Positions 1 through 53,525 of a stretch of 53,525 nt of DNA are shown here, one piece after another. Each line of letters opens with the position of its first letter. Position 1 is the stretch's first letter. The translations under genes were made by a program, and so were the position numbers. The notes beneath the pieces are model-generated. The model did not search any database and was not told where the DNA came from. It was given only the letters and a program-made list of their open reading frames with translations. Source of the DNA: Ruminococcus sp. (GTDB lineage: Bacteria; Bacillota; Clostridia; Oscillospirales; Ruminococcaceae); contig SVNR01000013.1 in NCBI GenBank assembly GCA_015066815.1, positions 1 to 53,525 on the forward strand, given 5' to 3'.

Positions 1-91
1 TTCTTAAAGTGTTTTCATTTTTCTTATTTGCAAACATTTTCTTGAAGATTACATCAAGCTTTAGTTTTACTATTTTTGTATCTGATGGCAT
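1..91 (-). CDS. Rpn-type PD-(D/E)XK nuclease/putative transposase, N-terminal fragment cut by the window edge
   Basis: Reading leftward from an ATG at 91, 30 codons are open to the window edge and give MPSDTKIVKLKLDVIFKKMF followed by ANKKNENTLR. The 'D-x-x-F-K-x-x-F' pattern with a following 'N-x-x-x-L' is the usual opening of Rpn-family recombination-promoting nuclease/putative transposases. A strong GGAGG lies 8 nt upstream of the ATG. Only about a tenth of the usual ~300-residue protein is present, so the family call rests on the N-terminus alone and the catalytic residues lie outside the window. Confidence 0.6.
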   Translation of the reverse strand, partial: MPSDTKIVKLKLDVIFKKMFANKKNENTLR

Positions 92-338
92 TTCTCAAAC
101 CTCCGTAGGTACTGTTTTCTTAAGTATATTATACATCGTATTTACAATAAATACAAGTATATATACCGGCCGAATCAGCTGTTTTATTTTGACGTTCACA
201 ATAATAAAATTCAGAGGAACGCATTCCGGATTTTCAGTTTGCAAAAAAATATTTTTTCCTCTGTATATTATTGCTTTAAAAAACAAACAATAAAATCAAG
301 GACAATAAAAATAAAATAAATATGGAGGTATTTGTTCC
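92..338. other. Intergenic region between the divergent Rpn-type gene and spoVT
   Basis: This 247-bp AT-rich stretch separates two divergent genes and must hold both promoters. Opposing open frames cross it but have no ribosome site and no recognisable protein features. No convincing sigma-A hexamer pair was seen in front of spoVT, which would fit the forespore sigma-G control known for spoVT in Bacillus; that link is inference. Confidence 0.4.
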
Positions 339-878
339 ATGAAAGCTACAGGTATTGTCAGAAGAATCGATGACCTCGGAAGAGTTGTCATCCCAAAGGA
401 AATAAGACGCACTATGAGAATAAGAGAAGGTGATCCTCTCGAAATATACACAAGCAATGACGGAGAAGTAATATTCAAAAAATATTCCGCTATCGGAGAG
501 CTGTCACAGAACGCTTCACAGGTAGCAGAAATAATGCATAAGCTTGCAGGCTGCCCTGTTGTTATATTTGACAGAGATCACGTTGTTGCAGTAGCCGGCG
601 TGTCACGCAAGGAGTTTGGAGAAAGACGTGTTTCCCCTGCTCTTGAGGATATAATAGAAAGCCGCAGAAATTTTTTCAAGACAGAAAACGAAAACACTTA
701 CATCGCGCCGGTAGAGGGAATAGACAGAGCGGCTATCGCCTGTGCTCCGATTATTTCTTCCGGAGATGTTACAGGTGCTGTATCTTTTCTTGACGACGGA
801 AACGGAAGCGCAGCTACTGAGCTTCAGATAAGCCTTATACAGGCAGCTTCACAGTTTCTTGGAAAACAGATAGAATAA
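339..878 (+). CDS. spoVT: Stage V sporulation protein T (AbrB-family transcription regulator)
   Basis: The 179-residue protein matches SpoVT in length (about 178) and layout. An N-terminal AbrB swapped-hairpin DNA-binding domain covers about residues 1-50 (MKATGIVRRIDDLGRVVIPK...), and a GAF-like C-terminal domain runs from about 56 to the end. In Bacillus, SpoVT is a forespore regulator that tunes sigma-G genes and spore coat and germination functions. A GGAGG sits 9 nt before the ATG. It stands alone, divergent from the Rpn-type gene, and ends in a clear terminator. Its presence implies a spore former. Confidence 0.95.
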   Translation: MKATGIVRRIDDLGRVVIPKEIRRTMRIREGDPLEIYTSNDGEVIFKKYSAIGELSQNASQVAEIMHKLAGCPVVIFDRDHVVAVAGVSRKEFGERRVSPALEDIIESRRNFFKTENENTYIAPVEGIDRAAIACAPIISSGDVTGAVSFLDDGNGSAATELQISLIQAASQFLGKQIE

Positions 879-882
879 ACCC

Positions 883-930
883 AAAAAGGTCAGGATATTT
901 TTTTATCATATATCCTGACCTTGGTTTTAT
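883..930. terminator. Bidirectional terminator between spoVT and the M48 protease gene
   Basis: AAGGTCAGGATA (886-897) pairs with TATCCTGACCTT (911-922), a 12-bp perfect stem. It is followed rightward by GGTTTTAT, and the convergent M48 gene ends at 927, so the hairpin can serve both strands. Confidence 0.85.
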
Positions 931-2306
931 TTGTGGTATATGTTTTCTTTGCCGCAGAATTCACAGAAGCGTGATGATGAAAGGATTTTCTTTCCGCAGT
1001 GTGAACAGAATATTTCCTTTCCGAAAATGTTGTTTGCGGGATTTTTTACACGTTTTTCTTCTTTACAGCGTTCTTCGACGTTGTATATCTTCTGATATGC
1101 TCCTGTATCGTACCAGGACTGAAGCTCCTTGGCTCTCATGACAGTCCAGGGATGGCTTTTGTAGAGTACACTCAAGAGCTTCATGAGCTTGTCAAAAACA
1201 TTCTGATCAAAGTTTTCAAACTCAACAGCCTGCTCTAGGAAAAGGCTGTTGTCTATTTCGTCATAGCTGCTCGGCGGATATCCCGAAAGCTTTGCCATGA
1301 CAGATATTGCAGCATCTATGTTCTGACATGCAAGAAGTCCGGCTCTGTCTGCGGTGATTTCGGACATTCTGTACCACTGATACAGAAGGATAGTTATTCC
1401 CTTTATTGCAAGCTCTCCTATTCCGAGTGTAAGGTTTCCGATGACTCCGGCTATATACGGTAAAAAGCTTCCTATTGAGTGGTAGAGTACGTGCTGGCTT
1501 TTTATGTGTCCAACTTCATGGCCGAGTATAAACAGAAGTTCATCATATGACAGAAGACTGAGACACAGTCCGGAAATAACGATTATCGGCTTTGATGAAC
1601 CTATAGTACATGCGTTCAGAGAACCCTGTGTTACATACAGCGGCGGTATGTCCTTTACATCAAGCGCCTTGCATACTGTTTTCAGAGCATTGTGAAGATA
1701 TGGAAGGTTTTTTTCTGTAACACGTATGTTTGACCCTGTGTACTGAACCGTGAGTATTCTTTCGAAGTTGTATTCTGAATACAGCTTTACAAGCTTTTCT
1801 ATGGTCTTGTTGGTGTTGAGATTGTCAAGATACGCTCTGTCAGTAGGATGCTCGTATTCAGAAGAAGAAAGGTTCTTGAAAAGCTTTCTGTCAAAAGGAA
1901 TCGTTTCGACTACTGCGGCAGTAAGCATATCTGTTATGTATTTTTCGTTTTCCTTAAAGATCTCATGAGCCGATTTGCCATGATCTGCAAAGTCATCAAG
2001 AATAAAACGTATGCGCTTTACTGTTATTATTTTTATGCTGTTCTGAATGATTGATAACGGCAGTTTGAAAGATCGTCTTATTTTTTCAAGTACGCTGGTA
2101 TCCATCATAGTAAGCTTACAGTAAAGATAGCAGTAATGGTATATAAGGGCTGCCTGATTTTCTGAAACATTGTTGTCTGAGAGTACCTTTTGAAAATACT
2201 CGGCGGATGTTTCTCCTGAGTAATTATAGTATCCGGCAATATCCAGAAGCTCTTCTTCGGATACAACACAGGATATAGCAGCAAGCATTGCAGATGTATG
2301 ATTCAT
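927..2306 (-). CDS. M48-family zinc metallopeptidase with C-terminal zinc ribbon
   Basis: The 459-residue protein carries the M48 active site HEVGH at about residues 263-267, inside the typical 'ELLFILGHEVGHIKSQH' context, and a downstream EITADRAG at about 316-323 that supplies the third zinc ligand. Hydrophobic stretches near 278-310 may be membrane-associated. The C-terminus holds a CxxC...CxxC zinc ribbon (CSHCGKK...CEFCGKE), which canonical HtpX lacks. The N-terminal ~190 residues are helical and not recognised. It follows the 46-codon ORF by 15 bp, so the two are probably cotranscribed. The substrate is unknown. Confidence 0.85.
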   Translation of the reverse strand: MNHTSAMLAAISCVVSEEELLDIAGYYNYSGETSAEYFQKVLSDNNVSENQAALIYHYCYLYCKLTMMDTSVLEKIRRSFKLPLSIIQNSIKIITVKRIRFILDDFADHGKSAHEIFKENEKYITDMLTAAVVETIPFDRKLFKNLSSSEYEHPTDRAYLDNLNTNKTIEKLVKLYSEYNFERILTVQYTGSNIRVTEKNLPYLHNALKTVCKALDVKDIPPLYVTQGSLNACTIGSSKPIIVISGLCLSLLSYDELLFILGHEVGHIKSQHVLYHSIGSFLPYIAGVIGNLTLGIGELAIKGITILLYQWYRMSEITADRAGLLACQNIDAAISVMAKLSGYPPSSYDEIDNSLFLEQAVEFENFDQNVFDKLMKLLSVLYKSHPWTVMRAKELQSWYDTGAYQKIYNVEERCKEEKRVKNPANNIFGKEIFCSHCGKKILSSSRFCEFCGKENIYHK

Positions 2307-2321
2307 GATATGTATCCTCCG

Positions 2322-2462
2322 TTATTCTTCGTCTTCGCAGCTTTTTATATAAAGCTCCTCGGCACTTTCTCTTGTCATGTCAAAAATTTCTTTTTTCTTT
2401 TTTTCACGACGTTCTTTTTCGACGGTTTTATCGATAATATTGAGATGTTCTGACATATTCAT
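2322..2462 (-). CDS. Small charged hypothetical protein upstream of the M48 protease
   Basis: The preferred start is the ATG at 2462, which has GGGGAG 6-7 nt upstream, rather than an in-frame codon at 2522 that lies within the promoter. The 46-residue product (MNMSEHLNIIDKTVEKERRE...) is lysine- and glutamate-rich with no membrane segment. It lies directly between a sigma-A promoter and the M48 gene, suggesting a two-gene operon. No family is recognised; it could be a protease partner or substrate, which is speculation. Confidence 0.6.
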   Translation of the reverse strand: MNMSEHLNIIDKTVEKERREKKKKEIFDMTRESAEELYIKSCEDEE

Positions 2463-2493
2463 ATAAGTTCTCCCCTTTTTTATTTTTAATAAA

Positions 2494-2522
2494 ATTATAT
2501 CCCTTTCCTTCTTGTTTGTCAA
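2494..2522 (-). promoter_or_regulatory. Sigma-A promoter of the small ORF-M48 operon
   Basis: On the minus strand TTGACA (2517-2522) is followed by a 17-bp spacer and TATAAT (2494-2499), consensus at both hexamers. Transcription would begin near 2487, about 25 nt before the start codon at 2462. Confidence 0.85.
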
Positions 2523-2642
2523 CGCTGTAATAAAATTATTTCAGTAAGGTTACAGAAAAGTATTATGGTAAAAATATTATTACATAAAAATTATAGCGCG
2601 AATACAATATAACGACAAAGTATATACATTTTAAAAATCCCC

Positions 2643-2671
2643 TTGATTTTATTTTCTGAGGATATTATAAT
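2643..2671 (+). promoter_or_regulatory. Sigma-A-like promoter for a candidate small RNA
   Basis: TTGATT (2643-2648), a 17-bp spacer and TATAAT (2666-2671) on the plus strand. No gene follows on this strand, but a strong rightward terminator begins 62 bp later. Confidence 0.55.
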
Positions 2672-2677
2672 AAGATT

Positions 2678-2786
2678 AAGATAAAGAAAGTAAGTTGAAA
2701 CAACTGACTGAAAAATAAAGTAAACTTTTAGAACCGGCTTTTAAAAGCTAAAGTTTTTAGCTTCCAAAAGCCGGTATTTTTTTATA
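2678..2786 (+). ncRNA. Candidate small RNA (~105 nt), unassigned
   Basis: The transcript predicted from the promoter at 2643 would run through an A-rich stretch and end in a strong hairpin: ACCGGCTTTT (2733-2742) pairs with AAAAGCCGGT (2766-2775), plus an inner AAGCTAAA/TTTAGCTT pairing, followed by ATTTTTTTAT. The T-tract is on the plus strand, so it terminates rightward transcription and not the leftward mgtC-like gene whose last codons it touches. No coding frame of note is seen. Confidence 0.45.
2733..2784 (+). terminator. Rho-independent terminator, rightward
   Basis: A long stem (ACCGGCTTTT...AAAAGCCGGT with inner pairing) is followed by seven T residues on the plus strand. It overlaps the stop codon of the convergent MgtC-like gene. 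Confidence 0.75.
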
Positions 2787-3450
2787 TTTTTATTGAAAAT
2801 TCTGAAACCGTGCACCTTTCGTTTATTGAGTCGAAGATTTTTTCGGGGGAAATATTCTGAGGAACACGGGCTATTATTTCGATGTTCATAGTGTCGTCTT
2901 TTTTCTTTTTTACGCTCAGTCTTAGTGTGTTTATACTGAGCTTGTTCATGCATTCTTTTACATCGCCTACTACATCGATGTTGTACTCCGTTCTGAATGA
3001 AAACTCAGCTATAGGCATGTTTTCCGGATTCGGAAGTGAACAGTGCAGGATTATCTGGATTACTATTATCATCAATGTAGCGCATATGCCTATGATATAC
3101 ATACCTGCGCCGACTGCACATCCCACTCCGGCAGTTGTCCATATGCCTGAGGCTGTGGTAAGACCGTTTACATAGCCGCCTCTTGTAAAAATAACCCCTG
3201 CTCCGAGAAAGCTTACTCCTGTGATTATGTTTGCGGCCATTCTTGATACGTCAACGTTTATTCCCGGTGCACCTGCGACATCGATAAAGCCATACTTTGA
3301 GACTATAACAAGAAGTGCTGCGCCGAGTGTTACCATGATGTGAGTTCTTATTCCGGCTTCCTTCTGACGTTTGCTTCGTTCAAAACCTATTGCGGCTCCA
3401 CATACTACCGCGAGCGCAAGGCGGAGAAGCAGTGTAAATTCATTTTGCAT
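2782..3450 (-). CDS. MgtC/SapB-family membrane protein
   Basis: From the ATG at 3450, which has GGGAGGGG 5-8 nt upstream, the product is 222 residues; an earlier in-frame ATG lacks a ribosome site. The N-terminal ~140 residues form four or five membrane segments with the MgtC/SapB signature (AAIGFERSKRQKEAGIRTH, then FLGAGVIFTRGG). The C-terminal ~80 residues look like a cytosolic ACT-like domain. MgtC relatives are tied to growth in low magnesium and to control of membrane energetics. It appears monocistronic with its own promoter. Confidence 0.9.
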   Translation of the reverse strand: MQNEFTLLLRLALAVVCGAAIGFERSKRQKEAGIRTHIMVTLGAALLVIVSKYGFIDVAGAPGINVDVSRMAANIITGVSFLGAGVIFTRGGYVNGLTTASGIWTTAGVGCAVGAGMYIIGICATLMIIVIQIILHCSLPNPENMPIAEFSFRTEYNIDVVGDVKECMNKLSINTLRLSVKKKKDDTMNIEIIARVPQNISPEKIFDSINERCTVSEFSIKI

Positions 3451-3481
3451 ATAACCCCTCCCTTGATCATATATGCTTATC

Positions 3482-3515
3482 ATAGTAAACAAAAAATATT
3501 TTTTGTTTATATATC
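3482..3515. repeat. Dispersed palindrome, copy 1
   Basis: ATAGTAAACAAAAAATATTT and its mirrored half form an almost perfect palindrome of the TATAGTRAACG family found across the window. It lies in the leader between the mgtC-like promoter and gene. Confidence 0.6.
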
Positions 3516-3525
3516 TCTTGTTAAC

Positions 3526-3554
3526 ATTATATTTTCTTTTTTGCTATTCGTCAA
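3526..3554 (-). promoter_or_regulatory. Sigma-A promoter of the MgtC-like gene
   Basis: Minus-strand TTGACG (3549-3554), 17-bp spacer, TATAAT (3526-3531). The transcript would start near 3519 and carry palindrome copy 1 in its ~70-nt leader. Confidence 0.8.
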
Positions 3555-3581
3555 TAGCTTTTCGGTAACTTGCAGAGGATA

Positions 3582-3596
3582 TATAGCAAACGTCAG
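3582..3596. repeat. Dispersed palindrome, half copy 2
   Basis: TATAGCAAACGTCAG matches one arm of the repeat family. The second arm is not evident. Confidence 0.4.
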
Positions 3597-3627
3597 TATT
3601 AATAGTGCCTTGCACATCTGCTGACAT

Positions 3628-3662
3628 TAAAAAGGGCTTTTCGTATATTAACGAAAAGCCCT
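3628..3662 (-). terminator. Terminator of the aspartate kinase gene
   Basis: AGGGCTTTTCG pairs with CGAAAAGCCCT (3633-3662), followed on the minus strand by a T-run. It sits 20 bp past the lysC stop. Confidence 0.85.
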
Positions 3663-3681
3663 GATTTTTCTGAAAAATATA

Positions 3682-5010
3682 TTATTCTGCTGAGTCCACA
3701 AAAACGCTGTAGATACATCTGATAGCGTCTTCAAAATCATTTTCGCCTATTCCGACAATGATATTAAGCTCACTTGAACCCTGATCTATCATTTTTATGT
3801 TTATTCTTGCATGAGAAAGTGCAGCAAATACTCTTGCAGCTGTTCCTCTTGTCTTGTACATTCCGTGTCCCACTACAGCGAGGAGTGCGATGTTGTGTTC
3901 AACGTCTATATGATCCGGATTAACTTCTTTTCTTATCTGGGAGATAACTGCTTCTTCCTTGCCTTCAAGTGAAGCTGAGCTTAAAACTATACTCATAGTG
4001 TCTATTCCGGAAGGGATATGCTCGAAGGAAAGCTCGTTCTTATAGAGTATGTCGAGAATCTTCTTTACAAAACCTATCTCGCTGTTCATCATGGATTTTT
4101 CTATGTTGATAGCACAGAAGCCCTTCTTGCCGGCGATACCTGTGATAGTAGTTCTGCTTGCTTCCTCTGAGTTATCCTCTGAAACGATCATAGTGCCGGG
4201 AGCAGCAGGATCGTTTGTGTTGCGGATGTTTATCGGGATGCCTGCTGTTCTTACAGGGAATATAGCATCCTCATGAAGAACTGTAGCGCCCATGTATGAA
4301 AGCTCTCTGAGCTCCTTGTATGTGATGGTCTGGATTACCTTTGCGCCGTCAACTATTCTCGGGTCAGCGATAAGAAATCCTGATACGTCTGTCCAGTTCT
4401 CATAAAGCTCTGCGCGTACTGCACGTGCTATTATAGAGCCTGTAACGTCTGAACCGCCTCGTGAAAATGTTTTTATAGTATCGTTGAGTGTTATTCCGTA
4501 AAAGCCCGGTATAACAGCACAGTCTGTGTTCTTGATTCTTTCTCTTACTGCTGATATTGTCTTATCAAGCATGAAGGAACCGTTGTCATCAAAGAAGATT
4601 ACTTCTGCTGCGTCAATAAACTCATATCCGAGATATGCTGCAAGTATAATGCCGTTAAGATATTCGCCGCGGCTGGCTGCATAGTCACGTCCGCTCTTTG
4701 CCTTAAGGCAGTACTCTATCTCCTCGAACTCCTTGTCAAGACTGAGGTCCATACCGAGATCGCTTATTATACCGTTGTAACGTTCTTTTATTTTGTTAAA
4801 CTGTTCTGTTATGCTTTTGCCACTTTTTGCAAGCTCATAGCAGCTGTAGAGCATATCTGTAACTTTTATATCATCGCTGTATCTTTTTCCGGGAGCAGAT
4901 GGAACGACAAACTTTCTCTTGTCATCTGCCTTGATGATATCTGCAACTTTTCTGAACTGATTTGCGTCAGCAAGACTGCTTCCGCCAAATTTTACTACCT
5001 TAACGCCCAT
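3682..5010 (-). CDS. lysC: Aspartate kinase
   Basis: The 442-residue protein phosphorylates aspartate, the first step to lysine, threonine and methionine. The N-terminus has the kinase motif VVKFGGSSLAD (residues 5-15). 'FSRGGSDVTGSIIA' at about 183-196 and 'WTDVSGFLIADPRIV' at about 206-220 build the aspartate/ATP site. Two ACT domains follow from about 295, where effectors bind. AAGGAAG lies just upstream of the ATG. It is monocistronic with its own promoter and terminator. The leader is only ~50 nt, so a lysine riboswitch is excluded here and feedback control is probably through the ACT domains. Confidence 0.95.
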   Translation of the reverse strand: MGVKVVKFGGSSLADANQFRKVADIIKADDKRKFVVPSAPGKRYSDDIKVTDMLYSCYELAKSGKSITEQFNKIKERYNGIISDLGMDLSLDKEFEEIEYCLKAKSGRDYAASRGEYLNGIILAAYLGYEFIDAAEVIFFDDNGSFMLDKTISAVRERIKNTDCAVIPGFYGITLNDTIKTFSRGGSDVTGSIIARAVRAELYENWTDVSGFLIADPRIVDGAKVIQTITYKELRELSYMGATVLHEDAIFPVRTAGIPINIRNTNDPAAPGTMIVSEDNSEEASRTTITGIAGKKGFCAINIEKSMMNSEIGFVKKILDILYKNELSFEHIPSGIDTMSIVLSSASLEGKEEAVISQIRKEVNPDHIDVEHNIALLAVVGHGMYKTRGTAARVFAALSHARINIKMIDQGSSELNIIVGIGENDFEDAIRCIYSVFVDSAE

Positions 5011-5062
5011 AATTGATTACTTCCTTATATTAAAAATAAAATAGTCATAAATCCACTATATT

Positions 5063-5091
5063 ATTATATTAAAATTCATAGATAAAATCAA
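5063..5091 (-). promoter_or_regulatory. Sigma-A promoter of lysC
   Basis: Minus-strand TTGATT (5086-5091), 17-bp spacer and TATAAT (5063-5068), giving a leader of about 46 nt. Confidence 0.75.
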
Positions 5092-5205
5092 TAGAAATAA
5101 AAGCTGAATTTACAAAATTGAAAATATGTGTTTTTGTCGAATACGACTGTTCTTTACAGAAAAACAATTAAGATTGCCGTTTTACAGATTAGATTACTGT
5201 AAAAG

Positions 5206-5239
5206 TGACGCATAATGCTGTTTTTTTAAGCATACGTCA
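5206..5239 (-). terminator. Hairpin downstream of alr, possible terminator
   Basis: TGACGCATAATGCT (5206-5219) can pair with AGCATACGTCA (5229-5239) with one bulge. It lies 19-52 bp beyond the alr stop; the following minus-strand run CTTTTAC is a weak T-tract. Confidence 0.45.
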
Positions 5240-5262
5240 GATTTATTGTGATGTTCACTATA
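5235..5262. repeat. Dispersed palindrome, copy 3, overlapping the alr stop
   Basis: GTCAGATTTATTGTGATGTT followed by CACTATA aligns with the copies at 7118 and 45270. Its TATAGTG end runs into the last codon and stop of alr. Confidence 0.55.
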
Positions 5263-6382
5263 TATATATTCTCGGAACACGCTTGGATATTCCGCATACT
5301 ACTTCATAGCCTATAGTTCCGTACCATGAGGCAAGCTCATCGGCAGTTATGACATCGTCTCCGTCTTTTCCTATGAGAGTAACAATATCTCCTGCTTTTA
5401 CATCAACATCTGTAACGTCTATCATCATCTGGTCCATACATATCCTGCCTACTATACGGCATCTTTTCCCCTTGATAAGGACCTGCCCCTTTGATGACAG
5501 AAGCCTTGAATATCCGTCAGCGTAGCCTACTGTTGCTGTTGCTATTTTTACAGGCTCCGTAGCCTCATATGTTCTGCCGTAGCTTATGAAGTCGCCCTTA
5601 ACTGCTGTTTTTACGTTTGATATAACCGCCTTGAATTCCATTACGGGCTCTACTGCACATGGAAGAGGAAGAGCATAGTTAGGATATAATCCGTACATAG
5701 TGATGCCTATTCTTGCAAGTGTACTTTCGCTGTCGTAGTGATATCCGGTTCCCGCACTGTTGAGAAAATGCATGTGTAAAAGCTTTGTTCCTCTTTTTTC
5801 AAGAGTATGATATACGCTTTTTATAAAGTCGGCCTGTTTTTTTGTGTATTCTATGTTTTCAGCGTCATCACTGTCGGCAACTGAAAAGTGTGTGAACAAT
5901 CCCTCGACGCTGAGTGTCGGGAGAGCGGCTATTCTCTCTACGCTGTCACAGCAATCTGAAACCTTACTGTACTTCAGTCCGATGCGTCCCATACCTGTAT
6001 CGAGCTTAATGTGGCATCTTACCGGGGATACGGCGTTTTTGTTCAGCTCTGACGCATATTCTTCAGAGACGATGCACTGTATGATGTTGTGCTGTATCAG
6101 TTCGTCAGCGTACTCAGGCGGAGTATATCCGAGTATAAGTATATCGCCGTCAGGACATATGTTTCTTACGCTTATAGCCTCGTCAAGATTTGATACTGCA
6201 AAATATTTTATGCCGATGCTTTCAAGCTTTCTGAGTACTTCCTTTTCGCCGTGGCCGTATGCGTCAGCCTTTACGACGGCCATTATTCCGGTTGAGGGCG
6301 ATATCTGCTGTTTTATGGTATTTATGTTTTTTTCGAGCTTTGACAGATTGACTGTTGCCCATGCTCTTTTATGATTTTTCAA
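5258..6382 (-). CDS. alr: Alanine racemase
   Basis: This 374-residue PLP enzyme interconverts L- and D-alanine for peptidoglycan; Clostridia spores also use alanine racemase to modulate germination. The PLP lysine lies in AVVKADAYGHG (K38). The second catalytic base region is 'FISYGRTYEA' at about 260-269, and the C-terminal beta domain ends with ICMDQMMIDVT and 'GTIGYEVVCGISKRVPR'. Length and order are typical. It is divergent from the SLOG gene, with 90 bp between the start codons. Confidence 0.95.
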   Translation of the reverse strand: MKNHKRAWATVNLSKLEKNINTIKQQISPSTGIMAVVKADAYGHGEKEVLRKLESIGIKYFAVSNLDEAISVRNICPDGDILILGYTPPEYADELIQHNIIQCIVSEEYASELNKNAVSPVRCHIKLDTGMGRIGLKYSKVSDCCDSVERIAALPTLSVEGLFTHFSVADSDDAENIEYTKKQADFIKSVYHTLEKRGTKLLHMHFLNSAGTGYHYDSESTLARIGITMYGLYPNYALPLPCAVEPVMEFKAVISNVKTAVKGDFISYGRTYEATEPVKIATATVGYADGYSRLLSSKGQVLIKGKRCRIVGRICMDQMMIDVTDVDVKAGDIVTLIGKDGDDVITADELASWYGTIGYEVVCGISKRVPRIYI

Positions 6383-6400
6383 AAGAATACGCTCCTTGTC

Positions 6401-6429
6401 TTGATATTTATGCGCTACTATGGTAAAAT
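6401..6429 (+). promoter_or_regulatory. Sigma-A promoter of the SLOG-family gene
   Basis: TTGATA (6401-6406), 17-bp spacer, TAAAAT (6424-6429), 43 bp before the TTG start at 6473. Confidence 0.65.
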
Positions 6430-6472
6430 AGTATTTTGGAAGATACTATTTATATTTTGAGGGAGACAAATA

Positions 6473-7009
6473 TTGATAAACAAAACAGTATGTTTTTCCG
6501 GTCATCGTCCGGAGAAGCTGCCCGGAAAAGGGGACGAAAACAGAGAAGAGACTGCATTTATCAAGAAGCTTCTCGCAGACAAGATCTCACAATGCATTCG
6601 TAACGGATACACGAGATTTTTTTCGGGAACAGCACGCGGGATAGACCTGTGGGCAGCCGAAGAAGTAATACGCATGAGAGAATCCAGCCCCGGAATAACT
6701 CTTGTATGCGTAAAGCCCTTTGAGAATCAGGGGATTGATTTTCCGGCAGAGGACAGGCAGCTTTATGAAAAAATAATCAGCCTTGCAGATTCTGTCGTAT
6801 GCACCTCAGCGCAGTATAAAAAAAATTGCTACTCTATACGAAACAGATATATGGTAGATAACTCTGATCTCCTTATAGCTTTTGTAAAGAGCTACCGCAG
6901 CGGTACGGGGCAGACGATAAACTATGCCGGAAAGCTTGGAAAGAAAACAGACATAACGGATCTTTCCGATATGGAGTTTATTATGAAATACGAGCAGCTT
7001 TCTTTCTGA
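6473..7009 (+). CDS. SLOG/YpsA-like (DUF1273) family protein
   Basis: The 178-residue protein begins with 'KTVCFSGHRPEKLPG', the hallmark opening of the DUF1273/YpsA branch of the SLOG Rossmann-fold superfamily. 'FFSGTARGIDLWAAE' at about 46-60 is the nucleotide-ligand loop, and 'RNRYMVDNSDLLIAF' at about 124-138 completes the fold. Family members are predicted to bind nucleotide-derived ligands; in Bacillus YpsA has been tied to cell division and stress. A TTG start is chosen because GAGGGA lies 9 nt upstream and the conserved N-terminus begins directly there. It is a single gene. Confidence 0.85.
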   Translation: MINKTVCFSGHRPEKLPGKGDENREETAFIKKLLADKISQCIRNGYTRFFSGTARGIDLWAAEEVIRMRESSPGITLVCVKPFENQGIDFPAEDRQLYEKIISLADSVVCTSAQYKKNCYSIRNRYMVDNSDLLIAFVKSYRSGTGQTINYAGKLGKKTDITDLSDMEFIMKYEQLSF

Positions 7010-7024
7010 GTAGCAGCACAAAAA

Positions 7025-7056
7025 TATAATAAACAAAATATATTTTGTTTACTGTC
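7025..7056. repeat. Dispersed palindrome, copy 4
   Basis: TATAATAAACAAAATATATT with a mirrored TTTGTTTACTGTC arm. Same AT-rich interior as copies 1 and 11. Confidence 0.55.
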
Positions 7057-7117
7057 AGCCGGTATGCACGCAGCTTTTTGTAGCTTGCTGATGTGCAGGA
7101 GGTCAGAATAAGTTTAT

Positions 7118-7154
7118 TATAGTGAAAGTCAGATTTGTTTTGACGAACACTATA
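7118..7154. repeat. Dispersed palindrome, copy 5 (37 bp)
   Basis: Begins TATAGTGAAAGTCAGATTTG and ends TTTTGACGAACACTATA; exactly 37 bp and near-palindromic. About 31 of 37 positions match the reverse complement of the copy at 45270. Confidence 0.75.
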
Positions 7155-7206
7155 ATTATACTACCTAAAACTCGTTTTGTAAAGTTTTAAATATTTTGAT
7201 TTCAAC

Positions 7207-7227
7207 TTTTCCACATGGTTTTCCACA
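7207..7227 (+). promoter_or_regulatory. Two DnaA-box-like nonamers
   Basis: TTTTCCACA occurs at 7207-7215 and 7219-7227 in the same orientation, 12 bp apart. Each fits the relaxed DnaA box TTWTNCACA. Isolated pairs can be DnaA regulatory or titration sites; chance occurrence in AT-rich DNA is also possible. Confidence 0.35.
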
Positions 7228-7339
7228 TGCTGTTGAAAAGTGTGATGTTAATAATGTTAAAACTTAAAAAAGCGGATTTTGCGTGTGTTGCGTAATTATC
7301 CGTATATAAAAAATCAAAACAACACAGGAGGAATCAACA

Positions 7340-8185
7340 ATGTCTTTGTTTAAAAAAAGAAAAAAAGAGAGTGTGGCAATACCTTTTCTTATAAGTATGA
7401 TAGTGACTCTTTTTGTCGTCGGGGTCCCGGTGCTTAATTTTTATAATTATCTTATAAACGAAAAAGACGGGAAAAACGCAGATGCGGTACAGCAGGCGTT
7501 TGTGCCGACAGAAAAGAACAGTATGACTCTTTTGTTCACGTTTGATCCTGATGACGCTTCTCTGCGCGATTCGTTTATGCTGGTTCGTACATCAGCGCTT
7601 GATAAAAGCTTTACTTTTATACCGGTATCAAACGATATTCTGTGTGACGACCGTAAAATGTCCCAGATATTCAAGGACGGCGGTATTATAGAGCTTGAAA
7701 AGGCGATAGAAAAAACTTTTGACATATCTGTAGACAAATACATGTCTTTAAACAATGCGTCTCTTGCGCTTATATGTGATTCTCTGGGCGGTGTAAACTA
7801 TCCTGTTCCGGACGGCCTCAAAGGTCTTAACGAGGGTACGCAGTTTCTTGATTCGAACTTTGTGATAAAGCTTATCTCAAACCCGAAGTTTGCTGAGGAT
7901 GCACGTACAGTAACTACCGGAAGCGTTTTTGCGGAGATGCTGGCAGGCGTATCAGGTTCAAGAGTTGCTGATATAGTTGATTATACATATAATCAGCTTG
8001 TAAATATGACAGAAACTGATATCACCTCTATCGATTATCAGAATCAGAAGGAGGCTATTGATTATATATTACGTTCAGGTAAGTTTAAGTCCACTTTCAG
8101 AGTTCCGTCAGGTGAAAACACAAAGCAGGGAATAGTTATGGACAAAAGCGCAATAAAAACCTTAAAGGAAGACGCAGGTCTTTAA
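7340..8185 (+). CDS. Degenerate LytR-CpsA-Psr (LCP)-like membrane-anchored protein
   Basis: The 281-residue protein starts with a basic stretch and one membrane segment (about residues 15-38), then an outside domain. 'TLLFTFDP...FMLVRTSALDKSFTFIPVSND' and 'ICDSLGGVNYPVPDGLKGLN' follow the LCP-domain pattern in order and spacing. LCP enzymes attach wall polymers to peptidoglycan. The usual 'IPRDT' segment is VSNDI here and the late 'R-x-R' motif is not seen, so transferase activity is doubtful. GGAGG lies 8 nt before the ATG. It is followed by a hairpin and then tatD. Confidence 0.65.
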   Translation: MSLFKKRKKESVAIPFLISMIVTLFVVGVPVLNFYNYLINEKDGKNADAVQQAFVPTEKNSMTLLFTFDPDDASLRDSFMLVRTSALDKSFTFIPVSNDILCDDRKMSQIFKDGGIIELEKAIEKTFDISVDKYMSLNNASLALICDSLGGVNYPVPDGLKGLNEGTQFLDSNFVIKLISNPKFAEDARTVTTGSVFAEMLAGVSGSRVADIVDYTYNQLVNMTETDITSIDYQNQKEAIDYILRSGKFKSTFRVPSGENTKQGIVMDKSAIKTLKEDAGL

Positions 8186-8192
8186 AAAAAGC

Positions 8193-8226
8193 CGGCTGCC
8201 GCAGATATAACGGCAGCCGTTTATCA
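8193..8226 (+). terminator. Hairpin between the LCP-like gene and tatD
   Basis: CGGCTGCCG (8193-8201) pairs with CGGCAGCCG (8211-8219), followed by the short T-run TTTATC. Probably a partial terminator, leaving some read-through into tatD 25 bp further on. Confidence 0.6.
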
Positions 8227-8250
8227 AGTAACGAAACGGAGTTAAAAAAA

Positions 8251-9030
8251 ATGCCTGAAAATATTTTTGATACACACTCGCACTATACAGACAGTGCTTT
8301 TGACGAAGACAGAGAATCTCTTATTGCTTCGCTTCACAAAAACGGCGTAAAATACATCATGCTCGCCGTATCCGAATATAACGATGCACTTAAGGCGCTT
8401 GAACTGGGCAGAAAATTTGATTTTGTATACAGTGCAGCCGGAATTCATCCTGAGTGCATAGATACTGCTTCTCCGGACTATATAGCAGAGCTTGAGGAGC
8501 TTATCACGAAAAATCCGGACAAAATAAAAGCCGTAGGCGAGATAGGGCTTGATTATCACTATGATGGATATGACAGAGAAAAGATGATAAGCATATTTAC
8601 TGAGCAGTTAAAGCTTGCTGACAGGCTTTCTCTTCCTGTTATCATCCACTCCCGTGATGCTACAAAGGACACTATGGACATACTCAGAAAGCATACTCCC
8701 AAAAAAGCTGTTGTACACTGCTTTTCAGGTTCGGCTGAAACTGCGCGTGAAATAATAGATCTCGGACTTCATATAAGCTTTACCGGAGTGCTGACCTTCA
8801 ATAACGCAAAAAAAGCACTCGAAGCTCTGAAGGAAGTGCCGCTTGAACGCCTTATGCTTGAAACGGACTGTCCGTATATGGCTCCGGTACCGTACAGAGG
8901 CAAGCGCTGCGACAGCTCGATGATAATTGAAATTGCTAAAAAAGCAGCTCTGATAAAGGAAGTTGATGTGGAGCAGCTTCTTGAAATAACATGTAAAAAC
9001 GCCGAAGAGTTTTTCGGAATAGATAAGTAA
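8251..9030 (+). CDS. tatD: TatD-family metal-dependent hydrolase/DNase
   Basis: The 259-residue TIM-barrel protein has all metal-binding elements in order: DTHSHYTD at 7-14, GEIGLDYHYD at about 95-104, PVIIHSRDA at about 130-138, VVHCFSG at about 153-159, and ETDCPYMAPVPYRG near 209-222. TatD proteins are 3'-5' exonucleases implicated in DNA repair; several bacterial paralogues exist, so the exact role is not certain. It ends in a strong bidirectional terminator shared with recR. Confidence 0.9.
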   Translation: MPENIFDTHSHYTDSAFDEDRESLIASLHKNGVKYIMLAVSEYNDALKALELGRKFDFVYSAAGIHPECIDTASPDYIAELEELITKNPDKIKAVGEIGLDYHYDGYDREKMISIFTEQLKLADRLSLPVIIHSRDATKDTMDILRKHTPKKAVVHCFSGSAETAREIIDLGLHISFTGVLTFNNAKKALEALKEVPLERLMLETDCPYMAPVPYRGKRCDSSMIIEIAKKAALIKEVDVEQLLEITCKNAEEFFGIDK

Positions 9031-9034
9031 ATAT

Positions 9035-9075
9035 AAAAAATTCCGGAAAAGCAAAAAGCTTTTCCGGAATTTTTT
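9035..9075. terminator. Bidirectional terminator between tatD and recR
   Basis: AAAAAATTCCGGAAAAGC pairs perfectly with its complement after an AAAA loop, giving a T-run on both strands for the convergent genes. Confidence 0.95.
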
Positions 9076-9679
9076 ATATTTCGTTTCTGTTTTCAATAGC
9101 TCTGAACAAGGTAACTTCGTCAGCATATTCGAGTATGCCGCCAACCGGAAGACCGAATGCCAGTCTTGTCACTCGTATACCGGCAGGCTTAAGAAGCCTT
9201 GATATATACATAGCTGTGGCGTCACCCTCAACAGTAGGGTTTGTCGCCATTATTACTTCATCTGTTTCCGTATCCGACTGAACGCGGGCGATAAGCTCTC
9301 TTATACGGAGCTTGTCCGGTGTTACGCCGTCTATAGGTGAAATAAGACCGTGAAGTACATGATAAAGTCCGTTGTATTCACCGGTTCTCTCTATTGCTGT
9401 AACGTCCTTGGGGCCTTCAACAACGCAGATGATTTTTTTGTTTCTGCGTATATCACTGCATACAGGACATATCTCGCGGTCCGTGAGATTCTGACAGACA
9501 GAGCAAAGACGCACGTTTTTCTTGGCGCTTATAAGAGCGTCAGAAAACTCCTTGACTTCTGCCTCGGACATAGACGTTACGTGATACGCAAGTCTCTGAG
9601 CGGTTTTCATCCCTATGCCGGGAAGCCGCGCAAACTGTTCAGCGAGAAGTATTACAGGCAATGCGTTTGATTCAGCCAT
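9074..9679 (-). CDS. recR: Recombination mediator RecR
   Basis: The 201-residue protein has the expected helix-hairpin-helix (about residues 10-30, 'FARLPGIGMKTAQRLAYH'), a four-cysteine zinc finger (CSVCQ...CPVCSD, about 57-72), and a Toprim domain ('ICVVEGPKDVTAIE', about 80-93; 'EVIMATNPTVEGDATA' later). RecR works with RecO/RecF to load RecA at gaps. It starts 3 bp past ybaB, the last gene of the SRP RNA-dnaX-ybaB-recR unit. Confidence 0.97.
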   Translation of the reverse strand: MAESNALPVILLAEQFARLPGIGMKTAQRLAYHVTSMSEAEVKEFSDALISAKKNVRLCSVCQNLTDREICPVCSDIRRNKKIICVVEGPKDVTAIERTGEYNGLYHVLHGLISPIDGVTPDKLRIRELIARVQSDTETDEVIMATNPTVEGDATAMYISRLLKPAGIRVTRLAFGLPVGGILEYADEVTLFRAIENRNEI

Positions 9680-9682
9680 TTA

Positions 9683-10033
9683 TCAGAATAAGCCAGGGAG
9701 TGAAACTCCGCCTGTGATCTTGGACATTTCTTCTTCTGTTGTTTCTTCGATTGCTGAAATAGCCTCGTTTACTGCGCTGATAACGAGATCCTGAAGCATC
9801 TCTACATCGTCCTTGTCAACAACCTCAGGCTTGATAGTGAGTGACTTGATGGATTTTTTACCATAAAGTACAACTTCTACAGCGCCGCCGCCTGCAGTAG
9901 CAGAGAATTCACGTTCTTCGATATCATCCTGAAGCTTTGTGATCTCGTCCTGCATCTTCTGTGCCTGCTTGATCATTGCGTTCATGTTCTGGGCTCCGCC
10001 GCCCATGTTCTGCTTTGGTACTCTTGCTTTCAT
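9683..10033 (-). CDS. YbaB/EbfC-family nucleoid-associated protein
   Basis: The 116-residue protein has a short Met/Gly/Gln-rich head and the YbaB core ('MIKQAQKMQDEITKLQDDIE', then 'GGGAVEVVLYGKKSIKSLTI'). Family members are small DNA-binding dimers, almost always encoded between dnaX and recR as here. AAAGGAG lies upstream of the ATG. The exact cellular role is unsettled. Confidence 0.93.
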   Translation of the reverse strand: MKARVPKQNMGGGAQNMNAMIKQAQKMQDEITKLQDDIEEREFSATAGGGAVEVVLYGKKSIKSLTIKPEVVDKDDVEMLQDLVISAVNEAISAIEETTEEEMSKITGGVSLPGLF

Positions 10034-10093
10034 ATTTTCGTAAACTCCTTTAATATTTTTTTACTTGTTTTATATTTTTGGCTGATCAAAGGC

Positions 10094-11668
10094 TTAGCCT
10101 TCCGGATAGTTTTCAAGATTTGAATTCTTGGCCTTTTCTATCAGCTTGATAGCGTTTTTTTCTTCCTCTGTAGCCTCTACGTCGCACTTTGCTCTTATTG
10201 CAAATCTTTTGCCGAGAACGCTCTCTACTGCGTCTCCGAGCATAGCGGCGTTTTCCTTGTTTCGGAAGAGTGATATGAAAAATGGGTTTTTTGCTATTAT
10301 AAACAACCCGTCTCCGTTTACAAAAGCCTTAGAGTCGGTAAGACTTGCAGAAACTGCGGGATTTGTTTCAGAAAATTTTTGTAGTACCTCAGCCCAGTTG
10401 TTCAGCTGTCTGAGATTTTTCTTGTCAAGCTTTGTGAAGTCTACCTGCGGCTCGTTTCTTACAGGAGCTGATGCTTCTGTTCTGCGGTTCTGCATGCCTG
10501 AAGCGGCACCTGACTGAAGCTTTCTTTCAAGCTCGCTTAGTCTGTTCATAAGATCGGACGGTACTCCGACAGCGGCCGGCTTTTCTGTGATTCCTGATGC
10601 CAGCTTTATTATGCACATTTCGAGCTCCACCCGCTTGTTCACTGCTCTGAGCATTCTTTCGCTGCATTCCTGCATTTCGGAGAGGAAGGAAAGTACAGCT
10701 TCAAGAGAGAGCTTTTCGCTTATACCTGTAAGGATATCGAGTTCATCGGGCATACAGGTTATAAGACCGGAGTTGTCCGGTGTTATTTTTATGAGCATTA
10801 TGTTGCGGAGCTGAAAAATTATTTCTTCGCAAAGACGTGACATATCCTTCGAAGCGGCGTACAGCTCGTCTATGGCTGTTATTGCTTTTGAAGGAGCCTG
10901 TTCAGTGATTGAGGTGATTATTCCGAATACATGATCCCTGCCTGCAATACCTGCTGCCATGGACACGGTTTCGGCTGTTATATCTTCTGAGAACGCCATA
11001 CACTGATCAAGCAGTGACAGCGCGTCTCTCATGCCTCCGTCTGCAAGCTTTGCGATAAGAAAGGCTGCTTCATCGCTTAAGGATATCTTTTCCTGAGAAG
11101 AAATATACATAAGACGTTTTGCGATATCGTCAGGAAGTATTCTTCTGAAGTCATATCTCTGACATCTTGAAGCTATAGTAGCAGGTACCTTGTGTACCTC
11201 TGTTGTAGCCAGTATGAACTTTACATACGGAGGAGGTTCTTCCATGATTTTCAGCAATGCATTAAATGCATTTACGGAGAGCATATGAACCTCGTCTATT
11301 ATATAAACCTTGTATTTGCAGCGTTCCGGAGTGAAAACTGCTCCTTCACGCAGATCACGTATGTCATCAACGCCGTTGTTTGAAGCTGCGTCTATCTCTA
11401 TGATGTCGGCAAGCGCAAAGCTGTCAGCGTCACGGCATATGTCACATTCAAGACACGGAGCACCGTCAGTAGGATGCTCACAGTTTATAGCCTTGGCAAA
11501 TATACGGGCACAGGTTGTTTTTCCTGTTCCTCTCGAACCTGTAAAAAGATATGCGTGAGCTGTTTTGTTGTTTATTATCTGATTTTTGAGAGTTGTTGTA
11601 ATGTGTGGCTGTGATACCACATCATCAAACGTAAGCGGTCTCCAGCGCCTGTATAAAGCTGTATACAT
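10094..11668 (-). CDS. dnaX: DNA polymerase III subunit gamma/tau
   Basis: The start is placed at the ATG at 11668, giving MYTALYRRWRPLTFDDVVSQ, the universal DnaX opening, preceded by AAGGGAAA. A longer open frame would run into the SRP RNA and is rejected. The 524-residue protein has Walker A GSRGTGKTT (about 44-52), a cysteine-rich zinc module (CEHPTDGAPCLECDIC), Walker B/DExH 'YIIDEVHML' and the sensor 'ASRCQRYDF'. It is the clamp-loader ATPase; the C-terminal third corresponds to the tau extension and is weakly conserved. No frameshift signal for a gamma form was noticed. Confidence 0.95.
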   Translation of the reverse strand: MYTALYRRWRPLTFDDVVSQPHITTTLKNQIINNKTAHAYLFTGSRGTGKTTCARIFAKAINCEHPTDGAPCLECDICRDADSFALADIIEIDAASNNGVDDIRDLREGAVFTPERCKYKVYIIDEVHMLSVNAFNALLKIMEEPPPYVKFILATTEVHKVPATIASRCQRYDFRRILPDDIAKRLMYISSQEKISLSDEAAFLIAKLADGGMRDALSLLDQCMAFSEDITAETVSMAAGIAGRDHVFGIITSITEQAPSKAITAIDELYAASKDMSRLCEEIIFQLRNIMLIKITPDNSGLITCMPDELDILTGISEKLSLEAVLSFLSEMQECSERMLRAVNKRVELEMCIIKLASGITEKPAAVGVPSDLMNRLSELERKLQSGAASGMQNRRTEASAPVRNEPQVDFTKLDKKNLRQLNNWAEVLQKFSETNPAVSASLTDSKAFVNGDGLFIIAKNPFFISLFRNKENAAMLGDAVESVLGKRFAIRAKCDVEATEEEKNAIKLIEKAKNSNLENYPEG

Positions 11669-11715
11669 TTTCAGATTTCCCTTCTCGCAAAAAAAGCTGA
11701 GATAATAAATAAATA

Positions 11716-11839
11716 TCCGGAACATAGGTGTGCAGGCTTGCTGCGGCACACAAAACGGTCCGCTTAATGCTGCTCGGTTCCCCGCCTGACATGGTTCACG
11801 GTGTCTCGTTGCACAGGGCCCGCACACCTATATTCCGGA
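11716..11839 (-). ncRNA. ffs: Signal recognition particle RNA (SRP RNA, small bacterial type)
   Basis: On the minus strand the ends TCCGGAATATAGGTGTGCGG and its partner near 11716-11735 (GCACACCTATGTTCCGGA) form the long closing helix. The apical domain contains ATGTCAGGCGGGGAACCGAG followed by CAGCATTAAGC, the conserved Ffh-binding internal loop with GGAA-type tetraloop. At about 124 nt it is a small SRP RNA without the Alu domain of Bacillus. Location directly upstream of dnaX is the classic Firmicutes arrangement. Confidence 0.93.
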
Positions 11840-11904
11840 TGATAACTCTACCTTTTTAGATGTTATAGGCTTGAGAGATTAAAAAATCCTCAAAAACTTT
11901 ATTA

Positions 11905-11933
11905 ATTATATCATATATACATAAAAAAATCAA
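11905..11933 (-). promoter_or_regulatory. Sigma-A promoter of the SRP RNA-dnaX unit
   Basis: Minus-strand TTGATT (11928-11933), 17-bp spacer, TATAAT (11905-11910). The start would be near 11898, leaving a ~60-nt precursor leader before the mature SRP RNA. Confidence 0.7.
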
Positions 11934-11986
11934 TACTTTTATAAAAAAATTATAGACAGGAATTTTACTTTTTTTCTTGAAACCCC

Positions 11987-12015
11987 TTTACAAAGTCGAA
12001 AAAGTGTGGTATAAT
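11987..12015 (+). promoter_or_regulatory. Sigma-A promoter of tRNA-Pro
   Basis: TTTACA (11987-11992), 17-bp spacer, TATAAT (12010-12015), 20 bp before the tRNA. Confidence 0.8.
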
Positions 12016-12035
12016 CTAATCTGTTGAATAAATTA

Positions 12036-12109
<74 letters not shown>

Positions 12110-12120
12110 TTGTTTTTTTA

Positions 12121-12160
12121 CCCGCATGATTATGTGAATTTACGTAGTCATGCGGGTTTT
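12121..12160 (+). terminator. Terminator of tRNA-Pro
   Basis: CCCGCATGA (12121-12129) pairs with TCATGCGGG (12148-12156), with extra inner pairing, followed by TTTT. Confidence 0.85.
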
Positions 12161-12375
12161 GTGTTATAATTTCAGAAGAACTGCAAATATGATATGCAAA
12201 AAAAGAAATGAAATCGAGATGATAAGACTATTGTTGAGACTGTGGTGTAATGGCTGGAAAACTGTTGGTATCAGATGGAGTGCCGGCGTTTTTGTACATG
12301 AATTATTGAACTTTTAAGGTGCAGGAGAGCAGAATAAACAGATAGTGCAGTAAGTGCCTGAGGAGGTGGACTATA

Positions 12376-13095
12376 ATGTTAAGATTTGCTGTTTGTGACG
12401 ATGAAGAATATATATGCAGTAAATTAGAGAAATTTATATCTCAATACTGTAAATATACGAACAGAGAATACGATGTAGATATTTTTACATCAGGTGAAGC
12501 GTTTATTAACCGTCTCAACTCTGATAATAACTATCATATCATTTTTCTTGATATTGAACTGCAAAAATGTAACGGAATAGAGGTCAGCGAGTATATCAGA
12601 AATATTATCGGAAATGAAACAGTACAGATTGTATACGTTTCAGGGAAAACAGGATATGATCGTCAGTTATTTATGTATAGACCATTTCAATTTATAGATA
12701 AGCCTTTTGAATATGAAAAGATTTCTGCAGTAATAGAGAAGTATTTACGTATATACGGGAATAAAAGCGGAATTTTTCATTATAAGGTCGGACACGATAC
12801 ATACTGGGTTAAGCCTGAGGAAGTATTATACTTCAAAAGTATTGATAGAAAAATAAAAATAATAAGTACATCCTCGGAGGATATATTTTACGGTTCTCTT
12901 GAAAAAGTTGAGGAACAGCTTAAAGGACAGGGCTTTTTGTCACCGCATAAATCTTACCTTGTAAATTACCGTTTTATTCGTTCATTTCGGTCGGATCTGA
13001 TAGTTCTGATAAACGGGGAAGATATACCTGTTGCAAAGTCAAAAAGAAAAGAAATTGCCAGGGCTCAGATAATTCTGGAAAACGGAGGCGGATAA
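12376..13095 (+). CDS. LytTR-type response regulator, AgrA-like
   Basis: The 239-residue protein has a receiver domain (residues 1-~120) with acidic pocket D8/D9, phosphoacceptor D59 in 'IIFLDIEL' and the conserved K109 in FIDKPF. A LytTR DNA-binding domain (~135-235) contains 'EEVLYFKSIDRKIKI' and 'GFLSPHKSYLVNYRFI'. This is the AgrA/VirR architecture that binds paired 9-bp direct repeats. GAGGAGG precedes the ATG. Its stop lies 1 bp before the kinase start, so the pair is translationally linked. It is the first gene of the agr-like locus. Confidence 0.92.
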   Translation: MLRFAVCDDEEYICSKLEKFISQYCKYTNREYDVDIFTSGEAFINRLNSDNNYHIIFLDIELQKCNGIEVSEYIRNIIGNETVQIVYVSGKTGYDRQLFMYRPFQFIDKPFEYEKISAVIEKYLRIYGNKSGIFHYKVGHDTYWVKPEEVLYFKSIDRKIKIISTSSEDIFYGSLEKVEEQLKGQGFLSPHKSYLVNYRFIRSFRSDLIVLINGEDIPVAKSKRKEIARAQIILENGGG

Positions 13096-13096
13096 T

Positions 13097-14386
13097 ATGT
13101 TAACTGATACTTATCGCTTGATATATCTGATTACTAATTTATTCAATGTGGTGATTATTTCAAAATTCATGAATGCATTTTATCAGAAAAGAACAACATC
13201 TAAAATTATATGTTTGTTGTCCTGTCTTTCGTATTTTGTTATAACAAGCGTTGTTTATCTTAATTTAGATATTCCTATGCTAACATTAATTGTGAATTAT
13301 GTTATTATATTCGGAATATCGTTTAACTACGAATCTCATCTCAAAAGAAAATTTCTGATATCTCTGTATATTCTTTTATTTATGGTAATCCCTGAATTTT
13401 TAATTGCAGCTTTGACCGGCTTTATTCATTTTTCGTTTTTTAGCGAAGGAGGCTACAGCAACAGCATAGGTGCTGTTGCCGTCCGGCTGGTTACATATAT
13501 GGAAGCGCTGTTGATTAAGAATTATAAGACAGTAAAAAATAATCAGAAGGTATCGAATTCTGAATGGGCAGCTTCAATATTTGTTCCGGTTACAACATTG
13601 ATTCTGGAGATAATGATTATTCAGTCTCATCAATTATCAAAAGCAGTGGTTATTACTTCTTTGTGTCTTGTTTTTACTCTGAATTTTATAGCGTTCTATC
13701 TGTATGATTCTTTGGCGGACAGTTACATGAAAATTGCAAGCTTTGCTGTTATAGAAAAAGAAAATGAGCTTTACAGTAAACAATGTGAAATGATGCAGAC
13801 TTCAACAGAAAGTCTTCAGGCGTTCAGACACGATCTTTGCAATCAGTTTGCGGTTGTATCAGAGCTGATGGAAAAGGAGAAATATGATCTTGCACGAAAA
13901 CAGATATCATCATTGTTTCAGCAGACAATGAATAATGCCATTTACAGTACGACAGGAAATATGGTTATAGACAGCTTGATAAACTACAAGCTTCAGTCTG
14001 CTTTCAATAAAAAAATAAAAATCGACTCGGATATAGCTGTTCCTGAAAATCTTGATATGGATGTCACTGATATTATAACTATAATAGGAAATTTACTTGA
14101 TAATGCAATAAGAGCGGTTACGGAATTACCTGAAGACAAGAGAAATTTATTTATGAAGATTGTATATAGTCAGGACAGACTTATAATACAATCGATAAAT
14201 CCGTATTGTTCAGAGGTTAAGTATAGCAATGGAGAAATCATATCCTCTAAGGAGGATGCTGATAATCATGGATACGGAATAAAGAATATTGAACATATAG
14301 TTAATAAATATGATGGTTATATGGAAATAAATCATGAACATTCGTTGTTTAAGGTAGATATACTTTTGTATCTTGTACGTTCATAA
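13097..14386 (+). CDS. AgrC-like sensor histidine kinase (GHKL ATPase)
   Basis: The 429-residue protein has six or seven membrane segments in the first ~205 residues, then a dimerisation region with phosphoacceptor H245 in FRHDLCNQF, an N-box GNLLDNAIRAV (about 331-341) and G-box HGYGIKNI (391-398). The atypical H-box and absence of other sensor domains define the HPK10/AgrC class, whose ligands are cyclic thiolactone peptides. It lies between the LytTR regulator and the AgrD-like peptide gene, giving the order regulator-kinase-peptide. Confidence 0.9.
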   Translation: MLTDTYRLIYLITNLFNVVIISKFMNAFYQKRTTSKIICLLSCLSYFVITSVVYLNLDIPMLTLIVNYVIIFGISFNYESHLKRKFLISLYILLFMVIPEFLIAALTGFIHFSFFSEGGYSNSIGAVAVRLVTYMEALLIKNYKTVKNNQKVSNSEWAASIFVPVTTLILEIMIIQSHQLSKAVVITSLCLVFTLNFIAFYLYDSLADSYMKIASFAVIEKENELYSKQCEMMQTSTESLQAFRHDLCNQFAVVSELMEKEKYDLARKQISSLFQQTMNNAIYSTTGNMVIDSLINYKLQSAFNKKIKIDSDIAVPENLDMDVTDIITIIGNLLDNAIRAVTELPEDKRNLFMKIVYSQDRLIIQSINPYCSEVKYSNGEIISSKEDADNHGYGIKNIEHIVNKYDGYMEINHEHSLFKVDILLYLVRS

Positions 14387-14404
14387 ATAATCATGATTTT
14401 CCCG

Positions 14405-14468
14405 TTCACTACGAAAAAACGGCATTTTACTGCAAATTCTCGCACAGAGGGTTCTTTTGTGATATAAT
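14405..14468 (+). promoter_or_regulatory. Candidate activator-dependent promoter of agrD with paired LytTR/AgrA sites
   Basis: CACTACGAAA at 14407 and TACTGCAAAT at 14428 form an imperfect direct repeat exactly 21 bp apart (two helical turns), the spacing used by LytTR regulators. The -10 box TATAAT is at 14463-14468, but the -35 position (about 14440-14445, TCGCAC) is poor. The second repeat ends just before it, as expected for an activated promoter. The site is inferred from spacing and position, not from a known consensus. Confidence 0.5.
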
Positions 14469-14508
14469 TCGGTTAATCAAGGGAACAGTCTGAAAGGAGG
14501 AAATAGCA

Positions 14509-14652
14509 GTGAAAAAAATTTTTTTGAAGTACCTTAGCTGCGCTGCATCGCTTGCCTTTGTTATTACAGCGATAACAGCAAATTCTACATGCGTATGTAT
14601 TATTCATCAGGATAAGCTTCCTGTTGAGGCAAAAAAACTGCGTAGATTCTGA
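14509..14652 (+). CDS. agrD: AgrD-like cyclic lactone autoinducer prepeptide
   Basis: A GTG start with AAAGGAGG 8 nt upstream opens a 47-residue frame. The N-terminus MKKIFLKYLSCAASLAFVIT is the amphipathic membrane leader, the core is NSTCVCII and the tail is HQDKLPVEAKKLRRF. This is the three-part AgrD plan: in S. aureus the core YSTCDFIM precedes a charged, Pro-containing tail. The predicted signal would be a thiolactone ring from the first core Cys to the final Ile; the second Cys inside the ring is unusual. No agrB protease/exporter gene is present nearby, so processing must rely on an AgrB elsewhere or the locus is silent. Confidence 0.88.
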   Translation: MKKIFLKYLSCAASLAFVITAITANSTCVCIIHQDKLPVEAKKLRRF

Positions 14653-14827
14653 TGTTTTTAAGAGCATCGGAAAAAATCGCGGATGTTTTCGTTCTGAAGA
14701 AGGTATTCGTGATTATCTTGCTGTAATGTCTTATGTCAGCACAGCTAAAAAACATGGTAAAAATGCTTTTCAGGCTATCTTGAATGTTTTTGAAGGTAAT
14801 ACTTTTTATGCTATTGAAGACTGAGGT
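14653..14827 (+). pseudogene. IS66-type transposase, C-terminal remnant
   Basis: Starting directly after the agrD stop, the frame FKSIGKNRGCFRSEEGIRDY, then LAVMSYVSTAKKHGKNAFQA and ILNVFEGNTFYAIED ends at 14824. The 'GCFRSEEG...YVSTAKKHGKNAFQA' pattern is the C-terminal tail of IS66-family DDE transposases. Only ~55 of ~500 residues remain, with no start and no catalytic triad, so it is a relic. It occupies the place where agrB might be expected, suggesting that an insertion and deletion removed sequence after agrD; this is inference. Confidence 0.6.
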
Positions 14828-14828
14828 G

Positions 14829-14840
14829 CTGAACAGTTAC
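14829..14840. repeat. 12-bp motif shared with 19636, probable old IS end
   Basis: CTGAACAGTTAC lies 5 bp after the IS66-type remnant's stop. The same 12 bp recurs at 19636-19647, where it interrupts the IS3-type remnant. The likely explanation is two copies of one IS terminus. Confidence 0.4.
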
Positions 14841-14893
14841 GTTAAATGAATAAATGTACATTTCCGTATTGAGTATTTTGAGAGGAGTAGGCA

Positions 14894-17800
14894 ATGAACT
14901 CAAAACATACGTTTCTTATTTTTGTTTTTCTTACAGCTTTTATATTTTCCTCATGCACCGGGCAAAAGAGCGAAAAAAACATCACAGATACACAGGTTTT
15001 AGAAAATTATTTTACCTCAAATGAAATTTCCATGCCTGAAGGAATGATCTATGCCCAAAACTTAGCCTGCCAAAACAATAAAATCTATGTTTCAGGAATA
15101 ACCTCGACAAATCAGCCGAAAAGATATGTTTATAGCTTCGATACAACAAATGAGACGTTTACTGAAATAAATACAGACATGCTTTCTGACAAATACATAA
15201 CAGCCATGTATATGAACCGAGAGCAGATGATTATAGGAAGTAAAAACGGCAGTATAAATATAAACGGCAAGGATGCATTCAGGCTCTCACCCGGAAAATC
15301 AGCAAGGGCATTTTATGAAACTCTGAATAATGATTTGATAATAATATCTGCTGATGACAGAAATAATTTTTATGCAAATATTTATGATAATACAACATAT
15401 GAACTCAAAGATGAGCTGAACTTTTCTGAAATATGCAGCTTCGGATTCGGAACAAATATTCTGAATGTTCTTTTTAAAGATGGAGTGTTCTGTGTTATTT
15501 CAGAAAAATACGAGGAAGACAAACGAGTAAACGATCTTTATATAATATCAAGTGAAAAGACGATTGTATCAAAACATGAAAATATTTTACCTGATACTAA
15601 AGGCTATTATGAGAAGTCGTATTTCAACAAGCGAGGAAATCTCTGCGTTATTTTCGGCAGTCTTTCGGATTCATCTCTTATAAGTATAGATGAACTGAAT
15701 ATTTCAGATGGCATGAGAGTGAATACATATGAAGAAACGTTTCAGCATATAACACTGCTTACATTTCCATATAGCCCTGAGACATATGACTTTCTCTATT
15801 GGGAAGATGGGAAAATATATGGTTATGACGCTGATAATGTAAAAAAATGCGAGATTATCAATAAATCTGATAAAAACGACTTTATTAACAATTGTCAGTG
15901 TGCTGCGTTTTATGGAAACACCTATATTTTCTATTCGATAGATATGCAGAGTCAGGATACGCCCATAATGTTTACTCTTGATGAAAACGGAAAGTATGAA
16001 AAAAAGATAACATCATCAGATTATACTGAAGCAGGCAGAGCAGAAAACATCATTCTGCTTTCAGACGGAAAAATGTGCATCAGTGAATATTCTGATGAAA
16101 ACTATATATTAAGAATTGTTGATGAAAACGGCAATCTGCTTAATTCGATTTTTCCGTGCAGTGATACCGATGATGTTATAACCGGTATTGCATGCGCAGG
16201 AAAAAGTGGTGAAATATATTTTGTACAGAAAATAAACTCCCAAAACGATAAAATGATAAAAGTATCGGTGTTTAACGAATCCGGAGATATTCAGAGAGAA
16301 GCCTATATCACCAACAATGCGGAAGATATATCGATAAAAGGCATATTTGGTTTTAACGGTGCAGATTTTCTGATGTATGAATCAGAAAGCTCCGGATATA
16401 TAACCTCATTTGCTTCAACAATAAACTACGAAGATGGTACATTAGAAGAACGTATAATGGAAGGTATACGCGGAATCTGTGAAAACTCTGATGGCGAGCT
16501 TTGCTTTTATACAAGCGAAGGCGTTTATAACTATGATGTGAATACAGGAAAATCAAGAGAGATGATCAACTGGTGTGAATCGGATATCATAAGTCAGGTA
16601 TATTCAGTGTGTTCCGAAAACAAAGACAGACTTCTGTGCATTACAAACGACAGAACCGGTTATCATCTTTTACAGCTTGACAGGGCAGATGAGGCGGTCA
16701 TTGAAAAACTAAGAACCAGAGAAGTAATAAAATTAGCAGGAATAGATATTCAGCTTGGAAATATCAGCGGGGAAATAGAGCACTTCAACAGTACAAATGA
16801 AAACTACAGAATACAGGTTACTGACTATATGAAATATTCTTCACAAGATGATTATGATGAAAGTATAAAAAAGCTCAATCTTGATATAGTTTCAGGAAAA
16901 GTCCCCGATATACTCATAGGAAACGCTGATCTTGATCTTAAACTATATTCATCAAAAAATATGTTTGCAGATCTGAATATGTATATTGAAAAAGATGATA
17001 CAATATCACGTTCTGATTATTTAGAAAACATACTTGATTGTTTCACATATAACGGAAAACAGGTTATGTTTCCGTTGAGATTCCGTATTTTTTCACCAGT
17101 TGGAAAGGCAAGTGTTGTCGGAGAAAAGCAAGGCTGGACATATGATGAGTTTTTTAAGCTTGCTGAAACAAGGCAGATTTTTTACTCTCCAACACAGGAA
17201 TTTCTTTCAGAAGTACTTATTTATTCAAATATAACCGAGTTTGTAGATTATAATGAGAAAAAGTGTGATTTTGAAAGCGGCTTATTCAGACAAATAATTG
17301 AATACATTTCCGAAAACGGAGTAGTCCGTGATGAAAATTATATTCCTCCATCATCAAGTGAGGATGATGAGGTGTTCAGTGCGTACTGCCGGAGATTTGA
17401 AGATGATCTTTGCTGTGCCGATAACATAAATACTTCTTCTGTAAAATTAATATCAGGAATACAGAACGGAGCTATGAAGGGAGAAAAATTAGCATATAAG
17501 GGAGTTCCGACATCAGAAGGAAATGGTGTTCTTGCAGTGCCTTATCCTCTGATAGCTATTACGGAACAGTCACAAAACAAAGACGGAGCATGGGAGTTTG
17601 TAAAACAGCTCATATCTGACAGATATCAGAACGAAAGTACCGCGTTTCCTATAAAAAAATCAGCTTTTGAAAAATATATTAATCAGTCTGATCAGGGAAT
17701 AATGTTTATAGAAAGAGCAGACAGAACAATGTATAGAACAGAACCTCTGACAGATGATGAACTGGAAAAATTTTCACAGGCTGTACAGAATATAGATCAT

Positions 17801-17938
17801 ATCTATACAACTGATAGTACGGTAAATGGTATCATAAGTGAACAGCTATCACTTTTCCTTTGCGGAGAACAGTCATCTTCTGAAACAGCTTCTGCTGTAC
17901 AGAACAAGGTTTCACGTTATCTTAGTGAAATAAAATAG
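14894..17938 (+). CDS. Large lipoprotein: N-terminal beta-propeller-like sensor region plus extracellular solute-binding-like domain
   Basis: The 1014-residue protein has a lipoprotein signal with lipobox Cys at residue 21 (FIFSSC). Residues ~30-590 are rich in repeated beta-strand units such as 'NEDLIIISADD', 'GKIYGYDAD', 'SDGKMCISEYSDEN' and 'SDGELCFYTSEGVYNYD', suggesting a beta-propeller. Residues ~610-1010 resemble family 1 extracellular solute-binding proteins ('VSGKVPDILIGNADLDLKLY', 'FPLRF', 'GWTYDEFFKLAETR', 'PLIAITEQSQNKDGAWEFVK'). No permease genes follow, so import is unlikely; surface sensing fits better. GAGAGGAG precedes the ATG. Its closeness to the agr-like locus may mean coregulation, but an IS relic lies between. 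Confidence 0.75.
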   Translation: MNSKHTFLIFVFLTAFIFSSCTGQKSEKNITDTQVLENYFTSNEISMPEGMIYAQNLACQNNKIYVSGITSTNQPKRYVYSFDTTNETFTEINTDMLSDKYITAMYMNREQMIIGSKNGSININGKDAFRLSPGKSARAFYETLNNDLIIISADDRNNFYANIYDNTTYELKDELNFSEICSFGFGTNILNVLFKDGVFCVISEKYEEDKRVNDLYIISSEKTIVSKHENILPDTKGYYEKSYFNKRGNLCVIFGSLSDSSLISIDELNISDGMRVNTYEETFQHITLLTFPYSPETYDFLYWEDGKIYGYDADNVKKCEIINKSDKNDFINNCQCAAFYGNTYIFYSIDMQSQDTPIMFTLDENGKYEKKITSSDYTEAGRAENIILLSDGKMCISEYSDENYILRIVDENGNLLNSIFPCSDTDDVITGIACAGKSGEIYFVQKINSQNDKMIKVSVFNESGDIQREAYITNNAEDISIKGIFGFNGADFLMYESESSGYITSFASTINYEDGTLEERIMEGIRGICENSDGELCFYTSEGVYNYDVNTGKSREMINWCESDIISQVYSVCSENKDRLLCITNDRTGYHLLQLDRADEAVIEKLRTREVIKLAGIDIQLGNISGEIEHFNSTNENYRIQVTDYMKYSSQDDYDESIKKLNLDIVSGKVPDILIGNADLDLKLYSSKNMFADLNMYIEKDDTISRSDYLENILDCFTYNGKQVMFPLRFRIFSPVGKASVVGEKQGWTYDEFFKLAETRQIFYSPTQEFLSEVLIYSNITEFVDYNEKKCDFESGLFRQIIEYISENGVVRDENYIPPSSSEDDEVFSAYCRRFEDDLCCADNINTSSVKLISGIQNGAMKGEKLAYKGVPTSEGNGVLAVPYPLIAITEQSQNKDGAWEFVKQLISDRYQNESTAFPIKKSAFEKYINQSDQGIMFIERADRTMYRTEPLTDDELEKFSQAVQNIDHIYTTDSTVNGIISEQLSLFLCGEQSSSETASAVQNKVSRYLSEIK

Positions 17939-18029
17939 AAGCCGAATTATTCACCAAGCACAACTATCTTAGCAAATAATTTATAAACTCAAAAAATCGA
18001 ATCTCAAAAATCAAAATCTGACAATTTAC

Positions 18030-19563
18030 TAATCACGAAACTTCGGTTTTTTAGGTATGCAACAATTCTTCAATAGTTAACGGTACATTAAAGTGTTCGA
18101 ATAGTTCTTTTTGCCGTTTAAGACAATTAGTGACACTCCAACGTTCTAATCTTTTATGAGCCTTAACCATTCTTGCTTCAAGCAGGCAATCCTGAAGACT
18201 TTTTCCGTTAATCTCTTTCGCGCGTTTTTCCATCTCACAATATATCAATGAACTTACAAGCATAATGAATGCAAGACCTTGAGCTTTGCAATAATTATCA
18301 ATATGCAATGAATTGTAACCAGCCTGATTTTTGAGATAATTATAAAATGTCTCTATTCCCCAGCGTTTCTTATAAAGTTCATATACTTCTTGCGGAGTAT
18401 TTTCTGTTAAGCTTGTCTGTAACACTGTTACGCCCATAAAGTCTTTGTTTTTTTCAAAACCTTCTGTTGTGTATGATTTATCACCACGTTCCATATGACG
18501 AATATAATTTGCTTGTTCCGTAGCAGATTCATTTAAATCTCTGTAAGTCAAAACACGGAAACCGTTTATTATTTCGTCTTTACATTCAATAACCGAAGAT
18601 TTTTTTCCTTTCTGATAAACAAATCGTTCATTCATTTCGATGCTTTTCACAGCAGCTTTGCATGTCTTAAGATTTTTGCCAAGCGGTATTATGTACGCAT
18701 TACCGTTTGAACTGAAAATGCTTATGTTCTCGGTTGAATAAAATCCTCTGTCTACAATAAACAACATATTTTTAAGTTCAGTTTGATTGAGAAAGTCTTT
18801 GACGCTTAATTTGTCGTTGCTTGCCCCTTCGTAGATTCGTGAAATCAACGGGGTTTTAGAGTTTATGTCATATGCCATGAGCAAGTTTATTTGTGGTTCT
18901 CCGATTTTTTTGAATTTATATCCTTTTTCAGAAAGATCATTATTTTCTGATGCTGAACCAATGACATGTTCGTCAATAGCAATTTGTCCGGATGATAATT
19001 CCACAAGACGTTCTTCCATTTTTAGAATGCAAGTTTGTCTGCTGCCAAGAGATTCGTAAAGATTGGAGACGGTTTCTTTTCCAAGTTTTAATGAAGGGAA
19101 CACAAGAGAGAGTATGCTCATATCAAAGTAATCTCTGATGTTTTTAATATATGTAAATCCATTAATAAAATGGATTATTGATATTACATATATCATGGCA
19201 GCATCCTGAGGGTTAAAAAACTCATTTAACATTGAAAGAATATTTTTAGAGTTAACGAGTGTTATGGCATATTCACCATAGTCGAGTGTACTTATTTCTG
19301 AATCGCAAACGAAGGAATTATTAGGGATGAAGCCGATTCCTTCTTTTATACACCCAATAAGACTGCCCATTTTGGTGTGACGCTTTCCGTCGTCGCCTTT
19401 GACGGTTTTATATTCATAAACGTAATAATTATTAGAAATAAGTTTAACCATAGTGCCTTTTGGCTTTAATTTTCTCACTGATTCTGGAACTGAATATTTA
19501 CCCATACTTTCTACCTCCAGTATACCTATTAAACATACCTAAAAAACCGAAATTCTGTGATTA
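18030..19563. mobile_element. Complete insertion sequence (IS4/IS1634-like) with 30-bp terminal inverted repeats
   Basis: The left end 18030-18059 (TAATCACGAAACTTCGGTTT then TTTAGGTATG) and the inverted right end 19534-19563 (TAATCACAGAATTTCGGTTT then TTTAGGTATG) match over 30 bp with about four differences. They enclose one full-length transposase. The stop codon of the transposase lies inside the left repeat. A target duplication was not recognised, so the exact outer boundary could be a few bases off. Confidence 0.85.
18051..19505 (-). CDS. DDE transposase, IS4/IS1634-like superfamily
   Basis: The 484-residue product is intact. DDE-type elements in order are IAIDEHVIGSASE near 192-204, LFIVDRGFYSTENISIF near 265-281 (second Asp), and 'YKKRWGIETFYNYLKNQAGY' near 393-412 carrying the catalytic Glu of the Y-(2)-R-(3)-E-(6)-K signature. 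GGAGG precedes the ATG. The frame shows no lesion and the inverted repeats are well preserved, so the element may still be active. Subfamily assignment is approximate. Confidence 0.85.
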   Translation of the reverse strand: MGKYSVPESVRKLKPKGTMVKLISNNYYVYEYKTVKGDDGKRHTKMGSLIGCIKEGIGFIPNNSFVCDSEISTLDYGEYAITLVNSKNILSMLNEFFNPQDAAMIYVISIIHFINGFTYIKNIRDYFDMSILSLVFPSLKLGKETVSNLYESLGSRQTCILKMEERLVELSSGQIAIDEHVIGSASENNDLSEKGYKFKKIGEPQINLLMAYDINSKTPLISRIYEGASNDKLSVKDFLNQTELKNMLFIVDRGFYSTENISIFSSNGNAYIIPLGKNLKTCKAAVKSIEMNERFVYQKGKKSSVIECKDEIINGFRVLTYRDLNESATEQANYIRHMERGDKSYTTEGFEKNKDFMGVTVLQTSLTENTPQEVYELYKKRWGIETFYNYLKNQAGYNSLHIDNYCKAQGLAFIMLVSSLIYCEMEKRAKEINGKSLQDCLLEARMVKAHKRLERWSVTNCLKRQKELFEHFNVPLTIEELLHT

Positions 19564-19627
19564 GAGGTTTTAACAAGATATTATCAACGCTTATATGTTG
19601 AAAACTTTTAATTTTTTTCAGGAAGCT

Positions 19628-19788
19628 CTATACTCCTGAACAGTTACCTTTCATTTCTTTTTTGATCCAGTCATACAAAGTTCCATACGGTATTTTCAGT
19701 TCTTCGCTTGCTTTTTTGCACCAACTTCTTTGGCAAGCTTTACTGCTTCTTTCTTGTATTCTGCTTCGTATTTTCTTGGCTTATCCAT
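19628..19788 (-). pseudogene. IS3-family transposase OrfA remnant, frameshifted
   Basis: From ATG 19788 the frame gives MDKPRKYEAEYKKEAVKLAK then EVGAKK, followed after a one-base loss by SEELKIPYGTLYDWIKKEMK and a stop at 19628. Together this is the helix-turn-helix head of an IS3/IS150-type OrfA. The frame break and missing OrfB make it nonfunctional. Sequence after the HTH merges with the 12-bp motif CTGAACAGTTAC on the opposite strand. Confidence 0.7.
19636..19647. repeat. 12-bp motif shared with 14829
   Basis: Second copy of CTGAACAGTTAC in the same orientation, cutting the IS3-type remnant. Probably the end of a lost IS66-type element. Confidence 0.4.
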
Positions 19789-19887
19789 ATACTGACAACT
19801 CCTTATCATTTTCTATTATTTCCATTATAAATTTGGTGGATTAAAGTTGTCAAGTATTATTATACTACATCAAATTTATATAACGAG

Positions 19888-20385
19888 TTATTCAATACAG
19901 TAATATGGCTTTTGTGATAACCAGGATTTATTAATATCCGTGTATCTGTATTCATATATTTTTTTTATATCATTTTGAGTATATCCAACTTCTGGTTCAA
20001 CCCATTCAATCCATAAGTAGTCGTCTGGATATTTCATGATATATCTATATACTATTTCCAAAAATATATTTTTCCCATGACTTATATTCTCAAATATAAC
20101 AGCATTATCAAGCCCTTCACGTATCCAGTCAAAGTCTTGATTATCTTCATAAAGATTTTTTTCATGAACATATATAACAAGTCCTTCATGTGAATTTTCA
20201 ATATCAGTCTTAATAACATTATTAACGCTGATTTCAATGCTCAGATTTTCATTCCAGCAATTAAAGTTAGAATCTATTATTTGATATTCATAGTTTAGTT
20301 CATTGAATAATTTTTTTAATGTATTTAATGTGTCTTTTCCATCCATCCTATTTTTTTCTCTAAGTAAAATTGCTGTAGAACTCAT
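19888..20385 (-). CDS. Hypothetical acidic protein, possible immunity protein
   Basis: The 165-residue protein is acidic and cytosolic in appearance, with no signal or membrane segment. Motifs such as 'YEYQIIDSNFNCWNENLSIE', 'NSHEGLVIYVH' and 'DYLWIEWVEPE' are not assigned to a family. AAAGGAGATAAAGAA precedes the ATG. The start overlaps the stop of the upstream fragment by 4 bp (ATGA), as in toxin-immunity pairs. It is surrounded by IS relics and is AT-rich, so horizontal origin is likely. The immunity role is inference from size, acidity and overlap. Confidence 0.55.
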   Translation of the reverse strand: MSSTAILLREKNRMDGKDTLNTLKKLFNELNYEYQIIDSNFNCWNENLSIEISVNNVIKTDIENSHEGLVIYVHEKNLYEDNQDFDWIREGLDNAVIFENISHGKNIFLEIVYRYIMKYPDDYLWIEWVEPEVGYTQNDIKKIYEYRYTDINKSWLSQKPYYCIE

Positions 20386-20591
20386 TTCTTTATCTCCTTT
20401 GCTAAATCCTCTAAACTATTAACAATTACAACATTCATGTCTTGTAAGTCTTTCAATGATTTAATGTTATAGTTTGTGATTTCTTTATCTATGTAGCATA
20501 TTACTTTTTTACTCAAACTTCGCACCTCAAAAGTAACTGTGCATCTTGAAAATTCAATAGTAAACGCCGCAAAAGTAACTGAATCAAGCAA
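20382..20591 (-). pseudogene. Truncated gene overlapping the immunity-like gene (C-terminal fragment)
   Basis: The last ~40 codons encode VICYIDKEITNYNIKSLKDL then QDMNVVIVNSLEDLAKEIKK and end in a 4-bp overlap with the next start. Upstream the frame runs into sequence with a 12-bp direct repeat and no ribosome site, so the 5' part was probably replaced by mobile DNA. It looks like the tail of a larger protein, perhaps a secreted toxin, but no family can be named. Confidence 0.45.
20528..20581. repeat. Two 12-bp direct repeats 42 bp apart
   Basis: CAAAAGTAACTG occurs at 20528-20539 and 20570-20581, identical and in the same orientation. Multiple direct repeats near an end are typical of IS21-type termini, so this may be the edge of a decayed IS. 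Confidence 0.45.
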
Positions 20592-20844
20592 CCTTTAACT
20601 TGATTTTTAAAACGTCAGGGATTGCTTCGAGGAACTTGTCAACAAAATTGGTTATCTCTTGATCAGTTCTGAAATCGCAAACATCATGAAGCTCATACGA
20701 AGGAGATTCCGGAAACTTCTTTGCTGTTTTGTACGAAGAACGTTTACTGTCCGGTTTAAAATTTTCCTGACAAAAAATCGACCTATTTATGGGCTTTATG
20801 ACGAATATTTTTTTGGACTGTAAAACTCCTGTGCTTCTTAACAT
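20584..20844 (-). pseudogene. Unrecognised ORF remnant beside IS debris
   Basis: An 86-codon frame ending 'FVDKFLEAIPDVLKIKLKVA' is open on the minus strand. The apparent start at 20844 falls inside a dispersed palindrome and lacks a ribosome site, and the first ~30 residues look noncoding. The second half has balanced, protein-like composition (KTAKKFPESPSYELHDVCDF). It is probably the C-terminal remnant of a mobile-element gene; no family is recognised. Confidence 0.35.
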
Positions 20845-20879
20845 ATAGTAAACGAAAAATATTTACTACACCCACTATA
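20844..20879. repeat. Dispersed palindrome, copy 6
   Basis: TATAGTAAACGAAAAATATT then TACTACACCCACTATA; the left arm is good and the right arm diverged. Confidence 0.55.
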
Positions 20880-20913
20880 ACATCCTGATTCCATCCCTGC
20901 TTCCCGGGAGGCC

Positions 20914-20942
20914 TTGTTTTTTGAAACAATATATTATATAAT
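20914..20942 (+). promoter_or_regulatory. Sigma-A promoter of the MIF-family gene
   Basis: TTGTTT (20914-20919), 17-bp spacer, TATAAT (20937-20942), 35 bp before the ATG. Confidence 0.65.
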
Positions 20943-20977
20943 ATCAATATGTAAAAAATAAAAGGAGGACTGCACAA

Positions 20978-21319
20978 ATGCCGTTCATAAATGTCAAAAC
21001 AAACGTATCTGTTCCTGCTTCCAAGGCTGAGAGCATCAAGTCACAGTTAGGAAGTGCGATCACTGCTATTCCGGGAAAATCCGAAGGCTGGCTTATGGTT
21101 GGTATAGACGGTGACAGCACACTTTTCTTCAAGGGAAGTGATGAACCGGCCGCTATGGCAGAGGTAAGTATTTTCGGAAACGCTTCATCGGACGCACTTT
21201 CGGATCTCACCGGAAAAATAACAAGTATACTGACAGAACAGCTCGGAGTGCCCGGGAACAGAATCTATGTGAGTTACATGAGCACCGGTAACTGGGGCTG
21301 GAACGGAAGTAACTTCTGA
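20978..21319 (+). CDS. Phenylpyruvate tautomerase/MIF-family protein
   Basis: The 113-residue protein begins Met-Pro, so processing exposes the catalytic Pro1 of the tautomerase superfamily. Family features include 'GWLMVGIDGDSTLFFKGSDE' near 34-53, 'AAMAEVSIFG' near 55-64 and the C-terminal 'NRIYVSYMSTGNWGWNGSNF', matching MIF (about 115 residues). MIF homologues tautomerise keto/enol substrates; the bacterial role is unclear. AAAGGAGG precedes the ATG. It is monocistronic with its own promoter and terminator. Confidence 0.92.
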   Translation: MPFINVKTNVSVPASKAESIKSQLGSAITAIPGKSEGWLMVGIDGDSTLFFKGSDEPAAMAEVSIFGNASSDALSDLTGKITSILTEQLGVPGNRIYVSYMSTGNWGWNGSNF

Positions 21320-21326
21320 TCATTAT

Positions 21327-21364
21327 AAAAAAACCGGAGAAAAATTAATCTCCGGTTTTTTTTA
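21327..21364. terminator. Bidirectional terminator between the MIF-family and Crp/Fnr genes
   Basis: AAACCGGAGA (21331-21340) pairs with TCTCCGGTTT, with a T-run on the plus strand and an A-run (T on the minus strand) on the other side. Confidence 0.9.
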
Positions 21365-21376
21365 TAAAAACGGCTT

Positions 21377-22054
21377 TCAGGTAAGCTCTTCAAGTCCGTT
21401 TATATTTTTCAGAATCACCTTGCCGCGTTTCATCTCAACAAGACCTTCAGATGAAAAACGCTTCATCATTCTTGCGACAACTTCGCGTGCTGAGTTTATC
21501 TGTACAGCAATCTGTTCATGTGTCATAGGGATTTCTTGGCTGTCTGTACGCTCGTATTCGTCTATGAGGAACGAAGCGAGTCTTTTGTCAAGCTTTTCAA
21601 ACAATATCTGCTGCATTGTCCACATAGCAGATGAAAATCTTTCTGAAAGAGCCTCGTACATATAGCATCTGACATATATATTGTTTTCCTTGAGCTTTCC
21701 GAATACAGATGCGTTTACTATGAGTATTTCGCAGTCTGTTTCGGCGTCCATATTGGTCTCAAAGGTTATCTGACTGATAACGCATGATGATGAAAGAACA
21801 CATGAGTCGTTCTCGCGGAAGCGGAACAGTGTTATTTCTCTGCCCTCTTCAGACAGTATATACGTTCTGACGCATCCTGACAGTATATAGATCATTCCGA
21901 GGCATTGTCTGTCACAGCTGTGTATATGACTGCCGCTGTTGTATTTTCTTATAACGGCATTCTGTGATACGATGTCTTTTTCCTGTGGTGTCAGCTTGTC
22001 CCAGTAGGGAAGCATGAAAAGAAAATCCTCGGTCCTTCTGGTTACGCCTTCCAT
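21377..22054 (-). CDS. Crp/Fnr-family transcription regulator
   Basis: The 225-residue protein has a cyclic-nucleotide-binding fold (about 15-130, with 'GMIYILSGCVRTYILSEEGRE') and a C-terminal winged helix ('IPMTHEQIAVQINSAREVVARMMKRFSSEGLVEM', about 176-209). Its several cysteines are not arranged as the Fnr iron-sulfur cluster set, so the signal is unknown. The start overlaps the desulfoferrodoxin gene by 13 bp, so both are one operon, suggesting control of oxygen or redox defence. A perfect Crp/Fnr-like palindrome lies upstream of the operon. Confidence 0.9.
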   Translation of the reverse strand: MEGVTRRTEDFLFMLPYWDKLTPQEKDIVSQNAVIRKYNSGSHIHSCDRQCLGMIYILSGCVRTYILSEEGREITLFRFRENDSCVLSSSCVISQITFETNMDAETDCEILIVNASVFGKLKENNIYVRCYMYEALSERFSSAMWTMQQILFEKLDKRLASFLIDEYERTDSQEIPMTHEQIAVQINSAREVVARMMKRFSSEGLVEMKRGKVILKNINGLEELT

Positions 22055-22416
22055 AAACCGTGGAGATTACAGTAAGCGTAAACAGCCTCGACCTCGTCGC
22101 CTTCACAAACAGTGAAGCAAGCCTGAGGCTTGTTATCCGGCTGCAGATATCTGAACTGAACGCCCTGCTTTGTCTTTACGCAGATCCATTCGATATAGTG
22201 TGCGTCAGTCATCGGATGTTCGGCTGCGCCTACCTTTACACATATAGTGTTGTCCTTTGTTTCATATACCGGAACGTGCTTTTCAGCAGCACCGTCTGTA
22301 GTGCCGGGGATAAGCTCTGTCATCTTCTGGCCGCAGCACATAACAGGTACACCTGTTTCCTTTACCTCTGTAATGATTTTTCCGCAATGCTCGCAAACAT
22401 AAAACTTGCAGTTCAT
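22042..22416 (-). CDS. Desulfoferrodoxin (superoxide reductase)
   Basis: The 124-residue protein reduces superoxide to peroxide without making oxygen, as anaerobes prefer. An N-terminal rubredoxin-like centre I binds iron through C8/C11 (CEHC) and C27/C28 (MCCG). Centre II has 'EKHVPVY' (His), 'VGAAEHPMTDAHYIEWI' (His pair) and the C-terminal 'AYCNLHGLW' with Cys and His. Length and spacing match two-iron desulfoferrodoxin. AAGGAGG lies just upstream of the ATG. It is the first gene of an operon with the Crp/Fnr regulator. Confidence 0.96.
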   Translation of the reverse strand: MNCKFYVCEHCGKIITEVKETGVPVMCCGQKMTELIPGTTDGAAEKHVPVYETKDNTICVKVGAAEHPMTDAHYIEWICVKTKQGVQFRYLQPDNKPQACFTVCEGDEVEAVYAYCNLHGLWKA

Positions 22417-22473
22417 AGCTGAATTCCTCCTTGTTTTTATTTAAAAAATATTTTATTTTTATTCTGTGCTTAA

Positions 22474-22515
22474 ATAATAGCATATATTCTTAAATGTTTC
22501 TGTGACCGGGTCACA
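22474..22515 (-). promoter_or_regulatory. Desulfoferrodoxin promoter with Crp/Fnr-type operator
   Basis: TGTGACCGGGTCACA (22501-22515) is a perfect 7-1-7 palindrome. The minus-strand -10 TATTAT is at 22474-22479, so a start near 22467 places the operator centre at about -41, the class II activator position. The regulator most likely to bind is the Crp/Fnr protein encoded in the same operon. Confidence 0.65.
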
Positions 22516-22585
22516 TACAGCGTTTTTTATGATAATATCATAGCATATCGGAAGGTGAGTGTCAAGATAGGATGTTTTTTATAAA

Positions 22586-22620
22586 TATATGAACGCTAAA
22601 AAAACTTGACGTTTGCTATA
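22586..22620. repeat. Dispersed palindrome, copy 7
   Basis: TATATGAACGCTAAAAAAAC then TTGACGTTTGCTATA; the right arm is the clear TATAGCAAACGTCAA arm in reverse complement. Confidence 0.5.
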
Positions 22621-22641
22621 AAAAATCACGCCAGTAACCTA

Positions 22642-22670
22642 TTGACAAAAGAACGCATATATTATATAAT
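22642..22670 (+). promoter_or_regulatory. Sigma-A promoter of the riboswitch-cation efflux unit
   Basis: TTGACA (22642-22647), 17-bp spacer, TATAAT (22665-22670); both hexamers consensus. The leader would be ~205 nt. Confidence 0.88.
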
Positions 22671-22699
22671 AGCACTTAAGATAAATTTCTTTGCACTGC

Positions 22700-22825
22700 A
22701 TATCAATATACAGTACAAACTGAGCAGACCTCAGCAGACGCTTTGAGTCGGGTCACATGTGTGACAGTGGATTTTTACACCCACGGGACAGTAGTTACGA
22801 TTACTGATTCGTGGGTGCTTTTGTA
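22700..22825 (+). ncRNA. NiCo (czcD-type) riboswitch with transcription terminator
   Basis: The leader contains the conserved NiCo blocks in order: ACTGAGCAGACC (22719), CAGACGCTTTGAGTCGGGTC, GTGACAGTGGATTTTTACAC and CCACGGGACAGT (to 22792). These match the four-way-junction aptamer that binds Ni2+/Co2+ cooperatively. Its last strand also forms a terminator: CACCCACG pairs with CGTGGGTG, with CAGTA/TACTG inside, followed by CTTTTG. Ligand binding should block the hairpin and switch the efflux gene on. Family match and downstream CDF gene agree. Confidence 0.88.
22778..22825 (+). terminator. Riboswitch expression-platform terminator
   Basis: CACCCACG...CGTGGGTG stem with inner CAGTA/TACTG pairing, then GCTTTTGT. 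The 5' strand is shared with the aptamer, so the two folds exclude each other. Confidence 0.75.
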
Positions 22826-22882
22826 TCCCCGTAAAGCAAGTGCCATAGAACTATCTCGGAAAAAAATATGGAGGTAACGATT

Positions 22883-23800
22883 ATGGAAAAAAACAAGAGG
22901 GTGCCCATCAGCAACAAGGATTACTTCGAAAAAACAGCTGTCAGGGTTTCGATGGTGAGTATCGTCGGAAATATAATTTTATCAGTGTTCAAGCTCCTGG
23001 CGGGATTTGTCGCGCATTCGGGAGCGATGATAAGTGACGCTGTTCATTCGCTGTCAGACGTATTCAGCAGTATCGTTGTGATTATAGGAGTAAGGCTTTC
23101 AGCCAAGGAGCCGGATAACGAACATCCCTATGGACATGAACGGCTTGAGTGTGTTGCTGCAATAATTCTGTCCGTTATTCTTTTTATAACAGGCCTGTTT
23201 ATAGGTGCAGATGCGCTTGAAGCTATTTTTGCGAAAAGCGGAGAAGTGTCTGAGCCGCCTGGAATACTTGCGCTTATTGCTGCTGTGGTTTCGATAGTAG
23301 TTAAGGAAGCAATGTTCCATTATACAAAATATTATGCAAGAAAGCTTGACTCAGGAGCGGTCATGGCGGATGCATGGCACCACAGAAGCGATGCATTGTC
23401 TTCGATAGGTGCACTTATAGGTATTGCCGGTGCACGAATGGGAGCTCCCATACTTGATCCGGTTGCAGGTCTGGTTATCTGCCTGTTTATAGTGAAGGCG
23501 GCGTTTGATATTTTCAAGGATGCTGTTGAAAAAATGGTCGATCGTTCATGTGACGAAAAAACCAAAAAAGAAATCAGTGATTGCGTTTCAGGCTGTGAAG
23601 GCGTTTTGAAAATAGACCTTCTCCGCACCCGTGCCTTCGGAAGTAAAATATACGTCGATGTCGAAATATGCGTTGACGGTGAATGCTCCCTCCGTGCTGC
23701 TCATTCCATAGCAGAGCAGGTTCACAACGCTATCGAAAGCCGGTATCCTAAGGTAAAGCATGTTATGGTGCATGTAAATCCCGACGAGGAGGACTCCTGA
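22883..23800 (+). CDS. Cation diffusion facilitator (CDF) family efflux transporter, probably Ni/Co
   Basis: The ATG at 22883 is chosen because GGAGG lies 8 nt upstream; an earlier in-frame ATG at 22868 overlaps that ribosome site. The 305-residue protein has six membrane segments. The metal-site motifs are 'SDAVHSLSD' in TM2 (about residues 47-55) and 'ADAWHHRSDALSS' in TM5 (about 161-173), plus HPYGHERLE between TM2 and TM3. A C-terminal cytoplasmic dimer domain follows. CDF proteins export divalent metals by proton exchange. Control by a NiCo riboswitch points to Ni2+/Co2+. Confidence 0.93.
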   Translation: MEKNKRVPISNKDYFEKTAVRVSMVSIVGNIILSVFKLLAGFVAHSGAMISDAVHSLSDVFSSIVVIIGVRLSAKEPDNEHPYGHERLECVAAIILSVILFITGLFIGADALEAIFAKSGEVSEPPGILALIAAVVSIVVKEAMFHYTKYYARKLDSGAVMADAWHHRSDALSSIGALIGIAGARMGAPILDPVAGLVICLFIVKAAFDIFKDAVEKMVDRSCDEKTKKEISDCVSGCEGVLKIDLLRTRAFGSKIYVDVEICVDGECSLRAAHSIAEQVHNAIESRYPKVKHVMVHVNPDEEDS

Positions 23801-23892
23801 AAATCTACCGCTATAGTCTCTCTTCCCGGTTTATAACCTGTGAATGCCAAAACCATAACTCTGTCTATACACAAAAATAAAACAAAAAACTA

Positions 23893-23921
23893 TTGATTTA
23901 TTAATATCAGTGTGATATAAT
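23893..23921 (+). promoter_or_regulatory. Sigma-A promoter of the rimP-nusA-infB operon
   Basis: TTGATT (23893-23898), 17-bp spacer, TATAAT (23916-23921), 73 bp before the rimP start. Confidence 0.8.
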
Positions 23922-23942
23922 ATTTTATAGTATGATTAGCTT

Positions 23943-23974
23943 GAAAGGTCGGATAACTTCCGACCTTTCCTTTA
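23943..23974 (+). promoter_or_regulatory. Leader hairpin before rimP
   Basis: GAAAGGTCGG (23943-23952) pairs with CCGACCTTTC (23960-23969), followed by CTTTATG. It lies between promoter and rimP, so it may act as an attenuator; no protein or ligand is indicated. Confidence 0.5.
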
Positions 23975-23993
23975 TGTATGGAGGTAAACGCTT

Positions 23994-24470
23994 TTGAAGA
24001 TTAAAAAGAACGGCAGTACAGAGCTGAAGGTCAAAGAAATAGCGCAGCCTATTGCGGATGAACTCGGACTTACAATATGGGACGTTTCTTATGTCAAGGA
24101 GGGTGCCGAATGGTATCTGAGAGTATTTATTGACAAGGAAGACGGAATAGACCTTGATGACTGTGAAGCCATGACAAGACCGCTTAACGAAAAGCTTGAC
24201 GAGCTTGATCCTGTTTCAGGCAGCTATATACTTGAGGTAGGCTCTGCCGGGCTCGAAAGAGAGCTTGTAAGAGAATCGCACTTTGAGGCGTGTATTGGAC
24301 TTGATGTCAGAGTGCATCTTATTATTGCAGCTGACGGCGTAAAGGACTACGTGGGTACTCTTGCAGGCTACGATAAAAACTCAGTTAAAATAACAGTTGA
24401 CGGTGAAGAAAAAGAAGTATCGTTATCTGAAGCAGCATATATTAAATTATACGAAGAATACGATTTTTAA
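23994..24470 (+). CDS. rimP: Ribosome maturation factor RimP
   Basis: The 158-residue protein acts in 30S subunit assembly. It has the RimP core 'LGLTIWDVSYVKEGAEWYLRVFID' near 23-46, 'GIDLDDCEAMTRPLNEKLDE' near 50-69 and 'YILEVGSAGLERELVRESHF' near 79-98, then a small SH3-like C-terminal domain. A TTG start is used: GGAGG sits 8-9 nt upstream. It is the first gene of the conserved operon with nusA. Confidence 0.95.
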   Translation: MKIKKNGSTELKVKEIAQPIADELGLTIWDVSYVKEGAEWYLRVFIDKEDGIDLDDCEAMTRPLNEKLDELDPVSGSYILEVGSAGLERELVRESHFEACIGLDVRVHLIIAADGVKDYVGTLAGYDKNSVKITVDGEEKEVSLSEAAYIKLYEEYDF

Positions 24471-24495
24471 TAAAATCCGGAGGTAGATTAAGAAA

Positions 24496-25662
24496 ATGAA
24501 TAAGGGTTTTTTTGACGCATTGAGAATGCTCGGAGATGAAAACAGTGTATCTGTTGATGTATTGGTGGAAAAGATAAAGTCGGCACTTATGAAGGCTGTA
24601 AAAAAATCTTATCCGGATTGTGAAAATATCAACATAAACATAGATCCCGAAGCAAATGTGTTTGAAATAAGCATAATAAAGCTTGTAGTTGATGATGAGC
24701 CTCTTGATGACAATGAGATCAATATCGACGTAGCTAAAACGATCGATCCAGGCGCATATGTAGGCGGAATGATTGCTGTACAGATAGACACAGCACAGTT
24801 CGGAAGAGCGGCTGCTCAGTCAGCAAAGCAGTCAATAAAGACAGATCTCCGTGAAATCAACCGTGAAAATCTCCTCAGCCAGTTCCAGAGCAAAGAGAAC
24901 GAGTGCATAAGCGCAAAAATAATACAGATAGAGCCAAGCAGAGAAACAGCTACTCTCCTTTACGACAAGACAGAGCTGTATCTTTTCAAGAAGGATCAGA
25001 TACCGGGAGAGGTACTTAAGGAAGGACAAACCGTAAAGGTATACATTACAGGAATAGCAGGCAGGGAAAAGAAGCCTGTTATAAAGATCTCAAGAACTCA
25101 CAAGGATCTTGTAAAGAGACTTTTCGAGCTTGAGGTTCCTGAAATATACGACGGAACTGTTGAAATAAAATCTATTTCCAGAGAAGCCGGCTCAAGAACA
25201 AAAATAGCAGTGTTCTCAAAAAATCCCGATGTTGACGCAATCGGTGCATGTATCGGCCCAAAGAGATCAAGAATAACAAATATAGTAGAAGAGCTTAACG
25301 GTGAGAAGATAGATATAGTTATCTACAGTGAAAATCCGGAAGAATTTATCGCAAAGTCACTTGCTCCTTCTGAAGTAACAAAGGTAATACTTGACGAAGA
25401 AGAACGTTCATGTACAGTTATAGTTCCTGATTCACAGCTTTCACTTGCTATCGGAAACAGAGGACAGAACGCAAAGCTTGCAGCAAAGCTCACAGGCTAT
25501 AAGATCGATATCAAGCCTGAGTCCGAGGCAGCAAAGGCAGAGCAGGAGTCAGAGGAACAGAGTACGGATGCAGAAGAGGCACCGGTTATCACTGAAGCTC
25601 CCGAAGATATCATCGACAGCTCTGAAGAACAGGATACTGATATAGAGCTTCCTGAGGAGTAA
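24496..25662 (+). CDS. nusA: Transcription termination/antitermination factor NusA
   Basis: The 388-residue protein starts with the NusA N-terminal RNA-polymerase-binding domain (FFDALRMLGDENSVSVDVLV), an S1 domain near 135-200, and two KH domains ('DAIGACIGPKRSRITNIVEELNGEKIDI' near 250-277 and 'LAIGNRGQNAKLAAKLTGYKIDI' near 316-338). The last ~45 residues are an acidic tail. NusA modulates pausing, termination and rRNA antitermination. It lies between rimP and ylxR as usual. Confidence 0.97.
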   Translation: MNKGFFDALRMLGDENSVSVDVLVEKIKSALMKAVKKSYPDCENININIDPEANVFEISIIKLVVDDEPLDDNEINIDVAKTIDPGAYVGGMIAVQIDTAQFGRAAAQSAKQSIKTDLREINRENLLSQFQSKENECISAKIIQIEPSRETATLLYDKTELYLFKKDQIPGEVLKEGQTVKVYITGIAGREKKPVIKISRTHKDLVKRLFELEVPEIYDGTVEIKSISREAGSRTKIAVFSKNPDVDAIGACIGPKRSRITNIVEELNGEKIDIVIYSENPEEFIAKSLAPSEVTKVILDEEERSCTVIVPDSQLSLAIGNRGQNAKLAAKLTGYKIDIKPESEAAKAEQESEEQSTDAEEAPVITEAPEDIIDSSEEQDTDIELPEE

Positions 25663-25667
25663 GCACT

Positions 25668-25928
25668 ATGGGAGTAAAAAAAATTCCTGAGAGAATGTGC
25701 TGTGGCTGCGGACTTATGAAGCCCAAAAAAGAGCTTATAAGGATAGTGAGAGCTGCCGACGGTGAAGTAAGGCTTGATCTTACCGGAAAAATGAACGGCA
25801 GGGGCGCATATCTCTGTCCTGACAAAGCATGTCTTGCAAAAGCAAGAAAATCACGACGGATAGAAAAATCCTTTGAATGTTCGATAAGCGATGAGCTTTA
25901 TGAGGAGTTTGAAAATGAATTATCATGA
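25668..25928 (+). CDS. YlxR-family protein (RnpM, RNase P modulator)
   Basis: The 86-residue protein has the family signature 'PERMCCGCGLMKPKKELIRIVR' (residues 6-27) and 'GRGAYLCPDKACLAKARKSRRIEKSF' (44-69), a small basic RNA-binding fold. In Bacillus YlxR/RnpM binds RNase P RNA. It starts 5 bp after nusA and overlaps the ylxQ-like start by 14 bp. Confidence 0.93.
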   Translation: MGVKKIPERMCCGCGLMKPKKELIRIVRAADGEVRLDLTGKMNGRGAYLCPDKACLAKARKSRRIEKSFECSISDELYEEFENELS

Positions 25929-26241
25929 AAAATTTTTCAACCTTTTCACGATATGTGAAAAATCCGGAAAACTTGTCAAGGGTTTTGATATTTCTAAAGA
26001 AGCAGTATCGGACAGAAAAGCTGCATGTATAATGGTTACATCCGATGTTTCAGAAAGAACTTTTAAGGAAGTAAATTTTATGTGCCGGAATTTTCCGGAT
26101 ATTCCGATAATAAAGCTTCCGTTTGATATGAAGGATATAGGAGCAAGTATAGGAAAAAAAGTGGGGGTGATGGCTGTCTGCGACAAAGGCTTTGCAGATA
26201 AGCTTGCAGAGTACGCAAAGGCAGCAGCTGATACAGAATAA
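25915..26241 (+). CDS. YlxQ-like L7Ae/L30e-family RNA-binding protein
   Basis: The start is set at ATG 25915 with GAGGAG upstream inside ylxR; upstream in-frame codons lack a ribosome site. The 108-residue product MNYHEKFFNLFTICEKSGKL continues with the L7Ae-type layout ('KAACIMVTSDVSERTFKEV', 'IPIIKLPFDMKDIGASIGKK'). Position between ylxR and infB is diagnostic of YlxQ. The fold binds kink-turn-like RNA; the biological role is not well known. Confidence 0.85.
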   Translation: MNYHEKFFNLFTICEKSGKLVKGFDISKEAVSDRKAACIMVTSDVSERTFKEVNFMCRNFPDIPIIKLPFDMKDIGASIGKKVGVMAVCDKGFADKLAEYAKAAADTE

Positions 26242-26250
26242 CATCAAACC

Positions 26251-26286
26251 TATAGCAAACGACAAACTTATACGACGTTTGTTATC
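26251..26286. repeat. Dispersed palindrome, copy 8, between ylxQ and infB
   Basis: TATAGCAAACGACAAACTTA then TACGACGTTTGTTATC; both arms match. It is followed by GCCGGTATGTACGG, similar to the sequence after copy 4. It sits inside the operon, so it is transcribed. Confidence 0.7.
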
Positions 26287-26334
26287 GCCGGTATGTACGG
26301 CAATATAAATAATAATCGGGAGGTATCTTACACG

Positions 26335-28932
26335 ATGGTAAAAAAGATTAAACTAAGCGATCTTGCCAAGGATCTTAATGTTCCGGGAAATGATATAGCG
26401 GATTTGATGGAAAGGATCTCTGATACAAAAAAGAAGCCGTCGTCTGCGCTTACAGAAGAAGAAATAAACATCATTCTTGAGCATTATACGCAGCAGAACC
26501 AGGTGGCCAGTTTTGATGCCTACTTTGAACAGAGAAATCACAAGTCAGCCGGTGAAAAGGAAAAGCCGGCAGTAAGCAAGGAAGCAAAAAAACCGGCTGT
26601 GGCAAAGAAAGCTTCGCCTGAGCCCGAAGAAAACAAGAAAAAAACTGCTGAACAGAAACAGCAGGAAAAAACAGAAAAGAAAGTCACATTAACAGAAACA
26701 GTCGATAAGACAGAAAATAAAAAAACTGATGATAAGAGGGAAGCGGTAAAGAATATGAACCAAAAGAACAATAACAATCCGCCGAAGACAAAAGCCCCGG
26801 CACCAATCGAAGAACCGGCAAAGCAGCCGGCAAAGAAACAGAAGGATTTTTCAAGACCTTTACAGCAGAGTAAGCCGAAGCCTGTTCACAAGCCTGAAGA
26901 AAAATCAGCTCAGAGAGGTGAAAAAACCAGCCTTAACGCAAACATGGCTGCAGCTTCTCCTGAAAGATCAGTCCGTACTGTTGATACAAGAGGCAGCTAT
27001 GTAGAGCTTGACAAGTACAACGAAAGATACGAGCAGATAGCTCCTAAGAGCCATACCAAGGATAACTATACAAAGAAACAGAAAATAAACCAGAAGTCAG
27101 CACAGAAAAACAAGCATCTTTCCAAAAAGGAAACAGAAACAGAGAAGCTGCGCCGTCTTGAGCTTGAACGTGCAAGAAAGCAGCAGCTCAAGGTTCTTAT
27201 ACCGGACAGAATAGTAGTAAGCGAGCTTGCAACACGTCTTAAGGTAACTGTTTCAGAGGTTATCAAAAAGCTTATGGGTCTTGGTGTAATGGCCTCCATA
27301 AACGAAGAGATAGACTTCGATACAGCCGCTCTCATTGCAGATGAACTCGGCGCAAAGGTAGAGAAGGAAGTAATAGTCACTATCGAAGAAAGACTTATCG
27401 ATGATACGGATTCCGAAGAGGATATGGTTGAAAGAGACCCTGTTGTAGTTGTTATGGGTCACGTTGACCACGGTAAGACATCACTTCTTGACAACATCAG
27501 AAAAGCAAACGTTACAGCTTCCGAGGCAGGCGGTATCACACAGCATATAGGTGCATACAAGGTAAGAGTAGGCGAAAAGCACATAACATTCCTTGATACA
27601 CCTGGTCACGAAGCGTTTACATCAATGAGAGCAAGAGGTGCTTCAGTAACAGACATCGCTATTCTTGTTGTTGCTGCGGACGATGGTATCATGCCTCAGA
27701 CAGTAGAAGCCATAAACCATGCAAAGGCAGCAAACGTTTCTATCATCGTAGCTATCAACAAGATGGATAAGGAAGCTGCAAATCCTGACAAGGTAAAGCA
27801 GGAGCTTACAGAACACGGCCTCGTAATAGAAGAATGGGGCGGAGATATCATCTGTGTTCCTGTATCAGCCAAGACAGGTGAAGGTATCAAGGAGCTTCTT
27901 GAAAACGTACTTCTTGTTGCAGAGTTCCGTGAGCTCAAGGCAAACCCGAACAGACTTGCAAAGGGTGCCGTTATCGAAGCAAGACTTGACAAGGGCAGAG
28001 GTCCTATTGCAACACTTCTTGTACAGAACGGTACACTCCGTCAGGGTGATATCATCATAGCCGGCACATCTGTAGGACGTGTAAGAGTTATGACAAACGA
28101 CAAGGGTAAGGAAGTAAAGGTAGCAGGACCGTCTGTACCTGTAGAGATAACAGGTCTTGCTGAGGTTCCGAGTGCAGGTGATACGTTCAACGCAGTAGAG
28201 GACGAACGTCTTGCAAGAGAGCTCGTTGAGCAGAGAAAGCACGAGGCTAAGGAAGAACAGTTCAAGTCATTCCAGAAGGTTACTCTTGACAATCTCTTCA
28301 GTCAGATTGCAGAGGGAGATATCAAGGAGCTTCCGCTCATTGTAAAGGCTGACGTTCAGGGCTCTGTTGAGGCTGTAAAGCAGTCACTTGAAAAGCTTTC
28401 AAACGAAGAGGTAAGAGTAAGAGTTATTCATGGCGGCGTAGGTACGGTGTCAGAGGGTGACGTAATGCTCGCAAACGCTTCAAACGCTATCATAATAGGA
28501 TTTAACGTAAGACCGGACCCTGTAGTAGCAGAGAGCGCTAAGAGAGACGGAGTAGATATCAGACTTTACAGAATCATCTATGATGCAATAGAAGAAATAG
28601 AAACAGCTATGAAGGGTATGCTTGCTCCTAAGTACAGAGAAAACCTCATGGGCCGTATAGAAGTAAGACAGGTATACAAGATTTCAAACGTTGGTGCTAT
28701 AGCAGGTTCATATATTCTTGATGGTAAGGTTACAAGAGCGTGTGACATAAGAGTTGTAAGAGACGGTATCGTAATAGCTGAAGATAAGATAGACAGTCTC
28801 AGACGTTTCAAGGATGACGTTAAGGAAGTTTCAGCAGGCTACGAATGCGGTATAGGACTCGAACGTTTCAACGACATCAAGGAAGGCGATATTTTCGAAG
28901 CGTTTATCATGGAAGAATACCGCGAGGACTGA
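26335..28932 (+). CDS. infB: Translation initiation factor IF-2
   Basis: The start is ATG 26335, after GGGAGG, giving [20 protein letters not shown], the IF2 N-terminal domain; an upstream in-frame codon has no ribosome site. The 865-residue protein has a long low-complexity Lys/Glu/Pro/Ala linker (about 75-300), a second IF2-N domain near 305-355, then the GTPase with G1 [10 protein letters not shown]3 DTPGHEAFT and G4 NKMDK, and two C-terminal beta barrels that bind fMet-tRNA. It recruits initiator tRNA to the 30S subunit. The protein is complete. Confidence 0.97.
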
Positions 28933-28971
28933 TAAAAAAACCGGTAAGTTCAGAAAAGGAGGCCGTGAATT

Positions 28972-29319
28972 ATGGCAAGCTTTAAAGCAGGACGACTCGG
29001 AGAAGACATAAAAAGAGAGCTCACCGCAATAATGCGTGAGCTTAAGGATCCGAGAATAGCAGAATTTCTGACAATAGTAAGAGTAGAGCTTTCAAACGAT
29101 CTGTCTCATTGTAAGGTATATGTTTCAAGCTTTGAAGGAATAGAAAAGGCTCAGCAGTCCGTAAAAGGACTGACGAGCGCTTCAGGCTATATAAAAAGAG
29201 AGCTTTTTGCACGTCTTAAGATGCGCAAAAGCCCTGAGCTCAAGTTTATAGCCGATAATTCCATAGAGCGCAGCAGTGAGATAAACAAGATAATAGAAAA
29301 TTTTGATTATAACGAGTAG
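28972..29319 (+). CDS. rbfA: Ribosome-binding factor A
   Basis: The 115-residue protein has the RbfA KH-like fold: 'GEDIKRELTAIMRELKDPRI' (9-28), 'LTIVRVELSNDLSHCKVYVS' (33-52) and 'LKMRKSPELKFIADNSIERS' (82-101). It helps mature the 16S 5' helix during cold adaptation and 30S assembly. AAAGGAGG precedes the ATG. It follows infB by 39 bp. Confidence 0.96.
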   Translation: MASFKAGRLGEDIKRELTAIMRELKDPRIAEFLTIVRVELSNDLSHCKVYVSSFEGIEKAQQSVKGLTSASGYIKRELFARLKMRKSPELKFIADNSIERSSEINKIIENFDYNE

Positions 29320-29331
29320 GCAGGAGTATGT

Positions 29332-30285
29332 ATGCAGATAAGCTATAAACAAGCGGCGGATATTATAAGGGAAAACGATAACTTTCATATCCTGACTCAT
29401 CAGAGTCCGGACGGAGATACGCTGGGTTCGGGTTTTGCTCTTTATTTTGCGTTAAGGCAGCTCGGAAAAAAAGCGGCAGTAATATGTCCTGACGGAACAA
29501 CATCACGTTATGCTTTTCTGAGTGAAGGCTATGAAGAGCCGGAGAGCTTTGAACCGGATTTTGTAATTGCTGCAGATATCGCAGATCCCGGTCTTATGGG
29601 CAGTGTAAGGGAAACCTACGAAAAGAGAGTAGGTCTTTGCATAGATCATCACGTTTCAAATGTTTTTTATGCCGAAAAGACTCTTCTCAACGGTGAAGCT
29701 TCCGCGGCGTGCGAGGTCATGTACAACCTGCTCAAAGAGCTTGGAGTAAAAACAGACAACAATATAGCAAGATGTCTTTATACCGGTATCGCTACGGATA
29801 CAGGCTGCTTCAAGTACGGAAACACAACAGCACAGGCGCACAGGATAGTAGCTGAGCTTATAGGATACGATATAGACTTTGCACGTATAAACCGCGAAAT
29901 GTTTGATATAAAAAGCAGTCAGAGAATAAAGCTTGAACAGCATATACTCAACAATATGGAGGTTTACTTTGACGGAAGATGTGCAGTTCTCGTTATATCC
30001 GAGGAGCTCAGGGAAGGGCTTGGTGTTCCTGATGAGGATCTTGATGGTGTTGCCGGACTTCCTTTGCAGGTGCGCGGGATGGAGGTCGCAGTTACTCTCA
30101 AGGAAAAGAAGGCAGGAGAGTACAAGATCTCTATGCGTTCGTCAGGCAGGGTAAATGTTTCTGAGATCTGCGGAAGCCTTGGCGGAGGCGGACACAAAAA
30201 CGCTGCCGGCTGTTCTCTGAAGGGTGATCGTGATGATGTTAAAAACAGCGCGCTCGTTCTTATAGGAAAGGCTCTTGGTGAATAA
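29332..30285 (+). CDS. DHH-family phosphoesterase, NrnA-like oligoribonuclease/pAp phosphatase
   Basis: The 317-residue protein has DHH motifs in order: THQSPDGDTLGSG (about 21-33), 'VIAADIADPG' (about 79-88), 'LCIDHHVSN' (about 103-111) and 'TGIATDTGCFKYGNT' (about 148-162), then a DHHA1 domain ending in GGGGHKNAAGCS. NrnA degrades 2-5 nt RNAs and hydrolyses pAp. Its position between rbfA and truB is conserved in Firmicutes. A GCAGGAG site precedes the ATG. Confidence 0.9.
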   Translation: MQISYKQAADIIRENDNFHILTHQSPDGDTLGSGFALYFALRQLGKKAAVICPDGTTSRYAFLSEGYEEPESFEPDFVIAADIADPGLMGSVRETYEKRVGLCIDHHVSNVFYAEKTLLNGEASAACEVMYNLLKELGVKTDNNIARCLYTGIATDTGCFKYGNTTAQAHRIVAELIGYDIDFARINREMFDIKSSQRIKLEQHILNNMEVYFDGRCAVLVISEELREGLGVPDEDLDGVAGLPLQVRGMEVAVTLKEKKAGEYKISMRSSGRVNVSEICGSLGGGGHKNAAGCSLKGDRDDVKNSALVLIGKALGE

Positions 30286-30287
30286 TT

Positions 30288-31175
30288 TTGAACGGTATAC
30301 TTTGTATAAACAAGCCTCAGGGTTTTACATCGTTTGATGTTGTTGCAAAGCTCAGAGGAATTCTGAAAACAAGAAAAATAGGACATGCCGGTACGCTCGA
30401 TCCGATGGCGACCGGCGTGTTGCCTGTCTTTGTCGGAAACGCGACAAAGGCGTGTGACATAATGCCTGACAGCAGCAAGTCATACAGAGCTTCTTTCAGA
30501 CTCGGAGAACAGACTGATACGCAGGATTCTACAGGTACTGTTCTCAGAACATCTGATGTTGCCTGTACTGAGAAGGATATAGAGAAGCTTCTGCCTTCCT
30601 TTACCGGTAAGATTATGCAGATTCCGCCGATGTATTCGGCAGTTTCCGTAAACGGAAAGAGACTTTATGAGCTGGCAAGGCAGGGTATAGAGGTTGAGCG
30701 TGAACCGCGCAAAATAACAGTACACTCCCTGACTCTTGAAGAGTATTCAGAGGATAAGCGTGAAGGCGTGTTCTGTGTGGAATGCTCCAAGGGTACATAT
30801 ATCAGAACAATAATCCATGATATAGGAGAAGCGCTTGGATGCGGAGGAGTTATGACCGGACTTGTAAGAATATCGTCAAACGGCTTCGGACTGTCCGAAT
30901 GTATTACTCTTGATGAGATTCAGAGGTATGCTGATGAAGGCAGAGCCGAAGGTATGCTTATACCTGTTGAGCGTGTTTTTGAAGAGCTTTTGCCGGTGTA
31001 TCTTGACTCAAAGTGCACTGCGCTTTATAAAAACGGAGTAAAGCTCTATGCGGATAAGATAAAGCTTAAGGAAACTGATCCGTCTGTTCGTTACAGAGTG
31101 TTTTCCGACGAAAACAGATTTATGGGACTGGCGTATGTAAAAGACGGCTGTCTGAGAGTTTTTAAAAATTTTTAG
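30288..31175 (+). CDS. truB: tRNA pseudouridine-55 synthase TruB
   Basis: The 295-residue enzyme makes pseudouridine 55 in the tRNA T-loop. Motifs are 'LCINKPQGFTSFDVVAKLR' (5-23), 'KIGHAGTLDPMATGVLPVFVG' (33-53, catalytic Asp in GTLDP) and 'PPMYSAVSVNGKRLYELAR' (111-129). A C-terminal region follows. The TTG start directly abuts the nrnA-like stop (2 bp gap), consistent with translational coupling. Confidence 0.96.
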   Translation: MNGILCINKPQGFTSFDVVAKLRGILKTRKIGHAGTLDPMATGVLPVFVGNATKACDIMPDSSKSYRASFRLGEQTDTQDSTGTVLRTSDVACTEKDIEKLLPSFTGKIMQIPPMYSAVSVNGKRLYELARQGIEVEREPRKITVHSLTLEEYSEDKREGVFCVECSKGTYIRTIIHDIGEALGCGGVMTGLVRISSNGFGLSECITLDEIQRYADEGRAEGMLIPVERVFEELLPVYLDSKCTALYKNGVKLYADKIKLKETDPSVRYRVFSDENRFMGLAYVKDGCLRVFKNF

Positions 31176-31198
31176 CCCGTAAGAAAGGGGCGCTCTAC

Positions 31199-32104
31199 TT
31201 GGATAAAAACGATTTTTCCGGAAAGAAAACAGCTGTGGCACTTGGAATGTTTGACGGCGTTCATATAGGTCACAGATCGGTTTTTGAAAGAACAAAAAGC
31301 TTTGAAAAAAACGGCTTCAGATCAGCCGTGTTTACTTTTGATACGGAGAGTATAAACCAGAAGCACGGAAAACCCTACAGATATATAATCCCCAACAGCG
31401 TAAAGCTTGATATGATAAGGAACGCAGGTATATCAGATATATACTGTTCTGATTTTTCAGAGATCAAGGACCTTGGCGCAGAGGATTTTGTAAAAGACAT
31501 ACTTGTCGGGCGTATGAGTGCCGGAGCTGTTGTATGCGGCCCGGATTTCAGGTTCGGAAAGGGCGCAGAGTGCGGAGTGGAGGAACTGAAAAGATCGGGA
31601 GAAAGATACGGGTTTGAACTGAGTATAGTGACTCCTGTCATAAAGGATAGTGAAACAGTTTCTTCGTCTGCAATACGTTCACTTCTTACCGAAGGGAACA
31701 TAAAAAAAGCAAATTTATTTCTTGGATATGATTACAGAATAAAACAGATCGTTTCTCACGGAAATCATATCGGAAGGACCCTTGACTTCCCTACAATAAA
31801 CCAGGCGTTCTGCGAAGGACAGCTTGTTCCCGCATACGGAGTTTATTCGTCGCATGTGTTGCTTGACGGAGTAAGCTGCAGCGCTGTTACAAACATAGGG
31901 GTCAAGCCTACGGTCACAGACAGCTCAGTGCCTCTGGCGGAAACGCATATAATAGGCTACAGCGGTGATCTTTATGGCAGGACCGTGGAGGTAACTCTTT
32001 CGGATTATCTGAGAGGCGAGAAAAAGTTCAGTTCGCTTGACGAATTAAAAAAGCAGATAAAAAAAGATACAGAAACAGCTTTAGGAGGAATAAAAATTGG
32101 ATAA
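31199..32104 (+). CDS. ribF: Bifunctional riboflavin kinase/FAD synthetase
   Basis: The 301-residue protein makes FMN and FAD from riboflavin. The nucleotidyl-transfer domain has 'ALGMFDGVHIGHRSVFE' (14-30) and ends with 'ETVSSSAIRSLLTEGNIKKA' (about 155-174). The riboflavin kinase domain has 'SHGNHIGRTLDFPTINQ' (about 185-201) and 'GVYSSHVLLDG'. It uses a TTG start with AAGGGG upstream. The stop overlaps the gltX start by 8 bp. Confidence 0.95.
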   Translation: MDKNDFSGKKTAVALGMFDGVHIGHRSVFERTKSFEKNGFRSAVFTFDTESINQKHGKPYRYIIPNSVKLDMIRNAGISDIYCSDFSEIKDLGAEDFVKDILVGRMSAGAVVCGPDFRFGKGAECGVEELKRSGERYGFELSIVTPVIKDSETVSSSAIRSLLTEGNIKKANLFLGYDYRIKQIVSHGNHIGRTLDFPTINQAFCEGQLVPAYGVYSSHVLLDGVSCSAVTNIGVKPTVTDSSVPLAETHIIGYSGDLYGRTVEVTLSDYLRGEKKFSSLDELKKQIKKDTETALGGIKIG

Positions 32105-33752
32105 CGAAAATCTTGCGGAGCTTTTGTTTCCGGATATAAAAAACAAACCCTGTTACTATGAAGAAAAATATCCTGAGAGAGAACTGCCTGAAAAGGCTGA
32201 GGTTACCCGTATAGGTCCGAGTCCCACAGGCTTTATTCATCTTGGAAATCTTTACAGCGCAATGGCGGGTGAACGTCTTGCCCACAGAAGCGGCGGCGTT
32301 TTCTACCTTCGTATAGAGGATACTGATAACAAGCGTAAGGTAGACGGTGCAGTTGAGTCTGTTATTTCATCGCTTGATTACTTTGATATAAGATTTGACG
32401 AGGGCGCTGAGGTTGAAAGACAGGCCGGAAGTGTTTCTTACGGACCGTTTTATCAGAGACAGCGTGCTGAGATATACCAGACTTATGTAAAGGAGCTTGT
32501 AAGAAAGGGACTTGCTTATCCCTGCTTCTGTAGCGAGGAGGATCTGAACAGTATAAGAAAGGTTCAGACTGACGAAAAGCTCGATATAGGCTACTACGGC
32601 AAGTGGGCAAAGTGCCGCTGCCTGAGCTGTGAGGAGGCTGCCGAAAAAATAAAAAGCGGCGCACCGTACAGCATGCGTCTGCGTTCAGCAGGTCAGCCGG
32701 GAAATACAATAAAATTCAGAGATGAGATAATGGGTGAGATATCACTTCCGGAAAATATGATGGATGTGGTTATTCTCAAGTCTGACGGAATACCGACATA
32801 TCATTTTGCACATGCTGTTGACGATCATCTTATGAGAACAACTACTGTTATCAGAGGCTGTGAGTGGCTGCCTTCGGTACCGATACATGTTGAGCTTTTC
32901 AATGTTCTCGGATTCAGAAGACCAAAGTATGCTCATACAGCACAGCTTATGAAGATGGAGGACAACAAGAAGAGAAAGCTCTCAAAAAGAAAAGACCCTG
33001 AGCTTTCACTTGGTTATTACAGAGAGCTCGGATATCATGCAGAGGCTGTAAGAGTTTATCTTATGACTATTCTTAACTCCAACTTCGAGGAGTGGTATCA
33101 GAAAAATCCCGGAGTACCGATAGAGGAGTTCAACTTCTCACTCAAGAAAATGGGCGTTTCCGGTATCCTTTTTGACCTTCAGAAGCTTGATGATATCAGT
33201 GCTGATATTATTTCTTCCAAGGAACGTGAAGAGGTTTATGAGTACTTCCTTAACTGGATGAAGACCTATAAGCCTGAATCCGTACCTGTGTATTTTGCTG
33301 ATCCCGAAAAGATGGGAAGAATCATGGATCTATGCATGGGCGTAGGTCAGAAGAGAAGACGTAAGGATTTTATAAACTGTATTCAGATGTTCGGATTTCT
33401 TTCGTACTTCTTCGATGAGATTTTCGAACCGGAGTATGATTTTGAAAAGTATGAAAGTATGACAGAGATAATCAGAGAGTTCAAGGACACCTATGACTAC
33501 AACGATGATTCTTCTGCATGGTTTTCAAAGCTCAAGCTTATAGCAGACAAGTTCGGATATGCTTCCGATATGAAGGCTTATAAGCAGAATCCGGAGCAGT
33601 ACAAGGGAAATGTAAGTCATGTTGCGGAGATAATAAGAGTAGCCGTTACCGGAAGAAAAAATACGCCTGATCTCTGGACTATCATGCAGATACTCGGAAC
33701 AGAAAGCTGCAGCAAACGTCTTGATATGGCTATTGATCATCTTGCGGGATAA
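32097..33752 (+). CDS. gltX: Glutamate--tRNA ligase
   Basis: The 551-residue class I synthetase has the HIGH-type motif 'RIGPSPTGFIHLGNLYSAM' (about 37-55) and the KMSKS-type 'KKRKLSKRKDP' (about 290-300). Catalytic parts are followed by a helical anticodon-binding region. A four-cysteine cluster ('CFCSEED...CRCLSCEEA', about 142-181) resembles the zinc element of GltX. A TTG start with GGAGG upstream overlaps ribF. Fusion of the ribF operon with gltX-metG is less common than the preceding gene order. Whether it also charges tRNA-Gln cannot be told from sequence. Confidence 0.93.
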   Translation: MDNENLAELLFPDIKNKPCYYEEKYPERELPEKAEVTRIGPSPTGFIHLGNLYSAMAGERLAHRSGGVFYLRIEDTDNKRKVDGAVESVISSLDYFDIRFDEGAEVERQAGSVSYGPFYQRQRAEIYQTYVKELVRKGLAYPCFCSEEDLNSIRKVQTDEKLDIGYYGKWAKCRCLSCEEAAEKIKSGAPYSMRLRSAGQPGNTIKFRDEIMGEISLPENMMDVVILKSDGIPTYHFAHAVDDHLMRTTTVIRGCEWLPSVPIHVELFNVLGFRRPKYAHTAQLMKMEDNKKRKLSKRKDPELSLGYYRELGYHAEAVRVYLMTILNSNFEEWYQKNPGVPIEEFNFSLKKMGVSGILFDLQKLDDISADIISSKEREEVYEYFLNWMKTYKPESVPVYFADPEKMGRIMDLCMGVGQKRRRKDFINCIQMFGFLSYFFDEIFEPEYDFEKYESMTEIIREFKDTYDYNDDSSAWFSKLKLIADKFGYASDMKAYKQNPEQYKGNVSHVAEIIRVAVTGRKNTPDLWTIMQILGTESCSKRLDMAIDHLAG

Positions 33753-33769
33753 GCCGAAGGAGTAAAAAG

Positions 33770-35791
33770 ATGGAAAAGGATTTTAAAAATAAAAAAGCGC
33801 AGGAAAGACCGGAATTTCCTAAGAGAGCTGTTATAACAGGCGGTATGCCTTACGGCAACAAGTCGCTTCACTTCGGACATATAGGCGGAGTTTTCGTGTT
33901 TGCCGATGTGTATGCAAGATTTTTAAGAGACAGAATAGGTAAGGATAACGTTATCTTTGTATCCGGAACAGACTGCTACGGCTCACCTATTGCTGAGGGC
34001 TACAGAAAGCTTGTTGAAGCAGGTGAGTTTGAGGGCACAATAAAGGATTTTGTAGAGCGCAATCATCTCAGACAGAAGAAAACTCTTGATGATTATGATA
34101 TCAGCACTGATCTCTTTGCCGCTTCAGGTCTCGGACGTGCTTCTGAGATCCACAACGAGGTTTCGGAAAAAGTAATAAAGAAGCTCTATGAAAACGGACA
34201 TCTTTCCAAGATAACCACATCACAGTTTTTTGATGAAAAGGCAGGCGTTTTTCTCAACGGACGTCAGGTTGTCGGAAAGTGCCCTGTAGAAGGCTGCTGC
34301 TCGGAAAAGGGATATGCAGACGAGTGTGATCTCGGTCATCAGTATATGCCGGAAAACCTTATAAATCCGAAAAGCACACTGACAGGTGATACACCTGTTA
34401 TGAAGGAGGTCGTAAACTGGTACTTTAATCTTACAGAGTTTAACGATCTTCTCAAGGAGTATATCGACAGAGTAAAAAGACAGAAAAACGTAAGACCTCT
34501 TGTCGTAAAAACTATTGATGAATTTCTTAAGCCTCCTGTTATCTATATCAAGAAGGACTTCCTTGAACAGTATGAGAGTGTGAAGGCAGGTATGCCGGAG
34601 CACGAATATCTTGAAGAACCCAAGAAGCCTTCGTTTACGATAGTATTCGGAAAGCTTTCTGACTGTGACGAGGCTTGCAGGATTCTTACCGAAGCCGGCG
34701 TCAGATACAGAACAGGCAAGACTCTTGTTCCGTTCAGACTTACCGGAAATATCGAATGGGGTGTTCCGGCACCTGTGCTTGAGGGTGAAAAGGACCTCAC
34801 CATATGGGTATGGCCTGAATCTCTCTGGGCACCTATATCATTTACTCAGGCATGCCTTGAGCAGAAGGGCTGTGACAGAAGCGACTGGAAGAAGTTCTGG
34901 TGCTCTAAGGATTCACAGGTTTATCAGTTTATAGGTCAGGACAATATTTATTTTTACGGTATAGCTGAGATGGCGATGGCTATTGCTTCTCAGGGAAAGG
35001 ATTCTCTTAAGTCCGATCCGGATGACGGAGATCTTCAGCTGCCGATACTTATGGCAAACAACCACATTCTGTTCCTTGACAAGAAGGCAAGCAGCAGCAG
35101 TGCAGTAAAGCCTCCTATGGCAGATGAGCTTCTCGAATATTATACAGCCGAGCAGCTCAGAATGCACTATCTCGGACTGGGTCTCGGTCAGAGAAGCGTA
35201 AGCTTCCAGCCTAAGCCGCTTAATCCTGACGCTGCTCCTGATGATGCAGATCCGGTTCTCAAGGACGGTTTCCTGCTTTCAAACGTATTCAACAGAATTA
35301 TCCGTACATGCTTCTATACAGTTCAGAAGCATTATGACGGAATGATGCCTGTAGGAGAGGTGGACGCCGATATACTCGAAGCAGCGAAAAAAGCTGTTCT
35401 TGATTATGAACGCTTCATGTACAGGTTTGAGTTCCATCAGGCTACCTACGTACTTGATACCTATATCAGAAAAGCAAGCAAGTATATGGTTAAAAATCTC
35501 GGTGACGCTGATAAAAAGGAAGATGATGATCTCAGAAGAAAAACTCTTATCAACGTTTTCCATATGATAAGAACTGCTTCCGTACTTCTTCATCCTATGG
35601 CTCCAAGAGGAACAGAGATGCTTCTTTCTTATCTGCAGCTTGATGAGAGCTTCTGGAGCTGGGACAGAATATTTGATACGATGGGCAGCTTTACAGGCGG
35701 CAGTGATCACAAGCTCGCGTTTCTTGAACCAAGAGTGGATTTCTTCAAGCGTCATCCAAGTCAGTTTGCACAGGCAGAGGATGAAACTTAA
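33770..35791 (+). CDS. metG: Methionyl-tRNA synthetase, divergent, with altered KMSKS loop
   Basis: The 673-residue protein has the MetRS HIGH region 'GGMPYGNKSLHFGHIGGVFV' (24-43), 'SGTDCYGSPIAEGYRKL' (64-80), a zinc knuckle (CPVEGCCSEKGYADECDLGH, about 169-188) and 'GQDNIYFYG' (about 387-395), so the family is clear. It departs from the norm in two ways: an extra segment of roughly 70 residues lies before 'GNIEWGVPAP', and the expected KMSKS is 'DKKASSSSAVKPP' (about 430-442), losing the second lysine. No C-terminal tRNA-binding extension is evident. It follows gltX by 17 bp. It may be a special paralogue. Confidence 0.82.
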   Translation: MEKDFKNKKAQERPEFPKRAVITGGMPYGNKSLHFGHIGGVFVFADVYARFLRDRIGKDNVIFVSGTDCYGSPIAEGYRKLVEAGEFEGTIKDFVERNHLRQKKTLDDYDISTDLFAASGLGRASEIHNEVSEKVIKKLYENGHLSKITTSQFFDEKAGVFLNGRQVVGKCPVEGCCSEKGYADECDLGHQYMPENLINPKSTLTGDTPVMKEVVNWYFNLTEFNDLLKEYIDRVKRQKNVRPLVVKTIDEFLKPPVIYIKKDFLEQYESVKAGMPEHEYLEEPKKPSFTIVFGKLSDCDEACRILTEAGVRYRTGKTLVPFRLTGNIEWGVPAPVLEGEKDLTIWVWPESLWAPISFTQACLEQKGCDRSDWKKFWCSKDSQVYQFIGQDNIYFYGIAEMAMAIASQGKDSLKSDPDDGDLQLPILMANNHILFLDKKASSSSAVKPPMADELLEYYTAEQLRMHYLGLGLGQRSVSFQPKPLNPDAAPDDADPVLKDGFLLSNVFNRIIRTCFYTVQKHYDGMMPVGEVDADILEAAKKAVLDYERFMYRFEFHQATYVLDTYIRKASKYMVKNLGDADKKEDDDLRRKTLINVFHMIRTASVLLHPMAPRGTEMLLSYLQLDESFWSWDRIFDTMGSFTGGSDHKLAFLEPRVDFFKRHPSQFAQAEDET

Positions 35792-36057
35792 AAATCAGGC
35801 TATTATCATTTTTTTATCACATATATCTGATAGAATTGTACTCAAAATAACAATGCTCCGTTTGAGGGGATGCTGATAGGGGTTCCGTTTTGTATACTGA
35901 CAGTATTGGTTTTCTGTTTTATCAGGCTCTGATGTACAGAGCTGCAGCAAGGCAGGAAGCCGGTTCTGTGCTGTATATGTTTCTGCGGATATATCTTTGT
36001 CAGCGTTTTTCTGTCTGAACGGGGCTATATATATGTTTTGAAGGAGGTAAACCCAAA
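35792..36057. other. Intergenic region before the Gld-like ABC operon
   Basis: 266 bp with no supported coding frame. A short hairpin CTCTGATGTACAGAG lies at 35929-35943, and a possible T-rich tail follows metG, but no confident terminator or promoter was identified. Confidence 0.3.
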
Positions 36058-37203
36058 GTGATTGAAGTTAAAAACTTATGCAAGCACTATGGCGACAAAA
36101 AAGCTGTCGATAATATTTCTTTTGAAGTAAAAGACGGCGAAATACTCGGATTTCTTGGCCCTAACGGTGCCGGAAAATCAACAACGATGAACATGATTAC
36201 CGGCTATATATCCTCAACGTCCGGTCAGGCAGTGATAAACGGCGTGGATATCATGGAAAACCCTAAAAAAGCGAAGTCATATATAGGATACCTTCCCGAA
36301 ATACCGCCTATCTATGTTGATATGACGGTGTCAGGATATCTTAACTTTGTTTATGATCTCAAGAAGTGTAAGCTGCCGAGAAACAAGCATCTTCAGGATG
36401 TTTATGATCTAGTCAAGATAACCGATGTGAAGGACAGAATAATAAAAAATCTTTCCAAGGGTTATAAGCAGCGTGTCGGACTTGCGCAGGCTCTCATCGG
36501 AAATCCTCCTGTACTTATACTTGACGAGCCTACGGTAGGACTTGACCCTAAGCAGATCATTGAGATAAGAACTCTTATAAAGCGTCTTGGAAAAAATCAC
36601 ACAGTTATTCTGTCCTCACATATACTGTCTGAGATACAGGCTGTGTGTGACAGGATTGTTATCATAAACAAGGGTAAGCTTGTAGCTGACGGAACTGCAG
36701 ATGAGCTTTCCAGAAGCATGACAAACGATCACAAGATGATAGCTCAGATCGAAGGTCCGAGAGAGGAAATATACAAGGCCATAAGAACTATGCCTGATGT
36801 TGTTTCTGTTATTGCTGATATGCAGAGAGGCGAAAACATCTATGACTATGAGATAGAAGCAAAGCCCGGTGCAGATATAAGAAAGCCGCTCAACAAGCTC
36901 ATAATGGAGAGAGGCTGGTATCTCCTTATGCTTCAGCCTAATATGCTCACACTTGAGGATGTCTTCCTGAAGATTATCACAGGAGAACATGAGATGCGTG
37001 AAGCTCTGAGCGAACAGGAAAAACAGAAGGTTGCAGCAGCAGTTGACGCAAACGAAAAGGTAAACGAAGCAGCAAAGCAGCTCAGAGAAGTGCTTGAAGG
37101 AATGGACGCTGAAAAGAAGAAAGCCTTAAGCGAACAGAATGCGGCAGATGAGTCAGAAAAAACCGAAGAAAAATCAGATGAAAAAGAAGGAGATGACGAA
37201 TAA
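36058..37203 (+). CDS. ABC transporter ATP-binding protein, GldA-like
   Basis: The 381-residue protein has Walker A GPNGAGKST (about 34-42), Q-loop region near 'IGYLPEIPPIYVDMTVSGYL', signature LSKGYKQRVGLAQ (about 136-148), Walker B LILDEPTVGLDP (about 158-169) and the switch His in LSSHILSE. The last ~60 residues are a Lys/Glu/Ala-rich extension. It is the energy subunit of an exporter with the two downstream membrane genes. A GTG start has AAGGAGGT 8-9 nt upstream. The stop overlaps the permease start by 1 bp. Confidence 0.93.
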   Translation: MIEVKNLCKHYGDKKAVDNISFEVKDGEILGFLGPNGAGKSTTMNMITGYISSTSGQAVINGVDIMENPKKAKSYIGYLPEIPPIYVDMTVSGYLNFVYDLKKCKLPRNKHLQDVYDLVKITDVKDRIIKNLSKGYKQRVGLAQALIGNPPVLILDEPTVGLDPKQIIEIRTLIKRLGKNHTVILSSHILSEIQAVCDRIVIINKGKLVADGTADELSRSMTNDHKMIAQIEGPREEIYKAIRTMPDVVSVIADMQRGENIYDYEIEAKPGADIRKPLNKLIMERGWYLLMLQPNMLTLEDVFLKIITGEHEMREALSEQEKQKVAAAVDANEKVNEAAKQLREVLEGMDAEKKKALSEQNAADESEKTEEKSDEKEGDDE

Positions 37204-37907
37204 TGGGAGCAATTTACAGACGTGAAATGGGAGCGTTTTTCAGCTCTGCCATAGCGTATATTTTTCTTGGAGTCTTTTATATGATCGCAGGATTTTTCTT
37301 TGTTAATTCTACGATAATGTATGCTACAACAGATCTTTCAGGTGCATTTGGTTCTGTTTTTCTTATTCTTATTTTTCTCATACCGCTTATGACAATGAAG
37401 CTGTTTTCAGAGGAAAAGAGACAGAAAACAGAACAGGGGCTTCTTACTGCTCCTATAGGAATCACCTCAATAGTACTCGGAAAATATTTTGCGGCGCTTA
37501 CTCTTTATACAATGGGTATTTCGATATTTCTTGTTTTTGCGCTCATAATTGAATTTTTCGGTGGTGTTGCATGGGCAACAGTTCTTTCAAACTTTGTAGC
37601 GATTTTCTTCCTTGGTGCTGCGTTTATAGCAGTTACCCTGTTTGTTTCAGCTCTTACGGAAAACCAGATTATTTCTGCTATAGTAGGATTTTTATCACTT
37701 CTCGTTCTTTATCTTATGGATTCGATAGCAGCTTCGATAAACGTAACGTTTATAGCAGATATTCTTAAGACACTTTCATTTTACTCAAGATACAACGAAT
37801 TTGTAACAGGACTCTTCAATCTTTCAAGCGTTATTTTCTTCATAAGCGTTGCTGTTATATTCAATTTCCTTTCAGTAAGAGTATTTGAAAAACGCCGCTG
37901 GAGCTAA
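37203..37907 (+). CDS. ABC transporter permease, GldF-like (ABC-2 type)
   Basis: The 234-residue protein has six membrane segments and the opening 'MGAIYRREMGAFFSSAIAYI' followed by 'LIPLMTMKLFSEEKRQKTEQGLLTAPIG', typical of GldF-type ABC-2 permeases. Gld-like ABC systems occur widely outside gliding bacteria; substrates are unknown. The gene is translationally coupled to the ATPase and followed 12 bp later by the GldG-like gene. Confidence 0.9.
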   Translation: MGAIYRREMGAFFSSAIAYIFLGVFYMIAGFFFVNSTIMYATTDLSGAFGSVFLILIFLIPLMTMKLFSEEKRQKTEQGLLTAPIGITSIVLGKYFAALTLYTMGISIFLVFALIIEFFGGVAWATVLSNFVAIFFLGAAFIAVTLFVSALTENQIISAIVGFLSLLVLYLMDSIAASINVTFIADILKTLSFYSRYNEFVTGLFNLSSVIFFISVAVIFNFLSVRVFEKRRWS

Positions 37908-37919
37908 GGAGGTAAAACA

Positions 37920-39491
37920 ATGAGTGAAAAAGAAAAAGAAATACAGAGCTCAGCTCAGGCTGACAAGGCTCAGAAAAAAGAGAAGTCCGGCAAGAAGAAG
38001 GAAAAGAAACCTTTTAATACAAGAAAACTGAAGTACGGTTCTCTTGCAACTGCTGTAACAGTGCTGTTCGTTGCTGCAGTCGTACTTCTCAATATATTTA
38101 CTACACAGCTTACAGACAGATTCGGACTCAAGGTGGACACTACCAAGGAGCAGATCTTTGAGATATCCCAGGAAACTATAGATTATCTTCAGACTATTGA
38201 AGAGGATATCGAGATAGCTGTCATGGCTGATGAAGAAACTCTTGATAACGGAAGTATTTATTACAAGCTTGTCAAGGAGGTTACTGAAAAGTATGCCATA
38301 AACAGTGACAGAATAAAGCTTTCCTTTTATGATACTGAAAAAAATCCCGAGATCGTGACAAAGTATTCGACATATACATCTGATACTATCGGTATGGGTA
38401 AGATAGTTGTTTTCTGTAACGGAAGAATCAAAGTCCTTGCTATGTCGGATCTTTATGAAACATCTATGGATTATCAGACCTATTCGCAGACTATCACAGC
38501 AATAACTGCTGAGCAGGTGCTCACATCTGCTGTTATGTTCGTAGCAGATCCTAATCCGCCGTCAATCGCAATACTCAACTGTCAGCAGTCTGACACAGTT
38601 GCTATTTCTGTTTCACAGCTTGAAACCATTCTTGCTGACAACGGTTATGTAGTAGATATCGTAGATCCTCTTACTCAGGATATAAGCAGTGACTATTCTA
38701 TGGTTATCCTTGCAGGACCTTATTCAGATCTGACAGAAACAGTTATCGAGAAGATTGACAGTTACCTCTATAACGAAGGCAAGCTCGGAAAGAACCTTTT
38801 CTACCTTGCAAACTTCGATCAGCGTGAAACGCCTAATCTTGATGCGTTCCTTGAAGAATGGGGTATCAGCATCGGAGAGGGTTATGTAAGCAGCGTAAAC
38901 ACAGCCGAAATGTTAAAGGTCGGTATAGCAGGACTTCAGAACTATTATTCTGTTCCGCAGGCAATTATTTCTGAAGGCAGCGAGAGCCTTGTGAAGTCCA
39001 CAGAGCTTCCTATAGCTATGCCGATGTCCCGTCCTATATCACTTCTCTTTGATACAAGTGATGACAGAGAGACAGAGGTTATTCTGACTACTTCACCTTC
39101 ATCGATAGTCATAACCAAGGATACTACAAACGAAAACATGTCATCTCTTCCGCAGTCAGAGCAGAACGTTTTTGTAAGAGGAAGCAAGCACATATATGAA
39201 GGTGCTGAGCAGATCTCAAGCAACGTTCTTGTAGGTGGTTCAGCCTTTATTCTTGACAGCTACATCACAAGCACAAACGCTCTCAACAACCAGGAGTTTG
39301 CGGTAAATCTTCTCAACAGATATACAGGCAAGGATGAGGGAATCACTATTCTTTCCAAGAGCCTCCAGCTTGATAACATCAATATATCTGAGAAAGCTGC
39401 GCGTGGTATATCAATAGTTGTTCAGATCGTTATCCCGATGATAATTGCAGCGATAGGACTTTCCGTATATTTAAGGAGAAAAAACAGATGA
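37920..39491 (+). CDS. Gld-like ABC transporter auxiliary membrane protein (GldG-like)
   Basis: The 523-residue protein has a basic Lys-rich head (residues 1-40), one membrane segment (about 40-62), a large outside domain with 'LTDRFGLKVDTTKEQIFEIS', and a terminal membrane anchor (about 500-520) followed by RRKNR. This matches the GldG/ABC-type auxiliary family fused to permease function. The C-terminus overlaps the DUF4340 gene by 4 bp. It probably forms the exporter with the preceding two genes. Confidence 0.85.
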   Translation: MSEKEKEIQSSAQADKAQKKEKSGKKKEKKPFNTRKLKYGSLATAVTVLFVAAVVLLNIFTTQLTDRFGLKVDTTKEQIFEISQETIDYLQTIEEDIEIAVMADEETLDNGSIYYKLVKEVTEKYAINSDRIKLSFYDTEKNPEIVTKYSTYTSDTIGMGKIVVFCNGRIKVLAMSDLYETSMDYQTYSQTITAITAEQVLTSAVMFVADPNPPSIAILNCQQSDTVAISVSQLETILADNGYVVDIVDPLTQDISSDYSMVILAGPYSDLTETVIEKIDSYLYNEGKLGKNLFYLANFDQRETPNLDAFLEEWGISIGEGYVSSVNTAEMLKVGIAGLQNYYSVPQAIISEGSESLVKSTELPIAMPMSRPISLLFDTSDDRETEVILTTSPSSIVITKDTTNENMSSLPQSEQNVFVRGSKHIYEGAEQISSNVLVGGSAFILDSYITSTNALNNQEFAVNLLNRYTGKDEGITILSKSLQLDNINISEKAARGISIVVQIVIPMIIAAIGLSVYLRRKNR

Positions 39492-40948
39492 GCAGTACAG
39501 TAAAGGGTCTTATAGCGGGAATAGCCGCAGTCATTCTTCTTGGCGGCGGCATCGCCGCAATGAAGCTTACAGAGCCAAAGCCGGAGACTGCAGACAGCTC
39601 ATCTGCTGCAGATGAAAGCGTTCCGCTCAAAATCTACGAAGGCGACTATAACGATATAAAAACATTAAGCGTAAAAAATAAAAACGGCGGATACACACTG
39701 AAAAGAACCTACAGGGCAGCTTCAGCTGAGGAACAGAGCCGTTTTGAGATAGCAGAGCTTGAAAACGTAAAGCTTGATGCTATACTGCTCTCAGAGTTTG
39801 CTCCGAACGCTGCGACGCTCACAGCTTCGAAGCTCATAGAAGAAAACTGTCAGGACTTTTCAAGGTTCGGGCTTGACCTGCCTGAAACTGAAGTAACAAT
39901 AGCTTTTGACGGCGAAAACAAGCAGGATATTACGCTGCTTGTCGGAAACGATACGCCGTCGGGGGACGTGTATGTACGTCTTAAGGATTCTGATACAGTG
40001 TATTCGGCAGCATCTTCATTTATAAAGTCGTATTCATATGAGAAGGAGTATTTTGTTTCCCGTGTAGTTCTTGAAGAACCGGCTGAAGAGGATTTTCCGA
40101 TAGTCAGCAGTATAAAAGTTCATAGAACTGATCTTGAGCACGATATAGTGCTTGAGTATGCAGGGGAGTCCGAGTCCGGCGGAACGACAGCGACTCATGT
40201 TATGACTTCTCCGGTAAACGCATATCTTGATATAAGTGATTCGGTAAACTATACTCACGGGCTTTTCGGGCTTTCAGCTGATAGTGTTCTGAGTATAGCT
40301 CCTACAGAGGAAGAACGCAGCTTTGCAGGAATAGATGAACCTTTGTGTACTGTTGTCATGAAGGTCGAAGACGGAACGGAGTATGTTCTCCGCATAGGCA
40401 ACAGGTACGATAAGGACGGAAGCGGACAGGAATGCTATATCGGATATTTTGAAGGTACAGATATACTGTGGCTCTTTAACGCTGATTCCGTGCCATGGGT
40501 GACTATGAAGCCGGAGGACGCAATGTCGTCACTGGTGTTCGGCTCATATATCTATGATCTTTCTTCTCTTGAAGTTACTTCAGATAGCAGGACTGCAAAG
40601 TTTTCCTTTGAGGGAAGCTCTGCTGATGACTATAAGGTAAAGCTTGACGGAAATGATTATGATCTTGAAAGATACAAGCAGTTTTATCAGGCTCTTATAA
40701 AGGCTCCTGCAGAAGAAATATGTCTTACAGATGAGGGCATAGGCCGACTGATGGCTTCTGTTGTTCTGTCATATAACAACGGAAAGGAAAAGGAAACAGT
40801 TGAGTTCTACGAAACTGATGAAAACAAGGTAATAATAAAGAAAAACGGAGTAACAAGCTTCAGGTGCCGTTCTTCGTTTGTCGAAAAAGCTCTGATTCCT
40901 AACATTCTTAAGCTTCAGGGAAATGAGGAGTTTGTAACGAACTGGTAG
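39488..40948 (+). CDS. DUF4340-domain membrane-anchored protein
   Basis: The 486-residue protein has one N-terminal membrane segment (about 5-25) and an outside region rich in beta repeats. The DUF4340 features are 'LTASKLIEENCQDFSRFGLDLPETEVTI' (about 108-135) and the hydrophobic-charged repeat 'TLLVGNDTPSGDVYVRLKDSDTVY'. DUF4340 genes are typically the last member of Gld-like ABC operons. The ATGA overlap with the previous gene supports one complex. The role is unknown. Confidence 0.85.
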   Translation: MSSTVKGLIAGIAAVILLGGGIAAMKLTEPKPETADSSSAADESVPLKIYEGDYNDIKTLSVKNKNGGYTLKRTYRAASAEEQSRFEIAELENVKLDAILLSEFAPNAATLTASKLIEENCQDFSRFGLDLPETEVTIAFDGENKQDITLLVGNDTPSGDVYVRLKDSDTVYSAASSFIKSYSYEKEYFVSRVVLEEPAEEDFPIVSSIKVHRTDLEHDIVLEYAGESESGGTTATHVMTSPVNAYLDISDSVNYTHGLFGLSADSVLSIAPTEEERSFAGIDEPLCTVVMKVEDGTEYVLRIGNRYDKDGSGQECYIGYFEGTDILWLFNADSVPWVTMKPEDAMSSLVFGSYIYDLSSLEVTSDSRTAKFSFEGSSADDYKVKLDGNDYDLERYKQFYQALIKAPAEEICLTDEGIGRLMASVVLSYNNGKEKETVEFYETDENKVIIKKNGVTSFRCRSSFVEKALIPNILKLQGNEEFVTNW

Positions 40949-41007
40949 GGTATTGTCGAATATTGTACCCAAATAAGCAGGGTTATCAAAAAATATATTT
41001 GTGCGAC

Positions 41008-41036
41008 TTGCCAAATGAATGTATTTATGTTATAAT
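41008..41036 (+). promoter_or_regulatory. Sigma-A promoter of the 101-residue ORF
   Basis: TTGCCA (41008-41013), 17-bp spacer, TATAAT (41031-41036), 48 bp before the ATG. Confidence 0.75.
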
Positions 41037-41083
41037 ATATTATGAATGCGGTTAGCGCAAGGTAGAGAAAGGGGAATATAATT

Positions 41084-41389
41084 ATGAATGAGACAACACA
41101 AGAGAAAATCAAATTTTTTACTTATAAGGGGCTTCAGCTGGTAAGATGCGGTGATGTTCTGTATTATGGAAATATGACAGATGATTATGTAACGATGATA
41201 CAGGTTTTATCAAAGCAGAAGACAGGAAATCTCGACGTTGCAGATAAGGTAAAGGTTTATCTTATGTCTACAGACAACAAGCTCAATCCTATGGATGCTA
41301 TAAAGAAAACAAGTGAGAAAAACGGCCTGTATGACGCTCTTGACCTTGCAGGTGCATGGCTTGAAAGAGCAAAGCGTGAAGGTGCATAA
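41084..41389 (+). CDS. Small conserved-looking hypothetical protein
   Basis: The 101-residue protein (MNETTQEKIKFFTYKGLQLV...) is soluble, with 'RCGDVLYYGNMTDDYVTMIQ' and a C-terminal helix 'DALDLAGAWLERAKREGA'. Composition and codon use are like neighbouring genes, GAAAGGGG precedes the ATG, and a strong promoter and terminator flank it, so it is a real single-gene unit. No family is recognised. Confidence 0.75.
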   Translation: MNETTQEKIKFFTYKGLQLVRCGDVLYYGNMTDDYVTMIQVLSKQKTGNLDVADKVKVYLMSTDNKLNPMDAIKKTSEKNGLYDALDLAGAWLERAKREGA

Positions 41390-41412
41390 GTAAAAAATAA
41401 AGCAAACGAAAA

Positions 41413-41460
41413 AATACCGCAAAAGACATACTGAGATGTCTTTTGCGGTATTCTGCTTTT
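41413..41460 (+). terminator. Terminator of the 101-residue ORF
   Basis: AATACCGCAAAAGACAT pairs perfectly with ATGTCTTTTGCGGTATT (41413-41452), followed by CTGCTTTTTG. Confidence 0.93.
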
Positions 41461-41472
41461 TGTGTAAAAATA

Positions 41473-41511
41473 AAAAACACATCAGATGCATAATGCATGT
41501 GATGTGTTTTT
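41473..41511. terminator. Bidirectional terminator between the 101-residue ORF and tRNA-Thr
   Basis: AAAAACACATCA pairs with TGATGTGTTTTT (loop with GATGCATAATGCATG, itself palindromic). The T-run is on both strands; it terminates tRNA-Thr leftward. Confidence 0.85.
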
Positions 41512-41522
41512 GCGTTATATAA

Positions 41523-41595
41523 AGCTGTTTAGCGGGCTCGAACCGCCGACCTCTTCCTTACCAAGGAAGTGCTCTGCCTGCTGAGCTAAAACAGC
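41523..41595 (-). tRNA. tRNA-Thr (anticodon GGT)
   Basis: Minus-strand cloverleaf: acceptor GCTGTTT/AAACAGC, D-stem GCTC/GAGC, anticodon stem CTTCC/GGAAG with loop TTGGTAA giving GGT, T-loop TTCGAGC. CCA is not encoded. Confidence 0.94.
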
Positions 41596-41611
41596 ACCAA
41601 ATAACTATCTA

Positions 41612-41640
41612 ATTATAATATAAAAACAGTTATTTGTCAA
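41612..41640 (-). promoter_or_regulatory. Sigma-A promoter of tRNA-Thr
   Basis: Minus-strand TTGACA (41635-41640), 17-bp spacer, TATAAT (41612-41617), 17 bp before the tRNA. Confidence 0.9.
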
Positions 41641-41684
41641 TAGTAATTTTTGTAAAAGCTCGTGTGTGTCAGAAACTGACGTTT

Positions 41685-43802
41685 TTAAGCAAGTCCGAAG
41701 TCGATGTTTCCGCTGTTTACATTAGCGGCTGTACATTTTACTTTTACAGTATCACCAAGTGAAAATTTCTTTCCTGATCTTTCTCCTGTAAGCGATATAA
41801 GACCATCGTATTCATAAACATCATCTTCAAGCGTGTTTATATGAACAAGCCCCTCTACTGTGTTCGGAAGCTCTACATAAAACCCGAAATCCGTTACCGA
41901 CGAAATTATTCCCTCAAAATCATCTCCAAGATGCTTTTTCATGAATTCAGCCATATAGCATGCCTCGCAGTCACGTTCGAGCTTTACGGCTGTTATTTCG
42001 GTTGAGGTCGAGCGTTCAGACGCATTTCTTACAAAAGCCTCGTATCTTTTGGTGAGGTTATCCTGTGAGTTGCCTGATACGATATCTGTCAGTATACGAT
42101 GTATCGCAAGATCAGGATAACGCCTTATCGGGGAAGTGAAGTGTGAATAATCCTTGAGCGCAAGCCCGAAGTGTCCGACAGGATCGGGAGAATATTTTGC
42201 CTTGGCCATTGATCTTAGCAGGATGTTGTTTATAACAGGGAATTTTTCGTTTTCTCTGTTTTTGTTGAGTATTTCAGCAAAGTGTGCAGGCTTCACAGAT
42301 GAAAAATGAGGATAGTCTATATTCATACGTGTAAGAAAATCTCTCATGTCCGCTAATTTTTCAAGTGACGGATCCTCATGAATACGGTATACAAACGGTA
42401 TAGAAGAGGTTCTTGCAAGATTTGCAGCGCATTGATTTGCAAGAAGCATAAACTCCTCTATTATCTGTTCGCTTTTTCCTCTGGTACGCGGAACAACGTC
42501 AACGCATATGTCGTTTTCGTCTATGATAAGCTTGCTTTCAGCAGTTTCAAGCTGAGGAGCGCCTCTTTGTTCACGGTTTGCCATCAGTATATCTGCAAGC
42601 TCATTCATTATAAGGATGTTTTCTTTTACGCTGCGGTACTTGTCAGCTATAGCTTCAGAGGCAGTGCCGTCAAGTATGCTGTTTATTTCGGAATATACGC
42701 CCTTTATAGCGGAGCTTATGACTGACTTGCTGAACTTATAGCTTTTTATTCCGGCGTTGCTGTCAAGCTCTATGAAGCATGAAAAAGCAAGTCTGTCTTC
42801 ACCGGGGTTCAGAGAGCATATACCGTTTGAAAGCTCCTTCGGAAGCATCGGTATAACACGGTCCGCATAGTAAAGGCTTGTTCCTCTTGTGAGAGCCTCC
42901 TTGTCAAGCGGAGACTGTGCCCTTACATAATGAGATACATCGGCAATATGAACTCCGAGAAGGTATCCGCTGCCATTCCTGCTTATCGAGATAGCGTCGT
43001 CAAGGTCTTTTGATTCGGCGCTGTCTATAGTAAATATTATTTCGTTTCTGAGGTCGAGTCTGTTTTTAAGATCATGTTCTGTTACGCCGCTCTCGGAAAT
43101 TTTTATGGCTTCCTCTGCTGCTTCCTTCGGAAATTCAGTTGATATACCGCTTGCGGTTATAAGCGCCATAGCACAGCCTGAGGCTTTTTCTGCGCTTCCG
43201 AACGAAGCTACGACTGCTGCTTTGTGTGCCGAGTGGCTTGTTCCTCTTGATATTATTTCGGCAATAACCTTGTCGCCCGGCTTTGCTCCGCAATTGTTTT
43301 CAACTATACGCACAGCAGTTCTGGACATAGTATCGGGTACGATAAAAAGCTGTCCGTATTCTGTCTGAAGCACTCCTGAGATGGTTGCTTTCGCCTGCTC
43401 CAGTATGGAAAGCACCTCTCCTTCGGGATTTCCCGTTCTTGAGTGTATGAGTGAGGCGAGTACTCTGTCACCCGGCATTGAGCCCATGAGAAATTTTCCC
43501 GGAACAAAAACCTCAGTTTTGTCATCTTCTCTTTCGATAAAGCCGAAGGTTTTGCTTATTCTTTTTACGGTTGCCGGAAAATACCCCATACGTGCGCACA
43601 GAACATATCCTTTTTTCTGGTCAAATACAGCACCGTCATATCGCAGTTCTTCAAGAGCCTGCTTGAAAATATCGCTTTCGCTTTTTTTGCATTTTGTTTT
43701 TGCTATTATATCGTTTCGGGTCATTGTCTTCTTGCCGGCCTGATTGAGGACAAGAAGTATCTTGTTTTTGTAGTAGCCTACGGAATGTCTGGAATTAGCC
43801 AT
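41685..43802 (-). CDS. rnr: Ribonuclease R
   Basis: The start is ATG 43802, with AAAGGAGA upstream, giving MANSRHSVGYYKNK; the longer frame runs into an intergenic hairpin. The 705-residue 3'-5' exoribonuclease has a winged-helix head, cold-shock domains (about 60-200), the RNB catalytic domain with 'FTIDSAESKDLDDAISI' (Asp cluster near 255-271) and 'HFTSPIRRYPDLAIHRILTD', then a C-terminal S1 domain. It degrades structured RNA and cooperates with tmRNA. It lies downstream of secG as in many Firmicutes; smpB is not in the window. Confidence 0.96.
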   Translation of the reverse strand: MANSRHSVGYYKNKILLVLNQAGKKTMTRNDIIAKTKCKKSESDIFKQALEELRYDGAVFDQKKGYVLCARMGYFPATVKRISKTFGFIEREDDKTEVFVPGKFLMGSMPGDRVLASLIHSRTGNPEGEVLSILEQAKATISGVLQTEYGQLFIVPDTMSRTAVRIVENNCGAKPGDKVIAEIISRGTSHSAHKAAVVASFGSAEKASGCAMALITASGISTEFPKEAAEEAIKISESGVTEHDLKNRLDLRNEIIFTIDSAESKDLDDAISISRNGSGYLLGVHIADVSHYVRAQSPLDKEALTRGTSLYYADRVIPMLPKELSNGICSLNPGEDRLAFSCFIELDSNAGIKSYKFSKSVISSAIKGVYSEINSILDGTASEAIADKYRSVKENILIMNELADILMANREQRGAPQLETAESKLIIDENDICVDVVPRTRGKSEQIIEEFMLLANQCAANLARTSSIPFVYRIHEDPSLEKLADMRDFLTRMNIDYPHFSSVKPAHFAEILNKNRENEKFPVINNILLRSMAKAKYSPDPVGHFGLALKDYSHFTSPIRRYPDLAIHRILTDIVSGNSQDNLTKRYEAFVRNASERSTSTEITAVKLERDCEACYMAEFMKKHLGDDFEGIISSVTDFGFYVELPNTVEGLVHINTLEDDVYEYDGLISLTGERSGKKFSLGDTVKVKCTAANVNSGNIDFGLA

Positions 43803-43822
43803 GTCTGTATCTCCTTTCCGGA

Positions 43823-43890
43823 TATAAAAATAATCCTGCACATCGGTAAAACCTCTTTTTTTAAGAAGATGCATTACCAACGGGCAGGAT
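43823..43890 (-). terminator. Hairpin between secG and rnr (terminator or attenuator)
   Basis: On the minus strand ATCCTGC (43884-43890) pairs with GCAGGAT (43833-43839), with an inner GGTAA/TTACC pairing, followed by TATTTTTATA. It may let only part of secG transcription reach rnr. Confidence 0.6.
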
Positions 43891-43903
43891 AAAAAAATGT
43901 TTA

Positions 43904-44161
43904 TTAGTTGAAGAAAAGCGGTACTATGTTTAAAGCGAGTGTGAGTACAAAAAATACAATAAGGCTGTACTTTGTAGCTTTCAAGAGCTTAGCTTCTTTT
44001 GTTCTGCCTTCGTTCTTTCCGTAGAATGAATCGGAAGAAGCGCCTGTTATAGCAGAAGTCATACCGTTCTGAGCCTTGCTGTCCTGACTGAGACAAAGGA
44101 TTATTATGAAAAGACAGCAAATAAGCAGAATAATTCCCATAACTATCTCTGCGGTGGTCAT
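43904..44161 (-). CDS. secG: Preprotein translocase subunit SecG
   Basis: The 85-residue protein has two membrane segments (about 4-25 and 62-83) joined by a Gly/Ser-rich loop containing 'QDSKAQNGMTSAITGAS', as in SecG. It supports SecYEG protein export. GGAGGG precedes the ATG and a sigma-A promoter lies 50 bp upstream. It leads into rnr. Confidence 0.94.
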   Translation of the reverse strand: MTTAEIVMGIILLICCLFIIILCLSQDSKAQNGMTSAITGASSDSFYGKNEGRTKEAKLLKATKYSLIVFFVLTLALNIVPLFFN

Positions 44162-44207
44162 GTAATACCCTCCTTGTTTAAATAATATTATAAGTAATAT
44201 CTAATTT

Positions 44208-44236
44208 ATTATAACATAGCATAAAAATAAAAGCAA
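44208..44236 (-). promoter_or_regulatory. Sigma-A promoter of secG
   Basis: Minus-strand TTGCTT (44231-44236), 17-bp spacer, TATAAT (44208-44213). Confidence 0.7.
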
Positions 44237-44272
44237 TAGCAATTTTGAATAAAGTTTCTTACAATAATAAAC

Positions 44273-45178
44273 CTATGCTTTTTTTGTCATCTTTGAGCTG
44301 AACACGTCTGCGACCTCGGTTATTGAGATGTAAGCGGTTTTATCATTGTCGTGTACAATGCTGCGGAGAGTTCCAACCTGATATCTGTTTATTACAACGT
44401 ATACCATGGTTTTGGGTTTTCCGGAATAATACCCGGTTGCTTCGATTACTGTCATTCCGCATTCGAATTTTTCAGATATCGCGCTGCAAACTGCGTCAGG
44501 TTCGGAGGTGATTATAGTTGCAGCCTTTGCTCTGTCAAAGCCTTCCACTATGAAGTCTACAGTTTTAAGTGCTGCGCAGTAGGTTATAATAGAATACAGC
44601 GGAAGAATCCAGCTTTTTATGACGATACCACATGTAATATAAAGTATTACGTTATATATCATAACAAAAGTACCGACGGTTATTCCGAGTTTCTTTGCAA
44701 AAATAACAGCCATTACTTCTATGCCGTCCATTGCTCCGCCAAATCTTATTGCAAGACCGCTTCCCGTTCCAGAAATAAGCCCTCCGAACAGTGCACACAG
44801 CAGAAGATCCGAGCCGGCAAGAGGAGAGGCTATGCTTACATCTATCGGCAGAACATCGGTTATTATCCATGCCATTACAGAATATATCGTAACTGTATAT
44901 ACTGCGTATACAGTAAATGTCTTACCCTGCCTTTTCAGTCCGTATAACAGCAGCGGGACGTTGAGTATGATAAGAAATACAGAAAGCGTCATAAACTCCG
45001 GAGTGATCTGTGACAGAAGTATGGCAGTACCTGATATACCGCTGTCATAAAGCTTTACCGGTGCAAGAAACAGAGTAACTCCGAAAGCGTTTACTATGCC
45101 GGCTATAGTCAGAAAAAATAAGTCCTTTAGTGTTTTCAGCGTGAAAAAAGAACTTTTTTCTACGTTTGTTTGTTTCAA
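44273..45178 (-). CDS. YitT-family membrane protein (DUF161/DUF2179)
   Basis: The 301-residue protein has five to six membrane segments in the first ~205 residues ('GIVNAFGVTLFLAPVKLYDSGISGTAILLSQ', 'GSGLAIRFGGAMDGIEVMAVI') and a cytosolic DUF2179 domain ('AATIITSEPDAVCSAISEKF', 'GTLRSIVHDNDKTAYISITEV'). YitT proteins are widespread Firmicutes membrane proteins without a settled substrate. A TTG start with AGGTGG upstream is the only start that keeps the full first segment. An unusual structured RNA lies upstream on the same strand. Confidence 0.88.
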   Translation of the reverse strand: MKQTNVEKSSFFTLKTLKDLFFLTIAGIVNAFGVTLFLAPVKLYDSGISGTAILLSQITPEFMTLSVFLIILNVPLLLYGLKRQGKTFTVYAVYTVTIYSVMAWIITDVLPIDVSIASPLAGSDLLLCALFGGLISGTGSGLAIRFGGAMDGIEVMAVIFAKKLGITVGTFVMIYNVILYITCGIVIKSWILPLYSIITYCAALKTVDFIVEGFDRAKAATIITSEPDAVCSAISEKFECGMTVIEATGYYSGKPKTMVYVVINRYQVGTLRSIVHDNDKTAYISITEVADVFSSKMTKKA

Positions 45179-45269
45179 TTTTTAGTCCACCTTTTTTATG
45201 ATTTTCAGTCTGTAGTGTCATATATATGCAAAGTTTTTGATAAATTTATCTGTATTCACTATATCAGAT

Positions 45270-45306
45270 GATAGTGAACGTCAAAACAAATCAGACTTTA
45301 ACTATA
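45270..45306. repeat. Dispersed palindrome, copy 9 (37 bp)
   Basis: GATAGTGAACGTCAAAACAA then ATCAGACTTTAACTATA; the reverse complement aligns over its whole length with the copy at 7118. Confidence 0.75.
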
Positions 45307-45472
45307 AAATAAGGAGAGTACACTTTATGTGCATTACTCTCCGAAAAATCAATATGACTACCTGATATGGCATTGTCCGTATCAGGTAAAGAGCCGGAGC
45401 ATATATCTCCCTCTCAGACTGTTTTAAGGAAACACTGAAAATACGAAAGCTTAGTGTATAAATCAGTACTTC
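45300..45472 (-). ncRNA. Candidate structured RNA (~165 nt), unassigned
   Basis: The minus-strand transcript predicted from the promoter at 45480-45509 folds into: AAGGAA...TTCCTT with inner ACACT/AGTGT; GGAG...CTCC; ACCTGATA...TATCAGGT; and a final GGAGAGTA...TACTCTCC with inner TGCAC/GTGTA pairing followed by TTATTTTAT, a terminator. CTGAGAGGGA and ACCTGAT-n2-GG-n3-AATGCC recall TPP riboswitch pieces, but the required G-rich 5' strand of P2 is missing. It may be a leader of the YitT-family gene or a stand-alone RNA. Confidence 0.5.
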
Positions 45473-45479
45473 CTTAAAA

Positions 45480-45509
45480 ATTATATCATATGCTTTCTGC
45501 GCTTGTCAA
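45480..45509 (-). promoter_or_regulatory. Sigma-A promoter of the candidate structured RNA
   Basis: Minus-strand TTGACA (45504-45509), 18-bp spacer, TATAAT (45480-45485), both hexamers consensus. Confidence 0.82.
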
Positions 45510-45542
45510 TACGATATCACCGGGCAAAATGCGTAAAAAACT

Positions 45543-45580
45543 AAAAAGGGGGCGTAAACTGACGCCCCCCAAAAAATTAT
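45543..45580 (-). terminator. Terminator of spoVS
   Basis: GGGGGCGT (45548-45555) pairs with ACGCCCCC, followed on the minus strand by TTTTTAG. It ends 20-60 bp past the spoVS stop. Confidence 0.9.
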
Positions 45581-45600
45581 AATTAACAAATATATTATGG

Positions 45601-45861
45601 TTATCTCTGCTCACAGATGAGCTTTATAGCAGTTCTTTCCTCTCCGTCAATCACGATATTGGTGAAGGCAGGGATACAGATAAGATCAACTCCTATAGGA
45701 GCAAGATAACCACGTGCTATAGCGATGGCCTTTATAGCCTGATTTGCAGCACCGGCACCTACAGCCTGAACTTCAACAGCCTTCTTTTCTCTTATAACAC
45801 CTGCTATTGCACCAGCTACGGAATTTGGCGAAGAATGTGATGAAACTTTTAAAATTTCCAA
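45601..45861 (-). CDS. spoVS: Stage V sporulation protein S
   Basis: The 86-residue protein is nearly a textbook SpoVS: 'EILKVSSHSSPNSVAGAIAGVIRE' (2-25), 'VQAVGAGAANQAIKAIAIARGYLAP' and a C-terminal 'GEERTAIKLICEQR'. SpoVS (Alba-like fold) acts in sporulation and coat assembly. GGAGGT precedes the ATG. Its gene stands next to ymdB as in Bacillus, but with its own promoter and terminator. Confidence 0.97.
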   Translation of the reverse strand: MEILKVSSHSSPNSVAGAIAGVIREKKAVEVQAVGAGAANQAIKAIAIARGYLAPIGVDLICIPAFTNIVIDGEERTAIKLICEQR

Positions 45862-45926
45862 AGTGAAAACCTCCTAAGTAAAATTACGTTAATTAGTGTG
45901 TAAAGATATCGCCCGGTTGCAACTAC

Positions 45927-45955
45927 ATTATACATTAATGGTAGAGCAATTGCAA
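45927..45955 (-). promoter_or_regulatory. Sigma-A-like promoter of spoVS
   Basis: Minus-strand TTGCAA (45950-45955), 17-bp spacer, TATAAT (45927-45932). It lies between ymdB and spoVS, so spoVS can be expressed apart from ymdB. In Bacillus spoVS is controlled by sigma-H; a sigma-H reading was not tested. Confidence 0.6.
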
Positions 45956-45980
45956 CACTTGCCGTAAATTTTTGTTAATA

Positions 45981-46745
45981 TTATCTTATAACCAACCTGG
46001 TGATTTTAGTGCATATGCCGAGTTTAGTATCTGTTTGCAGAATAACACCATTGAGAAATGCCGGGTTTGTGGATTCTCTGAAGAAAACAGGTGTCTTGAA
46101 GCGCTGTTTTCTTATTGCGTCCTCTGTGGAGACTCCGAGTACGGATAACTCCGGACCGGTCATTCCGACATCTGTTATATATCCGGTGTGACCGTCAAGT
46201 ATTATTTCGTCTGCGGTCTGTACGTGAGTATGTGTACCGAGAACGGCAGTGACTCTTCCTGAAAGATAATGTCCCATGCTTTTTTTCTCGGAGCTTGCTT
46301 CTGCGTGGAAGTCAACTATTATGTTCGGAGTGTCTATTTCTTCGAGAATCCTGTCAGCTGCTGCAAAAGGATTATCGAGAGCCTCCATATATACTGTTCC
46401 CATAAGGTTGACAACAGCAAGGGAAAAACGTCCGAAGTCAAAGATCCCATAGCCGTGTCCGATACACCCTTCAGGGTAGTTTGCCGGACGGATTATGTGA
46501 GGATTATCGAATATTCCCATGGCCTCCTTGCGCCTGAAGGCGTGATTTCCTGTGGTTATGATATCAACGCCGCAGCTTAGTAGCTCGTCTGCCGAAGCCT
46601 TGGTAATGCCGTTTCCGGGAGCGGAATTTTCTCCGTTTGCTATCGTTATATCAATATCGTATTCTTTTTTTATTTTAAAAAGATTTTTTCTTATGAAGTC
46701 ACAGCCGGATTTTCCGACAACGTCTCCGATAAATAATAAATTCAT
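45981..46745 (-). CDS. ymdB: YmdB-family metallophosphoesterase
   Basis: The 254-residue protein has the calcineurin-like metal motifs 'LLFIGDVVGKSGCDFI' (3-18), 'ITIANGENSAPGNGITK' (33-49), 'DIITTGNHAFRRKEAM' (61-76) and 'VLGTHTHVQTADE' (about 174-186). In Bacillus YmdB is a cyclic-nucleotide phosphodiesterase affecting late adaptive responses and nanotube formation; the enzyme substrate here is not known. GGAGAAAG precedes the ATG. Confidence 0.93.
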   Translation of the reverse strand: MNLLFIGDVVGKSGCDFIRKNLFKIKKEYDIDITIANGENSAPGNGITKASADELLSCGVDIITTGNHAFRRKEAMGIFDNPHIIRPANYPEGCIGHGYGIFDFGRFSLAVVNLMGTVYMEALDNPFAAADRILEEIDTPNIIVDFHAEASSEKKSMGHYLSGRVTAVLGTHTHVQTADEIILDGHTGYITDVGMTGPELSVLGVSTEDAIRKQRFKTPVFFRESTNPAFLNGVILQTDTKLGICTKITRLVIR

Positions 46746-46823
46746 ATGTGTAGGCTTTCTCCGTTCATAAATAAGTATAAGGAAACACCGGATAAATTAC
46801 GCTCATAAGCCCTGTACACATCT

Positions 46824-46853
46824 TGCCGGCGTATATTTTCCGTGTTCACTATA
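46824..46853. repeat. Dispersed palindrome, degenerate copy 10
   Basis: GCCGGCGTATATTTTCCGTG then TTCACTATA: the right arm matches the family, the left arm is lost, and GCCGG adjoins as near copies 4 and 8. Confidence 0.4.
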
Positions 46854-46895
46854 ATATTATCACAGTGCAATAAATGTGTCAACTATGTGCGGTAC

Positions 46896-46924
46896 TTGTA
46901 TTCCTTGCGTCTTTATGATATAAT
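46896..46924 (+). promoter_or_regulatory. Sigma-A promoter of the yloU-yloV-recG operon
   Basis: TTGTAT (46896-46901), 17-bp spacer, TATAAT (46919-46924). The ~140-nt leader contains repeat copy 11. Confidence 0.7.
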
Positions 46925-46976
46925 TTAAGAAATTACTTATAGGCAGACATTTTCATCAGACGAGCCGGCAAAAAAC

Positions 46977-47013
46977 TATAGTGAACGAAAAAAATATTTT
47001 TGCGTTTACTATA
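46977..47013. repeat. Dispersed palindrome, copy 11 (37 bp, best-preserved arms)
   Basis: TATAGTGAACG at one end and CGTTTACTATA at the other, with an A/T palindromic interior (AAAAAAATATTTTTG); total 37 bp. Confidence 0.8.
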
Positions 47014-47073
47014 TGATCTGCTCTCATCTGTTATACTTATAAAAAAATATATATTAGAGGAGATGTATAAAAT

Positions 47074-47424
47074 ATGATAACTCTGGAAAACCATATCGGA
47101 AAAATAACAATATCAAACAGATATCTTACCGATCTGATACGGAACACCGTTGCAGAATGCTTCGGAGTTGCTGATATGAATGCTGTATCTTTTATTGATG
47201 ACGTCTGTTCATTTTTCAGAAAAGACAAATCCGCCGGAAACGGTGTAATTGTAAGAGTAAAGGATAACAGACTGATAATAAACCTTCACATATCAGTTAT
47301 ATACGGAACAAATATCCCGGCAGTTGTCAGCAGCATAAAACATGAACTTATGTATACAGTTAAGGAGGCTACAGGAATAGACGTGGCCCGGATAAATATT
47401 TCTGTTGACAATATAACAGAATAA
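47074..47424 (+). CDS. Asp23/Gls24 (YloU)-family protein
   Basis: The 116-residue protein has the Asp23/DUF322 pattern: 'GKITISNRYLTDLIRNTVAECFGVADM' (9-35), 'GNGVIVRVKDNRLIINLHISVIYGTNIP' (56-83) and the C-terminal 'VKEATGIDVARINISVDNI'. Family members are abundant envelope-stress or membrane-associated proteins. It heads the yloU-yloV-recG operon with AGAGGAGA upstream. The YloV gene begins 22 bp later. Confidence 0.9.
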   Translation: MITLENHIGKITISNRYLTDLIRNTVAECFGVADMNAVSFIDDVCSFFRKDKSAGNGVIVRVKDNRLIINLHISVIYGTNIPAVVSSIKHELMYTVKEATGIDVARINISVDNITE

Positions 47425-47445
47425 ATTTTTTAAGGAGTTGTTATA

Positions 47446-49080
47446 GTGATAAGCGGAAAACTTTTCAGAGATGCAGTAATAAATGCTGCAATTTGTTTGG
47501 AAAGCAAAAAAAAGCAGGTTGACGAGCTCAACGTTTATCCTGTACCGGATGGCGATACGGGTACAAATATGTCAATGACAATAAACGCAGCCAAAAACGA
47601 GCTGCTTCTTCTCGGAGACGAGGTTACAATATCAAAAGCGGCAGATACAGCTGCTTCAGCAATGCTCAGAGGAGCAAGAGGAAACTCAGGAGTTATTCTT
47701 TCAATAGTTTTCAGAGGATTTTCCAAGGGATTCAAGGAGCTTTCAAAAGCTGACTGCGGACATTTTGCAAACGCTCTCGAGCTTGGTGCAGACGCAGCAT
47801 ATAAGGCAGTTATGAAACCGTCTGAGGGAACTATACTTACTGTTGCGAGGGTATCGGCGCAGGCGGCGCAGAAGGTCCATAATTCAACAAACGAGCTTTC
47901 TTTGTTCTGGAGAGCGGTATGCGACGCTGCCTCTGATGTGCTTGCAAAAACTCCGGATATGCTTCCTATTTTAAAAAAATCCGGAGTAGTTGACGCAGGC
48001 GGTCAGGGTCTCCTCATAATCTTTGAAGCGATGCTCGAAATATTCAACGGCGGAAAGGTAAGGGACGGCTCTGTACAGAGCGATGCATCTGTCAGCGTGG
48101 CTGCTGCCGACGAGGATGCGGATATAAGATTTACTTACTGCACAGAATGCATAATAACAAAATCCCATGACTGTAAGGATCCTGCTTCGCTCAGGGCATA
48201 TCTTGAAACAATAGGTGACTGCGTGCTTGTTGTTGATGATGAAGAAATAATAAAAGTTCATGTTCATACCAATAACCCCGGAAAAGTGCTCGAAAGGGCT
48301 CTTGACTATGGCTTCATAAATCTCCCTAAGATAGAAAATATGAAGCTTCAGCATGACGGCAAGAAAAAAGAACTCATGCAGAAAAGTGCGCGTAAGTCAG
48401 TCGAAAGAACAAAGCCTGAGAAAAAGTACGGTTTTGTTGCTGTTGCTGCAGGTCACGGCGTGGAGGCTCTTTTCAAGGATCTTGGCGCGGACTGCATAGT
48501 TTCGGGCGGTCAGACCATGAATCCGTCTACAGAGGATATACTTGACGCAGTTTACAGTACTCCTGCCGAAACTGTTTTCATACTTCCGAACAACAAGAAT
48601 ATAATCATGGCAGCAGAGCAGGTTGTAAAGTTTGCGGACAGAGGAGTGTGCGTACTTCAGACAAGAACTATTCCGCAGGGTATATCTGCAATGCTTGCGT
48701 TTGATGAATCTGCGGATATTTCCGATAACAAGGTAGCTATGACAAGGGCCTTTGAAAAAGTATCTACCGGTCTTGTCACATTTGCAGCAAGAGATACCGA
48801 GTTTGACGGAAAATCCATCAAAAAGGGTGAGATAATCGCACTTGACAACAACCGGCTTGCGTTTACAGATAAGGATATGAACAAGGTAGTGCTTAAGCTT
48901 GTAAAGAAGCTTATAAACAGTGATACTTCGTTTGTTACTCTTATATACGGGGCTGATGTTACAGATGAAAACGCAGAAAAAATGCAGAAGCTTATTTCTC
49001 AGAAGCTCAGTGATAAGATAGAGGTTACGCTGATAAACGGCGGTCAGCCTGTTTATTACTATATTATTTCTGTAGAATGA
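47446..49080 (+). CDS. DAK2/DegV-linked fatty acid kinase subunit, YloV/FakA-like
   Basis: The 544-residue protein has the DhaL/DAK2 N-terminal domain: 'ELNVYPVPDGDTGTNMSMTI' (27-46), 'MLRGARGNSGVILSIVFRGF' (72-91) and 'VVDAGGQGLLIIFEAML' (about 180-196). The middle and C-terminal domains are those of FakA ('IKVHVHTNNPGKVLE', 'FILPNNKNIIMAAEQ'). FakA phosphorylates fatty acids held by FakB for phospholipid synthesis. The GTG start has AAGGAG upstream. Length agrees with the family (~550). Confidence 0.93.
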   Translation: MISGKLFRDAVINAAICLESKKKQVDELNVYPVPDGDTGTNMSMTINAAKNELLLLGDEVTISKAADTAASAMLRGARGNSGVILSIVFRGFSKGFKELSKADCGHFANALELGADAAYKAVMKPSEGTILTVARVSAQAAQKVHNSTNELSLFWRAVCDAASDVLAKTPDMLPILKKSGVVDAGGQGLLIIFEAMLEIFNGGKVRDGSVQSDASVSVAAADEDADIRFTYCTECIITKSHDCKDPASLRAYLETIGDCVLVVDDEEIIKVHVHTNNPGKVLERALDYGFINLPKIENMKLQHDGKKKELMQKSARKSVERTKPEKKYGFVAVAAGHGVEALFKDLGADCIVSGGQTMNPSTEDILDAVYSTPAETVFILPNNKNIIMAAEQVVKFADRGVCVLQTRTIPQGISAMLAFDESADISDNKVAMTRAFEKVSTGLVTFAARDTEFDGKSIKKGEIIALDNNRLAFTDKDMNKVVLKLVKKLINSDTSFVTLIYGADVTDENAEKMQKLISQKLSDKIEVTLINGGQPVYYYIISVE

Positions 49081-49102
49081 TAGAGGAGAATATCATTTCA
49101 GT

Positions 49103-51136
49103 ATGACCGATATATTTAAACCCATAACAATCCTGAAAGGGGTTGCTTCAAAACGTGCCGGGCTTTATGAAAAGCTCGGTATATTTACACCCTTTGATCT
49201 TCTTTATCATATACCAAGAAGCTATATAGACTACAGCCGTCCTGTCCCGGTCAGCGAAGCTGTAACAGGAGAAAACAACGTAATAAAGGGAACTGTTATA
49301 AAAAAATTCCCTGAGCAGCGTATAAGGCAGGGCCTTACTCTTTACAAAACCGTGGTTACAGACGGAACAAACCCCTTTACTGTAGTTTTCTATAATAACG
49401 TATATACTTTTGACGCTCTTTGCGAAGGTGAAGAATATATTTTTTACGGTAAGGTTACCGGAAATCTTCTCTCACGGGAGATGAATTCTCCGAAGTATAT
49501 ACCGGCCGGCTCGGATGTAACGCTGTGCTCGGTCTATCGTCTTACCGCAGGGCTTACAAACACTATGCTCCGCACCAATATATCCGAATCACTGAGGATT
49601 CTCAGGGCTGAGCCGCTGGAGTTTCTTCCTGAAGATATTATAGGGGAAAATGATCTGTGCAGTCTTATGTATGCAATAAAAAACATTCATTTTCCCGAAA
49701 ACCATGATGCAATGCTGTCCGCAAGAAAACGGCTTGCGTTTGATGAGCTTCTGAATCTTCAGCTTGGTATGCGCATGCTTCGTCAGCGAAATTCAGCTTC
49801 TGAGGCGGGTTTTGTTATGTCTCCTGATGTTTCTGTTGATGAATTCAGACAGGGTCTTCCGTTTGAAATGACAAACGCACAGAAAAAAGCATCTGACGAA
49901 ATAATAAAAAATATGTGCGGAGAGCATCCGATGAACCGTCTTCTTCAGGGTGATGTAGGAAGCGGCAAAACCGCTGTTGCAGCTGCGGCATGTTTCTTTG
50001 CGGTAAAAAACAACTGTCAGTGCGCTCTTATGGCTCCCACAGAAATACTTGCAAATCAGCACTTCAGAACTCTGAGCGGGTTTTTGCTTCCGTTTGATAT
50101 AAAAGTGTGCATGCTCACAGGCTCCATGACTGCCAAACAGAAAAACATAATAAAAGCTGCTATAGCGGCCGGTGAATATGATGTTGTGGTAGGTACGCAT
50201 GCGGTTATACAGAAGGATGTTGAGTTTAAAAGGCTTGCGCTCGTAATAACCGATGAGCAGCACCGCTTCGGAGTAGCACAGAGGAACGCTCTTGCAATGA
50301 AGGGCGACAGACCTCACCGGCTTGTTATGTCAGCAACTCCGATTCCTCGTACACTGGCTATGATGATATACGGTGATCTTGATATAAGTATAATAAACGA
50401 GCTTCCGTGCGGAAGAATCCCGATAGAAACATATGCTGTTACCGGAGGATATCGTGAACGAGCGTACGAGTTTATACGCAAGCATGTTTATGCAGGCAGG
50501 CAGGCGTATATCGTATGTCCGGTCATAGACCAGAGTGAAACTGAGTTGAAGTCAGCAGTAGAATACCGCGAAAACATTGCTCTAAACGTTTTCCCCGAAT
50601 ACAGCGTCGGACTTCTTCATGGAAAAATGACTGCGCAGGAAAAAGATACAGTTATGAATGATTTTAAAGAGGGGCGCACTGATATTCTCGTATCAACTAC
50701 TGTTGTGGAAGTCGGAGTCGATGTTCCGAATGCTGTTGTAATGATGATAGAGGACGCCGACCGTTTCGGATTGTCACAGCTTCATCAGCTGCGCGGACGT
50801 GTCGGAAGAGGAAAAGAAAAGAGTTACTGTATACTTGTTACCGAAAACCACAGCGAAGAAGCGAAAAAACGTCTCAAAATAATAAGCTCACTTACCGATG
50901 GCTTCAGAATATCCGAAGAAGATCTGAAGCTCAGAGGTCCGGGGGATTTTTTCGGGAACAAACAGCACGGTCTTCCTGACCTTAAGATAGCGGATATTGC
51001 TGCAGATTCAGAGATGCTTTCTCTGGTAGCAGGTATAGCTGAAAAAATAATTTCTTCCGATCCTGAGCTTATGCTTCCTGAACATAAAGGACTCAGAGGA
51101 GAGGTCATGAGACTTTTTTCGTCAGCTCCCGACTGA
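49103..51136 (+). CDS. recG: ATP-dependent DNA helicase RecG
   Basis: The 677-residue helicase remodels stalled forks and branched recombination intermediates. It has the N-terminal wedge/OB domain ('FDLLYHIPRSYIDYSRP', 32-48), Walker A LLQGDVGSGKTAVA (about 281-294), motif II 'VITDEQHRFGVAQ', motif III 'VMSATPIPRTLA' and motif VI 'QLHQLRGRVGRG', ending with 'DFFGNKQHGLPDLKIADI'. All helicase motifs are intact. It is the last gene of the yloU-yloV-recG operon. Confidence 0.97.
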   Translation: MTDIFKPITILKGVASKRAGLYEKLGIFTPFDLLYHIPRSYIDYSRPVPVSEAVTGENNVIKGTVIKKFPEQRIRQGLTLYKTVVTDGTNPFTVVFYNNVYTFDALCEGEEYIFYGKVTGNLLSREMNSPKYIPAGSDVTLCSVYRLTAGLTNTMLRTNISESLRILRAEPLEFLPEDIIGENDLCSLMYAIKNIHFPENHDAMLSARKRLAFDELLNLQLGMRMLRQRNSASEAGFVMSPDVSVDEFRQGLPFEMTNAQKKASDEIIKNMCGEHPMNRLLQGDVGSGKTAVAAAACFFAVKNNCQCALMAPTEILANQHFRTLSGFLLPFDIKVCMLTGSMTAKQKNIIKAAIAAGEYDVVVGTHAVIQKDVEFKRLALVITDEQHRFGVAQRNALAMKGDRPHRLVMSATPIPRTLAMMIYGDLDISIINELPCGRIPIETYAVTGGYRERAYEFIRKHVYAGRQAYIVCPVIDQSETELKSAVEYRENIALNVFPEYSVGLLHGKMTAQEKDTVMNDFKEGRTDILVSTTVVEVGVDVPNAVVMMIEDADRFGLSQLHQLRGRVGRGKEKSYCILVTENHSEEAKKRLKIISSLTDGFRISEEDLKLRGPGDFFGNKQHGLPDLKIADIAADSEMLSLVAGIAEKIISSDPELMLPEHKGLRGEVMRLFSSAPD

Positions 51137-51224
51137 TTTGTTAGCAAAGTTCCACAGATGTACAAGCGTATTCGGGAAAAACAAATACAAAATCAACAAA
51201 CTGAAATTTTTTTTAAAAAAGCTG

Positions 51225-51253
51225 TTGACATAACGCTTGTAATATGATAAAAT
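51225..51253 (+). promoter_or_regulatory. Sigma-A promoter of the four-tRNA cluster
   Basis: TTGACA (51225-51230), 17-bp spacer, TAAAAT (51248-51253), 52 bp before tRNA-Val. Confidence 0.8.
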
Positions 51254-51305
51254 AAATATCGTCGCCAGAGAGGAAACGGAAACGACTCCTCAATGAAGAC
51301 GAGAT

Positions 51306-51381
51306 GGGAGCATAGCTCAGCTGGGAGAGCATCTGCCTTACAAGCAGAGGGTCATAGGTTCGAGCCCTATTGTTCCCACCA
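51306..51381 (+). tRNA. tRNA-Val (anticodon TAC)
   Basis: Acceptor GGGAGCA/TGTTCCC, anticodon stem TCTGC/GCAGA with loop CTTACAA giving TAC, T-loop TTCGAGC; CCA is encoded (51379-51381). Confidence 0.95.
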
Positions 51382-51383
51382 AT

Positions 51384-51457
51384 GGCCTGGTAGTTCAGTT
51401 GGTTAGAACGCCGCCCTGTCACGGCGGAGGTCGTGGGTTCGAGTCCCATTCAGGTCG
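51384..51457 (+). tRNA. tRNA-Asp (anticodon GTC)
   Basis: Acceptor GGCCTGG/TCAGGTC with G-U pairs, anticodon stem CCGCC/GGCGG with loop CTGTCAC giving GTC, T-loop TTCGAGT. Starts 2 bp after tRNA-Val. CCA is not encoded. Confidence 0.95.
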
Positions 51458-51476
51458 CTCGCTGAAAAGCGAAAAT

Positions 51477-51549
51477 GCCTCTGTAGCTCAGTCGGTAGAG
51501 CAGGGGACTGAAAATCCCCGTGTCGATGGTTCGATTCCGTCCGGAGGCA
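51477..51549 (+). tRNA. tRNA-Phe (anticodon GAA)
   Basis: Acceptor GCCTCTG/CGGAGGC, D-stem GCTC/GAGC, anticodon stem GGGGA/TCCCC with loop CTGAAAA giving GAA, T-loop TTCGATT. Confidence 0.95.
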
Positions 51550-51558
51550 TCAGAATAT

Positions 51559-51631
51559 GCGGATTTAGCTCATCTGGTAGAGCGCCACCTTGCCAAGGTG
51601 GAGGTAGCGAGTTCGAGCCTCGTAATCCGCT
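51559..51631 (+). tRNA. tRNA-Gly (anticodon GCC)
   Basis: Acceptor GCGGATT/AATCCGC, anticodon stem CCACC/GGTGG with loop TTGCCAA giving GCC, T-loop TTCGAGC. Last tRNA of the cluster. Confidence 0.95.
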
Positions 51632-51651
51632 TATTTTTATAATCAAACTTT

Positions 51652-51677
51652 GAAGGTCTGGTTCAGACCTTCTTTTG
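51652..51677 (+). terminator. Terminator of the tRNA cluster
   Basis: GAAGGTCT (51652-51659) pairs with AGACCTTC (to 51672) and is followed by TTTTG. Confidence 0.88.
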
Positions 51678-51739
51678 TTATACACTGACAAAACATCAAA
51701 AAGTTTGTCGGTTCTTTTTTTATCTGAAAGGAGAAATAT

Positions 51740-53047
51740 ATGTCATCTGACGAGGGGTGTCTATTAGGACTGCTGTTGTTTTTTATGCTGTTGAGGGCGT
51801 TTTATTCCGCCTGCGAGCATACGATTGTAGAAGCGAACGATTCTAAGATAAAGGAACTTGCTGAGCATGATGAAGAATACAGGAGACTACGGGATTTTCT
51901 GTCGGCTCCGACAAAGATACTGAACGCTTTTTCAGTTCATAAGGTGTTTTCTTCGCTGTGTATAGGCGCGGTTCTGGTGTACCTTATGCTCAGTCTGTTC
52001 GGGACCTCCGGTTGGCTGTGTCTGCTTGGAAGTGCTGCGGGTGCAGTGGTTGCTGCGATAGTAGTTTCGGTTTTTTGTGACGCCTTTCCGAAGCGTATGG
52101 TCGGAAAAAACGTAACAGAAAAATCAGCGCTTGGCATGATGCCTTTTGTAAGAGCGCTTATGATTCTGCTGTTTCCGCTTTCCGCTGTGATAAACGCTCT
52201 TTCGTATGTGCTTGGCAAGTTGTTCGGGTTTTCTGCCCAGACGCCGCTTGATGTTGTCACTGAAGAAGAAATACTCATGATGGTGGATGCGGGGAACGAA
52301 ACAGGTGTGATAGAAGAGAGTCAGCGTGAAATGATAAACAACATCTTTGAGTTCGGAGATGTCAAGGTTTCAGAAATAATGACGCACAGAACGGATATAA
52401 TCGGTCTTGATATTGAGGATAAGATAAGCGATATAATCTATCTGGCAATAAACAAGGGCTTTTCAAGAATGCCTGTTTACGAAGGCTCTATCGACAAAAT
52501 CATCGGTATAATATATGTAAAGGATTTTCTGTGCCTTGTCGGCTGCGAAAAACCTGAGGAGTTCTCTATAAAGGATTTTATGAGAGAAGCGTTATATATA
52601 CCTGCCTCGAACAAGTGTGACGAGGTTTTTGAGATAATGACCAAGAAAAAAGTTCAGATGGCAGTACTTGTTGATGAATACGGCGGAACAGCCGGTATAG
52701 TTACTATGGAAGATATTCTTGAGGAGATAGTCGGAAATATTCAGGATGAGTATGATGAAGAAGAACAGGATATAACCGAGATATCCGAGGATACATATAT
52801 CATATCCGGAGCAGCTGATCCGGAGGATGTTATGTCTGTGCTTCATGTTAAAACTCCGGGATCCGGAGAGTATGATACAATGAATGCTATGATTGTCGAT
52901 CTTCTCGGACGTATTCCTACCGAATACGAAACACCGGTTGTTTCATATGAGAATATAGAATTTACAGTGATGCTTACTGAAGAAAACTGGATTTCGAAAA
53001 TAAAAGCTGTTGTAAAGTCAAAAGAAATCCGGCAAGAAGCAGAATAA
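51740..53047 (+). CDS. CNNM/CBS-domain transporter (HlyC/CorC family)
   Basis: The 435-residue protein has four membrane segments (CNNM domain, about 1-190), a CBS pair (about 205-330; 'VSEIMTHRTDIIGLDIEDKI', 'GFSRMPVYEGSIDKIIGIIYVKDFL', 'VLVDEYGGTAGIVTMEDILEEIVG') and a C-terminal CorC_HlyC domain from about 345 ('YIISGAADPEDV'). The family is associated with Mg2+/Co2+ transport and efflux. AAAGGAG precedes the ATG. It is monocistronic and ends in a strong terminator. Confidence 0.93.
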   Translation: MSSDEGCLLGLLLFFMLLRAFYSACEHTIVEANDSKIKELAEHDEEYRRLRDFLSAPTKILNAFSVHKVFSSLCIGAVLVYLMLSLFGTSGWLCLLGSAAGAVVAAIVVSVFCDAFPKRMVGKNVTEKSALGMMPFVRALMILLFPLSAVINALSYVLGKLFGFSAQTPLDVVTEEEILMMVDAGNETGVIEESQREMINNIFEFGDVKVSEIMTHRTDIIGLDIEDKISDIIYLAINKGFSRMPVYEGSIDKIIGIIYVKDFLCLVGCEKPEEFSIKDFMREALYIPASNKCDEVFEIMTKKKVQMAVLVDEYGGTAGIVTMEDILEEIVGNIQDEYDEEEQDITEISEDTYIISGAADPEDVMSVLHVKTPGSGEYDTMNAMIVDLLGRIPTEYETPVVSYENIEFTVMLTEENWISKIKAVVKSKEIRQEAE

Positions 53048-53048
53048 T

Positions 53049-53092
53049 AAACAATAAAGCCGCATTCCGCAAGGAGCGGCTTTATTGTTTGG
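53049..53092 (+). terminator. Terminator of the CNNM/CBS gene
   Basis: AAACAATAAAGCCGC pairs with GCGGCTTTATTGTTT (53049-53090), an almost perfect 15-bp stem with T-run inside the right arm. Confidence 0.93.
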
Positions 53093-53173
53093 GAAACATA
53101 CCTACAAAAAAGTCGATAAACCGACGGGAATATATTGAAAGTTCACAGATTTGATTTTTTTCAGAATTTTCTA

Positions 53174-53202
53174 TTGACATAACATGTGCTCCGTGATATA
53201 AT
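53174..53202 (+). promoter_or_regulatory. rrn promoter P1
   Basis: TTGACA (53174-53179), 17-bp spacer, TATAAT (53197-53202), both consensus, followed by a TGTCTGAC initial region. Confidence 0.88.
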
Positions 53203-53282
53203 AATAAAGCTGTCTGACACGGAAACAATGAGTCAGAGAGTTATCGACATCAAAAAACTTTAAAAAATATTTTAAAAAAGTA

Positions 53283-53311
53283 TTGACAACAAAGTGCTGA
53301 TGTGATATAAT
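53283..53311 (+). promoter_or_regulatory. rrn promoter P2
   Basis: TTGACA (53283-53288), 17-bp spacer, TATAAT (53306-53311). The spacer and the downstream TTGTCTGA resemble P1, so the pair looks duplicated; the P2 start would be about 190 nt before 16S. Confidence 0.88.
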
Positions 53312-53511
53312 ATAAAAGTTGTCTGATGACAACCGAGTATCTTGAAAATTGAACAATGCACTATAACAAAACCCTTGAAGATTCTTTGAGAGTAGATGCT
53401 CTTGAGAATTAATTAAGAGAAGTCAAGCAGAGACTAAAAAAACTGCAAGCTAAGTATTCTGAAAAAGAGTACAGGAAAGATATCAAAGCTTAAGGGCTTT
53501 AATATACAAAC

Positions 53512-53525
53512 TTTATAAAGAGTTT
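53512..53525 (+). rRNA. 16S ribosomal RNA, first ~14 nt (cut by window edge)
   Basis: TTTATAAAGAGTTT fits the 5' end of 16S rRNA, which continues AGAGTTTGATC in nearly all bacteria. Placement after two rrn promoters supports it. Only the first residues are present. Confidence 0.85.

Follow-up and report, generated by a model that had tools for sequence, protein, structure and literature searches.

The locus at positions 12376-14652 of Ruminococcus sp. contig SVNR01000013.1 is very probably an agrACDB-type quorum-sensing locus in which agrB was lost through an IS66-linked truncation, so that it is defective as a sender and might still respond to foreign peptide. The system is of a known kind that apparently broke recently, not a new one. 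The genes agrA, agrC and agrD are intact; of agrB nine codons are left, and after them comes the end of an IS66 element. The window (the whole stretch of 53,525 nucleotides that was analyzed) is one whole contig (G000:C16). The genome (G000; 2.64 Mb, 92 contigs, estimated 96.7% complete) is represented by one short-read-type assembly of one strain. The features are as follows, with the basis for each in brackets.

12376-13095, + strand: agrA-type LytTR response regulator, 239 aa, intact (PF04397 62.5 bits, PF00072 45.3 bits)
13097-14386, + strand: agrC-type GHKL sensor kinase, 429 aa, open frame (PF14501 79.7 bits)
14405-14435, + strand: candidate AgrA (LytTR) operator, direct repeat TTCACTACGA / TTTACTGCAA, 21 bp apart (7/10 bases match)
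14463-14468, + strand: TATAAT, putative -10 element of the agrD promoter; the -35, near 14440, is poor (sequence; layout alike upstream of agrD in locus L030)
14509-14652, + strand: agrD, AIP precursor, 47 aa, GTG start (TIGR04223 quorum_AgrD, 36.4 bits, cut-off 19, E 4e-9)
14652-14680, + strand: 5' remnant of agrB, MFLRASEKI plus part of the next codon (N-terminus profile, overlap position, DNA match)
14681-14840, + strand: terminal 160 bp of an IS66-family element, from the end of the transposase gene to the terminus ...GAACAGTTAC (NF033517 positions 345-386)
14894-17938, + strand: lipoprotein, 1014 aa, with a C-terminal solute-binding domain (PF01547/PF13416)

Probable IS66-linked truncation of agrB

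In the closest relatives the gene order is agrA-agrC-agrD-agrB and the agrD stop overlaps the agrB start (TGATG in L030; TGATG or TAATG in L031, L032, L033, L034, L037 and L124). The window retains the TGATG overlap at the end of agrD, and the first nine agrB codons (14652-14678, MFLRASEKI) sit at the exact base expected from it, in a frame that continues as a 24-aa ORF to 14726. When nine AgrB N-termini were turned into a simple profile, MFLRASEKI scored highest among the 1211 ATG-started 9-mers in the window. The DNA at 14641-14677 also matches G005:C50 8375-8411 across the agrD-agrB overlap (86%, E 1e-5). MFLRASEKI leads directly into the IS66 end, so that agrB has been cut after nine codons and the rest is gone; no continuation was seen by eye in 14841-14893, past the IS66 end. 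The remnant shows that AgrB once belonged to the locus. An earlier note on this DNA had placed an IS66-type relic in the space after agrD, which is real, but overlooked the nine agrB codons there. One of its three scenarios, that the locus lost its processor, is directly supported by these codons, the IS66 cut and the placement of agrB in orthologues.

From 14681 on, the sequence is 78% identical to an intact IS66 of G005, and over 97-127 bp its end is 100% identical to eight other copies in G000, all with different flanks. These eight stand at contig termini (C3, C9, C57, C60, C72, C80 and both ends of C91). With eight or more identical right ends in one genome, this is a young, expanded IS66 family that was collapsed in the assembly. 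Zero differences in 127 bp correspond to a divergence under about 2.4% (95%, our calculation), a loose bound on age. The loss of agrB looks recent, because a dead fragment of 160 bp shows no divergence yet from the live copies, and a recent loss would leave agrA, agrC and agrD intact without any selection and without calling for an alternative processor. An IS1634-type transposase gene (18051-19505) and a short transposase-like fragment (19696-19809) lie just downstream, in what is an IS-rich area.

Comparable lesions and layouts are on record. Frameshifts in agr were reported in >5% of Staphylococcus aureus genomes, and IS insertions in agr are also documented (PMC8768832). The agr2 locus of Clostridioides difficile R20291 has the same order, agrA, agrC, agrD and agrB, on one strand (PMC3754575), whereas agrB in the window has only nine codons and G000 holds no second agr locus. 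Locus L030 of G007, a genome of the same genus, shares with the window a core with two Cys (ACVCIM), the promoter layout and the TGATG overlap, and differs in its intact 208-aa AgrB. In the Lachnospiraceae MAG SUG1314 (L124), agrC is 50% identical and the agrD core is NTTCCFIMHQEPLP, again with two Cys, but an intact AgrB of 206 aa overlaps agrD.

Regulator, kinase and peptide precursor

The order LytTR regulator, AgrC-like kinase and prepeptide, as the earlier note had it, was borne out by Pfam and TIGR04223 at the positions listed above. The motif residues of AgrC were conserved (H245, D246, N249, N332, D335, N336, G392 and G394; alignment A1), and the protein, with an N-terminal half of membrane type, could be aligned end to end with AgrC from AgrB-bearing loci. 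Identity to the L030 orthologues was 56% for agrA, 49% for agrC and 55% for agrD. As a contig-scan query AgrC alone returned no relative, whereas relatives were found with alignment A1.

The GTG-start prepeptide of 47 residues, described beforehand as having a leader, the core NSTCVCII and a charged tail, is an AgrD by TIGR04223, and since the match lies above the cut-off the ORF is not a chance one. It follows a strong ribosome-binding site (AGGAGG, 14495-14500), and the encoded precursor conforms to the AgrD model (amphipathic leader, Cys-containing core, charged tail type). No second AgrD above the TIGR04223 cut-off was found in G000, where the window copy is the sole one, and there is thus no sign of another agr locus in that genome.

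AgrD relatives in same-genus genomes were about 40-57% identical. Cores seen in relatives are NSTCIYLM, NSTCSWIT, NSACIWIT, NSTCLAII and NAACVCIM, followed by [HNY]Q and a tail of LP..A..LR+F type. Comparison with these relatives, which had been proposed as a check, found the NSTC-type core and the LP..AK.LR+F tail kept as the hallmark of the family; NSTCVCII is a normal family core. The ring is most likely CVCII, of five residues, with the predicted AgrB cut before HQDKLP, judging from clostridial AgrD comparison and family knowledge. The second ring Cys to which attention had been drawn is present, but the core is less novel than was implied, since two Cys also occur in the closest orthologue (L030, with intact AgrB); they are found as CC in L124 and L136. 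Because the AgrB-bearing orthologue has the second Cys too, the idea that this residue plays a special role was dropped.

Candidate operator and downstream lipoprotein

A direct repeat at 21-22 bp spacing is the expectation for a LytTR dimer site. The repeat in the window is imperfect (7/10) and weak when taken alone (shuffle p 0.1). Repeats of 9-10/10, in equal place and spacing (21-22 bp), were found in 7 of 13 relatives, and the summed best-repeat score over 13 loci was 110, against a shuffled maximum of 84. In many of the loci the unit, of ~10 bp, stands ~100 bp ahead of agrD. Control of the agrD promoter by AgrA is thus likely in the family; for the window itself it is plausible.

Several same-genus genomes carry homologues of the lipoprotein gene at 14894-17938 inside their fetched agr loci. 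The gene is a possible output of the agr locus, and such lipoproteins may be a common agr output in the group. Large solute-binding lipoproteins recurred in agr loci of the genus (the window, L033, L034, L041, L042, L043, L044, L116 and L117), often accompanied by permease and ABC ATPase genes; in the window, the IS1634-type transposase follows instead of transporter genes.

Other loci lacking AgrB

The survey covered 24 loci where AgrD adjoins AgrC and was seeded with AgrC and AgrD; it is blind to AgrC loss, and the frequencies of AgrB and AgrC loss are therefore not comparable. An intact agrB stood beside agrD in 20 of these loci and was missing from four, which are the window and the following three.

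G005:C50 (L032 8386-8900): agrB is a pseudogene with several stops; agrA, agrC and agrD intact
G008:C18 (L033 8194-8400): agrB deleted just after the start codon, past ATGTTTAAG; agrA, agrC and agrD intact
[Clostridium] polysaccharolyticum DSM 1801 (L136 6331-6623): clean agrA, agrC and agrD, then another gene, with no trace of agrB

Because the lesions differ in kind, the four losses look independent, and the comparison suggests that AgrB loss is recurrent, in two same-genus loci and [Clostridium] polysaccharolyticum besides the window. Other intact AgrBs are present in the genomes of G008 and [Clostridium] polysaccharolyticum, and only the pseudogene in G005 (87% complete). Three further sites were noted. 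In G072:C14 (L113, about 3400-3850), the stretch after another AgrD resembles, by eye, a decayed agrB. Nearly identical agrD-bearing segments were found at contig ends in G008:C75 (L037 3209-3346) and G010:C83 (L038 56-193); their agrD frames carry an early stop codon, and the segment is possibly mobile or shared.

These loci bear on whether selection has kept AgrC-AgrA as a receive-only listener to the AIP of other strains or species, with agrD as a passenger. The open agrA and agrC frames with all motif residues fit such a listener, as does the loss of agrB at least four times with the other three genes intact. Against it, the identical IS66 ends date the event as recent and intactness needs no selection, while a survey seeded with AgrC and AgrD would miss losses of those genes. 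Selection for listening is accordingly considered unlikely for the window. The wider proposal, that selection has repeatedly favoured agrACD with no agrB, a costly sender step being dropped to give a receive-only circuit (or one with AgrB shared in trans) and agrD being kept for some reason, is regarded as rather improbable. Open-access literature searched for receive-only (eavesdropping) agr and for loci lacking agrB did not describe any agrACD locus of this kind. That all four independent AgrB-less loci have kept agrD might point to some use for it, and this counts against a simply broken locus.

Search of the genome for AgrB

AgrB is common in same-genus genomes, 8 of 10 having a match over the PF04647 cut-off. 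The full-genome search that had been suggested was run, and the reported absence of AgrB held: none was found in the G000 assembly with PF04647 at E<=10, with the AgrB protein of the orthologous G007 locus as query, or with a 12-sequence AgrB profile at E up to 1, the last including agrB fragments on other contigs. As positive controls, the same 12-sequence profile detected intact AgrBs in G007, G008, G010 and the genomes of L124 and L136, and also recovered a fragment of 65 positions in G007 and, from G005, broken pieces.

Processing of the window AgrD in trans by an AgrB whose gene lies elsewhere, the first scenario of the earlier note, is therefore unsupported in this assembly. Room for such a gene is left by the estimated 3.3% of the genome that is missing and by contigs ending at IS copies, and G008 and the L136 genome do have AgrB-less agrACD alongside intact AgrBs elsewhere. 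Three empty searches, the last with a profile able to detect both intact and fragmentary AgrBs, and the single AgrD over the cut-off make an AgrB in trans very improbable.

Assembly at the IS66 end

The absence of agrB could also be an artefact of assembly at the repeated IS66 end, with agrB present on the real chromosome. Eight contig ends lie inside the same IS66 end, 97-127 bp from the terminus, which indicates that the assembler branched there. The junction between agrB codon 9 and IS66 (~14680), however, is outside the shared repeat end and would need separate reads to be assembled; the right flank is reached by bridging no more than about 160 bp, and the gene on that flank is one whose homologues lie in the agr loci of relatives. 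The search of other contigs for agrB fragments, empty as reported above, speaks against a misjoin as well, and an artefact is judged highly improbable.

Hypothetical maturation by another peptidase

In Clostridium thermocellum, a mature cyclic AgrD pentapeptide was detected by LC-MS/MS and no cognate AgrB was identified by the authors (PMC5322536). Its AgrD, Clo1313_2818, resembles that of the window in having no recognised local AgrB, but it lies outside an agr operon, forms a lactone and not a thiolactone, and its mature peptide has been demonstrated (PMC5322536). AgrB-independent maturation is thus possible in principle and nothing in the window calls for it. That another peptidase and exporter mature AgrD here, with AgrB dispensable, as the earlier note also considered, is scarcely credible given a decapitated agrB, the lack of any linked replacement candidate and the retention of AgrB by orthologues; no evidence for it was found.

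Expected consequences for signalling

Under truncation by IS66, an IS66 copy would have landed in or beside agrB, and a later deletion would have removed most of the element and what was left of agrB beyond the nine codons. AgrD can be made, but with AgrB missing, cleavage, cyclisation and export of the peptide should fail, and the cell should no longer send signal. AgrC-AgrA should remain able to answer a matching peptide from neighbours and then to activate any target genes as well as the agrD promoter. Since the loss, the other genes have apparently had too little time to decay.

The locus is a clear case of a quorum-sensing circuit losing its sender, with agrB truncated exactly after the agrD-agrB overlap and the rest intact. 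With three more agrACD loci that lack AgrB beside it, receive-only agr in gut-type Clostridia becomes a testable question.

Follow-up and report, generated by a model that had tools for sequence, protein, structure and literature searches.

Does the minus-strand DNA between spoVS and a YitT-family gene (yitT) of a Ruminococcus sp. encode a new riboswitch-like leader for yitT, a degenerate TPP switch, or a free RNA? These were the options left by an initial annotation, made from the letters of the 53,525-nucleotide stretch of contig SVNR01000013.1 that we analyzed as a whole (hereafter, the window). Comparison with related genomes indicates that the element is very probably the decayed remnant of an ordinary TPP (vitamin-B1) riboswitch of the thiC operon beside spoVS, and not a new riboswitch. 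The features on which this reading draws are collected in Table 1.

Table 1. Features of the element and its surroundings (window coordinates)
Feature	Position	Strand	Evidence
spoVS, upstream neighbour	45601..45861	-	Pfam SpoVS; conserved neighbour in congeners
Sigma-70 promoter, TTGACA-N18-TATAAT, extended -10 TG	45480..45509	-	12/12 consensus positions
53-nt hairpin, putatively left by a dispersed MITE-like element (TTAAGGAAGTACTGATT...TTTCAGTGTTTCCTTAA)	45424..45476	-	Arms match two distinct MITE ends
ACAG deletion scar; congeners have 16 bp more (ACAGGGGAGTCTGTTG), including the P2/P3 5' strand	45419..45422	-	Comparison with G004
Degenerate TPP aptamer core; P2 missing, CTGAGA (J3-2) and ACCTGAT..AATGCC retained	45342..45422	-	78-82% identity to five congener riboswitches
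Former P4/P5, near-perfect palindrome; J5-4 CG to AU	45360..45387	-	Alignment; fold -14.5 kcal/mol
Intrinsic terminator (once the expression platform), with stem GGAGAGT..ACTCTCC followed by TTATTTTAT	45304..45342	-	Fold -14.3 kcal/mol
Second dispersed repeat copy, TTTTGACGTTCACTAT, between terminator and yitT	45271..45286	-	About 119 copies (<=1 mismatch) in the window genome, 0 in control
YitT-family gene, downstream, in the place of thiC or secG in congeners	44273..45178	-	Pfam YitT_membrane + DUF2179

Promoter, fold, and terminator of the element

The element (45304-45509, minus strand) consists of a consensus promoter followed by four strong hairpins and a terminator, the T-rich tail of the fourth, terminator-like hairpin ending near 45304. 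The promoter, which the initial annotation had described as consensus, proved to match at every scored position and aligns with the TTGACA..TATACT of congeners, making it homologous to their thiC riboswitch promoter. Folding of the 186-nt strand gave -58.2 kcal/mol (z -5.5), and 0 of 200 shuffled sequences folded as well, in agreement with the hairpins and terminator first noticed by eye. The same early reading that no gene lies inside was confirmed, as the ORFs overlapping the element are short chance ORFs only.

The Rfam scan that had been suggested as a check returned no family at or above its cut-off for the element; RF00059, the TPP riboswitch (THI element), aligns below its cut-off. Matches to sRNA71, sau-27, and the L20 leader were at chance level only, and these families were rejected. 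Elsewhere, the window holds a NiCo (nickel/cobalt) riboswitch (22710-22793, plus strand, 61.5 bits), a bacterial small SRP RNA (11727-11825, minus strand, 66.2 bits), and a cluster of four tRNA genes (51306-51631, plus strand).

Relationship to the TPP riboswitch

The RF00059 alignment spans 45342-45446 and scores 20.3 bits, below the gathering cut-off of 54.3 bits for that family. The motifs CTGAGA, ACCTGAT, and AATGCC occur in TPP order and are aligned with conserved RF00059 letters, and the 5' strand of P2 is left empty; the TPP-like parts lacking a G-rich P2 5' strand had thus been correctly recognized in the sequence. The J3-2 UGAGA T-loop (U39-A43; pyrimidine ring) is retained as CTGAGA at 45412-45417. 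The P2 helix and the 5' strand of P3 are absent from the element. In the pyrophosphate pocket, G60 is kept, and the J5-4 CG has become AU inside a paired palindrome. In the TPP riboswitch, C77 and G78 of J5-4 are described as located by the pyrophosphate and the associated metal ion, and P2 residues G16-G19 are named as important for TPP recognition (PMC3764141, also the source for the roles of the J3-2 residues). Downstream, the YitT-family gene stands in place of a thiamine synthesis or transport gene.

Because several defining features of the TPP riboswitch are missing, we regard the element as a new example of TPP riboswitch decay and not as a functional member of RF00059; judged by its sequence, it should not bind TPP. 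The whole-genome E value of the 20.3-bit match is 0.16, which is chance level by score alone, and the case for a relic therefore rests on homology and synteny.

Synteny with the thiC operon of congeners

A BLAST search with the sequence of the element was conducted in 11 genomes of the genus, the window genome (G000) included. Five other genomes match about 86 nt, the 3' part, at 78-82% identity (best E 8e-17), and each of these matches is a canonical TPP riboswitch (65-66.6 bits). The order ymdB-spoVS-[TPP]-thiC is found in 5 of these 5 congeners, and ymdB also lies with spoVS upstream of our element. A significant alignment is thereby joined to a spoVS-linked position shared with intact members, as a relic should show.

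In G004 and G001, the two regions read further, thiC is followed by thiE-like and thiD-like genes (assigned by eye from sequence). In G002, the contig with spoVS breaks off in a MITE copy shortly past a promoter that lies downstream of this gene, and a second contig opens with the tail of a TPP riboswitch and thiC. In three further genomes (G003, G005, and G007), spoVS is directly followed by a gene that looks secG-like by eye, and G009 has a similar protein start. The window order is spoVS-[element]-yitT-secG. Among the 11 genomes, the degenerate form is carried by one only, and yitT occupies the spoVS-linked place in the window genome only. A YmdB+SpoVS tree does not resolve the branching place of the window genome, and the gain or loss of thiC at spoVS is thereby unordered.

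No thiC is present at the window locus. The single thiC of this genome lies on another contig (C18), is 66% identical to the spoVS-linked type, and sits behind an intact TPP riboswitch (60.2 bits); the five genes after it look by eye like thiF, thiG, thiH, thiE, and thiD. Since the sole thiC is elsewhere behind its own intact TPP riboswitch, a spoVS-linked thiC was dispensable. The thiC operon would then have been lost from the spot beside spoVS in the window lineage, and the relic may have decayed after this loss, or its decay may have come first.

Proposed steps of damage

The intact relatives allow each change in the element to be followed, and this step-by-step account, together with synteny and homology, strongly supports the degenerate TPP switch among the options first put forward. 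The first hairpin has arms, TTAAGGAAGTACTGATT and TTAAGGAAACACTGA, that match the ends of a MITE-like element at 18/22 and 17/22 positions and carry the end-specific G/A at position 9; two distinct ends are thus present in inverted arrangement. Full copies of the element, about 175-180 bp with paired ends, lie on contigs C4, C28, and C57 of the window genome. We counted 12 end motifs in that genome and 85-102 per genome in G001, G002, and G008, and a reversed-pattern control gave 0. At the promoter-aptamer junction, the hairpin insert is absent from G004, G006, and G010. By these sequence matches, the first hairpin is part of a repeat element and not of the aptamer, and a MITE-like hairpin would have inserted between promoter and aptamer.

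In G008 and G001, the same junction holds a different, longer insert starting TTAAGGAAATGCTGA (L004/L005, 1330-1660), with the riboswitch intact. The MITE-like family (TTAAGGAARCACTGATTAARTC ends, about 175-180 bp) was also seen at L158-L163 and L167-L169. The second dispersed repeat of Table 1, TTTTGACGTTCACTAT, forms some close inverted pairs and is frequent in G006, G010, and G002 and absent from G007 and G009.

A second change is a deletion. When 16 bp, from ACAG to ACAG, are removed from the G004 sequence AAAAACAGGGGAGTCTGTTGACAGTCTGAGA, the window sequence AAAACAGTCTGAGA results exactly. The deleted bases contain the G-rich 5' strand of P2 and the 5' strand of P3, and slippage between the ACAG repeats may have taken them out.

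The third change concerns P4/P5, where GCCGTAGGA in the 3' arm was replaced by ATATCAGGT, altering six of nine bases. Five of these alterations create complementarity to the hardly changed 5' arm, and with the resulting palindrome the equivalents of C77 and G78 are lost. The simplest explanation is probably a quasipalindrome template switch, a kind of event that is documented (PMC7202029; PMC8794818). Such a switch would have turned P4/P5 into a near-perfect palindrome and removed the pyrophosphate-binding loop.

Constraint, present working, and alternative explanations

Over 80 columns of the core, the element differs from the congeners at 16-19, compared with 0-6 for the congeners among themselves, and 13 of the 73 columns that are invariant in the five congeners are changed. 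At spoVS third codon positions, the window genome differs from the congeners by 29-41 and the congeners from one another by 0-36, so that the ranges overlap. The fast change of the core despite overlapping spoVS distances indicates that constraint was lost, and not merely that the species is more distant.

For the congeners, a likely anti-terminator is a duplex between CTCCGA (P3, 3' strand) and TCGGAG (terminator, 5' side). The predicted duplex is weaker in the element (-9.1 kcal/mol versus -10.3 to -19.0 kcal/mol in congeners), and the congener terminators aligned to that of the window reach -18 to -26 kcal/mol, compared with its -14.3 kcal/mol. The surviving promoter and terminator probably yield a transcript of about 165 nt, made constitutively and ending near 45304, and whatever read-through occurs would enter yitT. 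A consensus promoter scan from 45178 to 45300 found no other promoter ahead of yitT, the expression of which would thus require read-through or some other promoter. The free RNA among the initial options could plausibly arise, at about 165 nt, as a side product of the promoter and terminator that remain, and we saw no selection for it.

Could the remains nevertheless serve yitT? The dead riboswitch and the transposon hairpin might have been re-used, under selection, as a constitutive leader or attenuator or as a small RNA for this gene. We consider this unlikely, although the retention of a perfect-consensus promoter and an intact terminator speaks for it and is not predicted by pure neutral decay, and the complete retention of CTGAGA and ACCTGAT likewise runs counter to a simple relic. 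The conversion of P4/P5 into a stable hairpin, the overall z-score, and the immediate downstream, same-strand position of yitT also fit such re-use. However, mutation can account for the hairpins (MITE arms and quasipalindrome correction), the form is absent from congeners, and core constraint has been lost. Moreover, 80 yitT homologues lacked the motif CTGAGA..ACCTGAT..AATRCC, in a search that tolerated one mismatch in CTGAGA and one in ACCTGAT and would miss strongly diverged copies. A spoVS-like motif also lies some 1.5-1.9 kb upstream of two yitT homologues from other genomes (L074 and L075).

It is very improbable that the element is a still functional TPP riboswitch variant in which a new 5' hairpin takes the place of P2. 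The two retained aptamer motifs and the end of the 5' hairpin beside the expected start of P2 would suit such a variant, but this hairpin is a repeat element, the P2 contacts (G18 and G19) and J5-4 C77 and G78 are gone, the predicted anti-terminator is weakened, and thiC is absent from the locus; with defining parts missing, we rejected a functional switch. The leader first envisaged, a new class of riboswitch acting on the YitT-family gene, has only position and structure in its favor and was rejected as next to impossible, given the homology to the TPP riboswitches of five congeners, the lack of a TPP-like motif near the yitT homologues searched, and the presence of yitT here in 1 of 11 genomes.

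Significance and comparison with known systems

An apparently unassigned structured RNA is thus best explained as a riboswitch pseudogene, a small, clear example of riboswitch decay accompanying the loss of an operon from its spot. Literature searches on decayed or MITE-interrupted TPP riboswitches returned nothing relevant. The case is one of ordinary biology and opens no new regulatory class. It also carries a warning, as repeat hairpins and template-switch palindromes can yield strong folding z-scores without function.

Compared with the TPP riboswitch of RF00059, the relic is homologous, keeps the order CTGAGA, P3, ACCTGAT, and P5 AATGCC, has a promoter and a downstream terminator, and holds the genomic place of the congeners' thiC riboswitch. 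It differs in its low covariance score, the deleted P2/P3 5' strand, the lost J5-4 CG, and the lack of a thiamine gene downstream. Compared with the MITE-like element of the genus, the first hairpin has both distinct ends but lacks the internal part, with 53 nt left and diverged arms.
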